DNA from: a bacterium
GTDB taxonomy: Bacteria; UBA10199; JACPAL01; GCA-016699445
Assembly (NCBI GenBank): GCA_035454885.1
Contig: DATIGE010000038.1
Coordinates: 1 to 55,238 of the forward strand
Direction: 5' to 3'
DNA length: 55,238 bases
Below the pieces are notes generated by a model. That model was not told the origin of the DNA and did not search any database. It worked only from the letters and a program-made list of their open reading frames with translations. Made by a program: the position numbers and the translations under genes. Below are positions 1-55,238 of this stretch, piece by piece; position 1 is the first letter of the stretch; the number at the start of each line of letters is the position of its first letter.

Positions 1-19
1 TGGGAAGGAGAGCGCAACG

Positions 20-676
20 ATGAGACCTCAAGAAATGGACGAGCTTCTCGAACGCGTCTGGACGGAGAGGGAGAAGGGGAGGGACGCCCGCGAGGACGTT
101 CTGACCGCCTTGCCGGCCGGGGAGGGCGATTGCTGGCTGAAGAAGCTCGAGCAGGAACGGCTTGTGAGCGAAACCGGGGGACGCGTCCGCCTGACCCCCG
201 CGGGCGAAAAGGAGGCGTCGGGGATCATTCGACGGCACCGCCTGACGGAACGCCTCTTCGCGGACGTCTTCAATACGCGCGAGGAGACTTGGGAGCGTGA
301 GGCCTGCGAGCTCGAACATCCGACGGTCCTGACGGAGGAGGCGGTGAATGCGATCTGCGCCTTCCTGGGGCACCCGCCCACCTGCCCCCATGGGAGGCCG
401 ATCCCCCCGGGACCGTGCTGTGCGGAATTCCGTCTGGAAGTGAAATCCTTCGTCATCCCGCTGACCGAGGCGCGCATCGCCTCCCGTTACCGGATCGTCT
501 TCATCACGCCCAAGAGCGGACTTCGCCTGGACCGTCTGGCGGTCCTGGGAATCCTTCCCGGGAGCGAGATTCGCATCCATCAGAAGAAGCCGGCGTACGT
601 CCTCCGCATTGGAGAGACGGACGTCGCCCTGGATCACGAAATCGTGCGGGACATCTACGTCAAGGAAGCGCCCTGA
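20..676 (+). CDS. DtxR/MntR-family metalloregulator with C-terminal FeoA-like domain
   Basis: A 218-residue metal-dependent repressor of the DtxR/IdeR/MntR type, expected to bind DNA when loaded with Fe(II) or Mn(II). The N-terminal third is a winged helix. The metal-binding and dimerisation part shows H73-x3-E77 (RHRLTERLF) and C96-x2-E99-H100 (ACELEH), matching the DtxR ancillary and primary sites. From about residue 135 to the end lies an SH3/FeoA-like domain (LAVLGILPGSEIRIHQ). The start is set by GGAAGGAG ending nine bases before ATG. The last codons (YVKEAP, stop) lie inside a 25-bp sequence repeated 1.1 kb downstream, so whatever inserted there left the reading frame intact. Targets cannot be read from the window. 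The family call is solid; the metal is not determined. Confidence 0.88.
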   Translation: MRPQEMDELLERVWTEREKGRDAREDVLTALPAGEGDCWLKKLEQERLVSETGGRVRLTPAGEKEASGIIRRHRLTERLFADVFNTREETWEREACELEHPTVLTEEAVNAICAFLGHPPTCPHGRPIPPGPCCAEFRLEVKSFVIPLTEARIASRYRIVFITPKSGLRLDRLAVLGILPGSEIRIHQKKPAYVLRIGETDVALDHEIVRDIYVKEAP

Positions 677-682
677 CGGCGG
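658..682 (+). repeat. 25-bp direct repeat, left copy
   Basis: Perfect 25-bp match to 1776-1800, beginning CGTCAAGGAAGCG and ending CCTGACGGCGG. With one mismatch the match extends three bases further left. This copy contains the last codons and stop of the metalloregulator gene. Confidence 0.9.
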
Positions 683-976
683 GCTAGGCGGTTCCCTTCG
701 CCAAGGCGCTGCGCGCGTCTTCGATGTCGGATGGATAAGCCGATCAGCGTGAAAGCGACGGGGAAGGAGAGCTTGGCCGAGCGCCTAGCTGGAATCGGCG
801 GATTTGTCAGCCTGACTCTCGAAACGGGGAGGGTGCTGGGCCGTCAAGCCAAAGGTCTATAGGCCCTATTGAGATTCGAGTGGGCATAACAAATGCAACC
901 GATTCATTTTCATTTCGTTTCATCGAAACATTCTCTTGATTTTGTCGATAAAAGCACATTCACGGAGGCTCACGTC

Positions 977-1744
977 ATGCATCCATCGATCGTTTCTTTT
1001 CCTCTCACGGCGGCCGTCGGCCTGCCGATAGCCGTGGATGTTTTGGTCCGTATGGCTCCGGATGTGAGCGACAGGATTGTCGACGGAGAGGTGGGGAGAT
1101 TGAGGGCCGTCCTGGACGGCCTTTCTCTTCCGCGTTCTTTGCATGCCCCGGCGCTCGTCGAATTCGCGGTCAGTCTCTCATTTTCGCAGAGAATGCTCTT
1201 CAGCGAGGAAAAGGTGCAGGATCTTTTGGGGCGGATGAGGTCCCCTCTTTATCACATCCGGGGAGAAGCCCCCGAAGAAAAGACCCATTGGGGCCCTCTG
1301 CTCCCCGAGGCCCCCAACCATTATACGGGACAGTGGATCGGTGATGCGTCTTCTCCTGCGATGGCGGACTTCCTCCTTGAGAAAAACGAAAGCCGTTGGC
1401 TTGCGAAGGACTATTACGGATTTCTTCGCCGACGAATCGTCGAACTCAAGGCGGACTTTGAGGGGCTCCGGTGGGCGTTCGATTCCGAAAAGGACACCCA
1501 CGTTCGCGTGCGTCTGAGCCGGGCGACGGATTCAGCCATCTATAACGGGACCAGACTGGACCATGCCGCCTCTCAAATCTGCCGGGCTTTCGGATTTAGA
1601 GTCCTCATACATGAATCTTGGATGAACTTCGACTGGCTGGCCGATATTGAAGCGAAAGGTTCTCGAGGCGAATTGATGTCTCGCTCCCAGTTCGAGCAAG
1701 TCCTTCAATATGTGGATTGTAAGAGGAAACTTTACTCCTTGTAG
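977..1744 (+). CDS. Hypothetical protein inside the repeat-bounded segment
   Basis: A 255-residue protein I do not recognise. I chose the ATG at 977 over the longer frame from 893 because GGAGG at 964-968 is well placed for it. The N-terminus (MHPSIVSFPLTAAVGL) has no charge and carries prolines, the same style as the orphan proteins further along. The rest is mixed and soluble-looking, with an aromatic centre (HYTGQWIGD, LAKDYYGFLRR) and no membrane segment. A near-palindrome GTTTC-ATC-GAAAC at 917-929 lies 47 bp before the start. Upstream sequence is more AT-rich than its neighbours, which fits transfer. No function is proposed. Confidence 0.65.
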   Translation: MHPSIVSFPLTAAVGLPIAVDVLVRMAPDVSDRIVDGEVGRLRAVLDGLSLPRSLHAPALVEFAVSLSFSQRMLFSEEKVQDLLGRMRSPLYHIRGEAPEEKTHWGPLLPEAPNHYTGQWIGDASSPAMADFLLEKNESRWLAKDYYGFLRRRIVELKADFEGLRWAFDSEKDTHVRVRLSRATDSAIYNGTRLDHAASQICRAFGFRVLIHESWMNFDWLADIEAKGSRGELMSRSQFEQVLQYVDCKRKLYSL

Positions 1745-1775
1745 TCGCAGTATCTCAGCCCTTCGGCGTCAGCTG

Positions 1776-1800
1776 CGTCAAGGAAGCGCCCTGACGGCGG
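1776..1800 (+). repeat. 25-bp direct repeat, right copy
   Basis: Second perfect copy of the 658-682 sequence, lying in non-coding DNA 31 bp after the stop codon of the gene at 977-1744 and 27 bp before the 3' end of the peroxidase gene. Sequence on either side of the copies differs. Confidence 0.9.
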
Positions 1801-1827
1801 ATGCCGCCGCGCCTCATCCCGAGTTTC

Positions 1828-2754
1828 TCAGGCTCTTCCCAGAGATTTCAATGACTCCAGCGACGGGGCGAAGAAGGTCGCGCCGGAGACCGCGCAGGTG
1901 TGGTCCATCAGGTGATCGTGCAAGCCGTCGGCGTTCGTGCCGATCATTCGTGCCAGCATTTTTTCCGGAATCGACAAGTCCTTCGTGTAGGCGATGAAGA
2001 AGAGGCCCGCCTCCGTGACGGTCCCGTAGGGGAAGCTGTGGCGGACGATTTCCAACTCCCGACCCTCCTCCTCGACCACGACCCGGCTGATGTGGGCGGT
2101 CGGCGGTTTGAGTTTTTCCGGCAGTTCCTTGCTGTCCCGCTTCCGCCGTCCGATCACCTTCTCTTGTTCCTTGTCGGAGAGGTGCGACCAGCTCTCCAGG
2201 TTGTGGACATAGCGCTGGGTGAAGACATAACTCCCGCAGGCGAAACCGGGATCTTCCTTTCCGATCAGCGCCGCCGCCGCTCGATGCTTTCCCTTCGGAT
2301 TTTCGGTGCCGTCGATGAAACCCGTGATGTCTCGTGAATCGAGGTAGCGGAACCCGTGAACCTCCTCCATGACCTCTACGGCGCCGCCCAGCCGGTTCCG
2401 GATCCGGCGCGCCAGCTCAAAGTTGAGATCGTGACGTCCGGACAGGAGATGAAGCAGCAAATCCCCTCCGGTTGCCGGGGCCCGCCTTCCTTCCGCTTCG
2501 ATCGCGCGAAAGGGGCGGAGGCCGGACGGGCGCCGGTTGGGTGAGATCCGGTCCCAGAAATCGGAGCCGAACCCGACGGTGCAGACGGTCCTGGCCCTGG
2601 GATCGATCTTGGCGACGTTCTTTACGTAAAAGGGGATTTCGCCGGCGACCCGAGCGACGGATGACGAGTTCGTCGATGGGTCGTCGACCCGCAAGATGAT
2701 AAAGAGGGCGCTCCGGCCGGGTTCGGGGAGAATGCCGGGTTGAGGGTGGAGCAT
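1828..2754 (-). CDS. Dyp-type heme peroxidase, YfeX-like
   Basis: A 308-residue dye-decolorising peroxidase, close to the usual length of the YfeX/DypB branch. The distal motif GFIDGTENP is at 145-153. The likely proximal heme ligand is His221 (TAHISR), and the distal arginine is R238 in IVRHSFPYG, both as in YfeX. These enzymes oxidise porphyrinogens and other substrates with H2O2. No signal peptide is visible, so it is probably cytoplasmic. It is followed by fumarase on the opposite side of a 33-bp gap and may share regulation with the metal and redox genes nearby. The start is the first ATG; its ribosome site is weak. Confidence 0.92.
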   Translation of the reverse strand: MLHPQPGILPEPGRSALFIILRVDDPSTNSSSVARVAGEIPFYVKNVAKIDPRARTVCTVGFGSDFWDRISPNRRPSGLRPFRAIEAEGRRAPATGGDLLLHLLSGRHDLNFELARRIRNRLGGAVEVMEEVHGFRYLDSRDITGFIDGTENPKGKHRAAAALIGKEDPGFACGSYVFTQRYVHNLESWSHLSDKEQEKVIGRRKRDSKELPEKLKPPTAHISRVVVEEEGRELEIVRHSFPYGTVTEAGLFFIAYTKDLSIPEKMLARMIGTNADGLHDHLMDHTCAVSGATFFAPSLESLKSLGRA

Positions 2755-2787
2755 GGTGATCGCTGCCTTTCCGCCGAGATCTAACGT

Positions 2788-4182
<1,395 letters not shown>

Positions 4183-4209
4183 CGGAGGTCTCCTTGAAGT
4201 GTTCAAATG

Positions 4210-4623
4210 TTAAGGCGCGCTGACGGTGATCGAGCCGTTGGGCGGGACCATCGCGCCGAGATGCACGTCGCAATAATAGGGAATCACCTCGCCGGCATCG
4301 GCCGTGGCCGGGACCGTGATCGAACCGTCATCGCCGGCGTTGAGGAGGCCCGAGTCGAAGCGCCCGTCGTCGTCAAAGGCGTCCGGCGCGCTTTCGGAGG
4401 TCACCGTGTGGGCCGAGGTGTCGTTGTTGACCACGCACACGGTCTCGCCCGGCTTGGCGCTGAGGTTCAGCGGCGAGAAAACGAAGTCGTCGATCGTGAT
4501 GGTCTGTGTGCAGGCGGTTCCGCCGGAGGCGGTGCTGTTGTTGCAGGAAACGGCGGTGAAGAAAACGCCGCCCGCGAGAAGGATGCCGACCGCGGTCAGG
4601 ACCGCCCTGGTTCCGGATGTCAT
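4210..4623 (-). CDS. Cupredoxin-fold lipoprotein (plastocyanin-like)
   Basis: A 137-residue small blue-copper-type protein. An N-terminal hydrophobic segment ends in AVSC with Cys27 as a probable lipid anchor. The mature domain carries a type 1 copper set: H72 (SAHTV), C118, H121 and M125 (PYYCDVHLGAM). It should carry electrons at the periplasmic face. AAGGAGG sits nine bases before the start. It is transcribed away from the cytochrome-porin operon from a shared 93-bp intergenic region, so the two may be partners, which is inference. The lipobox is not perfect; a cleaved secreted form is possible. Confidence 0.87.
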   Translation of the reverse strand: MTSGTRAVLTAVGILLAGGVFFTAVSCNNSTASGGTACTQTITIDDFVFSPLNLSAKPGETVCVVNNDTSAHTVTSESAPDAFDDDGRFDSGLLNAGDDGSITVPATADAGEVIPYYCDVHLGAMVPPNGSITVSAP

Positions 4624-4716
4624 AGGTTCTCCTCCTTGTCCGTCAAGAAACTCGGGTGCCAAATTAAGCGACTCGAGGATTGATGTCCAGTGAACTTCGG
4701 AGTATGAAAAAAGCCC

Positions 4717-5793
4717 GTGAGGAAAATCATTCTTGTTGGGTGCGCCCTGGCGTTGGCATCGGGGATCGTCCTGCATCCCGAGCGCGCCCTGGCGGTGCCG
4801 TATTTCGCGGTCATGGAAGGCGCCAAGTGCAGCCTCTGCCACGAGAGCCCCACGGGGGCGGGCATGCGCAAGGAACACGGTGTCGGCTATTACAAAGAGC
4901 TTTCCCTGGAGGCGACGAAGGACCTGATCGACGACGAGTTCAAGGGCCAGCTCACCAAGTATTTCGCGGTCGGGGCCGATTTCCGGTTCCGGCACCTCGC
5001 GAATGTCCAGTCTCCCACCTCCAACGACTTTTCGGTGCCGCAGGGTTCGCTCTACGTCCGCGCCAGGCCCATCAAGCATTTCACGCTCTACGCGGACACC
5101 GACCTCGCCAATCTCGATAGCCGCGAGATTTTTGGACTGATTCATGAATTGCCTTACAACCTGTGGGTCAAGTTCGGGCGGATCAACCTGCCCTACGGCC
5201 TCCGCGTCCCTGACGATTCCTCCTTTATCAGAAGCGATCTGGGATTCACGTTCGGCTCTCAGGATTTGGGGGTGGAGGTCGGGATCGAACCCGGTCCGTT
5301 CACCTTCGCGGTCGCATACTCAAACGGGATCCCGGGCGGTAACGCCGACGACAACGAGCAAAAGGCGGTCACGTCCTCGGGGGCCTGGATCACGCGTTAC
5401 TTCCGTCTCGGCGGATCCTTCCAGTGGAACGACCAATCGCCGAACCGGCTCCTGACCGGCGGGGGATTCGTCGGCGTGCACTTTTGGCGCGTGGCCGTCC
5501 TGGGCGAGTTCGACGTCCAGAACATCCACGACAAGGCGACGGGCTCCGGGAGGACGGTCAAAGTGGGTTATGGCGAGGCGGACGTGCGCATCATTCCCGG
5601 CCTGGTCTTCAAAGGGACTTACGACGCCGTCGACGACGAGTTGCCGGCGAGCGGCCTCCATCACCGCGTCGGCGCCGGCTTTGAAATCTACCCGTTACCG
5701 TATTTGGAGGTTTCCACGATCTACCGGATGAGGGTCGGGAACGGCGCGCTCGGGCAGGATCAGATCTTCACCCAGGTTCACGGCTACTATTAA
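4717..5793 (+). CDS. Monoheme cytochrome-porin fusion, outer-membrane beta-barrel
   Basis: A 358-residue exported protein with a c-type heme site (CSLCH, 38-42) just after the signal peptide, in the context PYFAVMEGAKCSLCH. The rest alternates in beta-barrel style with repeated aromatic girdle residues and ends in Tyr-Tyr, as outer-membrane barrels often do. The architecture is that of small cytochrome-porins, including Cyc2-type proteins that move electrons across the outer membrane. It begins with GTG at 4717; the signal peptide supports this, although the GGAG site is 14 bases upstream. It leads an operon with a Cys-rich exported protein and a DUF2231 membrane protein. Electron donor or acceptor is unknown. 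Confidence 0.82.
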   Translation: MRKIILVGCALALASGIVLHPERALAVPYFAVMEGAKCSLCHESPTGAGMRKEHGVGYYKELSLEATKDLIDDEFKGQLTKYFAVGADFRFRHLANVQSPTSNDFSVPQGSLYVRARPIKHFTLYADTDLANLDSREIFGLIHELPYNLWVKFGRINLPYGLRVPDDSSFIRSDLGFTFGSQDLGVEVGIEPGPFTFAVAYSNGIPGGNADDNEQKAVTSSGAWITRYFRLGGSFQWNDQSPNRLLTGGGFVGVHFWRVAVLGEFDVQNIHDKATGSGRTVKVGYGEADVRIIPGLVFKGTYDAVDDELPASGLHHRVGAGFEIYPLPYLEVSTIYRMRVGNGALGQDQIFTQVHGYY

Positions 5794-5806
5794 CATGGAG
5801 GGTTTC

Positions 5807-6157
5807 ATGAGGAAATGGATTTTCCCAACCGTCCTTCTCTTGCTGGCCCTTTGGTCGGCGGATGTGCGTTCCGAGAGCGCGACGGTGACCGGCGAGGTCC
5901 TGGACACCTTCTGTTTCGCCGCCATGGGCGCGAAGGGGGAGAGCCACAGGCCCTGCGGGCTCGAGTGCGCCAAGAAGGGGATCCCGGTCGGGCTCTTGGA
6001 GGAGAAGACGAACCAGGTCTACGTCCTCCTCCCCGCGAAGGACAGAGGAACCCTGCCGCCCGAGCTCATTGACAAGATGGGCCGCAAGGCCACGGTCACC
6101 GGCAAAATCTACAAGAACGGCGGGAGCCAATTTTTGACCGTCGATTCGGTGCAATAA
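5807..6157 (+). CDS. Exported Cys-containing conserved protein
   Basis: A 116-residue protein with a clear signal peptide (MRKWIFPTVLLLLALW, then a cut near ADVRSES). The mature part starts TVTGEVLDTFCF and contains HRPCGLECAKKG, PVGLLEE and a C-terminal VTGKIYKNGGSQ. This pattern recurs in a widespread uncharacterised periplasmic family of OB-like small proteins. ATG 5807 is preferred over 5795 because GGAGGG precedes it. The three cysteines and histidine could bind metal or form a disulfide. It sits between the cytochrome-porin and the DUF2231 gene in the same operon, so a role in periplasmic redox chemistry is likely but unproved. Confidence 0.8.
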   Translation: MRKWIFPTVLLLLALWSADVRSESATVTGEVLDTFCFAAMGAKGESHRPCGLECAKKGIPVGLLEEKTNQVYVLLPAKDRGTLPPELIDKMGRKATVTGKIYKNGGSQFLTVDSVQ

Positions 6158-6640
6158 ATGCTCGAGTCTCTCCTCCCCGGCTTGAAGTCGTTGCAGAACC
6201 CGCATCCGCTCGTCGTGCATTTTCCTATCGCCTTCCTTCTGGGCGCGGTCTTCCTCTACATGCTGTCGATCGCCGTCCGCCGCGAGGGCATGGCCAAGTC
6301 GGCGTTTGCCTGTCTCCTCTTGGGCGCAATTTCGGCGCTGGTGGCGGCGGGGACCGGGCTCTATGCCGAGGAAGGCGTCATGGTCGGCCGCTCCGTGCGC
6401 GCGGCCCTTCTGGAGCCGCACGAACAATGGATGCTGACGGCGACGGGATTGAGCGTCGTCCTGGCGCTCTGGGCCGGGTGGCGTCGGCCCATGCCGCAAA
6501 GGGGGAAGTCTTTCTTCTTGATCCTTCTCGTTGTCTTATTGGCCGTGATCGCCAAGGGCGCCGACTTCGGCGGGCGGATGGTCTACGAGTACAACGCGGG
6601 CGGCTCGGCCTGCGGACAGCCGATCGAACTGAAGGAATGA
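6158..6640 (+). CDS. DUF2231 inner-membrane protein
   Basis: A 160-residue integral membrane protein with four hydrophobic helices. The family hallmark NPHPLVVHFPIAFLLG is at 14-29. Its ATG directly follows the stop codon of the upstream gene, which implies translational coupling. DUF2231 proteins often sit beside cytochromes and are suspected to bind heme or handle electrons through the conserved histidines; H17 and H21 are present here and another His lies at LEPHEQW. Third gene of the cytochrome-porin operon. It converges on the thrombospondin-repeat gene with a 10-bp gap. Confidence 0.85.
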   Translation: MLESLLPGLKSLQNPHPLVVHFPIAFLLGAVFLYMLSIAVRREGMAKSAFACLLLGAISALVAAGTGLYAEEGVMVGRSVRAALLEPHEQWMLTATGLSVVLALWAGWRRPMPQRGKSFFLILLVVLLAVIAKGADFGGRMVYEYNAGGSACGQPIELKE

Positions 6641-6650
6641 TTCGTCCTTG

Positions 6651-7877
6651 TTATCGGATCAGGGAGCACCCGCCCACGGAGTTTCCCGCGGCGCTCAAGC
6701 GCACGGTCGTCGTGAACTTTGCTTCTTGGCAACTCCCCGAATCGAAGACGATCATGTTCAGTTGGATCTCGTCGCTGGCATCCTTGCTGAGAGGCCTCGG
6801 CACCGTATAGACGACGACGCCATCGTCGATTTCCGCGGTCCCCACCGCGGCCGAGACCTTCGCGGTCACCTCGTTACCCTCGGGATCCGTGATCTCGTAG
6901 GGGATCTGGATGGTCCCTCCCTTGTGCCGGGGTTCCGAGAAGGTGACGGCCGCCGGTTGATTGCCGGGTAGGCTGATGCACGACTCCCCCGCCAGATCGC
7001 CCGTGTCGTCGTTGCAGTTGGGGATGCCGTCGCCGTTGGAGTCCGTGTCTGCAGTGCCGCAGCCGCAGATCCCGGCGCTCGTCTTGGCGGGATCGTTCGG
7101 GCAGTTGTCGTTGCAGTCTAATGTCCCATCGCCGTCGGTATCCGCATCCGGGACGCCGCAACCGCAGACCCCAGGCTCGGTCTTGGCTGGGTCATCGGGG
7201 CAGAGCTCGAGGCAATCCAGCGTTTCGTCGCCGTCGGTATCGATATTCGGCTGATCCGGACAGACGTCGTTGCAATCCGGGACCGTATCCCCGTCGGAAT
7301 CGTTGTCCGAAACGCCGCAACCGCAGATTCCGGGGTTGGTCTTGGCGGGATCCCCCGAGCAGTCGTCGTTGCAATCGGGGGCGCCGTCCTTGTCGGTATC
7401 GGCGTCGGAAACGCCGCAGCCGCACGCGCCGGGAACCGTCTTGTCCGGGTCGTTCGGGCAGAGGTCTCCGCCGCCGCATTGGCCGTCGCCGTCTCGGTCC
7501 GGTTCGCAGCAAAGCTCGCCCGTGTCCCCGTCGGAATCCTCCAACAGGAGCTTTCCGCTTTGCAGCGACAGATCCGCAACCTCCGCCGGCGTCTGTTTCG
7601 GACAACAAACGATCTCTTCGCAGGTGATTTCGCAGGCACCGCAGTGATCCCCTTCATGTTCCTCCAAATGCTTGGGAACCGAGCTGTCCGCGATGCAGAT
7701 TTCCTGGACATTTTCAGGGTTGCCCTGAGGAACATGGCAGAAGAGCGACTTCCTGTCCCCTTGGCCGCAGCGTTCGGCGCAGCCATCCCTCACGGGCTGC
7801 ACGGCCAGCAGATCGGCGGCGAATCCCATCGCCAAGACGGCAACGACGAGTCCTACGAACCTTTGAGTGCCCTTCAT
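6651..7877 (-). CDS. Secreted thrombospondin type 3 repeat protein with C-terminal GGCSLIR
   Basis: A 408-residue exported protein. Signal peptide residues 1-25 (MKGTQRFVGLVVAVLAMGF) are followed by a Cys-rich segment, then about five thrombospondin-3-like calcium-binding repeats of roughly 32 residues (D-x-D-x-D-G-D, DPAKT, CGCG). A beta-sandwich-like domain and a short C-terminus GNSVGGCSLIR close it. Repeats of this kind are usually extracellular and Ca2+-stabilised. The terminal Gly-Gly-Cys-x-Leu-x-Arg is also found at the end of a broken gene at 23861, so it may be a sorting or modification tag. AGGGAT directly before ATG supports the start; a longer frame to 8042 has no support. Confidence 0.85.
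   Translation of the reverse strand: MKGTQRFVGLVVAVLAMGFAADLLAVQPVRDGCAERCGQGDRKSLFCHVPQGNPENVQEICIADSSVPKHLEEHEGDHCGACEITCEEIVCCPKQTPAEVADLSLQSGKLLLEDSDGDTGELCCEPDRDGDGQCGGGDLCPNDPDKTVPGACGCGVSDADTDKDGAPDCNDDCSGDPAKTNPGICGCGVSDNDSDGDTVPDCNDVCPDQPNIDTDGDETLDCLELCPDDPAKTEPGVCGCGVPDADTDGDGTLDCNDNCPNDPAKTSAGICGCGTADTDSNGDGIPNCNDDTGDLAGESCISLPGNQPAAVTFSEPRHKGGTIQIPYEITDPEGNEVTAKVSAAVGTAEIDDGVVVYTVPRPLSKDASDEIQLNMIVFDSGSCQEAKFTTTVRLSAAGNSVGGCSLIR
7008..7466 (-). repeat. Thrombospondin-3 coding repeats
   Basis: About five in-frame repeats of roughly 32 codons within the secreted protein gene, recognisable at DNA level by recurring CCGCAACCGCAGA and GTCGTTGCA blocks. One unit (CPDQPNIDTDGDE) is shortened. 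Confidence 0.75.
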
Positions 7878-8066
7878 ATCCCTGCCCCCTTTTTTCTTGT
7901 GTCGAAAAAACTTGCCCCGACCGGCAACACAGCAAGTCGTGTGCCAAATGGCCTTCCAAGGGGTGGTCAGCGGTAACGTGCGAAAAGATAAGGGGATATT
8001 ATCTGGCTCCCGATGGCAGAGAGTGGGTGGACGGCGACCCACTCGTGACGCGGCGCGGCCACCGTT

Positions 8067-8083
8067 CTTATCAAATTGATAAG
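8067..8083. promoter_or_regulatory. 17-bp perfect palindrome CTTATCAA-A-TTGATAAG
   Basis: Eight-base arms around one base, immediately 3' of the M15-type gene and upstream of the thrombospondin-repeat gene. No T-run follows on either strand, so it is not a classic terminator. It could be an operator. Confidence 0.4.
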
Positions 8084-8084
8084 C

Positions 8085-9008
8085 CTATTGGTCCGACCGG
8101 ACGATCCACGTGTTGGACAGGATGGAATCGGGCATCTCGGGAAAGGGTTTTTCGCAGAAGTCGATCCGGACGGCCATCTTGCCGTCCGCCTTGATCTTTT
8201 CCGGTAGATCGAACTCGACCGAACGGGCGGACGCGCGGTTCGGGATCATCAGGCAGCCGTTTTCTTCCTTCAGGTCCTTCCGGTCGATGTCGAGCGTGGC
8301 GACGTCCTTTCCCTTCTCGGTCTCGAGTTTGACCTTCGGGCGGATGCCGATCGGATAATCGCTGATGCGAACGAAGGTCATGTAGACCCTCTCCGCGGGC
8401 CGGTAATAATCAAAATTCGTGCGCGAGATGATGAGCTTGTTGTGAGAGCCCAAGTTCTGTTCCACCTTTGTCGTCGTTTCGTCCCAAAAGCGGCTCGGCC
8501 CCACGTCCACGTGGATGCCCTTGGCGTGATAGTAGCCGGCGCCGCAGCAGTCGAGTCCGCGGACGAATTCCCAAAGTTTCTTCCCGTCGATCCCGTCCAT
8601 GTCGATATCCGCCGCCATCCCCTCGATATGCATGCTGGACTTGGCCGCGAGCTTGCCTTTCCTGCGCAGGCCGTCGTTGTATTCGGGGCTACGGTAGCCG
8701 GAGACGATCCGGATAGTTCCGCCCTTGAGCTGATCCTGTAGATAATCGAGGAGCGCGATGAGCCGCGGATGGATGAACTCGTCGGGGGCGGTCTTGAGGC
8801 CGAAGACCTCGTTGATCTTGTCCAAGGTCGGGAGGTCGTAATCGCCTTTCTTGTCGCGGTAGACGAAGAGGCCGCCCTTGCCGTTCTTCCGGCTTGCCAT
8901 CTTGACGACGCCGTCGCCTTCGAAGAAATAGCGGGGGCCGCCCGAGCCGGCGAATAGGGAAAGGGGGACGAGCAGCAGGATGAGGAACGCAATCGACTTG
9001 ATTTTCAT
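8085..9008 (-). CDS. Exported M15/DUF882-type peptidoglycan peptidase-like protein
   Basis: A 307-residue protein with a strong signal peptide (MKIKSIAFLILLLVPLSLF). The middle resembles the YcbK/DUF882 branch of peptidase M15: RIVSGYRSPEYN, then SMHIEGMAADID (His and Asp ligands), then GIHVDVGP (third ligand). Such enzymes cut or trim peptide stems of peptidoglycan using zinc. The last 110 residues form an extra beta-rich region I cannot name, which is longer than the usual family (about 180-200 residues). It is divergent from endonuclease III with a 16-bp gap. The start is the ATG at 9008. Confidence 0.82.
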   Translation of the reverse strand: MKIKSIAFLILLLVPLSLFAGSGGPRYFFEGDGVVKMASRKNGKGGLFVYRDKKGDYDLPTLDKINEVFGLKTAPDEFIHPRLIALLDYLQDQLKGGTIRIVSGYRSPEYNDGLRRKGKLAAKSSMHIEGMAADIDMDGIDGKKLWEFVRGLDCCGAGYYHAKGIHVDVGPSRFWDETTTKVEQNLGSHNKLIISRTNFDYYRPAERVYMTFVRISDYPIGIRPKVKLETEKGKDVATLDIDRKDLKEENGCLMIPNRASARSVEFDLPEKIKADGKMAVRIDFCEKPFPEMPDSILSNTWIVRSDQ

Positions 9009-9024
9009 GCCTATCGGCTAACAA

Positions 9025-9708
9025 ATGGCATCCCCCATGACAACTCAAACCCTCGAAAAGGTCCTCAAGGTCCTCCGAAAAGAGATCAAGAAATGGAAAG
9101 TCCCGGCCGTCGGCGTCATCGCCGAGGAGGCGGTCCAGACTGAAAAAGACCGTCCCTTCGGGACCCTGGTCTCGACGATCCTGTCTTTAAGGACCAAGGA
9201 CAAGGTGACGGACGCCGCGAGCCGTCGAATCTTGGCAAAGGCCCCCACGCCCCGGGCGATGCTGACACTGACGGCCCGGGAAATCGAAAAATTGATCTAT
9301 CCGGTCTGTTTCTACCGCAACAAGGCCGTCAGTCTCTTGAAGACGTGCAAGATCCTCATCGATCAACACGGTGGGCGTGTGCCCCGCACCATGGAGGAGC
9401 TCTTGGCCCTCCCGGGCGTGGGCCGAAAGACGGCAAACCTGGTCCTCACCTTGGGCCACGACCAATACGGCATCTGCGTGGACACGCACGTCCACCGGAT
9501 CACGAACCTCTTCGGCTACGTGAAGACGAAGAAACCGGACGAGACGGAATTCGCGTTAAGGAAGAAGCTCCCGAAAAGACACTGGAAGACCTACAACGAC
9601 CTCTTGGTCACTTTTGGTCAGAATCTTTGCGTTCCGGTGTCTCCGTGGTGCTCGAAGTGCCCGGTGGAGCGGTATTGCGGGAGGATCGGGTTGAAGCGGC
9701 ATCGATAA
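9025..9708 (+). CDS. nth: Endonuclease III (DNA glycosylase/AP lyase)
   Basis: Removes oxidised pyrimidines in base-excision repair. The 227 residues contain the helix-hairpin-helix LPGVGRKTANLVL with the catalytic lysine, the catalytic aspartate in VDTHVHRI, and a C-terminal [4Fe-4S] set C-x6-C-x2-C-x5-C (CVPVSPWCSKCPVERYC). Everything expected of Nth is present. The ATG at 9025 has no strong ribosome site and a second ATG lies at 9037, so the first four residues are uncertain. It converges on the orphan cluster with only two bases between stops. Confidence 0.95.
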   Translation: MASPMTTQTLEKVLKVLRKEIKKWKVPAVGVIAEEAVQTEKDRPFGTLVSTILSLRTKDKVTDAASRRILAKAPTPRAMLTLTAREIEKLIYPVCFYRNKAVSLLKTCKILIDQHGGRVPRTMEELLALPGVGRKTANLVLTLGHDQYGICVDTHVHRITNLFGYVKTKKPDETEFALRKKLPKRHWKTYNDLLVTFGQNLCVPVSPWCSKCPVERYCGRIGLKRHR

Positions 9709-9710
9709 GG

Positions 9711-10853
9711 TCAAGGCAGCCTCTTCCGGGTCGAGGATGTATTGTAGGCGAACGGGTAATGGCGGAAGAGTGTTTCCGTCCGTCCCGGAAGCCTTCGAAA
9801 GAGGTCGCGGTACTGCTGAAGGACGGCGGCGAGACGCTTGCCGCGGTGATTTTTCCTGGAAGAAGGAATCAGAAGGTTGCGAAGCCAGGCAAAGCGCGCG
9901 GGCCGATCGGGCTTCGGATCGTATTCCTTGAGATATTTTTGGACGGCGAGCTCGTTGGCCTGCAGGATCTGCCGGGCGTGGCTGATCCGGTTGTAACGTT
10001 CATGATCTTCATGGCTCCGCGGGTCATATCCCAACCCTTCGGTCAGTTGGTTGATGAGCTCTCCGAGCAGCAGACGTTGCGGACGGTCTAGGTCGATCAC
10101 GTAGGGCGCGACGCGGTGCGGATCGTCGGCCGGTGGATCCTCTTCGAGCCGCACCAAGGCGATTCCCCAGGGATGGTTCAGGCAGATGCGGATGACAAAA
10201 TCGAGGATCGTTTTCCTGTCGTGGTCCTCGATCTCCCCCCGTCTTGATAAATGAAAGATCGCCGCCAACCCGTGCATCCAGAGCAGACTGATTCGAACAT
10301 GGTTATGGAGCCGCCACTCCGCGCTCAGAGCTTGGAAGACCGAGAAGGAGAGGCCGGCTTCAGGTTCTTCCACGAGCTTAAGGAGCGCTTGGATGTTTTG
10401 CTCGGTGTCGTCGACGGCGGCGAGGTTTGTGAATTGTTCGATGGCGTCGATGCGTTCGTCGATCGGATGAGAGAAAGATCGGAACGTGTTCTTCAATTCC
10501 TGCAGCCGCAGCGGTCGGTCGAGACCTTGGTCCCGAAAAGGGCCGACGAGACCCAGCTCCTCATCCTGATCGTTTGGGGGGGAGAGTTTTTGGCCGTCCG
10601 AAGGAAAAAGGAGACGAGTGAACCGCTCGGGCCCGCCCGTCAGGATAAGAGGGGGCAGTGCCGGAGAGGAAGACGTCCCGCGCAGAGTTTTTAGGGATCG
10701 GGCCAAGGCCGCGGGATCGATCAACAGAGGCGCGGAGCCCTGTTGGATGAGCGACTCGATGTCCGGTCTTCCCGGGATCTGATTGTTCCCGATCCGAAAC
10801 CCGTAGGTCAGAGCCTGGGTCAGGAAGCCCGTCGGAAGAATAGTGGATGCCAT
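9711..10853 (-). CDS. Orphan-cluster protein, shares N-terminal module with the gene at 13222
   Basis: A 380-residue protein, last of the minus-strand cluster. The first 35 residues, including P-T-G-F-L-T-Q-A-L-T-Y-G-F-R-I-G and then GRPDIESLIQQG, are almost the same as in the protein at 13222-14412, while the remainder differs. The body is helical, with a region resembling HEAT/TPR-like packing (DDTEQNIQALLKLVEEP) and a very basic C-terminus (SSTRKRLP). No membrane segment or enzyme motif is seen. It lies three bases after the preceding gene, so it is in the same operon. The shared N-terminus suggests a common docking or targeting step. Function unknown. Confidence 0.75.
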   Translation of the reverse strand: MASTILPTGFLTQALTYGFRIGNNQIPGRPDIESLIQQGSAPLLIDPAALARSLKTLRGTSSSPALPPLILTGGPERFTRLLFPSDGQKLSPPNDQDEELGLVGPFRDQGLDRPLRLQELKNTFRSFSHPIDERIDAIEQFTNLAAVDDTEQNIQALLKLVEEPEAGLSFSVFQALSAEWRLHNHVRISLLWMHGLAAIFHLSRRGEIEDHDRKTILDFVIRICLNHPWGIALVRLEEDPPADDPHRVAPYVIDLDRPQRLLLGELINQLTEGLGYDPRSHEDHERYNRISHARQILQANELAVQKYLKEYDPKPDRPARFAWLRNLLIPSSRKNHRGKRLAAVLQQYRDLFRRLPGRTETLFRHYPFAYNTSSTRKRLP

Positions 10854-10856
10854 GTC

Positions 10857-12011
10857 TCAAAACCCCTCGACCCTCTCAAGAGGACCCAGGACTTCCTTCA
10901 ATGCCGACCGAACATCGTCCCTCGCATCCGCGATCTTCATCAGCGCCTTGCGGGCGGATTGGGCGATCTCATCGCCGGATTCCCCCGCGAGTATCGCCGT
11001 GACGGGATTCGGGCGATTCAACGCGATTGCCGCCAGGACATTGATGCTGTCCAACGTCAATTCCCCCGCGAAATGACCGGCGAGGCAGGATTCAAACTCT
11101 TGAAACGCCCCGAAGGTGCGGACCGAAAGGAGCCAGATGTGAACGCCATGGCCGATGGCAAGGGAAATATCCTCGGGGACCCCTTCGCCGGCGGCATGAA
11201 CGGCGCCCTGCCGGAGGACGAGAAAGGGAATCCAGTCGCGGCAATGGAACATGTACATGAGGATCGCATCGAGGGCGAGGGCCCGCAGGCGGGGGATCCC
11301 GTCCGTCAGCCGGATCATCGTGTAGATTTCCTGTCGGAGGCGGGTGACATCGTATTTGTCGGCGCAAGGTTCCGCCAATGCGGACAGAAAGAACCAACCG
11401 AGCGAGGTTTCCCGGGGACGGACGACGGCCGTCAGATCGGTGTAACCCGCGTGCCAATCCATGTGGGTCCGCCGGAAGGCGTAGAGGCGCCTGGCGGCGT
11501 GGAGATCTTGGGAGACGATGCACCAAAGGCGAAGCTTGCCGATGTTCTCGTCGCTGTTGGACGCGCCGGCCAGCCAGCTGCGTATGCGTCCTTCGAACCC
11601 GGTATCGCGGGGGAGATGGGCCCCCGGTTCGAGAGACGCGAGTACGCGCCGGGCTTGCCGGTATTCTTGGGCGAGAGTTTTCCTCAATCCCTTCCGTTCC
11701 GGTTCTCGGAGCGTCCTTGCCAAGTCGGTTGACGTGCCGCGATCCGCACCGCCGACCTGGAGGCCGAGTTGGAATTGCCGGAGGCCGTGGACCCTCTCTT
11801 CGAGATCGGGGCTCCGGAGTCTCTTTTGAATGGGACCCGAATAGAAGTCGAAGATCGGGTGCCCGTCGATCCCGATATCGTCCAGATAGGAGGCGATCTG
11901 CGTCCCGAGGGGCCGGGAGACGGCTTCGGCCAGACCGCCCGCCTCCACGAACGAGGCCAGGGGATTAAGTCCGCGAAAAAGGCGTCCGAAATTTGTGAAG
12001 GGGGCCGGCAT
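10857..12011 (-). CDS. Orphan-cluster hypothetical protein
   Basis: A 384-residue, apparently soluble, helix-rich protein that I do not recognise. The N-terminus MPAPFTNFGRLFRGLNPL is proline-containing with few charges. Features worth noting are a Trp/Cys/His-rich centre (LRLWCIVSQDLHAARR, THMDWHAGYTDL) and hydrophobic helices near 240-300 (ALDAILMYMFHCRDW) which look buried rather than membrane-spanning. Its start codon overlaps the stop of the preceding gene by one base, a sign of coupled translation within the six-gene unit 15007-9711. No catalytic signature is seen. Confidence 0.75.
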   Translation of the reverse strand: MPAPFTNFGRLFRGLNPLASFVEAGGLAEAVSRPLGTQIASYLDDIGIDGHPIFDFYSGPIQKRLRSPDLEERVHGLRQFQLGLQVGGADRGTSTDLARTLREPERKGLRKTLAQEYRQARRVLASLEPGAHLPRDTGFEGRIRSWLAGASNSDENIGKLRLWCIVSQDLHAARRLYAFRRTHMDWHAGYTDLTAVVRPRETSLGWFFLSALAEPCADKYDVTRLRQEIYTMIRLTDGIPRLRALALDAILMYMFHCRDWIPFLVLRQGAVHAAGEGVPEDISLAIGHGVHIWLLSVRTFGAFQEFESCLAGHFAGELTLDSINVLAAIALNRPNPVTAILAGESGDEIAQSARKALMKIADARDDVRSALKEVLGPLERVEGF

Positions 12012-12679
12012 TAGATCCCCTCGACCCCGAGTCGTCGGGCCTCTTCCCGGATGTCATCCCGGATTCGCCTCCGGTGGCCAGGATCTGAGATCCCTCCCGC
12101 TTCGTCCAATGCGACCTCGAAAAGCGGCTTGGCGCGTGCGCTGCCAATCTTTCGGGCGGCCGCCACGGCGATTCCCAATTGCCACAAGGCGTTCACCGCA
12201 TGCACGAAATCGGCGTCGGGGCGGCAGTCGGGGTCGTTCAACAGCGCCGCCTCGGTCACACGGATCTTGAATTTGTCCTGCCAGGTCGTTCCTTCCCAGG
12301 AGAGATTGAGAGCCCCTTCGATCATCAGAGCCAATCCGTGAAGATACGCCTCGCAAATTTCCGCCGCGCCGACACCGGTGGCGTCGAGACGTTCCTTGAC
12401 GCCCCGTAACAGCGCTTCGGCGGCACCGGGCGTTCCCATCAGGTGGAGTCGCTGCGCCACCCCGCCCTTGTCGTGATGCAGCCGAAAAATCGCGACGGTG
12501 GGATCTTCCTTCAAAGAGGCCGCCTCAAGCGACATCTCCCGGGCGAGCGCTATTGGTTTATTTTTCAGGTTAAAGACCGCTTGATGGACCGTTGTGGCGG
12601 GCAAAATGGCCCCCATATGTTCAAGCGCAGCCAGCGCGGAAAGAGCAGTCAGGGGGCTGATGTGTAGGCCTAGCGTCAT
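12011..12679 (-). CDS. Orphan-cluster hypothetical protein
   Basis: A 222-residue, predicted mostly helical protein without recognisable family. Its N-terminus (MTLGLHISPLTALSALAAL) is hydrophobic and nearly uncharged, without the basic start of a signal peptide. It overlaps the gene before it by four bases (ATGA) and the one after by one base, so it is translated as part of the same polycistron. Tight stoichiometric coupling suggests subunits of one assembly, which is inference. Confidence 0.72.
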   Translation of the reverse strand: MTLGLHISPLTALSALAALEHMGAILPATTVHQAVFNLKNKPIALAREMSLEAASLKEDPTVAIFRLHHDKGGVAQRLHLMGTPGAAEALLRGVKERLDATGVGAAEICEAYLHGLALMIEGALNLSWEGTTWQDKFKIRVTEAALLNDPDCRPDADFVHAVNALWQLGIAVAAARKIGSARAKPLFEVALDEAGGISDPGHRRRIRDDIREEARRLGVEGI

Positions 12680-13191
12680 AGGTCGAGGCTCACTCCCAGT
12701 CCCGCCCAGAGAAAGATCGAGACCAGGCGGAAGGCCTCGGTCCCGCCGGTCAAGTCCTCGGCCGCAAAAAACTCCTTGTCGCGGCCTGCGAGGGGCATGA
12801 GCACGTTCGCCTGGAGGTAGAGCTGCGTGTTAACCGTTTCATGCTCACCCGGCGCGTGCGTTGCAATGACGAGAGGCGGGGTTTTTAGCCAATTCCTCTT
12901 GTCCTTGTTGACGACCTTGAATCGGGGCCCGATCGCCTCGTCTTTTTTGACGACCATCCGGGCGAAACCCTCCGGGTCGCATGCGTAGCGGAAGAGACAG
13001 CACATCTCCCCCTCGTTTCTCGTGGCGAGTAGGGACCGGTTAACGGGCGGTCCGTCGGCCAGGGCTTCCTCGACGAGCCTCAAGCCTTGTACCCAGGCGA
13101 AGGTCTTTCCCCGCATGACCCACGTGAGAGGCGAGAGGGCGTTCTGAACGGCGGTGACTTGCGCCCATGCGGGCGTGGGAAAGGGGATCAT
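12676..13191 (-). CDS. Orphan-cluster protein with LFR-DP-type core
   Basis: A 171-residue protein starting MIPFPTPAWAQVTAV. The core reads CCLFRYACDPEGFARMVV followed by a charged loop and a second strand-like block (PPLVIATHA). The same order, [YF]-x-R-x3-DP-x4-6-[LM]-[IV], occurs in the proteins at 14420, 15984 and 16583, so the four look like diverged relatives. It is in the polycistron running from 15007, 30 bp downstream of the previous gene. No enzymatic motif. The size and fold style recall small binding or chaperone proteins, but that is only an impression. Confidence 0.7.
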   Translation of the reverse strand: MIPFPTPAWAQVTAVQNALSPLTWVMRGKTFAWVQGLRLVEEALADGPPVNRSLLATRNEGEMCCLFRYACDPEGFARMVVKKDEAIGPRFKVVNKDKRNWLKTPPLVIATHAPGEHETVNTQLYLQANVLMPLAGRDKEFFAAEDLTGGTEAFRLVSIFLWAGLGVSLDL

Positions 13192-13221
13192 ACTTAAGAT
13201 TCGTTACCCATGGGGCCTTCC

Positions 13222-14412
13222 TCAATTCTTCATCCCCGACGGCGGGCCGGAACCGGCGGATGGCGATGCAAACATCGATTGTACGGGGCACGCCCCCGAC
13301 ACGACCTGTTCGGCATAGAGCCGGATATCCTCGGCTGACGCGCGCTGGGACGCGTTCGCCATCTCCGAGGCTGCGAGATTATATTGGACGGCCGCCTCCT
13401 CCATGCGTCCCCGCGAAGCCAGGACCTCCGCCATCGAGAAAAAACCCAGCGCAAACCGCTCGCGGAGAGCGGGATCGACCTCGTTGCGATGCTCAAAACA
13501 GCGAAGCGCCTTCCGGAACTGGATGCTTGCGTCTTCGAATCGGTCATTGATCTCCATAAAGCTCATGACGAACAAGGCGGTGCCCGCCAGATAGTGAAGA
13601 TGGGCCTCGAGCTCCCATTCGTGTTGGGGCCCCTGAAGGCGCGCCATCTGATCGGCCAGGTCCTTGAGCGAATCGGAGGCCGCGCCGAAGTGCGACATCT
13701 TCCACTCGATCTGCGCCGTGAGGAGCTGGAGGATGACGGCGGGAAGCTCCCATTCCGCGGGCAGGTACAGGCGCGTCCGTAGGCTCCAAGCGATGATGTC
13801 CATCAGGTTCTCCGCGTGGATCGCATCCGGAAAACCTTGAAGCTGGTCGAGGAAGAGCGCGGTGTCGGTCGCAAGCGCGGATGCGGCCGTCTCCCGACGC
13901 GCCTGATCGGCGGCGTCCACAAAAGCGATGGAGACGGGGTCGTATTCCGACGGGTCGTGGATGGCCCTCGGAATCCGGCCCGTATGGAAGGCGAGCGTCG
14001 CCGCCTCGATGTCGGACTCCATCCTCTCGGCCAGGATTTCAATGAGCGCCGTAAACCCTTCCGCGATTCGATCTCTCGCCGACGTCGCTTTGGAAATGGC
14101 TTCCTGGATTGGGGCGCCGGCGTCGTCCGGAGAGGGGGGCAGTGCTCGCCGGACTTGACTCGAAGACGAGGAATGCGTTGCGCGCGGCTGCGGCTTCGGG
14201 TGGGCGAATATCCCCGTCGAAAGGGGGGTCATTCCCGCATCCAGCCGGCTCAAGGCCTCACGGACCGCGGACGGGTCGTCCACGGCCATTGTTTGTCCGT
14301 CGGACAGCATGGCCTCGATGCCGGCGCTCCCGGCGATCTGCGTCCCGCCGATCCGAAAGCCGTAGATGAGGGCCTGGTTCAGGAATCCGGGGATGAGAAC
14401 GGTCGTCGCCAT
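13222..14412 (-). CDS. Orphan-cluster protein with TPR-like C-terminal region
   Basis: A 396-residue protein. ATG 14412 is chosen because AGGGGG precedes it and because the N-terminus then aligns with the protein at 9711: VLIPGFLNQALIYGFRIG, then QIAGSAGIEAML. Residues from about 200 onward have alternating helices with A-x3-Y-F and alanine/glutamate patterns typical of tetratricopeptide arrays (FEDASIQFRKALRCFEHRNE; MEEAAVQYNLAASEM). The body therefore differs from its N-terminal twin. TPRs normally mediate protein contacts. Seven bases separate it from the gene before it. Confidence 0.75.
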   Translation of the reverse strand: MATTVLIPGFLNQALIYGFRIGGTQIAGSAGIEAMLSDGQTMAVDDPSAVREALSRLDAGMTPLSTGIFAHPKPQPRATHSSSSSQVRRALPPSPDDAGAPIQEAISKATSARDRIAEGFTALIEILAERMESDIEAATLAFHTGRIPRAIHDPSEYDPVSIAFVDAADQARRETAASALATDTALFLDQLQGFPDAIHAENLMDIIAWSLRTRLYLPAEWELPAVILQLLTAQIEWKMSHFGAASDSLKDLADQMARLQGPQHEWELEAHLHYLAGTALFVMSFMEINDRFEDASIQFRKALRCFEHRNEVDPALRERFALGFFSMAEVLASRGRMEEAAVQYNLAASEMANASQRASAEDIRLYAEQVVSGACPVQSMFASPSAGSGPPSGMKN

Positions 14413-14419
14413 ACACCCC

Positions 14420-15007
14420 CTAATCCAATCCCATCTTCTCAACGATAAAGCCGAGAATCCTGTTTTCCACATCCCGCTTGAGGCCGCGGAGCCGGTCGCG
14501 CAGGGTCTTTTCCTCGGGGGCGTCAAAGACGTTCGAGGCCCCCGTCATCATCGCGAGGAGCCGGAACACCGGGTCGTTCAAGTCGGACGGAAGCCGGAAG
14601 AATTCGGTTTCGCGGCAGGTGACGCTGGCGATGAAGCCAACGGCCACGAAGTGATGGGTCACGGCGAGCCCCGTCGATTTCTCCAGAAGGTGAAGGGCGA
14701 TCATCCGCGCGGACGGGGCCTCATCGTTCGGGATCTCGAAATTCGGAAAACCCGACCGGTCCGGGCGGAGGATGAGATGGAAGAGACCCGTTGGGTCGGC
14801 GGGGCGCCGGTAGAGATAGCCCGGTCCGCCGGTGACCGGAAAAATAATGCGCGACTCGGCCGCCCCGACGAGGCTGTCGGCCGTCGGTTTCCAGATCCTC
14901 GAATCCCCCTCCATCATTTCGCGGCCGAGGCCGGGAATGCTCACGGAAAGCATCGACTGGATCGAGGCGATGTCGGTCGCGGTCGGGGGCACGGCAAAGG
15001 GGGCCAT
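14420..15007 (-). CDS. Orphan-cluster protein, first gene of the distal six-gene unit
   Basis: A 195-residue protein. GGAGAGG eight bases upstream fixes the ATG at 15007. The start MAPFAVPPTATDIASIQ is uncharged until residue 12. The core YLYRRPADPTGLFHLIL belongs to the same pattern as the proteins at 12676, 15984 and 16583. Upstream lies the only sizeable gap in the cluster (119 bp, AT-rich), carrying a degenerate form of the accessory-zone palindrome (15076-15091) 68 bp before the start. This suggests a second promoter for the block 15007-9711. No known family. Confidence 0.72.
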   Translation of the reverse strand: MAPFAVPPTATDIASIQSMLSVSIPGLGREMMEGDSRIWKPTADSLVGAAESRIIFPVTGGPGYLYRRPADPTGLFHLILRPDRSGFPNFEIPNDEAPSARMIALHLLEKSTGLAVTHHFVAVGFIASVTCRETEFFRLPSDLNDPVFRLLAMMTGASNVFDAPEEKTLRDRLRGLKRDVENRILGFIVEKMGLD

Positions 15008-15075
15008 AGGGATAACCTCTCCGGGTCCCATCGACAAAATGCCAAGGAAGTTTCTATAATAATTCAAAATAATAT

Positions 15076-15091
15076 GTAAAGTAATGGAAAC
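15076..15091 (-). promoter_or_regulatory. Degenerate copy of the TTTTC-N4-GAAAA palindrome
   Basis: In gene orientation it reads GTTTCC-ATTA-CTTTAC: left arm good, right arm poor. It lies 68 bp before the ATG at 15007, close to the spacing of the good copies. Tentative. Confidence 0.3.
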
Positions 15092-15126
15092 TAACTGGCG
15101 ACGCCCCGGGAGGACGACGGCTTGGC

Positions 15127-15987
15127 TCAGTGCGGACCGTGGGATGTCAGAAGAAATCCCAGAACGTCCTGGCAGACGGCGCCCGCGGCGCGGAAAAAGG
15201 CATCGAAGTCCTTGCGTTGTTTCCGATGAAGGCAGGGGGATAAGACGTTGATCGCGAGATTCCGCGGTACGAACCAAATCTGCCAGGGATAGCCCGATTC
15301 CGCGACTCCCTCGAATCGGCTCTCGATGCCGCCTTCCCGGCTCCACTGCGTCCCAAGAAAGGGGTTTCGCGTCATCTCCGCCACACGTTCTTGCCTGAGA
15401 ATCCGCCCCTTCCAATCCGTGAGCTTGAGCCTGGCTTGGACGACGAAAGTTTCGACGGCCTCCAAGTCTTCCCGAATCTGGACGGTGTACTCGGCGATCA
15501 AAGGATTCGGGCCGATCAGCAGCGAGCGCTGCGCCGTCCAGAATCCGATGGGTTCACTCCCGCGAGGCGCGATCCGCCGGACGTTTGAGGATCTCCATTC
15601 CTCCATGGCGGTGTCGGTCGCGGCCACGCACGTTTTCTCAAGGTCCCGCCGGAGGCCGTCTCCGAGCCAGAGCCGGGGCTGCAGGGAGAGGGAACAAAAC
15701 GAGGGAAGGAGCCGGGATGCCCGCGTTTCACCGCCGAAGATCGCGCGGGCCTGATCGGCGGACAGTCCCAAACGCGATGCGACGGTCTCATAACGGTCTC
15801 TATGAATGAGGAGACCGATCAGATGTGCCGGCTCCGTCAATTCGCGGAGCGACGCGAGATCGCGGAATTCGCGGTCGTTTCGGAGCTCGTCGAGGGCGGA
15901 GCCGGAAGCCTGCTGCGTCAAACCGGCGAAGGTTTGCGTGAGCAACTGATGCAGCCGGTTGGCCGCCTGAAAAAAAGAAACCGTCAT
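15127..15987 (-). CDS. Orphan-cluster hypothetical protein
   Basis: A 286-residue protein without a recognisable family. N-terminus MTVSFFQAANRLHQLLTQTF; the middle contains LADQARAIFGG-like helices and the C-terminal third is beta-rich with aromatic residues (GYPWQIWFVPRNLAINVL). It overlaps the preceding gene by four bases, so it closes the upstream polycistron that begins at 20628. It precedes the 119-bp gap with the presumed internal promoter. It has no membrane segment and no clear active site. Confidence 0.72.
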   Translation of the reverse strand: MTVSFFQAANRLHQLLTQTFAGLTQQASGSALDELRNDREFRDLASLRELTEPAHLIGLLIHRDRYETVASRLGLSADQARAIFGGETRASRLLPSFCSLSLQPRLWLGDGLRRDLEKTCVAATDTAMEEWRSSNVRRIAPRGSEPIGFWTAQRSLLIGPNPLIAEYTVQIREDLEAVETFVVQARLKLTDWKGRILRQERVAEMTRNPFLGTQWSREGGIESRFEGVAESGYPWQIWFVPRNLAINVLSPCLHRKQRKDFDAFFRAAGAVCQDVLGFLLTSHGPH

Positions 15988-16586
15988 GGCTCCGTCCCCG
16001 TCTTGGGCTTGGGTCCCCGCTTGGCTCGTGTTTCGGAGGCGGGAGGCTGGTCGGAGAAAGGCCTGGCGCCGAGGGTCTCCATCGCCCCCAGCAGAAGCAT
16101 GAGGGCCTGATAGGGTTCGGTACCCGCATGGATGGATTGAACCTCGGCGAAGGCGTTCGTCTGCGAGACCCCGCAGAAAAAAGAGGACAGGCGAATATAA
16201 TGGCGAAGCATCGGCCGGTCCGCCTCGGGAAAGACGTAGTAGAGGGCGACGACGAGGGGATTGGCGTAGCCTGGGACGACCTGGATCTCGAGGGTTCCCG
16301 AATGCGAACGGTTGGACGGCATCACCAGGCGCGAGAACGGTTCGGGATCCTCCGGAAGGCGGAAGAGATAGCCGTACGCCGCCCTCCCGATGGGCGTCAC
16401 CGCCGCCCCGGCGGGAGAAAGAGACGTCTCGCCCAAAATGGAGTTCGCCTTCGAAAGAAAGCCGGAACGGACATTGGGCGGAAGGGAGTGGACCGGGCCG
16501 GAGGCCGTCAGAGTCCCAAGCAGGGATCCCAGGCGTTGAATCGCCGCGAGGCCGATGTTGATGGGTGAGGGTTGGATCAGGTTCAT
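15984..16586 (-). CDS. Orphan-cluster protein with LFR-DP-type core
   Basis: A 200-residue protein. ATG 16586 has GGAGA nine bases upstream; a longer frame to 16679 would run deep into the neighbouring gene. N-terminus MNLIQPSPINIGLAAIQRL, uncharged for 17 residues. The core YLFRLPEDPEPFSRLVM followed by NRSHSGTLEIQVVPGY matches the pattern in the proteins at 12676, 14420 and 16583. The C-terminus is basic (RAKRGPKPKTG). It overlaps both neighbours by four bases, so translation is coupled on both sides. Confidence 0.74.
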   Translation of the reverse strand: MNLIQPSPINIGLAAIQRLGSLLGTLTASGPVHSLPPNVRSGFLSKANSILGETSLSPAGAAVTPIGRAAYGYLFRLPEDPEPFSRLVMPSNRSHSGTLEIQVVPGYANPLVVALYYVFPEADRPMLRHYIRLSSFFCGVSQTNAFAEVQSIHAGTEPYQALMLLLGAMETLGARPFSDQPPASETRAKRGPKPKTGTEP

Positions 16587-17287
16587 GGAGTCTCCGATGA
16601 TCGAGGCGGTTTCCAGTGGGGGATCGGAAGGCCCTGCGGGAGTTTCAGTCCGAGGAGGATCGACCGGACGGTGATCCACTCCATCTCGCTCAAGAGCGCC
16701 TTCAGATCGTCTTCGGACCGGCGGGCCAGCTCGCCGACGTAACGGATCTCCATCTTCTTAAAGGCGGCGAGGATCGAGAGCTTGCGTCCCGTGGGGTAGG
16801 GCAGGTCCGCGACCGGCGTGTTGAGGTTGTACAGAAACGCCGCCAGCTGCTCGATCGGCTCGCTCAACCTTTTCAGCCGGGAGTACTCGAAATCCGGGTC
16901 CTCATAGGTGGCCAGAGCCCCTACCAGGAGGTAGCGGGCGACGCCGGCCTTTCGCCTCGTCATGTGGACGTAATGAAGCCCGACGAGTGTGGGATACCGC
17001 TCGTTCTCCCCCAGGGCGATGTGCATGGCCGTTGGGGGCTCGCGGTTGTCCGCTGGGATCAGATGGGCGGAGTGAGCAGGGTCGGACTGGCGGCGGAAGT
17101 AGACGGCGGCGGTCTCCACCGAGGGCTTTGCCCGGAGGTCCACCAACCGGCAATCGACGATTTCCGGGTCCGGAAGTTGCGACGCCAATTGCAGGGTGTC
17201 GTTCAGTCCCACCCGCTCGCGCGCGTCGGCGGCGAGCAAGGGGGCCAAAAGGCCCTGAATATTCCGGATTTGGGTGACGGAAAGCAT
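16583..17287 (-). CDS. Orphan-cluster protein ending in an RNA polymerase alpha-CTD-like domain
   Basis: A 234-residue protein with two parts. Residues about 60-165 have the cluster's recurring core (AAVYFRRQSDPAHSAHLI). Residues about 170-232 resemble the C-terminal domain of the RNA polymerase alpha subunit: LSILAAFKKMEIRYVGELARRSEDDL corresponds to its helix 1 and the helix containing Y-[VI]-G-[ED]-L, and the end GLPIPHWKPP mirrors the GL-x-L-x-N-W-x-P-P tail of alpha. Alpha-CTD contacts DNA UP elements and activators. The residue set for DNA contact (N-x-GxKS) is degraded here (LLSEMEWITVRS), so it may bind protein rather than DNA. It follows the helicase gene by 53 bp. Confidence 0.72.
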   Translation of the reverse strand: MLSVTQIRNIQGLLAPLLAADARERVGLNDTLQLASQLPDPEIVDCRLVDLRAKPSVETAAVYFRRQSDPAHSAHLIPADNREPPTAMHIALGENERYPTLVGLHYVHMTRRKAGVARYLLVGALATYEDPDFEYSRLKRLSEPIEQLAAFLYNLNTPVADLPYPTGRKLSILAAFKKMEIRYVGELARRSEDDLKALLSEMEWITVRSILLGLKLPQGLPIPHWKPPRSSETP

Positions 17288-17340
17288 AATGACCTCCCGG
17301 GCGGGATTCTCGCCGGAATCTCCGGGAGGTTGCGTCCGAG

Positions 17341-19683
17341 TTACGGCACCTTGTGAACGGGTTCGATGGACACCGGCATGCCGAGGGAAAGACCCATATC
17401 GGCGAGGACTTCTTCGATTTCCATCAGACTTTTTCGGCCGAAGTTTTTCGTTTTCAGCAGCATTGATGCGGATTTGCCCAGGAGCTCTCCCAGATATTTG
17501 ATGTTCGAGTTCTTCAAATAGTTCTTCGCCCTGCCCTCAAAAGGCAGTTTCGCGACCAAGACGAAAAACAGGTCGTACGCCAGTGTGAGAGGTTCGCCCT
17601 CCGGCGGCCTGGGCATTCGCCGGATCAAATCCGAGTAGATGGCGACCTCCAAACGGTCGGTGATCCCTTTGATGATTTGACCGATTCGTGATCTCTCGAC
17701 CGCATACTCCTCCGCCAGGGTCTGAAGGGAGATGGGCTCGCCGCTCATGAAGGCCCGTTGAAAGATTTCAAGCCGTCGGCCTTCCAGCGGCGGTTGAGCG
17801 AGGTGGCTCACGATGACCGCCCTCAATTCCTCGTCGGATACTGTTGTCGGGGCGAGGTCTCTGGCGCCTTGAAAAAGGCGTTCGGTCAACGGCTCCGGCC
17901 CGACCCCTTTCGTAAAGCGGCCGGCCAAGATCTCCTCCAAGCGCTCGACGTCGCCGGACCATTCGAGAAGGGACGGCCCGACCGTTTCGTCGACCTCCTC
18001 CTGCTGCGTCCGGATCTCCTCGACCGCCGTCTTCCAGAGACGGAGCCAAAGTTCCACCGCGGCTTCCTTTCCCCCCAAAAACCGCTGCAGCCTCTCCATT
18101 TGAATCAGGTGGGTCGGGATCACGCCCAGTTCGAAGGCGGCGACGGTCTTGGGGTGTATCCCTGTTTTTTTTGCAACGCCGGAGAGACCACCCTCGCGTT
18201 CGAGGATCCCCGCGAAGAGCCTCTGCCACTCTTGGCTCAATGGGACCCGGGCGAAGAGCGGCGAGACCCTGCCCGCGCGGATGCACTGCGCGCGCTCGCG
18301 ACGTTGCCGAGACTTCGTCTCCAAGCCGCGGAAGGAACCCTTGAGCGAGCGGGTCTCGAAAACGCTCTTGGGGTAGTCGACCAACCCGGCCAGCCGGGGC
18401 AGGTTGGCAAAGGAGCCTTGGAGTCCCCAGGCGAGTTCCAAGACGGACAGGTCGGCAAGAGTCATCCCCTCCAAAACGCCCCAGGCCCGCCCCGTCCTCT
18501 GGCCGAAGAGCTCCAGGCTGTCGGTCTGGTAGGTGTGAAAGACGGCGTCGGCGCCGGTGGCGCGGAAACCCCGGGAGATCATGCGGACGGAGATCAAGGC
18601 CCCGCCCCGTTCCTTCCAGAGCTGCAGCTCAGCGTTGACGCGGTACCCGTCCATGTCCGTCCCGGAATGCACGAAACGGACAAAGCCCTGTCCGTGCCTT
18701 GCCTCCAGCGCCTTCTTGAGCAATCGCCCGTGCCGGATGGTGGGGACGAAGACGAGGGAGCGTCGCGACGCGGAATGGATCTTTTGGTCGAAGAGCTCGG
18801 CCAGGAACTCCGCGTTCGCCGGCGTGGCCTTCCACCAGACCATCCGCTCGCCGCCCTTCGAGGTCATCTTCTGGCTTTCGATGTGGACGCGCTGGCGCTC
18901 GCCCCTCATGTGGCGGATCCAGCCCGCCTCCATGGCCTCCAAGAGGGACAGGCTCCCGCTGATCTTGTAGCCGTCCAGTCCCGCACCTGTCCCGGAAAAG
19001 CCGATGACGAGGCCATTGCCGGCGACGGGGACGAGGAGTCCGCCTTCCTCCTTGGAGGCCCGCCGGGCCAGACCGAAATGCTCGAGGATCCTGCCGACCG
19101 ACGGCGATTGAGTCGCGTAGGCCTCGTCGAGGATGACCACGGTCTTGGGCCCCGCGGGAAAAAGGTCGAGGTTCCTCACGAGGGCCAAGGTGCCGGTGAC
19201 GGTCACGGACTTCGGCGTCTTGACCAGGCCGTCGTACCGCCCGACTTCGCCCGGCGGAAGGCCCTCCGCCAGGTCCTCCATCATCTGTCCCGTGATGACG
19301 CGCCCGGAGGTGAGGATCAGAACGCGGAGGTCGTCGCCCATCTCCTGACGGAGCATGTGCACGATGGGGCCGGTCAGCCGGCTCTTGCCCGTCTGCATGG
19401 GGGAGGAGAGACCGAGCCACGGGGAGGCCTGGGCGCGGACGTCGTTCCTCAATCCCTCGACCATCCCCTCTTGGTAGGCGCGAAGTTTCCAGGCACCCAT
19501 CGCGGCTTCCGCCGGTCCCAGGATCCTCCCTCCCGCCGGGCCCGAAGGGCCGTCGACGCTGCAAAGCCCCATGGGGGTGAAGGAGCCCGTTTCAAGACAG
19601 AGGGGAAGATGGACGAAGGACGCGTCCGAGAGGGGAGGCCACGGGGCGGGGACGGCGGCCGGATATCGCAACGTCGAGATCAC
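17341..19683 (-). CDS. SF2 helicase-like ATPase fused to sigma region 4-like HTH and RNA polymerase alpha-CTD-like domain
   Basis: A 780-residue protein, in order: an N-terminal tail; a RecA-like domain with Walker A SPMQTGKS (about 94-101), Walker [10 protein letters not shown] (about 182-190) and motif III-like GFSGTG; a second RecA-like domain with [10 protein letters not shown] and the arginine-finger motif [10 protein letters not shown] (about 394-402); an Xre-like HTH ([20 protein letters not shown]); a helix-turn-helix like sigma-70 region 4 ([20 protein letters not shown]); and a full alpha-CTD-like domain at about 710-772 ([34 protein letters not shown]). I know no named family with this order. 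The parts suggest an ATP-driven translocase that docks on promoter DNA or RNA polymerase. It starts four bases after the gene at 19687. Confidence 0.85.
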
Positions 19684-19686
19684 GAT

Positions 19687-20628
19687 TCATCTCCAAGATC
19701 GCGGCAGCCACGAAAAGTATCCAGACCTTCGCGGCCGCCGGACGACCCGCGCCTCGGGCAGGAGAGGCTCGGGGTCCATCAGGGCCTGAAAGGCCTGTTT
19801 TTCGAAATGGATCCTCAAGGCCGGGTTTCCCTCGGTGTGTTGTTGGGCGAGGCGGCGGTAGGTCTGAGCGAGGAGTTTCCGCGCGGGTTGCGAGGGGCTG
19901 CCGGCCCGGTCCCAGCAGGCCCCGGCGTCGTGAAAATGCAGGGCGGCTTTCTGCAACTCTCCCATGGGCGCCGTTGGCGACAGCGTGAGGGTGAGCCCCG
20001 CATTGTAATGCAGGCGACCGGCCTTCTCCCAATGGAACGCGACGGGCTCCTCCCCGCGGTCCGTCCGCAGGGCACGAAGGGCGTTTTCGATCTGTCGAGG
20101 CGCGCGGTCGAAGTCCCGGCGCAGCCATTGGAGCCAGGCCTCGAAGAGGTGAAGCCCCGCCCGCGCCTCCGGTGAGAACGCGGAGGCGGCAGCGTCCAGG
20201 GCGAGGGACCATCGGGCCAGATGATCCCAGTGGCCGGTTTCCGCCCGGTCGACGAACCGCCGCGCGTAGCGGACCATGTCGTTCACGTCTTTGTCCGGGA
20301 CCGTCTTGCCTCCGAGATCCTCGGCCTCTGAAAGGACCAAACGGAAGTATCGTGCCGATTCCTCCGGCCCCGCCTCCGAAAAAAAATCCCCCAAAAGTTC
20401 CTCGAAGAGTTGCTCCAAGGCGTGAGAGAATCGCACCTTGATCAACCGGGACCCCGCCTCGGAGGCACGGACGCCGTCTTGAAGGTTCCGAAAGGCGGCG
20501 GCGGCGACCGAGAGCGGAAGGATGGACGCCGCGCCGGAGGTGCGCGAGGCCTGCTCCATGAACGTCTCGGCCTGCTGTCTCGCCGCCGCCGCGCAGACGG
20601 AAGAAATGACGATGATAGAGGAACTCAT
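19687..20628 (-). CDS. TPR-like orphan, first gene of the cluster
   Basis: A 313-residue protein. AAGGA eight bases upstream supports ATG 20628. It starts MSSSIIVISSVCAAAARQQ, hydrophobic without early charge. The body from about 150 on is helical with TPR-like spacing (FEAWLQWLRRDFDRAPRQIE, KAALHFHDAGACWDRAG, KLLAQTYRRLAQQH). It ends in a basic, aromatic tail (RRSGYFSWLPRSWR). It heads the polycistron containing the helicase fusion, with three bases between them, so it may be an adaptor for it; that is inference. The intergenic DNA upstream is AT-rich and also serves the divergent SRPBCC gene. Confidence 0.75.
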   Translation of the reverse strand: MSSSIIVISSVCAAAARQQAETFMEQASRTSGAASILPLSVAAAAFRNLQDGVRASEAGSRLIKVRFSHALEQLFEELLGDFFSEAGPEESARYFRLVLSEAEDLGGKTVPDKDVNDMVRYARRFVDRAETGHWDHLARWSLALDAAASAFSPEARAGLHLFEAWLQWLRRDFDRAPRQIENALRALRTDRGEEPVAFHWEKAGRLHYNAGLTLTLSPTAPMGELQKAALHFHDAGACWDRAGSPSQPARKLLAQTYRRLAQQHTEGNPALRIHFEKQAFQALMDPEPLLPEARVVRRPRRSGYFSWLPRSWR

Positions 20629-20754
20629 GACGTTCCTTATCGGAGGACGGGGAAAATTGTTTCCAAAAATAACACGTATTGGATGTATCATATTGTTAGC
20701 AATTATTCCAAAATAGCTTCGATAAGCGGGGTCAGCCTGGTATTCTCATAATTT

Positions 20755-21141
20755 ATGAACAAGAACGTCACCGTCACCGAGCGTCTTTATATCGCCGCCA
20801 GTCCCGAGGAGGTTTGGGATTTCACGCAGAGTGAGCTCCATCGGCCGCTCTGGAAATCGTACCGCCCCGAACCTGAGTTCACGGAGAACGAGACTCATCG
20901 GCTCGTGCGGTTCAAGAATTGCGGCCCCTTGAGCGGTGTTTGGACCTACGAGGCAAGGGGACAGGGGACCGTCTGGTCCCAGTCGAACACACTGGCCCTG
21001 GATCATCTCCTTCACCGTATGATCAAGCCCTTCATCCGATGGAGGCTGAGGCGCGTCACCCGCCGTCTGATGCGGAGGGTCAAGGAGTCCCTGGAATTTT
21101 CGGGAGACCTTTCCGGCTCCCTCCACGAGGATTTTTTCTAA
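20755..21141 (+). CDS. SRPBCC (START/Bet v 1-like) domain protein
   Basis: A 128-residue protein of the SRPBCC superfamily: VTVTERLYIAASPEEVWDF is the usual first strand and helix, with a conserved Trp, and the long C-terminal helix is rich in arginine (RRVTRRLMRRVKESLE). These domains form a hydrophobic pocket for lipids or other small ligands. It has no other domain. The gene diverges from the orphan cluster across a 126-bp AT-rich gap and is followed five bases later by another unknown gene, so they are co-transcribed. Ligand unknown. Confidence 0.75.
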   Translation: MNKNVTVTERLYIAASPEEVWDFTQSELHRPLWKSYRPEPEFTENETHRLVRFKNCGPLSGVWTYEARGQGTVWSQSNTLALDHLLHRMIKPFIRWRLRRVTRRLMRRVKESLEFSGDLSGSLHEDFF

Positions 21142-21145
21142 AGCC

Positions 21146-22153
21146 ATGCCGCTGTCCGCCGCCAATGGGCTCTTCGTGGCGCAGATGCTGGAAAAGATCC
21201 CTCTCGCCGACTCCGCCTTTCCTCTCGCCCTTCAACCGATCTGTTCCGAGGTCTTGCAAAAAAGCCGCACGGACGAAGAGGTCCTCCGCGCATCCCAATA
21301 CCTCATGCAGTCCCTGGAGGAGGATTTTCTGGATGAGCTGGACTATTGCGGCGGGCAGGCGTCGCACCGTCCCGCGCCGTCGCGCGCGGCGGCGGCCTTG
21401 TTCGGAAAGGGTGAGCGCGAATTGATCGACGTCGTGAAGATCTCCAAGAACGACTGGTACGCCTTCGGCCGGATCTTTCTCAATGGAGAGGGCCCCTTTC
21501 TGGAGGACCTTCTCCGGAAGCTGGGCGAATTCCTGGGCGTCCGGGATTTCCTTTTCGAATATCTCCCGTCCGGGCCCGTCATCCTGCGATTTCCGCCGCC
21601 GTCCGCTTATCTCGGGGCTCTGGCGGTCTTCGGCGACGGCCAGGCCATGGGCGTGCAGCCGACAGCCACGGCCAGCACAGCTCTGGAGGTGCGGGCGTTC
21701 CTGATGGAGAATCGCCGGCCTTGGCGCCTGGACGCGGCGCCCTACGACGTTCACGGACGCAAGGCCCAGCATCCTTACATCGGCGCGTTGCACGATCTCC
21801 TCCATGCCCTCCGTCTTGCCCGGATCCCGGCCGCGATCCGCCGGGATTTGGTCGCCGTCTTCGACTGTCTTCAAAAGGTCGGGGTTTCGGTCCCGAGGCG
21901 GGACGGAATCGAGGAGATCGCCCTGGAGGGTCCCTTCGACGACCAGATGGACGCCCGGCACTTTTCGCCCGGGCTTCTCTATGAGAGGCTCTTTCGCCAG
22001 ATGAACGCCTATCTTGGCCGGGAGTCCACGGAGGACATCAAGAGCTTCGTCGACGATTTCTACGCCCGGCTGCGCGAGGATTTCGAAGGGCATCCACGCG
22101 GGAAGGCGGTTCTCCACGCGTTTGCGAAGGAGGTCTATCGGAAGCGGGCGTGA
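21146..22153 (+). CDS. Hypothetical protein downstream of SRPBCC gene
   Basis: A 335-residue protein that I do not recognise. The first ten residues (MPLSAANGLF) are uncharged like those of the minus-strand cluster. It is soluble-looking, with a hydrophobic strand block (VRDFLFEYLPSGPVILRF) and long helices towards the C-terminus (STEDIKSFVDDFYARLREDF). Cys residues are few. It lies five bases after the SRPBCC gene and converges on a TPR gene with an 18-bp gap. A partner of the SRPBCC protein is the simplest guess, without direct evidence. Confidence 0.7.
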   Translation: MPLSAANGLFVAQMLEKIPLADSAFPLALQPICSEVLQKSRTDEEVLRASQYLMQSLEEDFLDELDYCGGQASHRPAPSRAAAALFGKGERELIDVVKISKNDWYAFGRIFLNGEGPFLEDLLRKLGEFLGVRDFLFEYLPSGPVILRFPPPSAYLGALAVFGDGQAMGVQPTATASTALEVRAFLMENRRPWRLDAAPYDVHGRKAQHPYIGALHDLLHALRLARIPAAIRRDLVAVFDCLQKVGVSVPRRDGIEEIALEGPFDDQMDARHFSPGLLYERLFRQMNAYLGRESTEDIKSFVDDFYARLREDFEGHPRGKAVLHAFAKEVYRKRA

Positions 22154-22172
22154 AAACGATTTGGGAGGAGAT

Positions 22173-23657
22173 TCACTTAAACAAAGAATGATTCGAGAAG
22201 AGGTGGTAGAGATCCAGTTTCTGCAGGGTGGAGGCCAGATGCTCGGCTGTTTCGACGCGTATGCCTCGATCTCGAAGGGTCGATGCCGAGGCGATCAGCC
22301 GAAGGAAGAGGGGGACCAAGGTCTCCCTCGGGGTGTTTTGATCCCAACAGTTGGCAATCCTTTGAATCAAATCGGCGGCGGAACGATAGCCCCCGAGAAT
22401 CCGGACCGATTCGTCGAAAAGCGCGATGGCCTTGTTGCCTTCGCCGAATCGATGAAGACCGTATACGAGGACCGGCGCAGCAGTGGTCAGATCCCGCTTC
22501 GCCACTTTTTCCCGCGTCAGGTTGATGAGGCGTTCGAGATAGCGGCTCGCTTCGGGCTGGAGCCCGGACTCGGCGACGGCGCCCGCCAATCTCGCGATGA
22601 CCCAGGGATCGCCGTAGCGTGACCAATCCCTTTCCAGCTTCGAGATGGCATCATTAAAATATAAAATCGCCTCCTGCCAGTCTCCAACGCGGGCCAACGA
22701 ATAGGCGTAGTAGCCGGTGGCTTCGACGAATCCTCTTTTATTTTCTGTCAGATCGAGGTCGGCCAGCGCCAGGCCCAGGGCGCTCTGAAGTTCCCCACGA
22801 GTCCGGCTTGGGGGTGCCTCCGCAAGGACTATGGCGGCCTGCCGATAGACGAGTTCCAGGGACCAGCCTTTTTCCATGAACAGATCATCGATGGCCTCCA
22901 TGCAAAGTCGGAGGGCGGAAGTCTGTTCTCTGATCCTCGAGAAGGACCTTCCGATTCGAGCGAGGCATTGGGCCCGGAATTTCTCTGCGGGCAGATCCCG
23001 GGCCGCCTCCAGGAGGGCTGCGAGGATCGGCTTTGTCTTCGGCTTGGAAACGGCCTCGCTGTCGAGCCAGTTCGTGACATTAAGGACGGCTTGGGGAATG
23101 ACCTCGGGAGCGATTTCCCGTGTCACCGAAATCATACGTTTCGTCAGCGGAAGCGCCTGATCGACCTGCCTCCGATACATCCAGCTCCACATCAGCTCGT
23201 TCAGATTGTTCCACTTGTTTCGGGAACGCTGGGCTCTTGAGAGGCGCGTCTCAAATCGTGCCATCTCCCGCCACGAGAGAGAGCCAGGTTTCCCCTCGAG
23301 AATCAGGGCGCCCTTCAACAGCAGGTCCTGGAGGCCATCGAAATACCGCCTTGCGATCTCCGCGGCGCTCCGTTGCCCGCCATCCTGACTCTTCTGGGGG
23401 ACTTCCAAGGCTGGGGCCGGAAAGAAAATGCGAAGACCCTTCCGCATGCCATCATTGTGAAACCGGTGAAGCGCGTCTTGAGGGGATTGACCGTGTGAGA
23501 TGAGGCGTTCAAGAAAGCGGTCGGGACGCTCCCGAATGAGTCGATACGCCTCGTGGGCGGGTGTTGCCTTCGGAATAGAACCCACCTGCTCCATTTGGGC
23601 GAAAACCCAGGATGTATAGACGGACGCCGGCGTCGCGAGGGCAGTGATGGAAATCAT
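22173..23657 (-). CDS. TPR-repeat protein under the accessory palindrome
   Basis: A 494-residue helical protein with TPR-like repeats from about 160 to the end (FVEATGYYAYSLARVGDW, QEAILYFNDAISKLERDW, GNKAIALFDESVRILGGY). The N-terminus MISITALATPASVYTSWVF is uncharged for 23 residues and lacks a basic start, so it is not a normal signal peptide. AGGGG precedes ATG at a good distance. A perfect GTTTTC-CTAA-GAAAAC site lies 77 bp upstream, so this gene belongs to the palindrome set. It is probably a scaffold or adaptor; the partner is unknown. Confidence 0.78.
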   Translation of the reverse strand: MISITALATPASVYTSWVFAQMEQVGSIPKATPAHEAYRLIRERPDRFLERLISHGQSPQDALHRFHNDGMRKGLRIFFPAPALEVPQKSQDGGQRSAAEIARRYFDGLQDLLLKGALILEGKPGSLSWREMARFETRLSRAQRSRNKWNNLNELMWSWMYRRQVDQALPLTKRMISVTREIAPEVIPQAVLNVTNWLDSEAVSKPKTKPILAALLEAARDLPAEKFRAQCLARIGRSFSRIREQTSALRLCMEAIDDLFMEKGWSLELVYRQAAIVLAEAPPSRTRGELQSALGLALADLDLTENKRGFVEATGYYAYSLARVGDWQEAILYFNDAISKLERDWSRYGDPWVIARLAGAVAESGLQPEASRYLERLINLTREKVAKRDLTTAAPVLVYGLHRFGEGNKAIALFDESVRILGGYRSAADLIQRIANCWDQNTPRETLVPLFLRLIASASTLRDRGIRVETAEHLASTLQKLDLYHLFSNHSLFK

Positions 23658-23734
23658 ACTTAGGCCCCTTTTGAGAAAGGCATCGTCCTGGACGTCGTTT
23701 TGATTCGGATGAAAGCAAAAGACAGGCGCAAAGT

Positions 23735-23750
23735 GTTTTCCTAAGAAAAC
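23735..23750 (-). promoter_or_regulatory. Palindrome GTTTTC-N4-GAAAAC
   Basis: Perfect six-base arms, 77 bp before the start codon of the TPR gene at 23657. One of eight sites of this type between 23.7 and 35.3 kb. Confidence 0.7.
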
Positions 23751-23860
23751 AATCTCCTGTCATTTACGGTCCAAGAGGTGCGGTGAATCTGAACGGGCTC
23801 GAAGTGTCCCATACTTTTGGCTTTGGCGATGAGCTGATGGGGGATTCCTGCCGCGAGACG

Positions 23861-24097
23861 TTAACGCACCAACTGGCAACCGCCGCCGCCGGAAGGCGAC
23901 GTGACGGTCACCGCGGCTGCATTATTGGTCGCGACCTCGTCGATGGCCTGCCCGGCGACGGCGACCGTGGCGGTGTTGGTCACGTCGCCCGCGTCGATCA
24001 GGGAGACCACGATCGTGATTTCAGCGCTGTCGCCGTCGGCCATCGTCCCCAGGTTGACCGCGATCTTGCCGCCTTTCCTTTCGAAAAAATCCTCCAA
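23861..24097 (-). pseudogene. 3' remnant of a surface protein gene (DUF11-like domain, C-terminal GGGGCQLVR)
   Basis: A 78-codon open frame whose product is the end of a beta-sandwich domain like DUF11/CARDB (GDSAEITIVVSLIDAGDVTN, ATVAVAGQAIDEVATNN) followed by SPSGGGGCQLVR. The first ten residues do not belong to the fold and no signal peptide or start context is present, so the 5' part of a larger gene seems lost. The terminal Gly-Gly-Cys-x-Leu-x-Arg is like that of the thrombospondin-repeat protein. Upstream, at 24157, begins the regulatory region of another gene, which shows that the remnant was cut by rearrangement. Confidence 0.6.
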
Positions 24098-24158
24098 ATA
24101 GAGCCTCGTAGTCGTGAATGGTTTGGTGTTGTGAAATGTCGGAGATGGATCGGAAACC

Positions 24159-24174
24159 GTTTCCTAGAGAAAAC
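24159..24174 (+). promoter_or_regulatory. Palindrome GTTTCC-TAGA-GAAAAC
   Basis: One mismatch from the consensus. It extends outward by two more paired bases to CCGTTTCC-TAGA-GAAAACGG (24157-24176). It lies 75 bp before the ATG at 24250. Confidence 0.6.
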
Positions 24175-24176
24175 GG

Positions 24177-24210
24177 AAAAGGTCGAGGAGACTTGCCATC
24201 ACGACCTTTT
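24177..24210. other. Leader hairpin, 9-bp arms AAAAGGTCG / CGACCTTTT
   Basis: Arms at 24177-24185 and 24202-24210 within the untranslated leader of the gene at 24250, directly after the palindrome. It could be a weak terminator on either strand or a leader structure affecting translation. Confidence 0.4.
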
Positions 24211-24249
24211 GTTGATTCCCTCGAAGCCGCCATCAAAAGGGAGGACAAT

Positions 24250-24597
24250 ATGGGAGACGAAACGAAGGTGACGGCCAATCTGTTAAATCATTTCTGTGCT
24301 TATACTTCGCTGGACGACGGCGTCCGATGCAGGGAATTCACCAAGACTCTCAGAGAGGTCTCCGAGGGTGCAGGGTTGTCTTGCCGAACCACCGAGCTTT
24401 ATCGGATGTTTTTGTTGATCTGTCACGGGTCGCTCCGGACAAAGAGCGTTCCAGTGGGCGATCGGCATGAGAGATCCCGAGAAGAAACACGCCGCTTCAA
24501 ACCGGAGCGCTCACCGGAGAGAATTAGGCGACCTATCGCAAAGAGTCCTGAAGAAGGACTCTTAATCGAAGATCCAATACCGACCGAGATTGAGTAG
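24250..24597 (+). CDS. Small hypothetical protein under the accessory palindrome
   Basis: A 115-residue protein. GGGAGG six bases before ATG 24250 makes this start much better than the longer frame from 24118, whose first part would overlap the regulatory sites. The N-terminal 60 residues (LNHFCAYTSLDDGVRC; LSCRTTELYRMFLLICHG) contain four cysteines and hydrophobic helices. The C-terminal half is highly charged and probably disordered (RSREETRRFKPERSPER). No family is recognised. It converges on the first lipoprotein gene with an 11-bp gap. Confidence 0.6.
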   Translation: MGDETKVTANLLNHFCAYTSLDDGVRCREFTKTLREVSEGAGLSCRTTELYRMFLLICHGSLRTKSVPVGDRHERSREETRRFKPERSPERIRRPIAKSPEEGLLIEDPIPTEIE

Positions 24598-24608
24598 GAA
24601 TTGTTCTT

Positions 24609-25295
24609 TTATCGCGCCAATTGAAGAGGGCGATGGGGGATGGCGGGAGCGGTCTTCGTAGGGGCCAAGAAGGGGAGGCTCGCCGGCTCGGGTTCCCCGC
24701 CGCCGAGACCCGAGAGTTGCGGCTGGTCGAAGTTTTCCGCCGCTCCCTTCACGGAATCCGTGGGGGTTTCGGAAGGCTTGACGGAGTGCTCTCCGACCTC
24801 ATAGGTCATTGGAGCGTCTTCCCCCCAGGTTCCTTCGGTAGGGGCCACCAGCGCCGGGGAATCGACCGAATCTTCAGGGCCGGTGCCGGACTCCGGACAT
24901 TTCGGAGAAAGCCCCGGCACCTCGAAGCAGGCGGTGACCGGCTCTCCGTTGATCTTCAAGACTCCGGAGACGATGTTGCCGCCGCCGTCGACGATCGTGG
25001 AGACTTCCGCATCTTCTCCATCCTCAAAGCCGGCCTCGAGATTCAAGGCCATCCCTTCCCGCCGGTACGGGACCGCCACGGACTCGGCGTCCGCTCCCGA
25101 GGAGGTGCGCGCGACGACCGCGGTCGATTCGTCCACAAAGGAGATATCATAGACCGCCGCGGACGTGACGACCCGGATGGATTTGACGTCGATGTCCGGA
25201 TTGCCCGCCTCGATGCCCGGACTCGGCCGGGTGTTGCAACTGGCGGCCGCAAAAAGGGAGAGCCCCAGAAGGGCGATTGCGATGCGGCTTTTCAT
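24609..25295 (-). CDS. Lipoprotein with post-Cys 'PG-GNP' motif, TIGR02147 module 1
   Basis: A 228-residue lipoprotein: the signal MKSRIAIALLGLSLFAAASC ends at lipobox Cys20. The mature N-terminus has PSPGIEAGNPDI. The second lipoprotein in the window (33922) has YPGVVVGNPD at the same place, while the rest differs. A beta-rich middle (VTSAAVYDISFVDESTAVVA) is followed by a Pro/Glu/Ser-rich linker. No retention signal is evident. The start overlaps the TIGR02147 stop by four bases (ATGA), so the two are translationally coupled. The pairing of a regulator-like protein with a surface lipoprotein is repeated in module 2. Confidence 0.82.
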   Translation of the reverse strand: MKSRIAIALLGLSLFAAASCNTRPSPGIEAGNPDIDVKSIRVVTSAAVYDISFVDESTAVVARTSSGADAESVAVPYRREGMALNLEAGFEDGEDAEVSTIVDGGGNIVSGVLKINGEPVTACFEVPGLSPKCPESGTGPEDSVDSPALVAPTEGTWGEDAPMTYEVGEHSVKPSETPTDSVKGAAENFDQPQLSGLGGGEPEPASLPFLAPTKTAPAIPHRPLQLAR

Positions 25296-26131
25296 GCGGC
25301 CTCCCCGAGTTTGCTGAGTTTGAAGAGTTGGAGATTGATGTGTCCGACGAAATTCTTTGGCCTTCCGTCCTCCTGTTCGAGGAGGGAATGCAGCTTCTTG
25401 CGGAATTTTTGGATCTCTTCCTTCGCTTTCTGAAATCCGTCCTCCGACATGACGACGGTCAAGGCGGAGAATTCCCGGTCGTGGACCTTTTCCCGCAGGA
25501 CCGTCCGCGCGGCGAGCTCGCTCATCTGGACGTGAAAGTTGGTGACCGAAAGCGACTTCACCTCGTCCGGCGTCGTCAGCATGAACTCCTTCCGCCGGAG
25601 ACCCTCCCGTGGGTCCTCTTCGATGAGGTCCAGGGCCGTGAGGTCGGCGATCGCTTTTTTAAGATCGCGAAGCCCGATCTCAGGATGGATGCGGGCCTGA
25701 ATCCATTCCAGTCCCTTGGGGCCGTCCGAAGGCACGCGGATCAATTCGAGAATGGCGACGTAATACCAGTGCGAAAACAGGGAGAACTGCGCGGCGGTAA
25801 CGGGCTTGGCGGCGAGGAAGCGCTTGTTCTGGGTCAGTTCGCGGAACCAGCGGTTCTTTTCCGCGCTGGTCGCGGCCTGGTTGAACTTGACGAGGCACTC
25901 GAAGTACCTCCGCTCTGGCTCGCTCAGGCGGAAGCCCTGGGCGATCATCCGGATGCCTTTGTCCGCGAGGTTCCTCTTCCCGTCTATGACGAGCTTGAGG
26001 AACCCGGACGACTTCACCCCCGCCAGCCGGTTGAATGAGCGGTAGGAGAAGAGCGGGTTCTTCCGTTTCATCTCCGCGAATCGGTCGCGCAGAAACGCCC
26101 GGTAGCCGGTGTAGTCGTAGATCGAGTTCAT
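25292..26131 (-). CDS. TIGR02147/DUF4423 family protein, module 1
   Basis: A 279-residue protein of TIGR02147 (Pfam DUF4423), a family expanded in Fibrobacter and found in Bdellovibrio-type genomes, thought to be regulatory. Signature regions seen: SIYDYTGYRAFLRDRF at the N-terminus, an HTH-like block (SYRSFNRLAGVKSSGFLKLV) and a middle FRLSEPERRYFECLVKFNQA. It is about 60% like the second copy at 34320 by eye. ATG 26131 is preferred because GAGG precedes it; ATG 26146 is possible. A palindrome lies 43 bp upstream (26175-26190), which is consistent with autoregulation. It is coupled to the lipoprotein gene. Confidence 0.85.
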   Translation of the reverse strand: MNSIYDYTGYRAFLRDRFAEMKRKNPLFSYRSFNRLAGVKSSGFLKLVIDGKRNLADKGIRMIAQGFRLSEPERRYFECLVKFNQAATSAEKNRWFRELTQNKRFLAAKPVTAAQFSLFSHWYYVAILELIRVPSDGPKGLEWIQARIHPEIGLRDLKKAIADLTALDLIEEDPREGLRRKEFMLTTPDEVKSLSVTNFHVQMSELAARTVLREKVHDREFSALTVVMSEDGFQKAKEEIQKFRKKLHSLLEQEDGRPKNFVGHINLQLFKLSKLGEAA

Positions 26132-26174
26132 CGCCTCGGTTCCCATGAAACGGAGCAGACGCCGCTTCAAGGAT

Positions 26175-26190
26175 GTTTTCGGCGGAGAAC
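26175..26190 (-). promoter_or_regulatory. Palindrome GTTCTC-CGCC-GAAAAC upstream of TIGR02147 gene 1
   Basis: One mismatch in the left arm. It sits close to the start codon, unlike the copies at 74-84 bp, and shares the CGCC/AGCC centre and an upstream GCAAC block with the site of the second TIGR02147 gene. This suggests an operator for autoregulation. Confidence 0.55.
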
Positions 26191-26332
26191 GAGAGAACGT
26201 TGCTTATCAAAATCAAAAATAGACTGTTTCAAATAATAAACATAAATATGAACTCGACCACTTATTTGATATTATTAAATTTTCATAAAATCTAGCCGAT
26301 GATCCCGTCTTGCTCCTCCTCGGTGCCGTGCT

Positions 26333-26348
26333 GTTTTCTCGGGAAAAC
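26333..26348 (+). promoter_or_regulatory. Palindrome GTTTTC-TCGG-GAAAAC
   Basis: Perfect six-base arms in the 500-bp stretch between the TIGR02147 gene and the next minus-strand gene. It lies 84 bp before a short ORF at 26433, matching the spacing seen at other members. Confidence 0.65.
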
Positions 26349-26432
26349 ATTTTGAATTCCCGTGATCCGAATTGGGGATGCTTTCTTATCCTCCGCTGCG
26401 AGACTTTCTCCGTCAGCACGCAGGGACGAGCC

Positions 26433-26558
26433 ATGGGCGACACCATCGTATCCGTCATCCCCGACGAAATCAGCGCCCTGCTACTCCTGGGGGGACGGCG
26501 AGCCTCCGCGGGACGAATTCCAATGCGAAGAGGACCGGGTGGCCAAGGCGTCGAGTAG
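26433..26558 (+). CDS. Possible 41-residue peptide or remnant of an accessory-type gene
   Basis: A short ORF, MGDTIVSVIPDEISALLLLG then a basic tail, placed 84 bp after a perfect palindrome, with AGGGA upstream of ATG. Its N-terminus looks like the beginnings of the neighbouring orphan proteins. The frame then stops, so it may be a decayed gene whose body has been lost, or a true small peptide. The rest of 26147-26631 holds only AT-rich promoter-like DNA and sequence in which I see nothing coding. Confidence 0.3.
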   Translation: MGDTIVSVIPDEISALLLLGGRRASAGRIPMRRGPGGQGVE

Positions 26559-26631
26559 GGTAGGGCGCCGAGGAAAGCGCGGGAACAAGACTGGGAACGA
26601 CGGGCATAGGACCTCCTTTGAAAATGACGGG

Positions 26632-27027
26632 CTATTTCGATTCCTTCAAGCGGGGTTGGAAAACTGGGCTTGCGATCTTGTGTCGGGCGTGCCGGGGGAG
26701 CTCCCAGGCGAGGCCCGCCGACGTGCAGACGGCAAAGACGGCGACGCCCGCACCCAGCAAGCCCGAAGCGCCCATGACCAGGTCCCAGAAGGCTAAGACC
26801 GCGAAAAAATTGGCGCCGATGCCCATGCCGGTCAACACGGGCGGGGGTGGCGGGCGAAGGATCTCCTTGCGGAGTATCAAGCTGTTCGCCGAGAAGGAAT
26901 TATCCGCCCGAACGAGGGCGGTCGAAATCGCGGTCCCGTCGGGGAGGCACGGGAGAGCCGTTTCCTGAGGCGGCGCGGCTTGCGGCAACAGGGGAATGCG
27001 CGGAAATGCCGGAGGAGGGATGACCAT
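26632..27027 (-). CDS. Small membrane protein, orphan
   Basis: A 131-residue protein with an N-terminus very rich in proline (MVIPPPAFPRIPLLPQ) and a paired hydrophobic stretch at about 68-105 (GANFFAVLAFWDLVMGAS, LLGAGVAVFAVCTSAGLA) that should form two membrane helices. The C-terminus is basic. It lies 34 bp after the gene at 27062 in the same direction, so both likely come from the palindrome promoter at 27697. Both have a soluble N-terminal part and two hydrophobic helices. Function unknown. Confidence 0.65.
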   Translation of the reverse strand: MVIPPPAFPRIPLLPQAAPPQETALPCLPDGTAISTALVRADNSFSANSLILRKEILRPPPPPVLTGMGIGANFFAVLAFWDLVMGASGLLGAGVAVFAVCTSAGLAWELPRHARHKIASPVFQPRLKESK

Positions 27028-27061
27028 GATTCCGTGGTTTTGAAAAGTTCAAGGGTGGCCG

Positions 27062-27622
27062 CTATCGTCTTCCAGGCGTACAGGTGTCCCTCGTATTTCT
27101 TCCGGGCCGCGCCGCTTCGGCTTCGGCAATCGCGAAACCACCGATCATTCCTCCGATCTCGTTCCTGATCTTGGCGAGGTCCCGGTCCGACCCTCGGAGG
27201 TCGCGTTCCCACTTCATGGAGGAGACCAGAGTTCCGTAGCGGCAAGGCAGCGTCAGAAGCGTGGCGAATATCAGGATGTCGATCACCCCGGCGGGTCCGA
27301 GGGCGGCGCCCAACGCCAAGCCGGACAGTTGAAGGACGTTCGGGACGCGCCTCTCCCACTCCCACTTTTGAACGGGCAGATCGACGCCGCGTTCCCGGGA
27401 AAGGACGGTGAGGCTTCTCACAGAGGAAAGATCCAGTCGTTCGCCTTCTTCCGAGGCGCCTCCCGCGAAAGAGTCCGGCTCGCGGCGGATCGAGCATAAC
27501 GACCCCGGGCCGGAAAGCGGAACACCGTCCAGCGCGGAATCGAAAGCGAAGCGCGGGGGAGCGGAGTCGAGCGGCGGCGGAAATGCTGGCGCGAGCAGTG
27601 GGGACGGGGACATGATGGTCAT
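27062..27622 (-). CDS. Orphan membrane-associated protein under the accessory palindrome
   Basis: A 186-residue protein with Pro-rich, uncharged N-terminus (MTIMSPSPLLAPAFPPPL), a polar region, and a hydrophobic pair at about 107-135 (VLQLSGLALGAALGPAG, VIDILIFATLLTLPC) followed by a charged helix (LRGSDRDLAKIRNEIGG). Two starts are possible, 27622 and 27613; the second would place the palindrome 83 bp upstream, in line with others. It leads a two-gene unit with 26632. No family is recognised. Confidence 0.65.
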   Translation of the reverse strand: MTIMSPSPLLAPAFPPPLDSAPPRFAFDSALDGVPLSGPGSLCSIRREPDSFAGGASEEGERLDLSSVRSLTVLSRERGVDLPVQKWEWERRVPNVLQLSGLALGAALGPAGVIDILIFATLLTLPCRYGTLVSSMKWERDLRGSDRDLAKIRNEIGGMIGGFAIAEAEAARPGRNTRDTCTPGRR

Positions 27623-27696
27623 AATAATCTCTGTCGTTTCTTATCGCCGCGAAGGAACGATAGGTGCGGGGGGAAGACACCGGTGGGGCGGAAATC

Positions 27697-27712
27697 ATTT
27701 TCTTTTGAAAAG
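27697..27712 (-). promoter_or_regulatory. Palindrome TTTTC-TTTT-GAAAA
   Basis: Exact five-base arms, 74 bp before the start at 27622. Positions 27691-27711 are identical, base for base, to 32211-32231. Confidence 0.7.
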
Positions 27713-27718
27713 GAGACT

Positions 27719-27994
27719 TTAGGGGAGATTCCGGTAGACGTCCTTCCGATGTCCGATCTTGATGACGAGGATCAGGAGGACGGCGCCGCGCACTTCGTAG
27801 ACGATCCGGTAGTCTCCCACGCGCACCCGGTAGAGGGACTCCGCGCCTTTCAGTTTTTTGAATCTCAATAGTTCTGAAAAGGGATTGGTGGAGAGGAGTT
27901 GAAGGGCCTCGAGGACGCGGGGCTGGATTTTCGCGGGGAGCCCGTCGAACTCCTTCCTCGCGCTCTTGACGAACTCGATGCGGTAGGACGGCAT
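27719..27994 (-). CDS. RelE/ParE-superfamily toxin
   Basis: A 91-residue toxin of the RelE/StbE type. The diagnostic blocks are present: YRIEFVKSARKEFDGLP at the N-terminus, then YRVRVGDYRIVYEV and a C-terminal ILVIKIGHRKDVYRN. RelE members cleave mRNA at the ribosome; ParE relatives attack gyrase, and this sequence, with its RxGDYR and HR-x-DVY residues, looks more RelE-like. It overlaps the antitoxin by one base (TGATG), so translation is coupled. The pair lies between palindrome-controlled orphan genes and the kinase operon, perhaps stabilising this region. Confidence 0.9.
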   Translation of the reverse strand: MPSYRIEFVKSARKEFDGLPAKIQPRVLEALQLLSTNPFSELLRFKKLKGAESLYRVRVGDYRIVYEVRGAVLLILVIKIGHRKDVYRNLP

Positions 27995-28221
27995 CAGGAC
28001 TTGCGGCTCTTCCTTCGGGCGGAGAGGATGTCCTCCAGCGGGACCGTCTCCTCGGACTTCCGCTGGCGGTAGGCCTCAAGATCCATTTCATCCTCGATCT
28101 GCTCGATCAGCGCCTGCTCGACCAAGTGGCGGAGCTTAAGCCCCCTCCGCCGGCAGAACTCCACCGCGGCCTTCTTGACCTGGGCGTCGATATCCGTGGA
28201 GAGGGTGACGGTTTCGCCCAT
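27994..28221 (-). CDS. Antitoxin of the RelE-type pair
   Basis: A 75-residue partner of the toxin. The N-terminal half looks like a ribbon-helix-helix DNA-binding unit (TVTLSTDIDAQVKKAAVEF, then KLRHLVEQALIEQIED), while the charged C-terminal tail (EETVPLEDILSARRK) would wrap the toxin. ATG 28221 gives the RHH at the right place; a TTG at 28236 could extend it by five residues. Neither has a strong ribosome site. As in other pairs, autoregulation of the operon is expected but not visible. Confidence 0.83.
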   Translation of the reverse strand: MGETVTLSTDIDAQVKKAAVEFCRRRGLKLRHLVEQALIEQIEDEMDLEAYRQRKSEETVPLEDILSARRKSRKS

Positions 28222-28258
28222 GACTTTATAATCCAAGATTTACCAAGGAAAAACAAGT

Positions 28259-29557
28259 CTATTCCCGGTTCCTGACCAGTTTTCGGATCCAACCCGCCAA
28301 CAGAAGCAGGACGAAGACGAGAATCGAGTGCGATGCTTCGGGGCGTCGGGGTTTCAGGGCGTCCCATGCGACGATGACCTTGTCGGGGGCCGGAGGCGAA
28401 TGCCGGGCAATTTCCCCGGAGGCGGCTCTTGGCGTCCAGTTGGGCGGCGGCGGGGCGTCTTGCGTTTTGACCGTGCGGTCGGCGTCGGGATTCGCGATGG
28501 CTTGGGGGATCGCCTCGACGGAGCGCAGCTGAATGACGGGTACCGCCTTCGGATGAAACCCGGCCATCCCCGGCGCTTGATGCCGGATCGTCTCGGCTTC
28601 CGCGAGGGGTATGGGGCCGGTGATCCTCACCGTCTCCGCGTCCGAAATGGGACTCGCCGGAACCGGCGGACTGGCCGGATTCAGAATATCATTCACATGT
28701 TTTCGAATCTCGTCCGGCCTGGGCCTCTCCTTCGGTTTCTTGGCCAGCATTTTCAGGACCAGGTCCTGCAGGACGGGAGACCGGCATTCGGTCATCGGCC
28801 TCGGAATGCCGTGAAAGTGCCAGGCGACGAAATCCTCCGGCTCGCTCAAATGGTCCGGGAAGGGATAACGTCCCTCGATCATCAGGTAGGTCATGACGCC
28901 CAAGGCGTAGACGTCCGACGCGAGTCCCGGCCTGCCCAAACATTGCTCCGGCGCGATATAACGGAACGTCCCGACGGCGATTCCGGCCTCGGTCAGTTTT
29001 TTTCTCGGGCCGATTCCCTTTTCGTCCGCGTCAAAGGCGCGGGCGATGCCGAAATCCATGACCTTCAGCCTCCAGGGATCTTCGCCGCGGATAAAGATGT
29101 TTTCCGGCTTGATGTCGCGATGCACCAAAGCGCGCGATTGCGCATAGACCAAGGCGCCGCAGATTTGAGACACGATCGCGGCGGTTTCCTCGGCCGCGAG
29201 CCGGCCGTAGGGCCGGCCGCCCAAGACCTCGTCCAAGGTCCTCCCCGTGAGCAGTTCCATGACGATGAAGGGGCCGAATCTTACGTCGCAGCCGTGATCC
29301 AGGGTCCGGACGATGTGGGGGTGGTCGAGGCCTTCTGCGACTGCGATCTCCCTTTCGAAACGCGCGGCCATCTTTTCGGAGCGGTCGATCAAGAGCTTGA
29401 TGGCCACGGGCGGATGGTCCGCCGCCAGGCGATGGCCGCGGTAGACGGCGCCCATGCCGCCCTCGGCGATCCTGGTAATGCCTTGATAGCGATGTCCGGA
29501 ATGAGCGGGTCCGAGGACGAAGGGAAAGGCCGGCAACATGACTGAGGTGATGGGCAT
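28259..29557 (-). CDS. Tail-anchored Ser/Thr protein kinase (PknB-type)
   Basis: A 432-residue Hanks-type kinase. It has the glycine loop IAEGGMGAVYRG, the lysine in VAIKLL, the catalytic loop LVHRDIKPENIF, DFG in VMDFGIARAF, and APE in YIAPEQC; all key residues are intact. The regulatory region from about 290 is Pro-rich and the chain ends in a hydrophobic helix (SILVFVLLLLAGWIRKLV) that would anchor it in the inner membrane. There are no PASTA repeats. The short leader MPITSVMLPAFPFVL is of the cluster style. It is the last gene of the operon 32133-28259, six bases after the FGE-fold gene, so it probably acts with those products. Confidence 0.93.
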   Translation of the reverse strand: MPITSVMLPAFPFVLGPAHSGHRYQGITRIAEGGMGAVYRGHRLAADHPPVAIKLLIDRSEKMAARFEREIAVAEGLDHPHIVRTLDHGCDVRFGPFIVMELLTGRTLDEVLGGRPYGRLAAEETAAIVSQICGALVYAQSRALVHRDIKPENIFIRGEDPWRLKVMDFGIARAFDADEKGIGPRKKLTEAGIAVGTFRYIAPEQCLGRPGLASDVYALGVMTYLMIEGRYPFPDHLSEPEDFVAWHFHGIPRPMTECRSPVLQDLVLKMLAKKPKERPRPDEIRKHVNDILNPASPPVPASPISDAETVRITGPIPLAEAETIRHQAPGMAGFHPKAVPVIQLRSVEAIPQAIANPDADRTVKTQDAPPPPNWTPRAASGEIARHSPPAPDKVIVAWDALKPRRPEASHSILVFVLLLLAGWIRKLVRNRE

Positions 29558-29563
29558 AGTGAT

Positions 29564-30196
29564 TCAGCGGGCGCAGCGGAAGGCGTAGGCGGCCGGCTCG
29601 TCGCCTTTGAAGGCCTCGAATGTATGATAGCCCCCGTAAACGAGACCCCCTTCGACCCACTGCGGGAGGTGGGCGACGGAGCGGGCGCCCGCAGGACCCA
29701 CGTAGGCGAGACAACCGAGCGTGAGCTGCGATCCTAAGCACGGCGACTCCCGCGTCCCCCAGGGCGTGACGCGCCCGTCGGTGCCCCGGGCGATGCGCTC
29801 GAACTCATCGGGCGTCGGCAGGCGTTTGCCGAGCTTCGCGCAATAAGCTTGGGCCTTCTCATAGGTGACGATGGCCAGTCCCTCGATATACCGGTTGGCC
29901 TCCGGATCGGCGAATTGGGGGGGCAATAGGCGGTCCGGCATCCCATACTCGCCGCGCGTGACGAGATTGCGGTCGATGTAAAACGCGTCGAGGGCGATGG
30001 AAGAGCGGCGGTCGCGAAAGGACCGGTCGCAACCGGGCTCGACCTTGGCCGTGTTGCAGTCCGCTCCTGCGATGAATGTACCGGCCGGCACAAAAACTTC
30101 GCGCAATTCCGATGCCGGCGCCGCCGGTCCGCCGCAGCCGAATTCGGCGGCGAGACCCGTCAAGAAGGCCGATGAGGCGAACGTGGCGAGTCTCAT
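29564..30196 (-). CDS. Exported FGE-sulfatase-fold (SUMF1-like) protein
   Basis: A 210-residue protein of the formylglycine-generating-enzyme fold: EVFVPAGTFIAGADC, FYIDRNLVTRGEYG, AQAYCAKLGKRLPTPDEFE and ARGTDGRVTPWGT are typical blocks. An N-terminal signal (MRLATFASSAFLTGLAAEF, then GCGG) may be a lipobox, but the -3 residue is unusual. The paired catalytic cysteines of true FGE enzymes are not evident, so this is more likely a binding domain of the kind often found beside Hanks kinases. ATG 30196 overlaps the preceding stop by four bases. Confidence 0.82.
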   Translation of the reverse strand: MRLATFASSAFLTGLAAEFGCGGPAAPASELREVFVPAGTFIAGADCNTAKVEPGCDRSFRDRRSSIALDAFYIDRNLVTRGEYGMPDRLLPPQFADPEANRYIEGLAIVTYEKAQAYCAKLGKRLPTPDEFERIARGTDGRVTPWGTRESPCLGSQLTLGCLAYVGPAGARSVAHLPQWVEGGLVYGGYHTFEAFKGDEPAAYAFRCAR

Positions 30197-32133
30197 GGTT
30201 CGCCCCACTTCCTCGGTAGGTGGTCGGTCTTCACTTGCAACCCCAATTCGCCGAGCACTGTGGTCCTCAATAATCGCTCCCGCAGCGCGATCGCCCCCAA
30301 TCTCTGCCTTTCGGGAGATGGCCGTCCGGTATAGCCGCCCATTCGCGAGAGCCAGTCGGACTCCCGGCCCGCCGGCGCCGTGTCGTCCTCGAAGACGACG
30401 TCGTCCCCGTCGAAGACGACGACGGCCTTGAGGACGGCCAGACGCGGGTCTTTAAAATGCACGCGGAGGATGACGCCCTTTTGCAGAAGCCGGCCGAGTT
30501 CGGTCGTGCTCAAACTCTCGGCCGTCGCGGGCGTGACGCCGTTCATCCTCGCGCGGGTGATCTTGGCGGACTCCAGCGGGTTGAAGGAGTCGAGGGTGAT
30601 TTCCAGATCGAGGAGGCCATCGTAACGGGGCAAAGGGTCGTGCTCCCTCGGCAGGTTCAAGGCGCTTCGGAGATCGACTTCGCCCGAGGCGAGCGAGCCC
30701 AGATCGGTTTGGGCGAGGAAGCGCATCCAAGCGAAGCGCGACGCGTCCGCCTGTTCCTGAACGGCCGTAGCGGAGGTGGTCCGGAGCGTTTCGGCGATCG
30801 CGTTCATGGCGTCGGCGGCCTCCTCCGGGTGCTCGCTTCGGAGCAATGGCCGGAGCGCAATCAGGGCGCGGACCAGCGCCTCGCGCCGTTCGTCACGCGA
30901 GTTGACCAAGGCATTCTGTTGGAGGGCGAAGAAACGAATGCGCGGCTGGTCGGCGTCCTCCGTGCCGGGCCGTGTGGGTCCTTGAAACAGCGCGTCCCGA
31001 ACCGAATGACCCGCGCTTCGGATGCCGCCTTTGATCATGTCGCCCACAAGCGCCCCCACAGCCGTTGTTTTTTCGTTCCGGCTGAGAAGCAGTTTGGCCA
31101 CTTGGGCCGCCTGTCCGGACAGCCCGTAGGTCGCCATGTCCAGGGCGTACATCGCGAGGTCGAAGAGTAGGGTCGAACTCGCATTCGGAAGCTTTTTTCG
31201 GAACGCCTCGGCTTCCTCCGCCGCCACGCCGATACCGATCTCGCGCCGCTCATTGAAATATTCGAGGGCGTTCTTCGCTCGCAGGAAGGCGTTGTCGAGT
31301 TTGTTCAAGGCGTTCTGCGGGTACGGCCTGGCGATCTCTTGATCGGCGTCGATCCGTGCGAGGACCTCGGTGGCCCGCGCGGCATCGGCCTTTTTCGTTT
31401 TGGCTTCCTCTTCTTCCTTCAAGCGCCTGGCCGCGACGACGGAGGGAGGGTCCTCGCCGTGGACGTAGGCCGCTCCCCGGATCGGGATTTCGACCGTCTT
31501 GTGCGCCCAGCCCGTGTAGGGCTCCCACGTCGCATTGACGGTCAGTTTCGCGTTCAACGGCCCGCTTTTGGCCGGTTGGTAGACGAGGGGAATCGGGATG
31601 CCGGGGTCTTCGCGGCTCGGCCGCAGGCGATTGGAACTCCTATGGCCCAACTGAATTTCATGACTGCCCGCGAGCAGCGCATCGACATAGGCGCTGCCGG
31701 TTCCGTGAAGATTGTAGACGTGAACGTTATGACGGTTAACCTCGCCGACGGGAATTTCACCGAAATCGACTTCGGAAGGCGCGGCCAGGCGGACGTCTTC
31801 GACCGCCGGAGCCGCGGCCGCCTGAGAATTCTGCCGAGCGCCGGTTTCGAGATGCAGGCCGAAGGGGTCGTCATGCGCAGCGGTGGTTTGCGCAGGGGAT
31901 GCCGGTTCGGTCAGGTAGTTGCCGCTCGGGACCTCGCCGGATCCGGGGATGCGCGAGGTCAGCGTGACCTTTCCGGGGGCGATCCGCCGTTCGCTTTGTC
32001 TCTCGCTCGGCGTTCCGCTTCCGGCCAATTCGGATCTGTAGTCCTTGACGCACAACGCGTTCCCGTCCGGAGGAGGAAGGGGATCGAAGGCCTGAGTGAA
32101 AACGCGCGATAGAGGAAAGTTCGATAAAATCAT
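30193..32133 (-). CDS. Large orphan protein with ASH/MSP-like Ig domain
   Basis: A 646-residue protein. Residues about 115-225 resemble an ASPM-SPD2-Hydin or MSP-type Ig domain (PSEVDFGEIPVGEVNRHNVH, then a second strand set), followed by a charged helix (ARRLKEEEEAKTKKADAAR) that may form a coiled coil, a helical body and a beta-rich C-terminus. The start is uncertain: ATG 32133 (MILSNFPLSRVF) fits the family style and places the palindrome 83 bp upstream, while ATG 32169 is 12 codons longer. First gene of the FGE-fold/kinase operon, overlapping the next gene by four bases; possibly a kinase substrate. Confidence 0.75.
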   Translation of the reverse strand: MILSNFPLSRVFTQAFDPLPPPDGNALCVKDYRSELAGSGTPSERQSERRIAPGKVTLTSRIPGSGEVPSGNYLTEPASPAQTTAAHDDPFGLHLETGARQNSQAAAAPAVEDVRLAAPSEVDFGEIPVGEVNRHNVHVYNLHGTGSAYVDALLAGSHEIQLGHRSSNRLRPSREDPGIPIPLVYQPAKSGPLNAKLTVNATWEPYTGWAHKTVEIPIRGAAYVHGEDPPSVVAARRLKEEEEAKTKKADAARATEVLARIDADQEIARPYPQNALNKLDNAFLRAKNALEYFNERREIGIGVAAEEAEAFRKKLPNASSTLLFDLAMYALDMATYGLSGQAAQVAKLLLSRNEKTTAVGALVGDMIKGGIRSAGHSVRDALFQGPTRPGTEDADQPRIRFFALQQNALVNSRDERREALVRALIALRPLLRSEHPEEAADAMNAIAETLRTTSATAVQEQADASRFAWMRFLAQTDLGSLASGEVDLRSALNLPREHDPLPRYDGLLDLEITLDSFNPLESAKITRARMNGVTPATAESLSTTELGRLLQKGVILRVHFKDPRLAVLKAVVVFDGDDVVFEDDTAPAGRESDWLSRMGGYTGRPSPERQRLGAIALRERLLRTTVLGELGLQVKTDHLPRKWGEP

Positions 32134-32216
32134 GGGATGGTTTTTTGTCCTTTGCCGCATCCATCGCATGATCCGCGCGGGAGGTTGCAGGAATGTGAAG
32201 GACGGCGGGAGAAATC

Positions 32217-32232
32217 ATTTTCTTTTGAAAAT
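32217..32232 (-). promoter_or_regulatory. Palindrome ATTTTC-TTTT-GAAAAT
   Basis: Exact arms, 83 bp before the preferred start 32133 and 54 bp before the divergent gene at 32287. Shares 21 identical bases with the site at 27691-27711. Confidence 0.7.
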
Positions 32233-32286
32233 GCTTTATGAGCGAACCCATTCATTCTAAAAGATCAATCTTCTAGGAGGTCCCTC

Positions 32287-32592
32287 ATGAAAAAAGGACT
32301 CTTGCTGCTCGCGATCGTTCTCTTTCTGGGGGGCGGCGTCTGCGTCGCCTACGCCCTGGACCGATTCTCGTCCGCGGCCGATTACCGGCGGATGGTCGAC
32401 CGGTCGATGGCCTCGATGCAGGACACGAACGACATGAAGGCCCTCGAGGACATCAAGTTCCGGATGGACTTGGACCTCGACATGCTGAGCAACGCCAAGC
32501 AATCGGGGATGATGGGGGCGGGAGGAGCGATAGTCCTCCTGGCCGGGAGCGTCGTCCTTTTCCTGAAAAGCCGTCGCCCGAAGACGGCGTGA
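32287..32592 (+). CDS. Small two-helix membrane protein
   Basis: A 101-residue protein with an N-terminal hydrophobic helix (KKGLLLLAIVLFLGGGVC) and a C-terminal one (GGAIVLLAGSVVLFLK) flanking a charged, probably periplasmic helix rich in Met and Asp (MVDRSMASMQDTNDMKALED). TAGGAGG precedes the ATG at good spacing. It diverges from the Ig-like gene at 32133 and shares the palindrome region. It is not a recognised family. The ends (two lysines after Met; KSRRPK) indicate both termini in the cytoplasm. Confidence 0.72.
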   Translation: MKKGLLLLAIVLFLGGGVCVAYALDRFSSAADYRRMVDRSMASMQDTNDMKALEDIKFRMDLDLDMLSNAKQSGMMGAGGAIVLLAGSVVLFLKSRRPKTA

Positions 32593-32601
32593 GACCGAGA
32601 C

Positions 32602-33903
32602 TCATTTGAGCGTTCTCAACACTTGGTGCGTGATCCCGAGCGAGGCGACCGCGGCGAGCGATTCTTTGAATTGTGCCCAGGTCGTTACCCCTCCCTCGCC
32701 GGTCCCTCGCAGCGAGCAATACCGGGGCAGGAGGATGTTGAACTCGCCCGGGAAATGCCCGTCCACCAGGTTTTGCGTCCAACTCAGTTTCTCGCCGTAG
32801 AACAACGGTAAAAACGCCTTCATCGTCGCGGGAATCGCGCAAGTCGGAACGTAGATGCAGAGACGGTACCAAAAGTCGCCGCGGTGGTCGCTCATCGTGA
32901 ACTTGGCCGATATATGGTGCCCGTCGGCGACGAGGCGCGCGAGGGCACGGGCCGTCAAGGCCAGATGCGTGGAGGCTTCGTCGCAGGGCAATTCGATGTT
33001 CAGGCGGGCGGCCGAGACGGGCATGGGTAGCTGCCAGATCCCTTCCCGTATCCACCGGGCGATATGAACGGCATTCCGAAACGCATGGCCCCCGTCGAGC
33101 GCGACGGCCGGTCGGTAGAGTTCGTCCCAGGTCGCCATACGAGGCGTCAGCCCGGAATCACCCTTGCGCTTTCTTTCCTCATCATGCTCGATGATCTCGT
33201 CCGCAGTCTTGAGTAGAATGGAGTGGATGGCCGGGCCGATGCTCTCGATATCCGCGGACCCCCAAGGCAGGTCGGGGCGGCCACCGAGGTAGGAACCAAC
33301 CATCTGGAGCGATCGGAACCCCTCGTCGTCGAATGGCCGGAGGTCGTCGGCGATGACCAATTTGCGATGTTGATCCAGACGCACCCGGCGGCTCTTTTCG
33401 ATGTATCCTCTTAAGTCCCGGTCCAGGACCTCCTGGCAGGAGAGAGACAGGGCGAAGAGGCTCGCAAAATCGTCCTTTCTCTTGAGCTCCAAGGCGCGGT
33501 CCTTCAAGTCATCGGGATTGAGACGATCCCTTTTGAACGCGAGCCACGCCTCCCGGAACGCCGCCGTGGGCCACAATCCGCGGCCGCCGTCCCGAAGGAC
33601 CGCCCATCCCGTCGCCCGCAAGGTGGCGTCGAGGCCGTGGTTTCTTTCCAGCTTCACCAATGCCGTTTCGATCGGTTTCGACTCGCCCGTCCCGCTGCCC
33701 AGGTCCTTGAGGGCCTCGGTTAGTTCCGTCCGGATTCCGTTTTGTGCGAGCCCGCGATCGCTCTCGTTCCAAATATGGCAGATCGACCGTCCGGCCGGGC
33801 TCGCGGTATCGGAACCAGGCGGCTCGGCGATGATTCCGTGTTCCGAGAAGTGGAGGGCGCCGGCCACGGCATACGAGGGAATGATCGGTCTGAAAGAGGT
33901 CAT
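32602..33903 (-). CDS. Orphan protein in TIGR02147 module 2 operon
   Basis: A 433-residue soluble protein that I do not recognise. N-terminus MTSFRPIIPSYAVAGALHF is in the style of the other orphan proteins. There is a helical middle with many charged residues (LKDRALELKRKDDFASLFAL) and a beta-rich C-terminal third with aromatic strands (DFWYRLCIYVPTCAIP). The gene begins 18 bp after the second 'GNP' lipoprotein gene, so it appears to be the third gene of that unit. The first module has no counterpart. Function unknown. Confidence 0.7.
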   Translation of the reverse strand: MTSFRPIIPSYAVAGALHFSEHGIIAEPPGSDTASPAGRSICHIWNESDRGLAQNGIRTELTEALKDLGSGTGESKPIETALVKLERNHGLDATLRATGWAVLRDGGRGLWPTAAFREAWLAFKRDRLNPDDLKDRALELKRKDDFASLFALSLSCQEVLDRDLRGYIEKSRRVRLDQHRKLVIADDLRPFDDEGFRSLQMVGSYLGGRPDLPWGSADIESIGPAIHSILLKTADEIIEHDEERKRKGDSGLTPRMATWDELYRPAVALDGGHAFRNAVHIARWIREGIWQLPMPVSAARLNIELPCDEASTHLALTARALARLVADGHHISAKFTMSDHRGDFWYRLCIYVPTCAIPATMKAFLPLFYGEKLSWTQNLVDGHFPGEFNILLPRYCSLRGTGEGGVTTWAQFKESLAAVASLGITHQVLRTLK

Positions 33904-33921
33904 ATCTTGAACCGACCCAGG

Positions 33922-34323
33922 TCAATTCTCCTGGACCATCATGATGCTGTCCGGGAGTGTCCCCTCCGGTTGGGCGTACTCAGGCCTGGAAGGCGTGGGA
34001 GGCGGGTCCTCCAGATCCGGCTCGCCGATCCGGTCGCCGCCCGGGACTTCCTGATCGCCCGCGTCCGCGGTGGTCTCCTCCTCGGGTTCCTTGTCGACCG
34101 ACCCCGGAGTCGAGGGGTCGTCGCCGGAGGACGGATCGTCGGAAGGCGGGGGCTGATAGGAGCCGCCGTTCGGGAAATCAAAGTCGGGGCTCACTCCGGG
34201 CGTGCCCGGGACCGACGTTCCCTCCTCATCGGGATTGCCGACCACGACGCCGGGATAGGTCTCGGCCAGGCAGCCGGCGAGAAGAGCGAGGATCAGGATG
34301 GGGGCGATGCGCAGGACGCTCAT
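33922..34323 (-). CDS. Lipoprotein with post-Cys 'PG-GNP' motif, TIGR02147 module 2
   Basis: A 133-residue lipoprotein with lipobox ALLAGC (Cys18) and then ETYPGVVVGNPD, matching the start of the other lipoprotein at 24609. The rest is a Pro/Asp/Glu/Ser-rich, low-complexity, acidic chain without fold (PPPSDDPSSGDDPSTPG). This suggests a surface-exposed spacer or a shrunken relative. It is coupled to the TIGR02147 gene by a four-base overlap, the same arrangement as in module 1. Confidence 0.78.
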   Translation of the reverse strand: MSVLRIAPILILALLAGCLAETYPGVVVGNPDEEGTSVPGTPGVSPDFDFPNGGSYQPPPSDDPSSGDDPSTPGSVDKEPEEETTADAGDQEVPGGDRIGEPDLEDPPPTPSRPEYAQPEGTLPDSIMMVQEN

Positions 34324-35168
34324 GACAGGGTTTCCTTTTCGCTCAGGCGGAAGAGCTGCAGATTGAAGTGGCCGACAAAATCCTTGGGGTCCTCGTTCTC
34401 CTGTTCGAGAATGGAATGCAGGTGGTCCCGGAACTTGCGGATCTCCTCACGCGCCCTTTGAAAGGCCTTTTCGGAGGTCACGACCGTGAGCGTGGTGAAT
34501 TCCCGCTCGCGGGCCTTCTGCTCCGCCACCGCCTTGGCGGCGAGCTGGCTCATCTGGGCATGGAAATTCACGGCCGAAAGCGAGCGCACGGCGTCCTCTG
34601 TCGCGAGCATTGCCTCGCTCCTGACGAGTCCCTCCTCCTTGTCGTGCGCCAGGAGATCGAGCCGGACGAGCTCCGCAACCGCCGCCTTGACCTCCTTCAA
34701 TTCCACCTCGGGACGGAGTCTTTTCTGAATCCAGCAGGCGTCCTTGGGAAGGTCCGATGGGATCCGGACAAGCTCCAGGATCGCGACATAATACCAATGT
34801 GAGAGCAGGCGGTACTGGGCCGCGGCCAAGGGTTTGGCCGCGAGCCAGCGTTTGTTCTTGGCGAGTTCGCGGAAATACCGGTCTTTTTCCTCGTGGATCT
34901 TGGCCTGGTTGAATTTGACGAGGCACTCGAAATATTTCCGCTCCGGCTCGGAGAGGCGGAAGCCGCGGGCGATCATCCCGATGCCTTCGTCGGAGACGTT
35001 CCGCTTGCCGTCCATGACGAGCTTCAAGAAGCTGGTCGACCGGGCGCCCGCGAGCCGACTGAACGACTGGTAGGAAAAGAGGGGATTCCTCTTCTTAATC
35101 TCCAGGAACCGGTCCTTCAGGAAACCCCGGTAGTCCAGGTAGTCATAGATGGAAGGGTTCGGCGGCAT
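34320..35168 (-). CDS. TIGR02147/DUF4423 family protein, module 2
   Basis: A 282-residue paralog of the protein at 25292. The N-terminus MPPNPSIYDYLDYRGFLKDRF and blocks SYQSFSRLAGARSTSFLKLV and FRLSEPERKYFECLVKFNQA are nearly the same in both. GGAAAAG precedes the ATG. A palindrome ATTTTC-GGCT-GAAAAT (35177-35192) begins only eight bases before the start codon, overlapping the ribosome-site region, a position expected for a self-repressing operator. Upstream DNA is AT-rich with a TATACAT-like -10. The family function is inferred to be transcriptional control. Confidence 0.87.
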   Translation of the reverse strand: MPPNPSIYDYLDYRGFLKDRFLEIKKRNPLFSYQSFSRLAGARSTSFLKLVMDGKRNVSDEGIGMIARGFRLSEPERKYFECLVKFNQAKIHEEKDRYFRELAKNKRWLAAKPLAAAQYRLLSHWYYVAILELVRIPSDLPKDACWIQKRLRPEVELKEVKAAVAELVRLDLLAHDKEEGLVRSEAMLATEDAVRSLSAVNFHAQMSQLAAKAVAEQKAREREFTTLTVVTSEKAFQRAREEIRKFRDHLHSILEQENEDPKDFVGHFNLQLFRLSEKETLS

Positions 35169-35176
35169 ACTTTTCC

Positions 35177-35192
35177 ATTTTCGGCTGAAAAT
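35177..35192 (-). promoter_or_regulatory. Palindrome ATTTTC-N4-GAAAAT at TIGR02147 gene 2
   Basis: Exact arms, eight bases upstream of the start codon at 35168. Together with the site at 26175 it shows that both TIGR02147 genes carry the element near their starts. Confidence 0.65.
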
Positions 35193-35264
35193 AGAAGAAG
35201 TTGCTAATGTATAACTAAATTAATGCGTTATCTAATGATAACATCCTGGAATACTCAATTATTC

Positions 35265-35280
35265 CTTTTCATTAGAAAAT
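35265..35280 (+). promoter_or_regulatory. Palindrome TTTTC-ATTA-GAAAA
   Basis: Exact five-base arms in the 193-bp intergenic region, 81 bp before the ATG at 35362. Confidence 0.65.
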
Positions 35281-35361
35281 GGATTCTCCGTCCCTTGGTT
35301 TGAAAAAGAGCATTGTCCGGGTGAAATTGCCGACAAGGCAATCACAGTACGGAGGTCCTTT

Positions 35362-35757
35362 ATGATCGGCATCATTCACTCGGCGATCGGGGCCGTTTCG
35401 GCGGTTCTGGGTTTTGCCGGCGGCATTTATCCCTTGAGATTGAATCAGCGGCCTTCCGAAGCCGTGGCGCCCGCCTTTATGTCCGCGACGCTGTTGGCGT
35501 CGATCTGCGGCAGTCTCTCGCACGATCCCGGCTCGGTGAGCCAGCTGGTTGGGGCGGGGATCGGCGCGGGGGCCGCGGCGGCCCTGGGTGTCGGCGCCTA
35601 CGACCGCGCGGACAACCCGGCCGACCCCCGGGCCAGGACACTTTTCAGCGATGCAGACGTCCTGGGTACGGCAGTCGCCCTCCTCAGCGGCGCCGCCTTG
35701 GGTTATTGGAACGGCTCGGTGAATCCCATGGACCTGCTCGCTCGTTGCCTTTTTTAA
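35362..35757 (+). CDS. Small hydrophobic Gly/Ala-rich protein
   Basis: A 131-residue protein with an unusually hydrophobic, glycine/alanine-rich composition (MIGIIHSAIGAVSAVLGFAG; GAGIGAGAAAALGVGA; ALLSGAALGYW). Three or four short hydrophobic segments could insert in a membrane or form a Gly-zipper assembly. GGAGG precedes the ATG and a palindrome lies 81 bp upstream, so it belongs to the accessory set. It overlaps the convergent universal-stress gene by four bases. Family unknown. Confidence 0.7.
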   Translation: MIGIIHSAIGAVSAVLGFAGGIYPLRLNQRPSEAVAPAFMSATLLASICGSLSHDPGSVSQLVGAGIGAGAAAALGVGAYDRADNPADPRARTLFSDADVLGTAVALLSGAALGYWNGSVNPMDLLARCLF

Positions 35758-36662
35758 GGATGAACCACGAGCAGCGGCCTTCGAGCGACCCTCACGACCC
35801 GCGACGTGCGGCTGAAATCCATCACGGCGGCCTCCGTTTCCGCCCGGTGGGTTCCCATCAGGATCAGGTCGGCGTCCTGCGACTCGGCCTCGCCCGCGAT
35901 GGTGTCCGCCAGGTCCGCCCGCTGGGCGACCTCCAAGGTTTGAGTCCTCTTCCAGGGGATCTTTTCCAGCAACGCGTGGCGGCCTTCGACTTGACCGGAG
36001 GGTTCCTGTCCCTTCCGGGCGACATGGAGGAGAAAGAGGTCGGCGCCGAAGTCCCGGGCGAAGATGAGGGCCTGGGAGGCCGCCCGCCAGGCCTGCGGGG
36101 TATCGTCCATGGGCACCAAGATGCGTTCCAGTTTTCCGCGGAGCGATCCTGTGGGGCCGGCACGGCTGATCCAAACCGGCGAGGCCGACTCCTTGACGAG
36201 CTGTTCCGAAATGCTGGGGTGGTGAATCCTGTCCTGGAGGGGGCGGGCCTGGGTGCCCACCGCGATCATGTCGCAGCCCTCGCGGATCGCGGTTTCGAGG
36301 AGAATCTTGGTCACGGGTCCGCGGGCCACGGTGCTGCTGATCGTCTTGCACCCATAATGATCCGCCAGAAACCCGGCGTCGCGGGCGGCGGCCGCCGAGG
36401 CCTCCGAGCCGTCGTCGGCGACGAGGATCTTTTCGGGCCTCGCTTCGATGCCGTCGATGCCGTGAGAGGGCCTTTGCCAGAGCGGGGAGAGATGAAAAGG
36501 ATTCAGGAGGGCGCCCTGAAGGATCTGCTCCGTCTCCATCCCCAAGGCGGGAAGCGGCTTGGCCGGCTGGATTTCGCCCAAGCGGGTGACGGTGGACGTC
36601 GTGAGGTCCTCCGGCAGCCCGGAATACCGCCATAGGCGGTAGATGAAGGGAAACATGACCAC
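35754..36662 (-). CDS. Tandem universal stress protein (UspA) with N-terminal extension
   Basis: A 302-residue protein with two UspA domains, about 76-165 (PEKILVADDGSEASAAA) and 173-302 (ERILVPMDDTPQAWRAA, LILMGTHRAETEAAV, SRTSRVVRVARRPLLVV). The second keeps a G-x2-R/S nucleotide-binding type end; the first is less clear (VGTQARPLQDRIHHPS). The first 75 residues are outside the fold. These proteins respond to stress and may bind ATP. It is 14 bp downstream of the aminotransferase gene in the same direction. Confidence 0.88.
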   Translation of the reverse strand: MVMFPFIYRLWRYSGLPEDLTTSTVTRLGEIQPAKPLPALGMETEQILQGALLNPFHLSPLWQRPSHGIDGIEARPEKILVADDGSEASAAAARDAGFLADHYGCKTISSTVARGPVTKILLETAIREGCDMIAVGTQARPLQDRIHHPSISEQLVKESASPVWISRAGPTGSLRGKLERILVPMDDTPQAWRAASQALIFARDFGADLFLLHVARKGQEPSGQVEGRHALLEKIPWKRTQTLEVAQRADLADTIAGEAESQDADLILMGTHRAETEAAVMDFSRTSRVVRVARRPLLVVHP

Positions 36663-36676
36663 GAGGGATCCTTTGC

Positions 36677-37822
36677 CTACGCCCCCAGATAACGGGCGAT
36701 GCGGTCGATGCCTTCCCGGATCCTTTCCACCGACGTTGCGTAGGAAAACCGGAGGTAGCCTTCTCCTCCCGAACCGAAATCAATGCCGGGAGTCACGCCC
36801 ACGTCCGTCTGTTCCAGGAGGTCGAGCGCGAACTTGTACGAATCCTGCGTGAGATGCTTGGCGTTGGCGAAGACGTAGAAGGCCCCGGTGGGCCTGACGG
36901 CGACCTTGAATCCCAGCCTCTCGACGCCTTCCAGCATGGCCTTCCGACGCTCGTCGAAGGTCCTTCGGACTTTCTTCAAGTACTCGCCGCCTTCTTGAAG
37001 CGCCGCGACGCCCGCCTTCTGTACGAACGAGTTGGCAGAAATGTAGAAATTCTGGTGGAGGATCCGCATCGTCCTGATGAACGGCTTGGGCGCGATGACA
37101 TAGCCCAGCCGGTAACCGGTCATGGCGTAGGATTTGGAGAAGCCGTTCAAGACGAAGGCCTTGTCGGTGAATTCCAGAATCGAGCGTTCGCGGCCCTCGT
37201 AGACCAGGTTGTGGTAGATCTCGTCGGAAATGATCCAGCGGTCCTTGTCCGCAAGATCGGCGATCGCCTTCATGGAGTCTTCCGGCAGAAGGGTTCCCGT
37301 CGGATTGGACGGCGAGTTGACGAGGATGGCCTTGGTCTTGGGGCCGATCTTTTTCCGGATCTCCTCCGGCCGGTATTGGAAACCATCCTCCTCATGAACC
37401 TTCACGTAGTTGGCCTTGCCTTTGAGATATTCGACGAAGGCCGGGTAGCAGGGGTAGTGCGGGTTGGAGACGATGACGTCGTCGCCGGTCTCCAGGAGCA
37501 CGGAAAACGTCAGGAGCAGGGCGGGGGAGGTGCCGCCGGTGACGAGGATCTGGTCCGGATCGACGGCGACGCCGTATTTGCGTTGATAGTCCCTTGCGAT
37601 CGCCTCGCGGAGCTCCGGCAGGCCCTGCGTCGATGTGTACTTGGTAAAATCCTGTTCGAGGGCCGCCACGCAGGCGCGGCGGACGGAGTCGGGAGGTTGC
37701 AGGTCCGGCTCGCCCAAGGAGAAGGAGATGGTCGGCCGTCCCGCCGCGCGCCGCTCCTCGAGGCGCTCCAAAATATCCATCGCCAGGAAGGATTTGATTT
37801 TTTGGATGTGGCGGGGAATCAT
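36677..37822 (-). CDS. PLP-dependent class I/II aminotransferase (aspartate aminotransferase-like)
   Basis: A 381-residue fold-type I enzyme. It shows NSPSNPTG, ISDEIYHNL (the Asp and Tyr that hold PLP), and the Schiff-base lysine in LNGFSKSYAMTGYRLGY, with the C-terminal arginine near YLRFSYATS. The subfamily looks like AspC/AlaT-type enzymes, but substrate cannot be fixed. ATG 37822 (MIPRHIQKIKSF) is chosen because it gives the canonical N-terminus. The divergent FmdB gene begins 16 bp away, so promoters must overlap the coding ends. Confidence 0.93.
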   Translation of the reverse strand: MIPRHIQKIKSFLAMDILERLEERRAAGRPTISFSLGEPDLQPPDSVRRACVAALEQDFTKYTSTQGLPELREAIARDYQRKYGVAVDPDQILVTGGTSPALLLTFSVLLETGDDVIVSNPHYPCYPAFVEYLKGKANYVKVHEEDGFQYRPEEIRKKIGPKTKAILVNSPSNPTGTLLPEDSMKAIADLADKDRWIISDEIYHNLVYEGRERSILEFTDKAFVLNGFSKSYAMTGYRLGYVIAPKPFIRTMRILHQNFYISANSFVQKAGVAALQEGGEYLKKVRRTFDERRKAMLEGVERLGFKVAVRPTGAFYVFANAKHLTQDSYKFALDLLEQTDVGVTPGIDFGSGGEGYLRFSYATSVERIREGIDRIARYLGA

Positions 37823-37838
37823 AGTGAGCGATCTAAGT

Positions 37839-38177
37839 ATGCCCATCTACGAATATCAATGCCAGAAGTGCAAAAGACACCACGAGGTCGCGCAAAGGAT
37901 CACCGATGCGCCTCTCACCCGATGCCCCGAATGCAAGGGGACGCTCAAGAAACTGATCTCGCTCGCGGGATTTCAGTTGAAGGGCGGGGGCTGGTACAAG
38001 GACGGTTATGCCTCGGCCAAGCCGGAGACCAAATCCGAGTCTAAGGAACCAGCACCACCTTCCCCATCTGCGACCCCTGCTCCAAGTAGTGGTGCGCCTC
38101 CGGCGCCTGCGAAAACGGAAACACCCGGTCCAAAACCGGCGAAAGCCTCCCCTCGGAAACGAGCCTCAAAATCTTAA
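37839..38177 (+). CDS. FmdB-family zinc ribbon protein with long low-complexity tail
   Basis: A 112-residue protein whose first 55 residues are a standard FmdB zinc ribbon: MPIYEYQCQKCKRHHEV with C-x2-C, then RCPECKGTL with the second C-x2-C. The Gly-rich GFQLKGGGWYKDGY follows, as in the family. The remainder (Pro/Ala/Lys/Ser-rich) is read from DNA that is antisense to the end of the alcohol dehydrogenase gene for 137 bp. Such tails are common in FmdB, but this one probably arose when the stop was lost. It may act in transcription or as a small regulator; the function of the family is not settled. Confidence 0.85.
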   Translation: MPIYEYQCQKCKRHHEVAQRITDAPLTRCPECKGTLKKLISLAGFQLKGGGWYKDGYASAKPETKSESKEPAPPSPSATPAPSSGAPPAPAKTETPGPKPAKASPRKRASKS

Positions 38178-39066
38178 AGAGGCTCGCCTTCGGTCCCATC
38201 GTCGATCCCAGGATCTGCTGCTGCTTGATGAAGATGTGTCTCAAGTCGACCTTCACGTCGTAGCCGGTGGTCGCCCCGCAGGTGACGAGCCGCCCGCCGA
38301 AGGCCAAGGACCTGAGGCACTTCTCCCAGACGGCGGCGCCCACGTGTTCGAAGACGATATCGACGCCGCGCTTGTCGGTTAGTTTTTTCACTTCTTCGGC
38401 AATGTCCTGTTTGCGGTGATTGATGACGTGGTCGGCGCCCAGCTCCTGAATCTTCGGAAATTTTGTCTCGTCGCTCGCCGTCGCGATCACGCGCGCGCCG
38501 AAGAGCTTTGCGATCTGCACGCCCGCGGAGCTCACGCCCGAGGCGGCGGCCAGGATGAGGACGGTTTGGCCGGACCGGACCTGGGCGCGATCCACCAGCA
38601 TCTGCCACGCGGTGAGAAAGGCGAGGGGGATCGCGGCGGCCTCTTCAAAGGAGAGACGCTTTGGCTTGAGCAGGAGATTGCAGGCCGGGACGAGCATGGT
38701 TTCGCACTCGGTGCCGTCCCGATGCTCGCCGTAAATCTTGTATTCGCGGCAATAGTGGTCGTTGCCCGACAGGCAGGCCTCGCAGATGTTGCAGCTCGTG
38801 GAGGGGGCGATGACAACCTCAGCCCCCTTTTTGAAATTCCGGAGATCGCCGGGGTCTTCTACGACACCGGCTGCTTCGCAGCCTAAAATGATCGGAAGCG
38901 GGATCTTCACGCCCGGCATGCCCTTTCGGACCCACAAATCCATGTGATTCATGGCCGCGGCCTTCACGCGCACGAGGGCGTGATCGGGCCGGAGTTCCGG
39001 GACGTCGATGTCATCGATTTTGAGGACTTCCGGGCCGCCGTGAGCGTGGATGCGGATGGCCTGCAT
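38041..39066 (-). CDS. Zinc-dependent alcohol dehydrogenase-like (MDR) oxidoreductase
   Basis: A 341-residue medium-chain dehydrogenase. The structural zinc lobe is intact (CNICEACLSGNDHYC: C-x2-C-x2-C-x7-C), the substrate-domain motif LGCEAAGVVE is present, and the nucleotide fold shows ILAAASGVSSAGVQ. It resembles quinone oxidoreductase/crotonyl-type MDR enzymes and probably uses NAD(P)H. The natural C-terminus (GSQMGKVVLVP) is present, so it is this gene, not FmdB, that owns the overlap. It is transcribed towards the FmdB gene and downstream of the AAA+ gene by 32 bp. Confidence 0.92.
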   Translation of the reverse strand: MQAIRIHAHGGPEVLKIDDIDVPELRPDHALVRVKAAAMNHMDLWVRKGMPGVKIPLPIILGCEAAGVVEDPGDLRNFKKGAEVVIAPSTSCNICEACLSGNDHYCREYKIYGEHRDGTECETMLVPACNLLLKPKRLSFEEAAAIPLAFLTAWQMLVDRAQVRSGQTVLILAAASGVSSAGVQIAKLFGARVIATASDETKFPKIQELGADHVINHRKQDIAEEVKKLTDKRGVDIVFEHVGAAVWEKCLRSLAFGGRLVTCGATTGYDVKVDLRHIFIKQQQILGSTMGPKASLFKILRLVSEGRLSPVLDRVFPFSQAPEAHHYLEQGSQMGKVVLVP

Positions 39067-39098
39067 GCCGTCCGACTACAGAATTTCGGATGAAAAGG

Positions 39099-41597
39099 CT
39101 ACCGTCTCGTCGTCATCTCGAAAACCCGGCGTCCGGCGTCGCGGAGGGAGTCGGGCATGTCCTCCGTCCCTCGGCGCTCGTAACCGTCGGCGGGGCGCTC
39201 GTAGGCGTGGCGGAGACGTTCGGCGTCGGCGCGGCCGGCGGCCTCGGCGGCTTCCGTGAATTGCCGGACGACGTCGACGACGAGGCTCTCGCGCGGGATT
39301 CGCAGGCCGCTGACTTCGGTCGAGGGACATCCCTCGGCGATCCAGCGGTTGCGGGCGATCCGGGCCATGGCGTTCACGTAGGACCGGAAGTGTCCGTGGA
39401 TCTCGCCGGCGGAGTTCCGGTATTCGGGAAAACGCTCGCGGATGAGTTCCACGAAACGGTCTTCGGTGAAGACGGCCGCTTCCGCCGGCATGGCCACGAT
39501 GGCCGGATCGGCGACGACCCCGGACGTGGAGACCACGCGCGGGCCGGTCGAAGTGCCGTTGCCCCCGCCGCTCGTATCGGCGACGACGCGCGGGCCGGAG
39601 GTGTCGGCGGGCGGCGAATCCACCGAGCTGGAGACGACGCGGGGGGCGCTGTCCGAGCCCGATCGGGCGGGATCGGAGGCGGTGTCGCTCACGAGACGGA
39701 GGCCGGAAGGAGGCGGCGCAGACGGAGGCGGCGTCCCTCCCGTCACGTGGAATCGCTGGGCGATATCGGGATAGTTCGCTTGAACGTAGCCGTCGATCAT
39801 GGCCGTCGTCACGCGCACGGTGGGGGAACCACTGGACGTATGGGCGTCGACGACGCCGTTGAAGATCGCGAAGGCGGTACGCGGAATATGGCCCTCGGAG
39901 GCGAGCGGGGAGGCCGAAAGCTCGGCGATCCGCCGGATGGTCGCATCGTTCATTTCGATCGCCAGTCCGCTGCCGCGTCGCGCCTCGATGGTATCCCTGA
40001 GAATGACCTCGATGTCGGACGCGGGACGCGCCGGCAGAACCAGGGGTTGGAAGCGGTTCAACAGGGGGCGAAGCTCGAGGTTTTGGTGCACACCGTCCCG
40101 CTCGAAGCGTTCCACTTCTTCCCGGAATTCGGGGCTCAAACGCGCCCGGGTCGCGGGGTCGTTGTAGATGCCCGCGATGTAACGGGCCTTGAGGAGCTCG
40201 CGGGGGGTCGAGAAACCAACGATCCTCAGCTCGCCGCGGGCCAACTCGCCCTTCCAATGCTCCAGGAGGGACGTCGTGCTTTCCATGCTTCGTCCCGCGG
40301 ACAGGGCCTCGTGAAATTCGTCGACGAAGAGGACAACTTGCTGGCCGTTTTTCCGCGCCCGCGCGATCTCCCGGGGAATGTCGGTCAGCCTCTCCTCCAA
40401 CTGTCCGCGGTACATCGTCCCGCCCATCATCCCGTTCGGGGTGACTCGGATGTAGATCGTGTTCGGATTGCGGAGGGACAAGGTCCTCATGACCTCTTCC
40501 TTACCCCAGCCCGGAGGGCCCTCGACCAGGACGCTCATGGTGTTGAATCGGGAATTGATCGTGTTTTCGATCTGCTCGGCGACCATCGGGGTCGTTGGAT
40601 CCGCCACCGGCCGGAATTCTCCGAGACGGGCCTGTTCGGTCATGTTGTTGCCGACCTTCAGCAGGGTGGGGATGCCCCGGTAACGGAAGGGACTGGTCAT
40701 GTCCCTCCAGAATCGGGCCAGGCCCTCCCCCCGGTCGAAGGGGGCGCGGAGGAGGTTGTAGAGGCCCCGAAAAGGCGCGCTGACGGCGTTGTTGATGGGG
40801 CCCGCCTTGTTGGAGGCGAGCATAATGCCGTAAAGCCCGATGCCCGCGCCAATGATCGTCGACCCGATGATTTGCCAGCGCATCTCGGTCCGCATTTGCC
40901 GCTGCATTTCCAAACCGTCGCGCGCGAAATCCTCACCGCGGGGCCTGACCGCGCGGAGCGCGGTGACGATGGCCGGACGGCGCGCGGCGGGGATTGGGGA
41001 GTCGGATCTTTCGACGAAGGCGATGACTCGGTCGATCGCGGTGACGTCGGCGATGATGTTCACATAGCGGTAATTCGGCAGTCCGGCCGGTTCGATTTGG
41101 AGGTGGCCCGGCTGAATCACTCCGCTGTGAAAGATCGCGCTGACATCGCTGTATTCCAGAGGCACCGGGAGCCGGAACAAGGGCGTATTGTTGGCGGGGG
41201 TGTTGTTGATGACAGCGTTATCGGAAACATAAATGGCGTTCGGTCCTCCGGCGGTCGCAGGTTCGTCGCGGCACAGGTGAAGCATGCCGTCGACCGGCGC
41301 CCGTCCGCCGGACCCTCCGGCGGTGTAGCGCAACCCCCCCGTCGCCGTGAGGATCCGCCGGAGGAGGGGGTCGTCGATGCTGGTGCCGCGAAATTGAGGA
41401 TTGAGGCTGCGGACTTCCGGAAAGTCGATATAAGAAGAGCTTCCGGTGCCACCCACGACGAGACGGCGGACGCGCGTGTCGTCGCCACCGCAAGCGGGGA
41501 GGCCGCCGACAGTGACCCCGCTGTAATAGGAGTCCGCCGTTTCGGGCAATCCCGTCCGTCTCAGCAATCCATCGTCACCAGTCAAGGGAGGCGGCAT
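39099..41597 (-). CDS. AAA+ ATPase of ClpA/ClpB-D1 type with internal membrane segment
   Basis: An 832-residue orphan. Residues 1-220 form an unrecognised region; a single hydrophobic helix lies at about 245-265 (WQIIGSTIIGAGIGLYGIML). The AAA+ module at about 340-620 has Walker A VEGPPGWGKEE, the ClpB-like YRGQLEERLTDI, Walker B VVLFVDEFHEAL and a sensor-like RIVGFSTPREL. A linker with repeated PRVV (SAPRVV, SGPRVV, TGPRVV) leads to a helical C-terminal domain. There is only one AAA module and no Clp N-domain, so it is not a normal ClpB. AGGAG precedes the ATG. A membrane-tethered unfoldase is the best guess. Confidence 0.8.
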   Translation of the reverse strand: MPPPLTGDDGLLRRTGLPETADSYYSGVTVGGLPACGGDDTRVRRLVVGGTGSSSYIDFPEVRSLNPQFRGTSIDDPLLRRILTATGGLRYTAGGSGGRAPVDGMLHLCRDEPATAGGPNAIYVSDNAVINNTPANNTPLFRLPVPLEYSDVSAIFHSGVIQPGHLQIEPAGLPNYRYVNIIADVTAIDRVIAFVERSDSPIPAARRPAIVTALRAVRPRGEDFARDGLEMQRQMRTEMRWQIIGSTIIGAGIGLYGIMLASNKAGPINNAVSAPFRGLYNLLRAPFDRGEGLARFWRDMTSPFRYRGIPTLLKVGNNMTEQARLGEFRPVADPTTPMVAEQIENTINSRFNTMSVLVEGPPGWGKEEVMRTLSLRNPNTIYIRVTPNGMMGGTMYRGQLEERLTDIPREIARARKNGQQVVLFVDEFHEALSAGRSMESTTSLLEHWKGELARGELRIVGFSTPRELLKARYIAGIYNDPATRARLSPEFREEVERFERDGVHQNLELRPLLNRFQPLVLPARPASDIEVILRDTIEARRGSGLAIEMNDATIRRIAELSASPLASEGHIPRTAFAIFNGVVDAHTSSGSPTVRVTTAMIDGYVQANYPDIAQRFHVTGGTPPPSAPPPSGLRLVSDTASDPARSGSDSAPRVVSSSVDSPPADTSGPRVVADTSGGGNGTSTGPRVVSTSGVVADPAIVAMPAEAAVFTEDRFVELIRERFPEYRNSAGEIHGHFRSYVNAMARIARNRWIAEGCPSTEVSGLRIPRESLVVDVVRQFTEAAEAAGRADAERLRHAYERPADGYERRGTEDMPDSLRDAGRRVFEMTTRR

Positions 41598-41766
41598 TTT
41601 TGCTCCTAAAAGAATTCAACTCCATTGTGGTTATCGGCCCGCAGACGCGAATGTTGCCAAAAAAGATGCAAACATAGGCAGCCTCATCGTCCCACCCGGG
41701 CCTTTGAGTTGTTTCGACCGCCAAAAAATGAAAGAATCCAATACCTTTGGAGAAAAGGGGGGCTCT

Positions 41767-42093
41767 ATGGCGGTTCTGCTGAACCAAGAAGAAATTAAAA
41801 AAAGGCTAATCAATACGAATGGTTGGGCGCTTGTTGGAGAGGCGATCCAAAAGGAATTCTCCTTCAAGGGCTTTGCGGAGGCCTTGAGGTTCGTGAACCG
41901 GGTCGGGGAGTTGGCGGAGGGGATGGACCATCATCCGGACATGACCCTCCATGCCTATAAAAAGGTGAAGTTGACGCTGACGACGCACGACGCGAGGACG
42001 GCGGACGGCCAGAAGGCGAGCGGGCTCACGCGGATTGATTTTGATCTTGCCGATCGCATCGAGAACGCCCTGAGAAAACTTGACGGCTCATAA
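41767..42093 (+). CDS. Pterin-4a-carbinolamine dehydratase
   Basis: A 108-residue dehydratase (PCD/DCoH/PhhB type). The active-site signature EGMDHHPDMTLHAYKKVKLTL carries the conserved His pair and Pro-Asp. It recycles 4a-hydroxytetrahydropterin after pterin-dependent hydroxylation, and in bacteria also helps with molybdopterin or folate-linked chemistry. The chosen ATG follows a GGGG stretch; a longer frame from 41704 adds nothing family-like. No phenylalanine hydroxylase is nearby. Pteridine-type genes (QueD, a FolM-like SDR) lie 8-9 kb downstream. Confidence 0.93.
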   Translation: MAVLLNQEEIKKRLINTNGWALVGEAIQKEFSFKGFAEALRFVNRVGELAEGMDHHPDMTLHAYKKVKLTLTTHDARTADGQKASGLTRIDFDLADRIENALRKLDGS

Positions 42094-42131
42094 ACGATCT
42101 CTTAGATTTGCGTCATTCCGAGGAGGAATTC

Positions 42132-42452
42132 ATGCCTTATGTCATCAATCAGGAGTGTTTGGGGGAACAGTACGCAGATTGTGTCGATGTCTGCCCCGTC
42201 AATTGCATCTACCCCGGCGATTACAAGGGCGAGAAATTCATGGTGATAGACCCGGACGTTTGCATCGATTGCGGCGCCTGCTTGCCGGAATGCCCGGTGG
42301 AGGCCATCGTCGCCTCGGTCGACGACGCCCCGGAATGGGCGAAGGTGAACGCGGAACTCACGCCCCTCTTCAAGAACAACCCGGCGGTGACGCCCCGGTC
42401 GCCGCAAGACCCGCCTAAGAAGAAGCATCCGAATCCCGGTTTGAAGCCATAG
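42132..42452 (+). CDS. Seven-iron-type ferredoxin ([3Fe-4S] + [4Fe-4S])
   Basis: A 106-residue ferredoxin of the FdxA type. The first cluster reads C-x7-C-x3-C (ECLGEQYADCVDVCPVNC); the residue that would be the second Cys of a C-x2-C is replaced, as expected for a [3Fe-4S] centre. The second is classic CIDCGACLPECPVEAI. A long C-terminal helix tail follows (PEWAKVNAELTPLFKN). AGGAGG precedes the ATG. It is likely cytoplasmic electron transfer. It lies 38 bp after the pterin dehydratase and may be cotranscribed with it. Confidence 0.93.
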   Translation: MPYVINQECLGEQYADCVDVCPVNCIYPGDYKGEKFMVIDPDVCIDCGACLPECPVEAIVASVDDAPEWAKVNAELTPLFKNNPAVTPRSPQDPPKKKHPNPGLKP

Positions 42453-42475
42453 GTCGGCCGCGTTATCCTATCTTC

Positions 42476-42958
42476 ATGCCCACCCCGCAGGAACCTGAGA
42501 GGGTTTGGCACTACTTCATCGATTCCGACGGACGTCTCTGGCATGGGGGCGCGGAATTCGACGACCCGGACGTCCTCAACCTCTTCATGAAGAAGATGGA
42601 GAGAATGTCTGATGGCCGTTGCCATGTCCTTTGTCAGGGCGAGGAATGTCTCATCACGGCGGAAGACGTGCCGTACGTCGTCCAGGACGTGGAGGTGCGT
42701 GCGGATGCCGTTCTGCTCAAGTTCCCCGGCGGCTATGAGGAAAGCCTCGACCCCGCGACGCTCTATGTCGGCCCTCATAACGTCCTCTACGCCAAGGTCC
42801 GGGGCGGGGCCTTCACGGCGCGGTTCAACCGCAAGTCCTATCTCGATCTGGCCAGGCACATTCAGTACGATTCGCACGGGGACCATTTTTATCTAATCGT
42901 TGACAACAAGAGGTACCCGATTGCAGGTGTAGGAGCCGACAGCGGATCGACTCATTAA
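42476..42958 (+). CDS. DUF4505 family protein (C20orf27-like)
   Basis: A 160-residue conserved protein of unknown function. The blocks WHYFIDSDGRLWHGGAEFDD, GRCHVLCQGEECLITAEDVP and the basic LYAKVRGGAFTARFNR belong to DUF4505, shared between bacteria and animals (human C20orf27). No active site is known. It is soluble and all-beta-looking. The next gene begins directly after its stop codon, so the two are coupled. Confidence 0.85.
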   Translation: MPTPQEPERVWHYFIDSDGRLWHGGAEFDDPDVLNLFMKKMERMSDGRCHVLCQGEECLITAEDVPYVVQDVEVRADAVLLKFPGGYEESLDPATLYVGPHNVLYAKVRGGAFTARFNRKSYLDLARHIQYDSHGDHFYLIVDNKRYPIAGVGADSGSTH

Positions 42959-43180
42959 ATGAACACACCGAACCGCATGCAAAAACACTGGGAGGCCGTG
43001 AAGCCATATCTCAAGCGGGAGTGGCCCAAGCTCATGGACGTGGACCTGGAGCAGATCGACGGCGAGTACGATCGCTTGATCCGCAAGGTGCGCGAGCTCT
43101 ACCGGACCGGAGACGAGATCCAGATCGAAGCGGGGATCAAGGGGCGCTTGCAGAGGTTTTTGAACGATCTCGAGAAATGA
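42959..43180 (+). CDS. CsbD-like stress protein
   Basis: A 73-residue helical protein with the CsbD pattern: MQKHWEAVKPYLKREWPKLM-D-D-L-x2-I-D-G-x2-D-x-L. CsbD proteins belong to general stress regulons; their biochemical role is unknown. It starts at the base following the upstream stop. Its 3' end overlaps the convergent Mpo1-like gene by 44 bp, so antisense effects are possible. Confidence 0.82.
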   Translation: MNTPNRMQKHWEAVKPYLKREWPKLMDVDLEQIDGEYDRLIRKVRELYRTGDEIQIEAGIKGRLQRFLNDLEK

Positions 43181-43454
43181 TCTTCTTTGCCCACCAAACC
43201 GGCCCCACCAAAAGATGGATCGGGTTCGAGAAAAACGCGGGCGCCTTGCCCTCAAAGACATGACCGACGAACTGAAGGATCCATCCTAGGGCGAACAGCC
43301 CCAATCCCCAGCGCCAATCCCAAAAGACGACCCCCAGTGAGAGGACGATCATCGGAATCCCCGCCGTGTGCAGGACCCGGTTGACCGGGTGCTGGTGTTT
43401 GGCCCGGTAGGTCTCCAAGAAGGAGGGGCCGGATTCTTCTGAGCCCTGATTCAT
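43137..43454 (-). CDS. Mpo1-like (DUF962) membrane protein
   Basis: A 105-residue integral membrane protein of the DUF962/Mpo1 family: HQHPVNRVLHTAGIPMI carries the N-terminal His block, and HVFEGKAPAFFSNPIHLLVGP the second with the conserved Asn-Pro. Yeast Mpo1 is an iron-dependent dioxygenase in fatty-acid alpha-oxidation; bacterial relatives are uncharacterised. Two to three helices are predicted. The 3' end overlaps the CsbD-like gene. Just before it is an inverted repeat (43473-43489). Confidence 0.88.
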   Translation of the reverse strand: MNQGSEESGPSFLETYRAKHQHPVNRVLHTAGIPMIVLSLGVVFWDWRWGLGLFALGWILQFVGHVFEGKAPAFFSNPIHLLVGPVWWAKKIISRDRSKTSASAP

Positions 43455-43472
43455 AACGCAAATCTTAACAAA

Positions 43473-43489
43473 TCCAACTCCATGTTGGA
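43473..43489. promoter_or_regulatory. Inverted repeat TCCAAC-N5-GTTGGA
   Basis: Six-base arms 18 bp before the start of the Mpo1-like gene, at the beginning of a 216-bp AT-rich intergenic region (43455-43670) that also serves the gene at 43671. A possible operator. Confidence 0.35.
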
Positions 43490-43670
43490 AATATATAAGT
43501 ATAAAAGCTTGTAACTATTATGATTATTGTTACTTTGAATAATTATTATCAAAATGATCAAACTTTATTATTTTTCTGCTGCAGGGCGGCAAAAAATCAG
43601 GTAAAGTGCCGAAACACGTCGGGGTCTGGGACCGATAATTTCAGTAAGGAGTCCTACGTCCGCGTTTTTT

Positions 43671-45284
43671 ATGGGTCTTGAGGCGGCACAAATCCAGCAG
43701 TTGGGACTGATCGGGAACGCCGTTCTGTGGAACGGCCAAACGGTCACCTTGGTCGGCGTCAACGGGACCGACGCCTACCTGGATACGGGCGTCAGCAGCA
43801 CGGTTGCCCCCCTGAGTGAGCTGGCCCTCGCCGAGGCGGGATCCCGCCTCGTCTCCAGCAACGGACATTTCACGTCCCCCAGCGTCTTCCGCGCGACTTC
43901 GGTTCCGGAGGCGGCCACCTGCAGCGTCACCGCGGAGGACGATCCCGCCCTCCAAGTCTGCTTTGATCCCAGCAATCCGGACAATCTGGACGAGATCCTG
44001 CGCCAGTCCGCGTCGTGCGACCCGACGATGCACGACGAGGGACGCGCCGCCCTTCGCGAGGCCGCCCGTCAGGCGCGCGCCCAGGGGCCTGAGGCAGAGG
44101 CGGAGTTCAACGATCGCGTCCACGAGGCCCTGGAAAAGATCGGCCAGGAGAATCCCGGCGAGTTCACTGGGGCCCAACAGGCGTTTTCCGAAGTCAAAGG
44201 CTCGCTCCCGCCTCAAGGCGGATCCTCCAACGGAAGCGACTCCAGCGGCCGCGGTTCCACCGGCGGAGGGAATCCCGGTTCGGGTTCCGAGCCGCGTTCC
44301 GGCGGGGCTCCCCTCGTGGCAGCGACGGGCGCCGGTGCGGTCCCGGGGGCTAACGGTTTAATTCCGCCCGCCGAGGGTTTGGGCGTCTCCGGAGAATCTC
44401 TTCTCGCCGTGACGGTGAATCTCCCGGCGGGTGATCGCCCGGTTTCTTCCGGAGGCCTAGTTCCGTCGGACTCCGATGAAGCCGCGGCCCTTCCGGTGGT
44501 CGCGGCCGCCTCCGTTCCGGTCGCGCTCAGCGCCTTCACGCTCGCGATGCCCGCCTTCTTGCCGGCTGCGGCGCTGGGGGCCCTCGAGGCGCCTCGCCAT
44601 TCCGACGTTCGCGCCGAGGCCGGGTTCTTCCAGAATCTCTTCGACCGCCTTCCCGTGACGACGGATGCGTCGTCGTCGGGTCTCGTAAATCAGTTGACGA
44701 ATCCGACGGCCGCGTTCGCTTCGAAGGTCTATGAAGTCCGCCGCGCAACGGCGGACGTCCTGCGGACCTACCGCGCAACCTTCGGTTCGGCATCGCCCTT
44801 TGAGACGTCGTCGATTCCGCTGAGCTTCCGTTACGACCCGGAACGCCGGCGCATCGAAGTCGCGATCCGTCCCGCCGTCGCCGACGGGGCTTCCTTTGGT
44901 TCCGGCGGCGATCGGGAAGGCCCCTCGCGCTTCAGCGATTTCAGCGGCTCGTTCCGCGCGCTCTCGCTTTTCCGTTTGGGTTCCGACGACCACCGCGCGG
45001 GTCCCGAGTTCGGATACGGTCCGATCGTGGCCTTCGTGCCCGTGCCTCAACAGTATCTCCAAGGCGTGAGTGTGGGCGGCGGCACCGTGACCGTCCGCGC
45101 CGACGGCCGCGCGACCGACCGGGGCGTCGAACGCCTGGCGCGCCGCGATTCCGCGAACGACCAGCATGGCGGCTCGCATTCGGACGACGGTGAAGGCGGC
45201 GGCTCGCGCGACGGACGGGGACGGAACCGCCGGGACGACCGGGATGCGTACCCGTCCGAGGAACTCGACTCCGCCGCTGCCTAG
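43671..45284 (+). CDS. Large orphan protein with hydrophobic middle segment
   Basis: A 537-residue protein I do not recognise. The N-terminus MGLEAAQIQQLGLIGNAVL contains a small beta unit (WNGQTVTLVGVNGTDAYLD), then a helical piece, a Gly/Ser-rich linker, a strongly hydrophobic segment at about 270-305 (PVVAAASVPVALSAFTLAMP), a beta-rich domain (PLSFRYDPERRRIEVAI), and a charged Asp/Arg-rich tail. AAGGAG lies 19 bases before the ATG, wider than usual. Upstream is AT-rich DNA with a half-palindrome (TTTTTC at 43571) 84 bp away. It shares composition with the AAA+ orphan, a possible partner. Confidence 0.7.
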   Translation: MGLEAAQIQQLGLIGNAVLWNGQTVTLVGVNGTDAYLDTGVSSTVAPLSELALAEAGSRLVSSNGHFTSPSVFRATSVPEAATCSVTAEDDPALQVCFDPSNPDNLDEILRQSASCDPTMHDEGRAALREAARQARAQGPEAEAEFNDRVHEALEKIGQENPGEFTGAQQAFSEVKGSLPPQGGSSNGSDSSGRGSTGGGNPGSGSEPRSGGAPLVAATGAGAVPGANGLIPPAEGLGVSGESLLAVTVNLPAGDRPVSSGGLVPSDSDEAAALPVVAAASVPVALSAFTLAMPAFLPAAALGALEAPRHSDVRAEAGFFQNLFDRLPVTTDASSSGLVNQLTNPTAAFASKVYEVRRATADVLRTYRATFGSASPFETSSIPLSFRYDPERRRIEVAIRPAVADGASFGSGGDREGPSRFSDFSGSFRALSLFRLGSDDHRAGPEFGYGPIVAFVPVPQQYLQGVSVGGGTVTVRADGRATDRGVERLARRDSANDQHGGSHSDDGEGGGSRDGRGRNRRDDRDAYPSEELDSAAA

Positions 45285-45334
45285 CGACCTAATCCCTTTC
45301 TTTTCTCCGTTTTTTCCGGAATAATTCTCTCCTT

Positions 45335-45889
45335 ATGGCAACACCCTCCAAGGACAGTTGCAGGCTTCGCTTGGGCGACGGGGCGCCGGATTTCCACCTG
45401 CCCGCCGTCGACGGCAAGAAATATTCGCTGGCTTCTTTTAAGGACAAGCGGGTTCTCGTCGTTTTCTTCACCTGCAACCATTGCCCTTACGTCCAGGGAT
45501 GGGACGGCCGCGTGATCGCGCTTCAAAGGGAATTCGCTTCTAAAGGCGTTCAGTTCGCGGGCATCAACGCCAACGAGACCGTTCATTATCCCGACGACAG
45601 CTTCGACAAGATGGTCGTCCGTGCCAAGGAGATCGGCATCAACTGGATCTATCTGAGGGACGAATCCCAGGAAGCCGCGCGCGCCTATGACGCCGCCTGC
45701 ACGCCGGAGTTCTACGTCTTCGACGCCGCGCGAAAACTCCGATATCATGGCCGCCTGGACGACAATCACCAAGACGCCAAGGGGGCGAAGACCCACGATC
45801 TCAGGAACGCTCTCGAGGACTTAACCGCCGGCCGCGAAATTCGCACACCCCTGACCCACGCCATGGGGTGTTCCATCAAATGGGCCTGA
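45335..45889 (+). CDS. Thioredoxin-fold peroxiredoxin-like protein
   Basis: A 184-residue AhpC/TSA-Redoxin family member: LGDGAPDFHLPAVDGKKYSL, then VVFFTCNHCPYVQGWDG with the CxxC pair (CNHC). The resolving site is unlike 2-Cys peroxiredoxins, so it looks more like a thioredoxin-like reductase. Proteins with TCNHCPYV are a common uncharacterised group. No signal peptide, so it is probably cytoplasmic. Its stop overlaps the next gene by ten bases. Confidence 0.88.
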   Translation: MATPSKDSCRLRLGDGAPDFHLPAVDGKKYSLASFKDKRVLVVFFTCNHCPYVQGWDGRVIALQREFASKGVQFAGINANETVHYPDDSFDKMVVRAKEIGINWIYLRDESQEAARAYDAACTPEFYVFDAARKLRYHGRLDDNHQDAKGAKTHDLRNALEDLTAGREIRTPLTHAMGCSIKWA

Positions 45890-47118
45890 CCACGTCTCGC
45901 TTTCTGACCGTCCGAAGCCTCCTTGTCATCGTTTTCTTGCTGATCGTCGGTCTTTGGTTCGCCCTGCGCGTTTACCAAGTGGAGGCGGTGGCGGAGATCC
46001 GGGACGCCGCGAATTTCGTGGCCGCCGAGGCGGGCAGGGACGTCGAGCAGATCGAGGATCTCCAGGACGTCGTCCAGGAATACCACTCGATTTGGCAGGA
46101 GGTCTGGCAGGCCCCGGAAGCGCGTCACCGGCGGAAGCTCGAATCGAACCGGCGCCGGTTCAATGACATCCTCTCGCGGTTCGGCCGGGAGGCTTTCCAT
46201 GACAAGAAATCGGGGATCGACGCGCTGTCGAAGCTTTATTTTGAGCAAACGCGCAGCCTCCTGGGCGAATCCATGCTGATGTCCGCCCAGAAGGAGCGCG
46301 TGGAAGGGCTCTACCGGCAGATTCTCTCCGAGATCGAAGCGCTGAAGCAGGTGCAGGAAGAGGCTCAAGAGCAGATCGTCCAGCAAGGACGCCGCGTCGC
46401 GCAGACCCAGCAAGAAAAGGACCTGATCTTCCTCGCCTCTTCCCTCGCGGCCCTGGCGGGCGTGATCGCGTTGATTTGGACTCTCTTGGGCGCGCCCCTG
46501 ACGGGGCTCGCCCGCGGCGTTCGGCTCCTGGAGGCGGAGAAGTGGGAGAAGCCGATTCCCGTCAGAGGATTCGGGGAAATTTCCGACCTGATCCGCGCCT
46601 TCAACCGCATGGCGGAGACGATCAAGAAGCAGAAAGAAGAACTCGTCTTGGAGGCGACGACGGACGAGCTCACGGGCATCCTGAATTTTCGCGCCTTTCA
46701 GGAACGCGTCCAGGAAGAATTAACTCGCGCCGGGAGGATGGGAAAGCCTTTGAGCCTCATTTTGGCGGACATCGACCATTTTAAGGAGTTCAACGATACG
46801 TACGGGCACCTTGCGGGCAACGAGGCGTTGAAGACCTTGGCGGCCCTCCTGAAGAGGAACAGCCGGAGATACGACCTTGCGGCGCGCTTCGGCGGCGAGG
46901 AGTTCGCCCTCGTGCTCCCCGAGACGGACGGGATCAAGGCCGCTGCGATCGCGGAGAGGTTCCGCGCCGCCGCCGCCGCGCACGATCACGGATTGACGAT
47001 CAGTTGCGGCGTGGCGGCCTATCCCGCGGAGGCGAAGGATCTCGACGGCCTGATCGCCCGCGCGGACCAGAAGCTCTACGCGGCCAAATCGGCAGGGAGG
47101 AACCGGGTGGTGGCGTAA
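45880..47118 (+). CDS. Membrane diguanylate cyclase with HAMP and GGDEF domains
   Basis: A 412-residue c-di-GMP synthase. A first helix (LLVIVFLLIVGLWFALRV) and a second at about 190-210 (FLASSLAALAGVIALIWTLL) bracket a helical sensor region in the periplasm. A HAMP domain follows, then the GGDEF domain with the active-site motif GGEEF. The upstream RRYD, five residues before, is a complete RxxD inhibitory site, so feedback control is expected. ATG 45880 overlaps the previous gene by ten bases; a GTG at 45868 would add four residues. Confidence 0.94.
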   Translation: MGLTTSRFLTVRSLLVIVFLLIVGLWFALRVYQVEAVAEIRDAANFVAAEAGRDVEQIEDLQDVVQEYHSIWQEVWQAPEARHRRKLESNRRRFNDILSRFGREAFHDKKSGIDALSKLYFEQTRSLLGESMLMSAQKERVEGLYRQILSEIEALKQVQEEAQEQIVQQGRRVAQTQQEKDLIFLASSLAALAGVIALIWTLLGAPLTGLARGVRLLEAEKWEKPIPVRGFGEISDLIRAFNRMAETIKKQKEELVLEATTDELTGILNFRAFQERVQEELTRAGRMGKPLSLILADIDHFKEFNDTYGHLAGNEALKTLAALLKRNSRRYDLAARFGGEEFALVLPETDGIKAAAIAERFRAAAAAHDHGLTISCGVAAYPAEAKDLDGLIARADQKLYAAKSAGRNRVVA

Positions 47119-47170
47119 GCGCGGAGGAGCCCTTGATTTACGTCCGGGGCGAAGCTAGCGTCCCGGCACC

Positions 47171-48748
47171 GTGACTGAACGAACCTTTCTCTCGGAACCG
47201 CCCGTCGTCACCCTCGCCGGAGTCATCTCCGAGCCTTATAACCTGGCGATCGCGACGGCCCGGACCTGCTATTCCGCAAAAGGCATCATCACGCGCGAGG
47301 ACGTGACGAGGGACGAGAAGGCCCTGGCCCTCCGGGACAAGATCGGCGGGTCGACCCTCGCCGCCGGCCACCTGACCACCCGCCAGCACGCCCAGTTCGT
47401 TTTCGCCTTGGACAAGGTCTCGCGGCAGTTCATCTGGTCGTTCCTGCACAGCCATCCTTATTACAATTCCGAGCAGGTGAGTCAGCGCTACGTGAAGGTC
47501 GCGCGCGGTCACTACACGATTCCGCCTGTCGGGGAGAGGCGGGCGCGGGCTTACACGGAGACCGTCGATTTCGCCACGGACCGGTATCTCAAGCTGATCG
47601 AGCTCCTGATGCCGGATATCCAAAGGCGTTTCTTCGGGCTCTTTCCCGCGCGCGCGAAGAACGGCGTCGATTACGGCGTCTCCCTCAAGAAACGGGCCTA
47701 TGAAGTGGCGCGCTACGTCCTGCCGGTGGCGACCCACGCCTATCTCTATCATTCGATCAGCGCCCTCACTCTCCTGCGTTACCGGAGGCTCTGCGGCATC
47801 TTCGACACGCCCTTCGAGCAGCGTCACGTTGTCGGGCGCATGGTGGAGGAGGTCCTGAAGGTCGATCCCGATTTCGAAAAGGATCTCAAGGACCCCATGC
47901 CGTTGGATGAGACGCCGGAATACAAAATCTTCCGCGAGTTCGACGGCAACGGGGGCCACGATCATCATGCCAAGGAGTTCATCGCCGAATTCGACGGATC
48001 TCTCGGGGGGCGTGTCTCGAAGCTGGTCGATTACAAGAAGAACGCGGAGGACTCCCTCTCACAGTCGGTGCGGAATACATTGGGGCTGACGCGAGACAGG
48101 CTATCGGACGACGACGCCATCGACCTGCTCTTGAATCCTTCGAAGAACCGCTATTTCGGAGACACATTGAACGTGACGACGATGGCCAAGCTCACGCGGG
48201 CGATGGTGCATCCGCATTATACGTTCCGGAAAAAGATCTCGCACACGGCGGACTCTCAGGACCAGCGCCACCGGATGACGCCGGCGTCGCGTCCCGTCCT
48301 CTGGGCGCATTACTCAGGAGAGCCGGATTACATCGAGCCGATGCTGGTCCGGGAGAACGAGGAAGTTCGGGAGGTTTACGCCGACACGATGAAGACTCTC
48401 TTCGGAACGATCAACCGGCTCCTAAACGACGGCGTGGCGCCGGAGTTCGCCCTGTATCTCCTGCCCAACGCCTTTCCGATCCGTTTTGAAGAGTCCGGCG
48501 ATCTCCTGAACCTCCACCACAAGTGGAAGGCCCGGTCGTGCTACACGGCGCAGGAGGAGATCTTTTTCGCGACGATCGACGAGTTGAGGCAGGTGCACGA
48601 GGTCCATCCGAAGATCGCCGAACACATCCTGGCGCCGTGTTATCTCCGCATGAAGGCGGGCGAGCGCCCGTACTGCCCCGAGGGCGACCGCTACTGCGGG
48701 GTGCCGGTGTGGAAGCAGGGGATTGAGGGCTATTCGAGAATCTTGTGA
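47171..48748 (+). CDS. Tandem ThyX-fold protein (FAD-dependent thymidylate synthase-like)
   Basis: A 525-residue protein, twice the length of ThyX (about 230). The first half contains HAQFVFALDKVSRQF and YYNSEQVSQRYVKV, where the usual RHR is replaced by HSH. The second half carries YTFRKKISHTADSQDQRHRM with an intact RHR and a following TPASRP. So each half keeps a different part of the ThyX signature. It may be a functional fused dimer or a relative with another substrate. It starts with GTG at 47171 after a CCCGGCACC stretch; no strong ribosome site. Closest family: thymidylate synthase (FAD). Confidence 0.82.
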   Translation: MTERTFLSEPPVVTLAGVISEPYNLAIATARTCYSAKGIITREDVTRDEKALALRDKIGGSTLAAGHLTTRQHAQFVFALDKVSRQFIWSFLHSHPYYNSEQVSQRYVKVARGHYTIPPVGERRARAYTETVDFATDRYLKLIELLMPDIQRRFFGLFPARAKNGVDYGVSLKKRAYEVARYVLPVATHAYLYHSISALTLLRYRRLCGIFDTPFEQRHVVGRMVEEVLKVDPDFEKDLKDPMPLDETPEYKIFREFDGNGGHDHHAKEFIAEFDGSLGGRVSKLVDYKKNAEDSLSQSVRNTLGLTRDRLSDDDAIDLLLNPSKNRYFGDTLNVTTMAKLTRAMVHPHYTFRKKISHTADSQDQRHRMTPASRPVLWAHYSGEPDYIEPMLVRENEEVREVYADTMKTLFGTINRLLNDGVAPEFALYLLPNAFPIRFEESGDLLNLHHKWKARSCYTAQEEIFFATIDELRQVHEVHPKIAEHILAPCYLRMKAGERPYCPEGDRYCGVPVWKQGIEGYSRIL

Positions 48749-48749
48749 G

Positions 48750-49493
48750 TCATGTCCGTGCGACCAGGATCATCCGCTTGGTGTCCAGGCCGTAAGGACG
48801 GCCCGCGAAATCCCCATAGGTCCCTTCGAGGCGGAGACCGGCCGCTTCGAGCAGGCGCGAAAGTTCGCGGAGGGAATAAACGGTAAAGCTTAAAACGCTC
48901 CGGACGACCTTCCCGTCAACGAGCAGCAGCGATCGTTCCGTCGTCAGGCGGCCTGTCCTGAGGTCGAAGTCTTGGCGATGGGAGGCCTTGATGATTCCAC
49001 CCTCCGACTTCCTTTGTGAAAAGCTCGGGCTGAAATGCCTCACCAGCCATTCGCGGTTGAGGACGTCGATCAGAAAACTCCCGCCTTTTTTGAGAGATTT
49101 GCGGACCCCCCGAAGGACACGCAGATCCTCGTCTTCCGATTCGGAATAACCGAACGACGTGAACATGTTGATGACGACGTCGAATCGGCCTCGGAACGGC
49201 AAACGCCGCGCGTCGCCGCGGACCAGGTTCAGGGAAACCCCCGACCGACGGGCCGCGCGACGCGCCTCCGCCAGGAGCCGCCGGGACCAGTCGAATCCCG
49301 TGACATCGTGGCCGAGGAGAGCCAGGGGGATGGCGTGTCGTCCGGACCCGCAACAAAGATCCAGGATGGCCTTGGGATCTTTCAACCGGAGCAATCGGAT
49401 CAGGCCTTTGACTTCGCGGGGCACCTTCCTCTCCAAGCCGTAACCCGTGAACGGCCCGCGATCGGACTGTGTCTTCCACCAGGTCGCGTTCAT
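48750..49493 (-). CDS. Class I SAM-dependent methyltransferase
   Basis: A 247-residue methyltransferase with motif I ILDLCCGSGRHAIPLA, an acidic end of strand 2 (VTGFDWSRRLL) and motif IV-like FDVVINMFTSFGY. The substrate is not readable. ATG 49493 overlaps the QueC stop by four bases, so the two are coupled, but the methyltransferase has no known place in queuosine synthesis. It converges on the ThyX-like gene with one base between stops. Confidence 0.87.
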   Translation of the reverse strand: MNATWWKTQSDRGPFTGYGLERKVPREVKGLIRLLRLKDPKAILDLCCGSGRHAIPLALLGHDVTGFDWSRRLLAEARRAARRSGVSLNLVRGDARRLPFRGRFDVVINMFTSFGYSESEDEDLRVLRGVRKSLKKGGSFLIDVLNREWLVRHFSPSFSQRKSEGGIIKASHRQDFDLRTGRLTTERSLLLVDGKVVRSVLSFTVYSLRELSRLLEAAGLRLEGTYGDFAGRPYGLDTKRMILVART

Positions 49494-50119
49494 GAGAAGG
49501 ATTTCTCTCGCTCGGCGCATTTGTTGCAACGACCGCAGACCTTGTATCCCCTTGGGGCCAGGCAGGAAAAGGAGAGGTGGAGCGGCAACCCCCGTCCCTT
49601 CCGGATCACTTGCCTCTTCTTCAGGCCGGAAAATGGGGTGAGGATCTTGAAGGGTGATTTGAGGGCGATCGAGGCCGAACGCTCGAAGCTTTGAAAAAAG
49701 GCCTTGGAAGCGTCCGGGAAGGGATTGCTGACAAGCGTTCCCACCGCAATCGCCCGGATGCCGCGAAGGACGCAAAAAGGGGCGGCTTTGGAGAGAAAGA
49801 GGAGGTTTCGTCCGGGCAGGTAGACCTTTCGATCGTCCGACCGGTATCCGGGCGTCCCGCGCCCGGTCAACGCCCAGCCGTTCCTGTAGAGGTCGCACAC
49901 CGGCTGGTTCAGGATCGTCAGCGGACGGATCCGGCGCCTGAGCTTCGGGGGGAGGGCTCGCAAGTATCTTTTCAACCAATGGAGCTCGGCCTTCTCCCAG
50001 ATCAGCCCGAAACGCGTATAGACGGGATAAATGGCATGTCCCCGCCTCGCCAATTCGGCCAAGAGGACGTTGCTGTCGATCCCCCCGCTCGCCAAGACCG
50101 CGATCTTGCCCTTTTTCAT
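49490..50119 (-). CDS. queC: 7-cyano-7-deazaguanine synthase-like (QueC/ExsB) ATPase
   Basis: A 209-residue QueC-type enzyme, which makes preQ0 from 7-carboxy-7-deazaguanine with ATP and ammonia. The PP-loop ASGGIDSNVLLAEL is at the N-terminus and the zinc site C-x8-C-x2-C-x2-C (CLAPRGYKVCGRCNKC) at the C-terminus. QueD is encoded 0.8 kb away, which supports the queuosine pathway. The start at 50119 (GGAAACG upstream) removes the long unsupported extension. Relative to textbook QueC, the middle is basic and somewhat divergent. Confidence 0.85.
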   Translation of the reverse strand: MKKGKIAVLASGGIDSNVLLAELARRGHAIYPVYTRFGLIWEKAELHWLKRYLRALPPKLRRRIRPLTILNQPVCDLYRNGWALTGRGTPGYRSDDRKVYLPGRNLLFLSKAAPFCVLRGIRAIAVGTLVSNPFPDASKAFFQSFERSASIALKSPFKILTPFSGLKKRQVIRKGRGLPLHLSFSCLAPRGYKVCGRCNKCAEREKSFS

Positions 50120-50144
50120 CGTTTCCGCTACATACCGCGCCCTC

Positions 50145-50882
50145 ATGGATCTGAAAGGAAAAAACGTCCTCGTCACCGGCGCCGCTAAGAGGATCGGCGC
50201 GGTTATCGCCCGGCATTTCGCGGATCGCGGGGCGAACATTCTGCTCCATTGCCATCGTTCGCGGAACGAGGCCGAGAAGCTCGCGAAGCAGCTCCGAAAA
50301 AAGAAGGTCCGAACCCGAATCTATTCAGCGGACCTGACGGACATGGACGACACCCGGCGCATGTGCCGGGAGATTCTCAAGGACGTCCGGGTCGTGGATG
50401 TTTTGGTCAACAGCGCCTCCATTTTTTATCCGATCGCCTTTGCGAAGATCGAGGAAAAGAACTGGGATGACGTCTTGTCCATCCATCTCAAGGCCCCGTT
50501 CTTTCTCGCTCAGGCGCTGGCCCCCGCGATGAAAAAGAAGGGCGCGGGGCGCATCATCAACATCGCCGATTGGGCCGCCCTTCGGCCTTATAAGGACTTT
50601 CTCCCCTACTGCGTTTCCAAGGCGGGATTAATCACGATGACGCAGGCGCTGGCCAGGACCCTGGCACCGGAGATCTTAGTCACCGCCATTTGCCCCGGCG
50701 CAATTCTCCCGCCTCCGTGGTTGAAAACGGCGGATCGGCGCGCGGCCGCCCGCAAAATTCTGGTGGGCCATTGGGGTCGTCCGGAGGATATCGCGCGGGC
50801 GGCGGTCTTTCTGGCCGAGCAGGATTTCATCACCGGGAGCTACCATTTGGTTGACGGCGGCGAGTTTCTCAAAGGCTTCTAA
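50145..50882 (+). CDS. Short-chain dehydrogenase, pteridine reductase/FolM-like
   Basis: A 245-residue SDR. The cofactor motif TGAAKRIG (TG-x3-R-x-G) and catalytic YCVSKAG are typical, and the arginine in the TGxxxRxG loop is the hallmark of FolM and PTR1-type pteridine reductases using NADPH. Flanking QueD, a pterin-processing enzyme, makes a pteridine substrate more likely. The ATG at 50145 is 25 bp from the divergent QueC start. A generic ketoreductase function cannot be excluded. Confidence 0.88.
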   Translation: MDLKGKNVLVTGAAKRIGAVIARHFADRGANILLHCHRSRNEAEKLAKQLRKKKVRTRIYSADLTDMDDTRRMCREILKDVRVVDVLVNSASIFYPIAFAKIEEKNWDDVLSIHLKAPFFLAQALAPAMKKKGAGRIINIADWAALRPYKDFLPYCVSKAGLITMTQALARTLAPEILVTAICPGAILPPPWLKTADRRAAARKILVGHWGRPEDIARAAVFLAEQDFITGSYHLVDGGEFLKGF

Positions 50883-50921
50883 CGAAAGGCGGAGGGACGA
50901 ACCTTATGTTCGCCCGAATGT

Positions 50922-51323
50922 ATGTTTAAGGTCTGCAAAGAAATCACCTTCTGCTACGGCCACCGCCTGATGAGCTACGACGGCCCGTGCATGCACCCGC
51001 ACGGCCACAACGGAAGGGCCGAGATCCATTTGAAGGGCGACACGCTGGACGGGCGTTATATCCTTTTTGAGTTCGGGGACTTGAAGGAGATCGTCAAGAC
51101 CTGGATCGACGACACTTTGGACCATCGCATGCTCCTCCGCAAGGACGACCCCTTGCTGGAGCCTTTGAGAAAGCTCGGCGAGCCCGTGACGGTCTTTGAT
51201 GTGAATCCCACCGCCGAGGCGATCGCTCAGAAAATCTACGCTTATTGCAGAGAAAAAAAATTGCCGATCGAGGAAGTGAGGGTTTGGGAGACCGAATCGT
51301 CCTTCGCGTCGTATCGGGAATAA
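50922..51323 (+). CDS. queD: 6-carboxytetrahydropterin synthase (QueD/PTPS family)
   Basis: A 133-residue enzyme of the 6-pyruvoyl-tetrahydropterin synthase fold. The zinc histidines and the catalytic Cys are seen in CYGHRL and PCMHPHGHNGRAEIH, with a later DHRMLL and the ETESSFASY end. QueD converts dihydroneopterin triphosphate into carboxytetrahydropterin in queuosine synthesis; PTPS in tetrahydrobiopterin. The nearby QueC favours QueD. It follows the SDR by 39 bp and precedes a glutamine amidotransferase by 13 bp. Confidence 0.92.
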   Translation: MFKVCKEITFCYGHRLMSYDGPCMHPHGHNGRAEIHLKGDTLDGRYILFEFGDLKEIVKTWIDDTLDHRMLLRKDDPLLEPLRKLGEPVTVFDVNPTAEAIAQKIYAYCREKKLPIEEVRVWETESSFASYRE

Positions 51324-51336
51324 TTTGGAGAACCAC

Positions 51337-52083
51337 ATGGCCAACAAAATCCTCGTCCTTCAACACGCCCCCAACGAGGGGCTCGGCGTCTTTGAAGAAG
51401 AACTCAACAAAGCGAATCTTCCCTGGGAGACCCTCATGGTCTCCGGCGAGACGCTGTGGCCCTCGTCCGTCAAGCTCGAGGAATACGGTGGTTTTATCAT
51501 CTTAGGCGGGCCGATGGGCGTCTACGAGCAGGACAAGTATCCGTGGATCGCAAAAGAGCTCATGGTCGTCCGGGAGATGCTCCGCCAGAAAAAGCCCATC
51601 CTGGGCGTCTGTCTGGGGGCCCAGATGATCGCGGAGGCGGCGGGTGGGCGCGTGTTTCCGGGTGACCGGCCGGAGATCGGCTGGTTCCCGATCCGTCTGG
51701 ACGATTGGTTCTACAAGCGCAACCCTTGCTTTTTCCAAATCGACCCGGCCAAGCCCCACATGGTCTTCCACTGGCACGGCGACACGTTCGAGATTCCTTC
51801 CGAAGGCTATCGCCTCGCCTGGAACGACAACTACAAGAATCAGGCCTTCTGCTTCAACGGCAACGCCGTCGGCCTCCAGTTCCACGTGGAGATGACGGAA
51901 GACATGATCCGCAACTGGCTCCAGGGCGAATGGTCCCGCAAGCAGGTCATCGCCTCCGGAGGCGATCCGGACAAGATCCTCGTCGATGCCCACAAGTATT
52001 TGCCGACCATGGGGGATCTGGCGCACAAGATCTTTTACGGATTCGCGTCTCTGATCCGCAGCCCCCGCCGCGACGCGGCCTAG
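51337..52083 (+). CDS. Class I glutamine amidotransferase
   Basis: A 248-residue GATase domain protein. The nucleophile elbow GVCLGAQ and the His-Glu pair in LQFHVEMTE form the catalytic triad; the oxyanion loop IILGGPMGVYE is present. It resembles the GMP synthase-type GATase family used by stand-alone enzymes of unknown acceptor. GGAG precedes ATG 51337. It lies between QueD and YceD and is probably cotranscribed. Confidence 0.92.
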   Translation: MANKILVLQHAPNEGLGVFEEELNKANLPWETLMVSGETLWPSSVKLEEYGGFIILGGPMGVYEQDKYPWIAKELMVVREMLRQKKPILGVCLGAQMIAEAAGGRVFPGDRPEIGWFPIRLDDWFYKRNPCFFQIDPAKPHMVFHWHGDTFEIPSEGYRLAWNDNYKNQAFCFNGNAVGLQFHVEMTEDMIRNWLQGEWSRKQVIASGGDPDKILVDAHKYLPTMGDLAHKIFYGFASLIRSPRRDAA

Positions 52084-52090
52084 GAAGTAT

Positions 52091-52648
52091 ATGAAAATCA
52101 AGGTTCCCGACATTCCCGAAGACGGGATGGAGCTGAACGCGTCCTCGTCCCAGGCTCAGGACCGGTGGTTCGAGGAGGTCGTGGAGAAGGCCTTCGAGGA
52201 GGACTTCCCGAAAGGCAATTCCGCCCGTTTGAACCTCCATCTGCTCCGGACGAGCGACAACGTCCAAGTTTCCGGCACCGCCGAAATCGACCTCAAACCG
52301 GCCTGCGACCGCTGCCTCGAGGTCTTCGAAAAGCATACGACGGTCCCTCTGCACGTCAACCTCGCGCCCCGCAACCAGATGCATTTCGAGGAAGGCGAGA
52401 GCGAGGAGGGCTTGGACGAGGACGACGTCGCCTTCTCCTTCTATAAGGGCGAGGAGATCGACCTCTCGGAAATCCTCCGCGAGATGTTCGTCCTGGACAT
52501 CCCCCTGCGGTACCTCTGCTCCGAGACCTGCAAGGGGCTCTGCCCCCGCTGCGGCAAGAACCTGAACCTCGGCCCCTGCGGGTGCTCCGCCCAGGCCGGG
52601 GACTCGAGGTTTGCCGCCTTGAAACAGCTTCTGAAACCCACAGAGTAG
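52091..52648 (+). CDS. YceD/DUF177 protein
   Basis: A 185-residue member of DUF177 (YceD), linked to 23S rRNA accumulation. CDRCLEVF and the terminal ETCKGLCPRCGKNLN carry the cysteine pairs, and the acidic stretch EESEE-x-LDEDDV is usual for the family. In most bacteria rpmF (L32) follows; here none is visible before the next orphan gene at 52708. It starts seven bases after the amidotransferase gene. Confidence 0.88.
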   Translation: MKIKVPDIPEDGMELNASSSQAQDRWFEEVVEKAFEEDFPKGNSARLNLHLLRTSDNVQVSGTAEIDLKPACDRCLEVFEKHTTVPLHVNLAPRNQMHFEEGESEEGLDEDDVAFSFYKGEEIDLSEILREMFVLDIPLRYLCSETCKGLCPRCGKNLNLGPCGCSAQAGDSRFAALKQLLKPTE

Positions 52649-52707
52649 GGGAAATTCCGTAAGCAACCCGGGGCCTCCCGGACCGATAATGCGGCCACGG
52701 AGCGTTC

Positions 52708-53928
52708 ATGGTCTCGGGTGTCTGGAATCAATTGCTCTTGCTCGGCAACCGAATCGACGGTTTCGTCAGGGCTGGAGAGAGCGCGTCGGCCCTTCCTACC
52801 GCGCGCCTGGCCTTGAACCTCCTTCAGCATGCCTGCCCGGATGACCGACCGGGCTTGGATGTCTCGGAGGCGGACCGTCTGCGTGCGCTTCTCGCTGACC
52901 GGGAAACGCAAGAAGGCGCTCTCCGGCAGTTGATTGCCTTGACGAGGAACGCCGAAAGTTCATCATCGGTTCTTCCTCCACTCTGGCGCTCCGAATCTCT
53001 TCTTGCGTCTCGGGCGCGAAAACGGCTTTGGACATGGCGCGAGAAGCTGGGCGTCGCCCTTTTCCGGGCCTTGCGCTATCGCCACACGCGTTATTCGCCG
53101 ACGGGACAGGCCGGTGTTCTGTATTTTCGCGCGGCCTTCGATCCACGCTACGGCGTCTTGCGATCGGTCCAGCCGACGGAGCGCAAACCGGACACTGCAC
53201 CCCTCAAAGTCTCGGATGAGATGGAATATGCCTTCTTCGTCTACAGCCACGACTTGAGGAGATTCTATCTGAGCGGCTACGGCCCCGAGCGGCTGGTCGT
53301 CCAGGGCTTGGACCGGCATGCGGAGGGCGAGCGTCGGCCGGACCTCTCCGGTCAGCCTTCGGAGATCCGTTTCCTCCTGGAATCGATTCACGGGAGCGAG
53401 CCCGTCCTGCCGCGGACCACGATGCGCCGCCGCCGGACCGACGGAGGCGTCATCCACGAGATCGATCCTTCCTTGCACGAATCCAACGCCCGATATGCGC
53501 GAAAGGTCCTGCCTTCGCCGGAGGGCGCCGTCATGGGAGTGACCATGCTCTGGACAGAATCCATGACGCGGGCGGCCCAGTCGGGCTCGCGGGAGGAGTT
53601 GGAAAGGCTGATGCCCGTGCCGGTGATCTTCGTTTCCGTCGCCCACAACGGGGCCTTCGCGGGTTTCGTCTATCAGATGCCGGAAAGGAATTCGCCCCGC
53701 GGCACCGTCTACGAGATCGGATCGCCCGAGATCGGGACGCAGGCCCGTTTGCTTTACGAAATCTACACATCCGGCCGGCCCTCCGCCGAAGACGTCCGGA
53801 TCCCGGTAGGGGTCCGTTGGATGGCCAGGCCCAATCGTCACCAGAAGAGGGCGATCGAACGTTGGATCCAACGCGAAGAATTCGGGGTCATACGCGATTC
53901 CTGGACCCTGATCTCCAAGTCCGACTAG
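52708..53928 (+). CDS. Orphan protein, possible relative of the cluster's core domain
   Basis: A 406-residue protein without a known family. The N-terminus MVSGVWNQLLLLGNRIDGFV is uncharged for 14 residues. A block GVLYFRAAFDPRYGVLRSV at about 134-152 recalls the [YF]-x-R-x3-DP core of the minus-strand cluster, a weak match. The C-terminal half is beta-rich (VPVIFVSVAHNGAFAGFVYQ). GGAG precedes ATG at 52708. It converges on the RND gene with a four-base overlap. It shows that cluster-type proteins may also occur in this housekeeping area. Confidence 0.68.
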   Translation: MVSGVWNQLLLLGNRIDGFVRAGESASALPTARLALNLLQHACPDDRPGLDVSEADRLRALLADRETQEGALRQLIALTRNAESSSSVLPPLWRSESLLASRARKRLWTWREKLGVALFRALRYRHTRYSPTGQAGVLYFRAAFDPRYGVLRSVQPTERKPDTAPLKVSDEMEYAFFVYSHDLRRFYLSGYGPERLVVQGLDRHAEGERRPDLSGQPSEIRFLLESIHGSEPVLPRTTMRRRRTDGGVIHEIDPSLHESNARYARKVLPSPEGAVMGVTMLWTESMTRAAQSGSREELERLMPVPVIFVSVAHNGAFAGFVYQMPERNSPRGTVYEIGSPEIGTQARLLYEIYTSGRPSAEDVRIPVGVRWMARPNRHQKRAIERWIQREEFGVIRDSWTLISKSD

Positions 53929-55238
53929 ACGGCCGCGTCCTTTGTCGGCGCCAGTTCCCCCAATTCCACCAGGGCCTGCCTCAGATCCCGGTCGTGCCGG
54001 CGGCTTTCGAACCGCGAGAGCAGGCTGTAGGCGCAGGGGACGACGAAGAGGGTGAGAAAGGTCGAGACCAACACGCCTCCGATGACCACCAGGGCCATCG
54101 GGATGCGCACCTCGGCGCCGGGGCCGAATCCCAGGGCGGGAGGGATCGCGGCGGCGACCGTCGCGAGCGCCGTCATCAGGATCGGCCGGAGCCGGATGGG
54201 GCAGGCTTCGAGCAGGGCCTCGCGGACGGGCAGACCCTGCTTGCGCCGCTCGTTGGTAAAGTCGATCAGCAGGATCGAATTCTTCTTCACGATGCCCATG
54301 AGCAGGATGATGCCGATCAGGCTGTAGATGTTGAGCGACTGCCCTCCCAAGATCAGCGCGATGAACGCGCCCGTCACGCTGAAGGGGAGGGCCAGCAGGA
54401 CCGTGAAGGGGTGGATGAAGCTGTTGAACTGGGACGCAAGCACCATGTAGGCGACGAAGATGCCCATGTAGAGCGCGAACAAGAGGGTGCTAAAGGACTC
54501 GCGGAAGGTCTGCGCGCTGCCGGAGAAGACAAGACGGTAACCGTCGGGCAACACCTCCCGTCCGATCTCTTCCACCTTTTTGAGGGCATCCGCCTGCGAC
54601 TTGCCCGCGGCGACGTTGGCGAAGAGGCCGATGGCCCGTTCGCGGTTGCGTCTCGTGATGCTCTGGAGCGTGGGCTTCTCCTCGGTCGTCACGACCTCCG
54701 ACAGACGGATCAGTTCGCCGCGGTTGTTGCGCACCCAGATGCGGTCGATGTCTTGCGGGCGGGAGCGGTCCTTGTCCACCAGGCGGACGCGGATGTCGTA
54801 TCGCTTGCCCCCCTGGGTGTACTTGCCGACGCGGAGTCCTCCGATCATCGCGTTGACCGTGTTGCCGATCGTCTCGATGCTGACGCCGCGCTCGCCCGCT
54901 TTCTCGCGGTCCGGAACCACGCGGACTTCCGGCATGCCCAGGAGGTAGTCGGTGTCGACGTCGGTCATCAGGTCCGTCGCGCGCATCTTCTCCATGAGGG
55001 TTTCGCTCAGAGAGGCGAGCTTGTCCCACTCGGGCCCGCGGATCGTGAACTCGACCGGAAACCCGCGCTGCGCGGAGAATCCCTGCTGGGAAAGATCCTG
55101 GACGACGACGCGGTAGACGCCGGGTATCTTGCCCAACGCCTCGCGGACGGCGCCCATGATCTCTTGTTGCCGGAGGGGCTTCTTGTTCGGGGCGACCGCC
55201 TTGCGCTCGTTCAAGGGGTCCATGGTGACGAACAGCAT
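53925..55238 (-). CDS. RND-family efflux transporter, C-terminal part (5' end outside window)
   Basis: The 437 residues are the C-terminal portion of an HAE1/AcrB-type inner-membrane pump. The gene runs off the right edge; the first codon shown is not the start. Typical parts are the porter-domain piece (TLMEKMRATDLMTDVDTDYL), then MVLASQFNSFIHPFTVLLALP and the fifth-to-tenth helix region with GIVKKNSILLIDFTNERR and RLRPILMTALATVAAAIPP. It exports hydrophobic drugs or other compounds by proton antiport. Orientation puts periplasmic adaptors beyond the window. Confidence 0.95.
   Translation of the reverse strand: MLFVTMDPLNERKAVAPNKKPLRQQEIMGAVREALGKIPGVYRVVVQDLSQQGFSAQRGFPVEFTIRGPEWDKLASLSETLMEKMRATDLMTDVDTDYLLGMPEVRVVPDREKAGERGVSIETIGNTVNAMIGGLRVGKYTQGGKRYDIRVRLVDKDRSRPQDIDRIWVRNNRGELIRLSEVVTTEEKPTLQSITRRNRERAIGLFANVAAGKSQADALKKVEEIGREVLPDGYRLVFSGSAQTFRESFSTLLFALYMGIFVAYMVLASQFNSFIHPFTVLLALPFSVTGAFIALILGGQSLNIYSLIGIILLMGIVKKNSILLIDFTNERRKQGLPVREALLEACPIRLRPILMTALATVAAAIPPALGFGPGAEVRIPMALVVIGGVLVSTFLTLFVVPCAYSLLSRFESRRHDRDLRQALVELGELAPTKDAAV

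What the first reader, a model, noticed from the sequence alone, without database searches (positions are those of the whole stretch)
658..1800. 1.1-kb segment with an orphan gene bounded by a 25-bp direct repeat at a gene end
The left copy is the final codons and stop of the metalloregulator gene, leaving it intact; the right copy is 31 bp after the orphan gene. This matches attL/attR-like duplication of a gene 3' end or a template-switch insertion. The segment has no recombinase. Its gene has the same N-terminal style as the distant orphan cluster, so cluster-type genes may travel as single cassettes.
Basis: partly seen in the sequence, partly recalled or inferred. Interest (0 to 1): 0.7.

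Follow-up and report, generated by a model that had tools for sequence, protein, structure and literature searches.

The report
Lone orphan gene between short repeats
In an uncultured bacterium, a 1.1-kb stretch carrying one gene of unknown ancestry sits just after a metal-sensing regulator gene and is bounded by two identical 25-letter copies of that gene's last bases; it is most likely a recently acquired one-gene insert, of a kind common in bacterial genomes, and no mobility enzyme was found for it.

Summary
CGTCAAGGAAGCGCCCTGACGGCGG lies at 658-682 and 1776-1800. It occurs twice in the 2.76-Mb MAG, with no further copy at up to 3 mismatches. Chance expectation for such a pair within 1.2 kb anywhere in the window is about 1.6e-7. 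The left copy is the last codons and stop of an intact DtxR/MntR-FeoA regulator gene; the right copy starts 31 bp after an orphan ORF (977-1744). The segment looks foreign: 55% GC against 62 +/- 3%, about the 1st percentile. The ORF has no detectable relative in any collection searched. Best reading: a recent one-gene insertion by short-homology or illegitimate recombination that duplicated 25 bp. An attL/attR origin is possible but unsupported: the only tyrosine recombinases found are two Xer-like proteins, no serine resolvase was found, and the repeat is not dif-like. The empty site could not be tested, because no genome closer than the same order is held. The "N-terminal style" holds only in a general sense: like the cluster orphans, the protein has a charge-poor N-terminus, and the genome encodes an injectisome-type T3SS, so it is a candidate secreted substrate. 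Travel as single cassettes is not shown.

The parts
20..676 (+). DtxR/MntR-type metalloregulator with C-terminal FeoA domain, intact
   Evidence: Pfam Fe_dep_repr_C 5e-24, FeoA 1e-11; 61-68% identical orthologues in four genomes of the same order
658..682 (+). left copy of the 25-bp direct repeat; final codons and stop of the regulator plus 6 bp
683..1775 (+). putative inserted segment (1,093 bp; 1,118 bp with one repeat copy), GC 55% against 62% for the contig
964..968 (+). GGAGG ribosome-binding site, 8 bp before the ATG at 977
   Evidence: sequence shown directly
977..1744 (+). orphan ORF, 255 aa, with charge-poor N-terminus; candidate secreted (T3SS) substrate by inference
   Evidence: no hit in Pfam, PHROGs, NCBIfam, PADLOC, PDB, own genome (9), 46 genomes of the phylum (35), GTDB contigs (13), viral contigs (14), phages, plasmids; N-terminus:
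1776..1800 (+). right copy of the 25-bp direct repeat, non-coding
1828..2754 (-). DyP-type peroxidase gene, convergent; would follow the regulator directly in the inferred empty site
   Evidence: Pfam Dyp_perox_C 6e-50, TIGR01413; no relative in the 5 other genomes of the order

Best explanation
A segment of about 1.1 kb carrying one orphan gene was acquired recently and joined at the 3' end of the metalloregulator gene. The most likely route is recombinase-independent: short-homology, homology-facilitated or template-switch illegitimate recombination, which left a 25-bp duplication of the regulator's last bases on the far side. Shown: the duplication, its uniqueness, the intact regulator, the foreign composition and the lack of relatives. 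Inferred: that it was an insertion rather than a more complex rearrangement, that it was recent (zero divergence over 25 bp), and the recombination route. The gene is probably a lineage-specific, possibly type-III-secreted protein, judged only from its charge-poor N-terminus and the presence of an injectisome locus in the genome.
For: Exact unique 25-bp repeat. Insert GC at about the 1st percentile of the contig. ORF third-position GC of 0.60-0.63 is among the lowest of 84 selected contig ORFs, mean 0.78. No homologue of the gene anywhere searched. No recombinase found other than two Xer-like ones. No terminal inverted repeats at the insert ends. Precedent: 10-18% of small variable segments in E. 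coli, S. aureus and S. pyogenes are flanked by direct repeats, mostly under 30 bp, and many of these segments are attributed to illegitimate recombination (PMC2884548). Injectisome genes sctV and sctJ-like are present, and the orphan has 2 charged residues in positions 2-25, like the cluster orphans.
Against: No empty site has been seen, so insertion is inferred. A 25-bp repeat is long for simple microhomology. The repeat ends exactly 6 bp past a stop codon and leaves the gene whole, which is also what att sites look like. The 5' part of the insert (683-850) has host-like GC, 64%. In PMC2884548 the repeat-flanked loci are often deletions between repeats, so an ancestral repeat-bounded segment is not excluded.
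Confidence: 0.55

Rival explanations
1. Site-specific integration: the two copies are attL and attR of a 1,118-bp non-autonomous element inserted at the regulator's 3' end by a tyrosine recombinase acting in trans or since lost.
For: Copies of a protein gene's 3' end with the gene kept intact are the classic att pattern (general knowledge). The 25-mer contains an imperfect dyad, CGTCAAGG-AAGCG-CCCTGACG, 7 of 8 pairs.
Against: The only tyrosine recombinases found in the MAG (completeness given as 100%) are Xer-like, and no serine resolvase was found. The 25-mer is no more dif-like than random sequence and is absent from IMG/VR. There is no phage or plasmid gene in the segment. A dyad as good occurs in 1.7% of random 25-mers.
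Confidence: 0.2
2. Transposition of a small element with a 25-bp target-site duplication.
For: A direct repeat flanks an insert.
Against: No terminal inverted repeats, no transposase in the segment, no other copy of the insert in the genome. A 25-bp duplication is far above the usual 2-14 bp (general knowledge).
Confidence: 0.04
3. No insertion: a local rearrangement of another kind, such as remnants of a larger duplication or a junction made when the DyP side arrived, left the repeat, and the orphan is resident.
For: The empty site cannot be shown. DyP is also missing from the other genomes of the order, so the right flank may itself be new. Similarity extends weakly to 31 bp.
Against: The insert, not the right flank, is compositionally odd. 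The orphan has no relatives.
Confidence: 0.15
4. Assembly artefact at a short repeat.
For: The genome is a fragmented MAG and no reads are available; the contig starts 657 bp before the left copy.
Against: Contig ends share a 141-bp overlap, as in k=141 assembly, so a 25-bp repeat should not by itself join unrelated sequence. Neither junction coincides with a contig end.
Confidence: 0.06

Closest known systems
Small variable segments flanked by short direct repeats in bacterial genomes (PMC2884548)
   Same: Short segment bounded by direct repeats under 30 bp, with no mobile-element genes
   Different: Presence/absence among strains was the criterion there and could not be tested here; the segment is longer (1.1 kb) than the 20-500 bp loci stressed there
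attL/attR-bounded islands at protein-gene 3' ends
   Same: Repeat is the gene's own 3' end and the gene remains intact
   Different: No integrase in the segment, only Xer-like recombinases found in the genome, one gene only
pdif (Xer) modules and integron cassettes
   Same: One-gene units without their own recombinase
   Different: Repeat not dif-like; no integron integrase found by the tyrosine-recombinase search; attC not specifically searched
Horizontally acquired single type-III effector genes
   Same: Lineage-specific low-GC gene with effector-like N-terminus in a genome with an injectisome
   Different: Secretion untested; no homology to any known effector

Membership tests
att-bounded integrative element | Direct repeats with one copy completing a target gene | tested here: met
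att-bounded integrative element | Site-specific recombinase in the element or genome other than Xer | tested here: not met
att-bounded integrative element | Related empty site or circular form | not testable with these tools
   No genome nearer than order; mntR neighbours all differ; no reads
Xer/pdif module | Flanking sites resemble dif | tested here: not met
   8-9 of 25 matches, reached by 54-92% of random 25-mers
Transposon or MITE | Terminal inverted repeats | tested here: not met
Repeat-flanked variable segment | Short direct repeats at both boundaries | tested here: met
Repeat-flanked variable segment | Presence/absence between strains | not testable with these tools
   no second genome of the genus or family held
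Type III secreted substrate | Injectisome in the genome | tested here: met
   SctV above its cut-off, 816 against 692 bits; SctJ-like 132 bits, below its 162 cut-off
Type III secreted substrate | Charge-poor N-terminus | tested here: met
   2 charged in residues 2-25; cluster orphans 0-4, other genes 2-14 (small hand-chosen sets)
Type III secreted substrate | Secretion shown | not testable with these tools
   needs experiment

The most novel reading that the evidence does not exclude
Orphan, possibly type-III-secreted genes of this lineage move as recombinase-free single-gene cassettes that land at gene 3' ends and duplicate about 20-25 bp, mobilised by a factor in trans. The 21-bp repeat bounding a kinase and a toxin-antitoxin-like pair at 27691-32231 would be a second instance.
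Probability: 0.08. Interest if true: 0.65.

Novelty: new member of a known kind. Interest (0 to 1): 0.3.

Why it matters
If insertion is confirmed, it is a clean example, recent by its repeat identity, of how a gene with no known relatives enters a genome one gene at a time, in a bacterium with an injectisome and many similar orphans. That would let the supply route of such genes be tested by population metagenomics.

Tried and rejected
Homology of the orphan to the cluster genes: alignment scores are at shuffle level. A transporter-like fragment or small ORF in 677-860: no Pfam match. Xer/dif site: not similar. Terminal inverted repeats: none. A bidirectional terminator hairpin across the right copy as evidence of an ancestral junction: fold z-score -0.8, not significant. 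Sigma-70 promoter: none found. Structure: AlphaFold on the single sequence gave pLDDT 33, so no fold search was made. Known RNA in 1-4000: none. tRNA in the window: none.

Full report
Observation. The 25-bp sequence CGTCAAGGAAGCGCCCTGACGGCGG is present at 658-682 and 1776-1800, 1,118 bp apart. It is the longest exact repeat in the window. A pattern search of the whole genome (2.76 Mb, 82 contigs) with up to 3 mismatches finds only these two copies. An independent-base estimate gives 1.6e-7 expected pairs at this spacing in the window. On the rest of the 126.8-kb contig, the only longer exact repeat is a 41-mer in the long repetitive ORFs at 61-75 kb.

Setting. The regulator (20-676) is a DtxR/MntR-type repressor with a FeoA domain. 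The gene after the right copy, convergent, is a DyP-type peroxidase (1828-2754), followed by a fumarase-type lyase gene. By its nearest named relatives the genome is an uncultured deltaproteobacterial MAG. Contig C38 starts at window position 1 with a 141-bp overlap to contig C58, which fits assembly at k=141 and argues against a chimera at a 25-bp repeat.

The segment. GC is 55% against 62 +/- 3% for equal windows of the contig, about the 1st percentile. Within it, 683-850 is 64%, 851-976 is 40% and the ORF is 55%. The ORF's third-position GC (0.60-0.63) is among the lowest of 84 selected ORFs, mean 0.78. The likely start is ATG 977 with GGAGG at 964-968, giving 255 aa. No relative was found in Pfam, PHROGs, NCBIfam, PADLOC or PDB sequences, in its own genome, in 46 genomes of the phylum, in GTDB species genomes, in IMG/VR, or in phage and plasmid records. 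The collection scans use short exact peptide patterns and would miss distant relatives.

Mechanism. For site-specific integration one wants a recombinase. The genome search finds two tyrosine recombinases: one beside topA and hslV/hslU, the other beside a trmB-like gene, both Xer-like (gene names are my reading of the translations). It finds no serine resolvase. The repeat does not resemble three dif sequences (dif sequences from memory). An imperfect dyad inside the repeat is matched by 1.7% of random 25-mers, so it is weak evidence. There are no terminal inverted repeats. What remains best supported is an illegitimate or short-homology insertion, as described for many small variable segments in bacteria, of which 10-18% are flanked by direct repeats mostly under 30 bp (PMC2884548). 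This is a choice by elimination and precedent. The crossover route was not observed.

Empty site. No genome of the same genus or family is held. The regulator is 61-68% identical in the nearest genomes. In each of the four examined the gene downstream differs, and DyP is missing from all five other genomes of the order. Insertion is therefore inferred from the repeat and composition, not shown by comparison.

N-terminal style. The orphan does not align to any other window ORF better than shuffled versions do. Yet it shares a general feature with the cluster genes of the window: 2 charged residues in positions 2-25, against 0-4 in 14 such genes and 2-14 in 14 others (Mann-Whitney p = 2e-5). These sets and starts were chosen by hand, partly with the style in view, so the p-value is only indicative. 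The genome encodes an injectisome: SctV scores 816 bits (cut-off 692; the FlhA model stays below its own cut-off), beside an SctJ-like lipoprotein (132 bits, below its cut-off of 162) and an FHA protein with weak SctD similarity. Depletion of charged residues and enrichment of Ser/Thr/Pro are features of type III N-terminal signals, and ORFans as a class can mimic them (PMC2669295). The gene is thus a candidate substrate, no more.

Cassettes. A second exact repeat, 21 bp, bounds 27691-32231 and also occurs only twice in the genome. It encloses a kinase gene and a small toxin-antitoxin-like pair (my reading). Both copies lie within about 40-80 bp upstream of likely starts of cluster-type genes, so a shared control element is as likely as an insertion boundary. 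This does not establish travel as single cassettes.

Verdict. A real, significant repeat around a foreign-looking orphan gene; most likely an ordinary short-repeat-bounded insertion; att-type mobility unproven; interest modest.

Noticed in passing
27691-27711 and 32211-32231: Exact 21-bp repeat GAAATCATTTTCTTTTGAAAA, only two copies in the genome with none at 1-3 mismatches, bounding a kinase gene and a toxin-antitoxin-like pair; each copy lies a short way upstream of a cluster-type gene.
   Followed up: partly
9714-33903: Run of genes, most without confident Pfam matches, with charge-poor N-termini, including a Ser/Thr kinase-domain protein (28262-29557) and a protein with an RNA polymerase alpha C-terminal domain (17344-19683); candidate type-III-secreted set. 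Similar-looking genes continue on the contig at about 99.9-110 kb.
   Followed up: partly
L056 (G000:C13:10001-30000): Injectisome-type secretion locus with SctV, an SctJ-like lipoprotein and an FHA protein with weak SctD similarity.
   Followed up: partly
25295-26131 and 34323-35168: Two TIGR02147-family paralogues flank the central part of the orphan region.
   Followed up: no
C38:61089-74833 (L048, L052): Two very long repetitive secreted-looking ORFs (about 1,498 and 3,091 codons) with many internal repeats.
   Followed up: no

Follow-up and report, generated by a model that had tools for sequence, protein, structure and literature searches.

The C-terminal tail of a 234-aa protein encoded at 16583-17287 (minus strand) of the window, by which we mean the whole 55,238-nucleotide stretch that was analyzed, is likely a divergent homologue of the RpoA alpha-CTD, as judged from its sequence. 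The alpha-CTD-like domain covers residues about 162-229 (16601-16804, minus strand) and was delineated from Pfam, profile comparison, PDB searches and a residue table; its contact residues are changed and its Trp-Pro tail is kept. The homology is drawn from these tests taken together, none being overwhelming alone, and the domain call is made from one protein that has no orthologues.

PF03118 was the sole Pfam family matched by the 234-aa protein, with an E-value of 0.018 and 15.2 bits, under the curated cut-off of 23.8, and NCBIfam gave no match. When the C-terminal 74 aa were compared by hhalign with an alpha-CTD profile, built from the alpha-CTDs of the class, RpoA included, with the 234-aa protein left out, the score was 31.4 and the single-comparison E-value 1.1e-5. 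The best of 258 real 75-aa segments of window proteins reached 19.8 with the same setting, and with the global option the tail scored 27.0 and none of 200 shuffles more than 11.6. The lack of any significant profile match, the outcome that the sequence-only reading had held against itself, is seen by the Pfam cut-off alone and not by profile-profile comparison (31.4 versus 19.8). Two HMMs were also tried against 5,000 shuffles and the tail ranked first of 5,001 with both, by small margins: 11.8 bits versus 8.3 for the best shuffle with an RpoA-only HMM, and 7.9 versus 6.3 with a broad alpha-CTD HMM. Among the frames of the window, the RpoA-only HMM gave E-values below 1 solely for the neighbouring helicase and the 234-aa gene.

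A search of 40 relatives' genomes revealed a single match to the 234-aa protein, the C-terminus of a genuine RpoA (genome G004, E 1.4e-4), with approximately 31% identity over 95 aa (residues 140-234). All 16 PDB matches obtained with the last 73 aa were RpoA, the best with an E-value of just 0.018; the full-length query also returned a designed protein and a hemagglutinin-neuraminidase, with E-values of 0.05 to 1 and mostly outside the tail. AlphaFold2 models of the 234-aa protein alone and with three window paralogues showed pLDDT of 41 and 35, respectively, too low for either model to be used. RpoA was not found in the assembly of the genome that holds the window (G000, listed as 100% complete), where PF01193 had no match and the sole PF03118 match was the helicase, so that the likeliest parent of the tail could not be compared. 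The stretches LSILAAFKKMEIRYVGEL and GLPIPHWKPP were both found in the 234-aa protein, and the claim that its last 60 residues mirror an alpha-CTD holds as to homology and the Trp-Pro tail, but "mirror" is too strong for a tail with 15.2 bits, where the cut-off is 23.8, and about 31% identity to the nearest RpoA.

The residue table comes from an alignment across a two-residue deletion, with IRYVGEL and the hairpin as hand-set anchors, and in this alignment, on which the result depends, all nine UP-element DNA-contact positions tested were changed (R265S, N268A, C269A, K291A, N294 deleted, G296S, K298M, S299E and E302T). The five core positions tested were counted as kept, I275, Y277, G279 and L281 being identical and I278 replaced by Val. 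The glycine hairpin of the HhH is lost in the tail, and the terminal Trp-Pro motif follows the HhH at the corresponding position. R265, K291, N294 and K298 are DNA contacts in the rRNA promoter complex (PMC7822876; also PMC5101437). Since all nine tested contact positions are changed, canonical minor-groove binding by the tail appears unlikely, although the changes argue against the canonical mode of DNA binding alone and not against other modes. The altered DNA-contact loop noted earlier was thus borne out, and the alteration goes further than had been claimed. In the alpha-CTD of the adjoining helicase eight of the nine contact positions are kept and C269 is Tyr, and R265 is kept in all ten further alpha-CTD copies compared.

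The 234-aa gene (P0001) starts with the ATG at 17287 and stops at 16583, as previously read, with a Shine-Dalgarno sequence GGGAGG (17293-17298, minus strand; read from the sequence) 5 bases ahead of the ATG. Its GC3 is 0.82, similar to that of its neighbours. The helicase gene lies upstream in the same direction, its stop separated by 53 bp from the start of the 234-aa gene, and an ATGA overlap couples the latter to the next gene, which encodes a 200-aa protein with the same N-terminal domain and without the alpha-CTD (15984-16586, minus strand). The same run includes a 286-aa gene without a Pfam or NCBIfam family match (15127-15987, minus strand). Sequence comparison identified two more minus-strand genes with the same N-terminal domain and without the alpha-CTD, at 14420-15007 and, encoding 171 aa, at 12676-13191. 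From its tight gene order the run looks like one operon, in agreement with the sequence-only reading. In an A/T-rich gap at 15007-15127, which may split the run in two, the minus strand reads TTTACA...TATAGA, a promoter-like sequence seen by eye and not among the sites listed by a sequence scan.

The N-terminal domain of the 234-aa protein (residues about 1-155; 16823-17287, minus strand) is common to the three neighbours at 12676, 14420 and 15984 and to one protein encoded elsewhere in the genome (contig C10 of G000, E 8.6e-17). A search of 45 other class genomes did not find it (best E 0.11). Only one of these five proteins, the 234-aa protein, has the alpha-CTD-like tail. The RpoA alpha N-terminal domain, which serves polymerase assembly, is absent from the 234-aa protein, with no RpoA family match in Pfam or NCBIfam. 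Further small paralogous sets were observed in the window at 9711-14412 and 19687-23657 (9711/13222/19687 and 12011/22173), and members of two such sets lie near each other on C10.

The gene upstream (17341-19572, minus strand) encodes an SF2 helicase of about 743 aa, counted from the ATG at 19572, in which the motifs SPMQTGKS and QRTGRAWG occur; SPMQTGKS and QRTGR are conserved in three helicase homologues, and Helicase_C is matched just under the cut-off (E 2.6e-4). Its C-terminal modules are a sigma region-4-like module at 17638-17790 (Pfam Sigma70_r4, E 0.011, below cut-off) and an alpha-CTD at 17368-17556 (PF03118, E 2e-13) with the polar DNA contacts kept, both on the minus strand, as is a weak HTH_3-like stretch at 18073-18192 (Pfam E 0.035, below cut-off). 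One predicted chain combines the SF2 helicase motifs with an alpha-CTD, confirming the claim of an alpha-CTD in the adjacent gene of the same direction. A whole-genome search with the sigma4-like stretch matched frames of about 300 aa, two of which, read by eye, we take to be recognisable RpoH-type sigma factors of the class. In our own reading and numbering of the helicase recognition helix, sigma70 R584 and Q589 are presumably kept, and E585 is replaced by Ser and R588 by Gly. R584 and E585 of sigma70 contact bases of the -35 region (PMC5101437).

This is a distinct SF2 helicase, present in three genomes of the class; a search of 290 genomes at E 1e-20 revealed no further close homologue, and none beyond the class. 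More distant helicases were seen in the 290 genomes, in G007 and on contig C47 of the helicase's own genome, and a contig search gave one homologue, on a contig labelled as a Deltaproteobacteria MAG, a label under which one member genome of the class is filed. The C47 paralogue (L040:7520-10330) is a ResIII-type helicase of 937 aa with a fused sigma region 4 (Sigma70_r4, E 2.4e-8). The homologous helicase of G008 (G008:C21) ends in two tandem alpha-CTDs with R265 kept, and its surroundings showed no small partner encoded separately; in G013 the contig ends within the helicase gene.

Compared with the alpha-CTD of RpoA (PF03118), the tail has, in matching order, the core residues (IRYVGEL) and the terminal Trp-Pro motif, but all nine tested contacts are changed, two hairpin residues are deleted and the protein lacks the RpoA N-terminal domain. 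The alpha-CTD SF2 helicases of the window and of G008 likewise carry a C-terminal alpha-CTD outside RpoA, in the same locus or class; on the other hand, they have a helicase engine of their own and keep R265 and most DNA contacts, whereas the 234-aa protein has neither. G003, from the same order, encodes two orphan alpha-CTD proteins (on C5 and C16, about 310 aa) that are also small and have their alpha-CTD at the C-terminus, with a tail of Trp-Arg-Arg-Pro, but their DNA contacts are mostly kept and their N-terminal parts have no detectable kinship to the 234-aa protein, a common N-terminal domain being rejected at an hhalign probability of 0.1. The literature on alpha-CTD domains outside the polymerase yielded little beyond a remark on PglW of BREX, a non-polymerase protein with an alpha-CTD-like helical domain (PMC12839542). 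PglW differs in being a kinase with wHTH modules, and the 234-aa protein has no PADLOC match.

Alpha-CTDs outside RpoA recur in the class, which also holds orphan alpha-CTD proteins and arrays. Extra alpha-CTD matches were counted in 8 of 46 class genomes and 12 of 195 others (Fisher p 0.03), a modest excess in a comparison that was picked after the class data had been seen and in which the matches of the 12 others were counted uninspected. A protein of G013 cut by the contig end (L047:8542-10044, G013:C438) has six or seven tandem alpha-CTD repeats. In G005 (L048:5502-7133, G005:C137) an alpha-CTD, sigma region 4 and HARE-HTH occur in one protein, whose adjoining gene has, by eye, a GHKL-type ATPase look, and a 1,164-aa protein of G015 (L049:7513-11007, G015:C134) has several weak alpha-CTD/HhH-like repeats.

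That all tested contact positions are changed while the tested core positions and the Trp-Pro motif are kept would suit a domain that has lost its usual grip on the minor groove and become a protein-docking module. We tentatively propose, at somewhat short of an even chance, that the 234-aa protein is a two-part adaptor working with the helicase, its docking module having no canonical minor-groove binding. The helicase would use copied promoter-reading modules, sigma4 for -35-like DNA and the alpha-CTD for A/T-rich upstream DNA, and so be brought to DNA that is promoter-like or occupied by polymerase. The 234-aa protein would join through its degenerate alpha-CTD, docking on sigma4 or the alpha-CTD of the helicase or on RNA polymerase; the N-terminal domain may link it to the operon products sharing that domain. 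The interface with the polymerase or with each other that the sequence-only reading supposed for the two alpha-CTD-like proteins is likewise hypothetical. As the 234-aa protein occurs in one genome only, its pairing with the helicase has been observed just once. It is conceivable, albeit unlikely, that the helicase complex imitates the upstream promoter-binding face of the holoenzyme, with sigma4 and an alpha-CTD in the helicase and a second, docking alpha-CTD supplied in trans by the 234-aa protein.

Other explanations were weighed against the adaptor. The tail could be a generic helix-hairpin-helix or helical segment whose alpha-CTD likeness is convergent or due to chance, which would agree with a Pfam match under the cut-off, the loss of the HhH glycine hairpin and the narrow lead with the broad-profile HMM (7.9 bits versus 6.3 for the best shuffle). 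This appears very unlikely, since RpoA is the sole family matched by the tail both in the PDB and in the relatives, the Trp-Pro tail occupies the matching position past the HhH, and the hhalign score lies far over those of the real control segments. The tail might instead still bind DNA, by another surface or with no sequence preference, giving the helicase a second foothold on DNA, a role that the tandem alpha-CTDs of G008 may have too. Basic residues in or near the first helices (K177, K178, R182, R189 and R190) would fit such a role, as would the retention of R265 in every other alpha-CTD of the comparison, the tandem pair of G008 among them, but with nine of nine canonical contacts different, N294 deleted, K298 changed to Met and S299 to Glu, it is an improbable one.

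A decaying domain, acquired by a member of the N-terminal-domain family and drifting without function, would be consistent with a protein known from one genome and with the remaining family members having no alpha-CTD; the open frame, tight operon coupling, high GC3 and retention of the core positions and the Trp-Pro tail though the contacts changed make this quite improbable. The tail could also act against the polymerase, as an alpha-CTD mimic that occupies sigma4 or activators and shuts promoters, in which case the protein would be part of a defence or mobile cassette. The 261 determinant of the alpha-CTD, which touches sigma4, is not kept in the tail (P165 and G167 in the same hand-anchored alignment). 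PADLOC models had no match among ten proteins of the region, and phage (PHROG), plasmid, defence and viral-contig searches with the 234-aa protein gave no match either. We therefore regard an anti-polymerase factor as having little probability, even though the N-terminal-domain family is specific to this genome and the BREX defence protein PglW has an alpha-CTD-like domain (PMC12839542).

The results suggest that a poorly known class of bacteria has, on more than one occasion, moved alpha-CTD and sigma4 modules to helicases and to orphan proteins, one copy having been stripped of its DNA contacts. These modules are best known from the RNA polymerase holoenzyme. If the helicase truly reads promoters, it would provide a test case for how machines other than the polymerase find or clear promoters.
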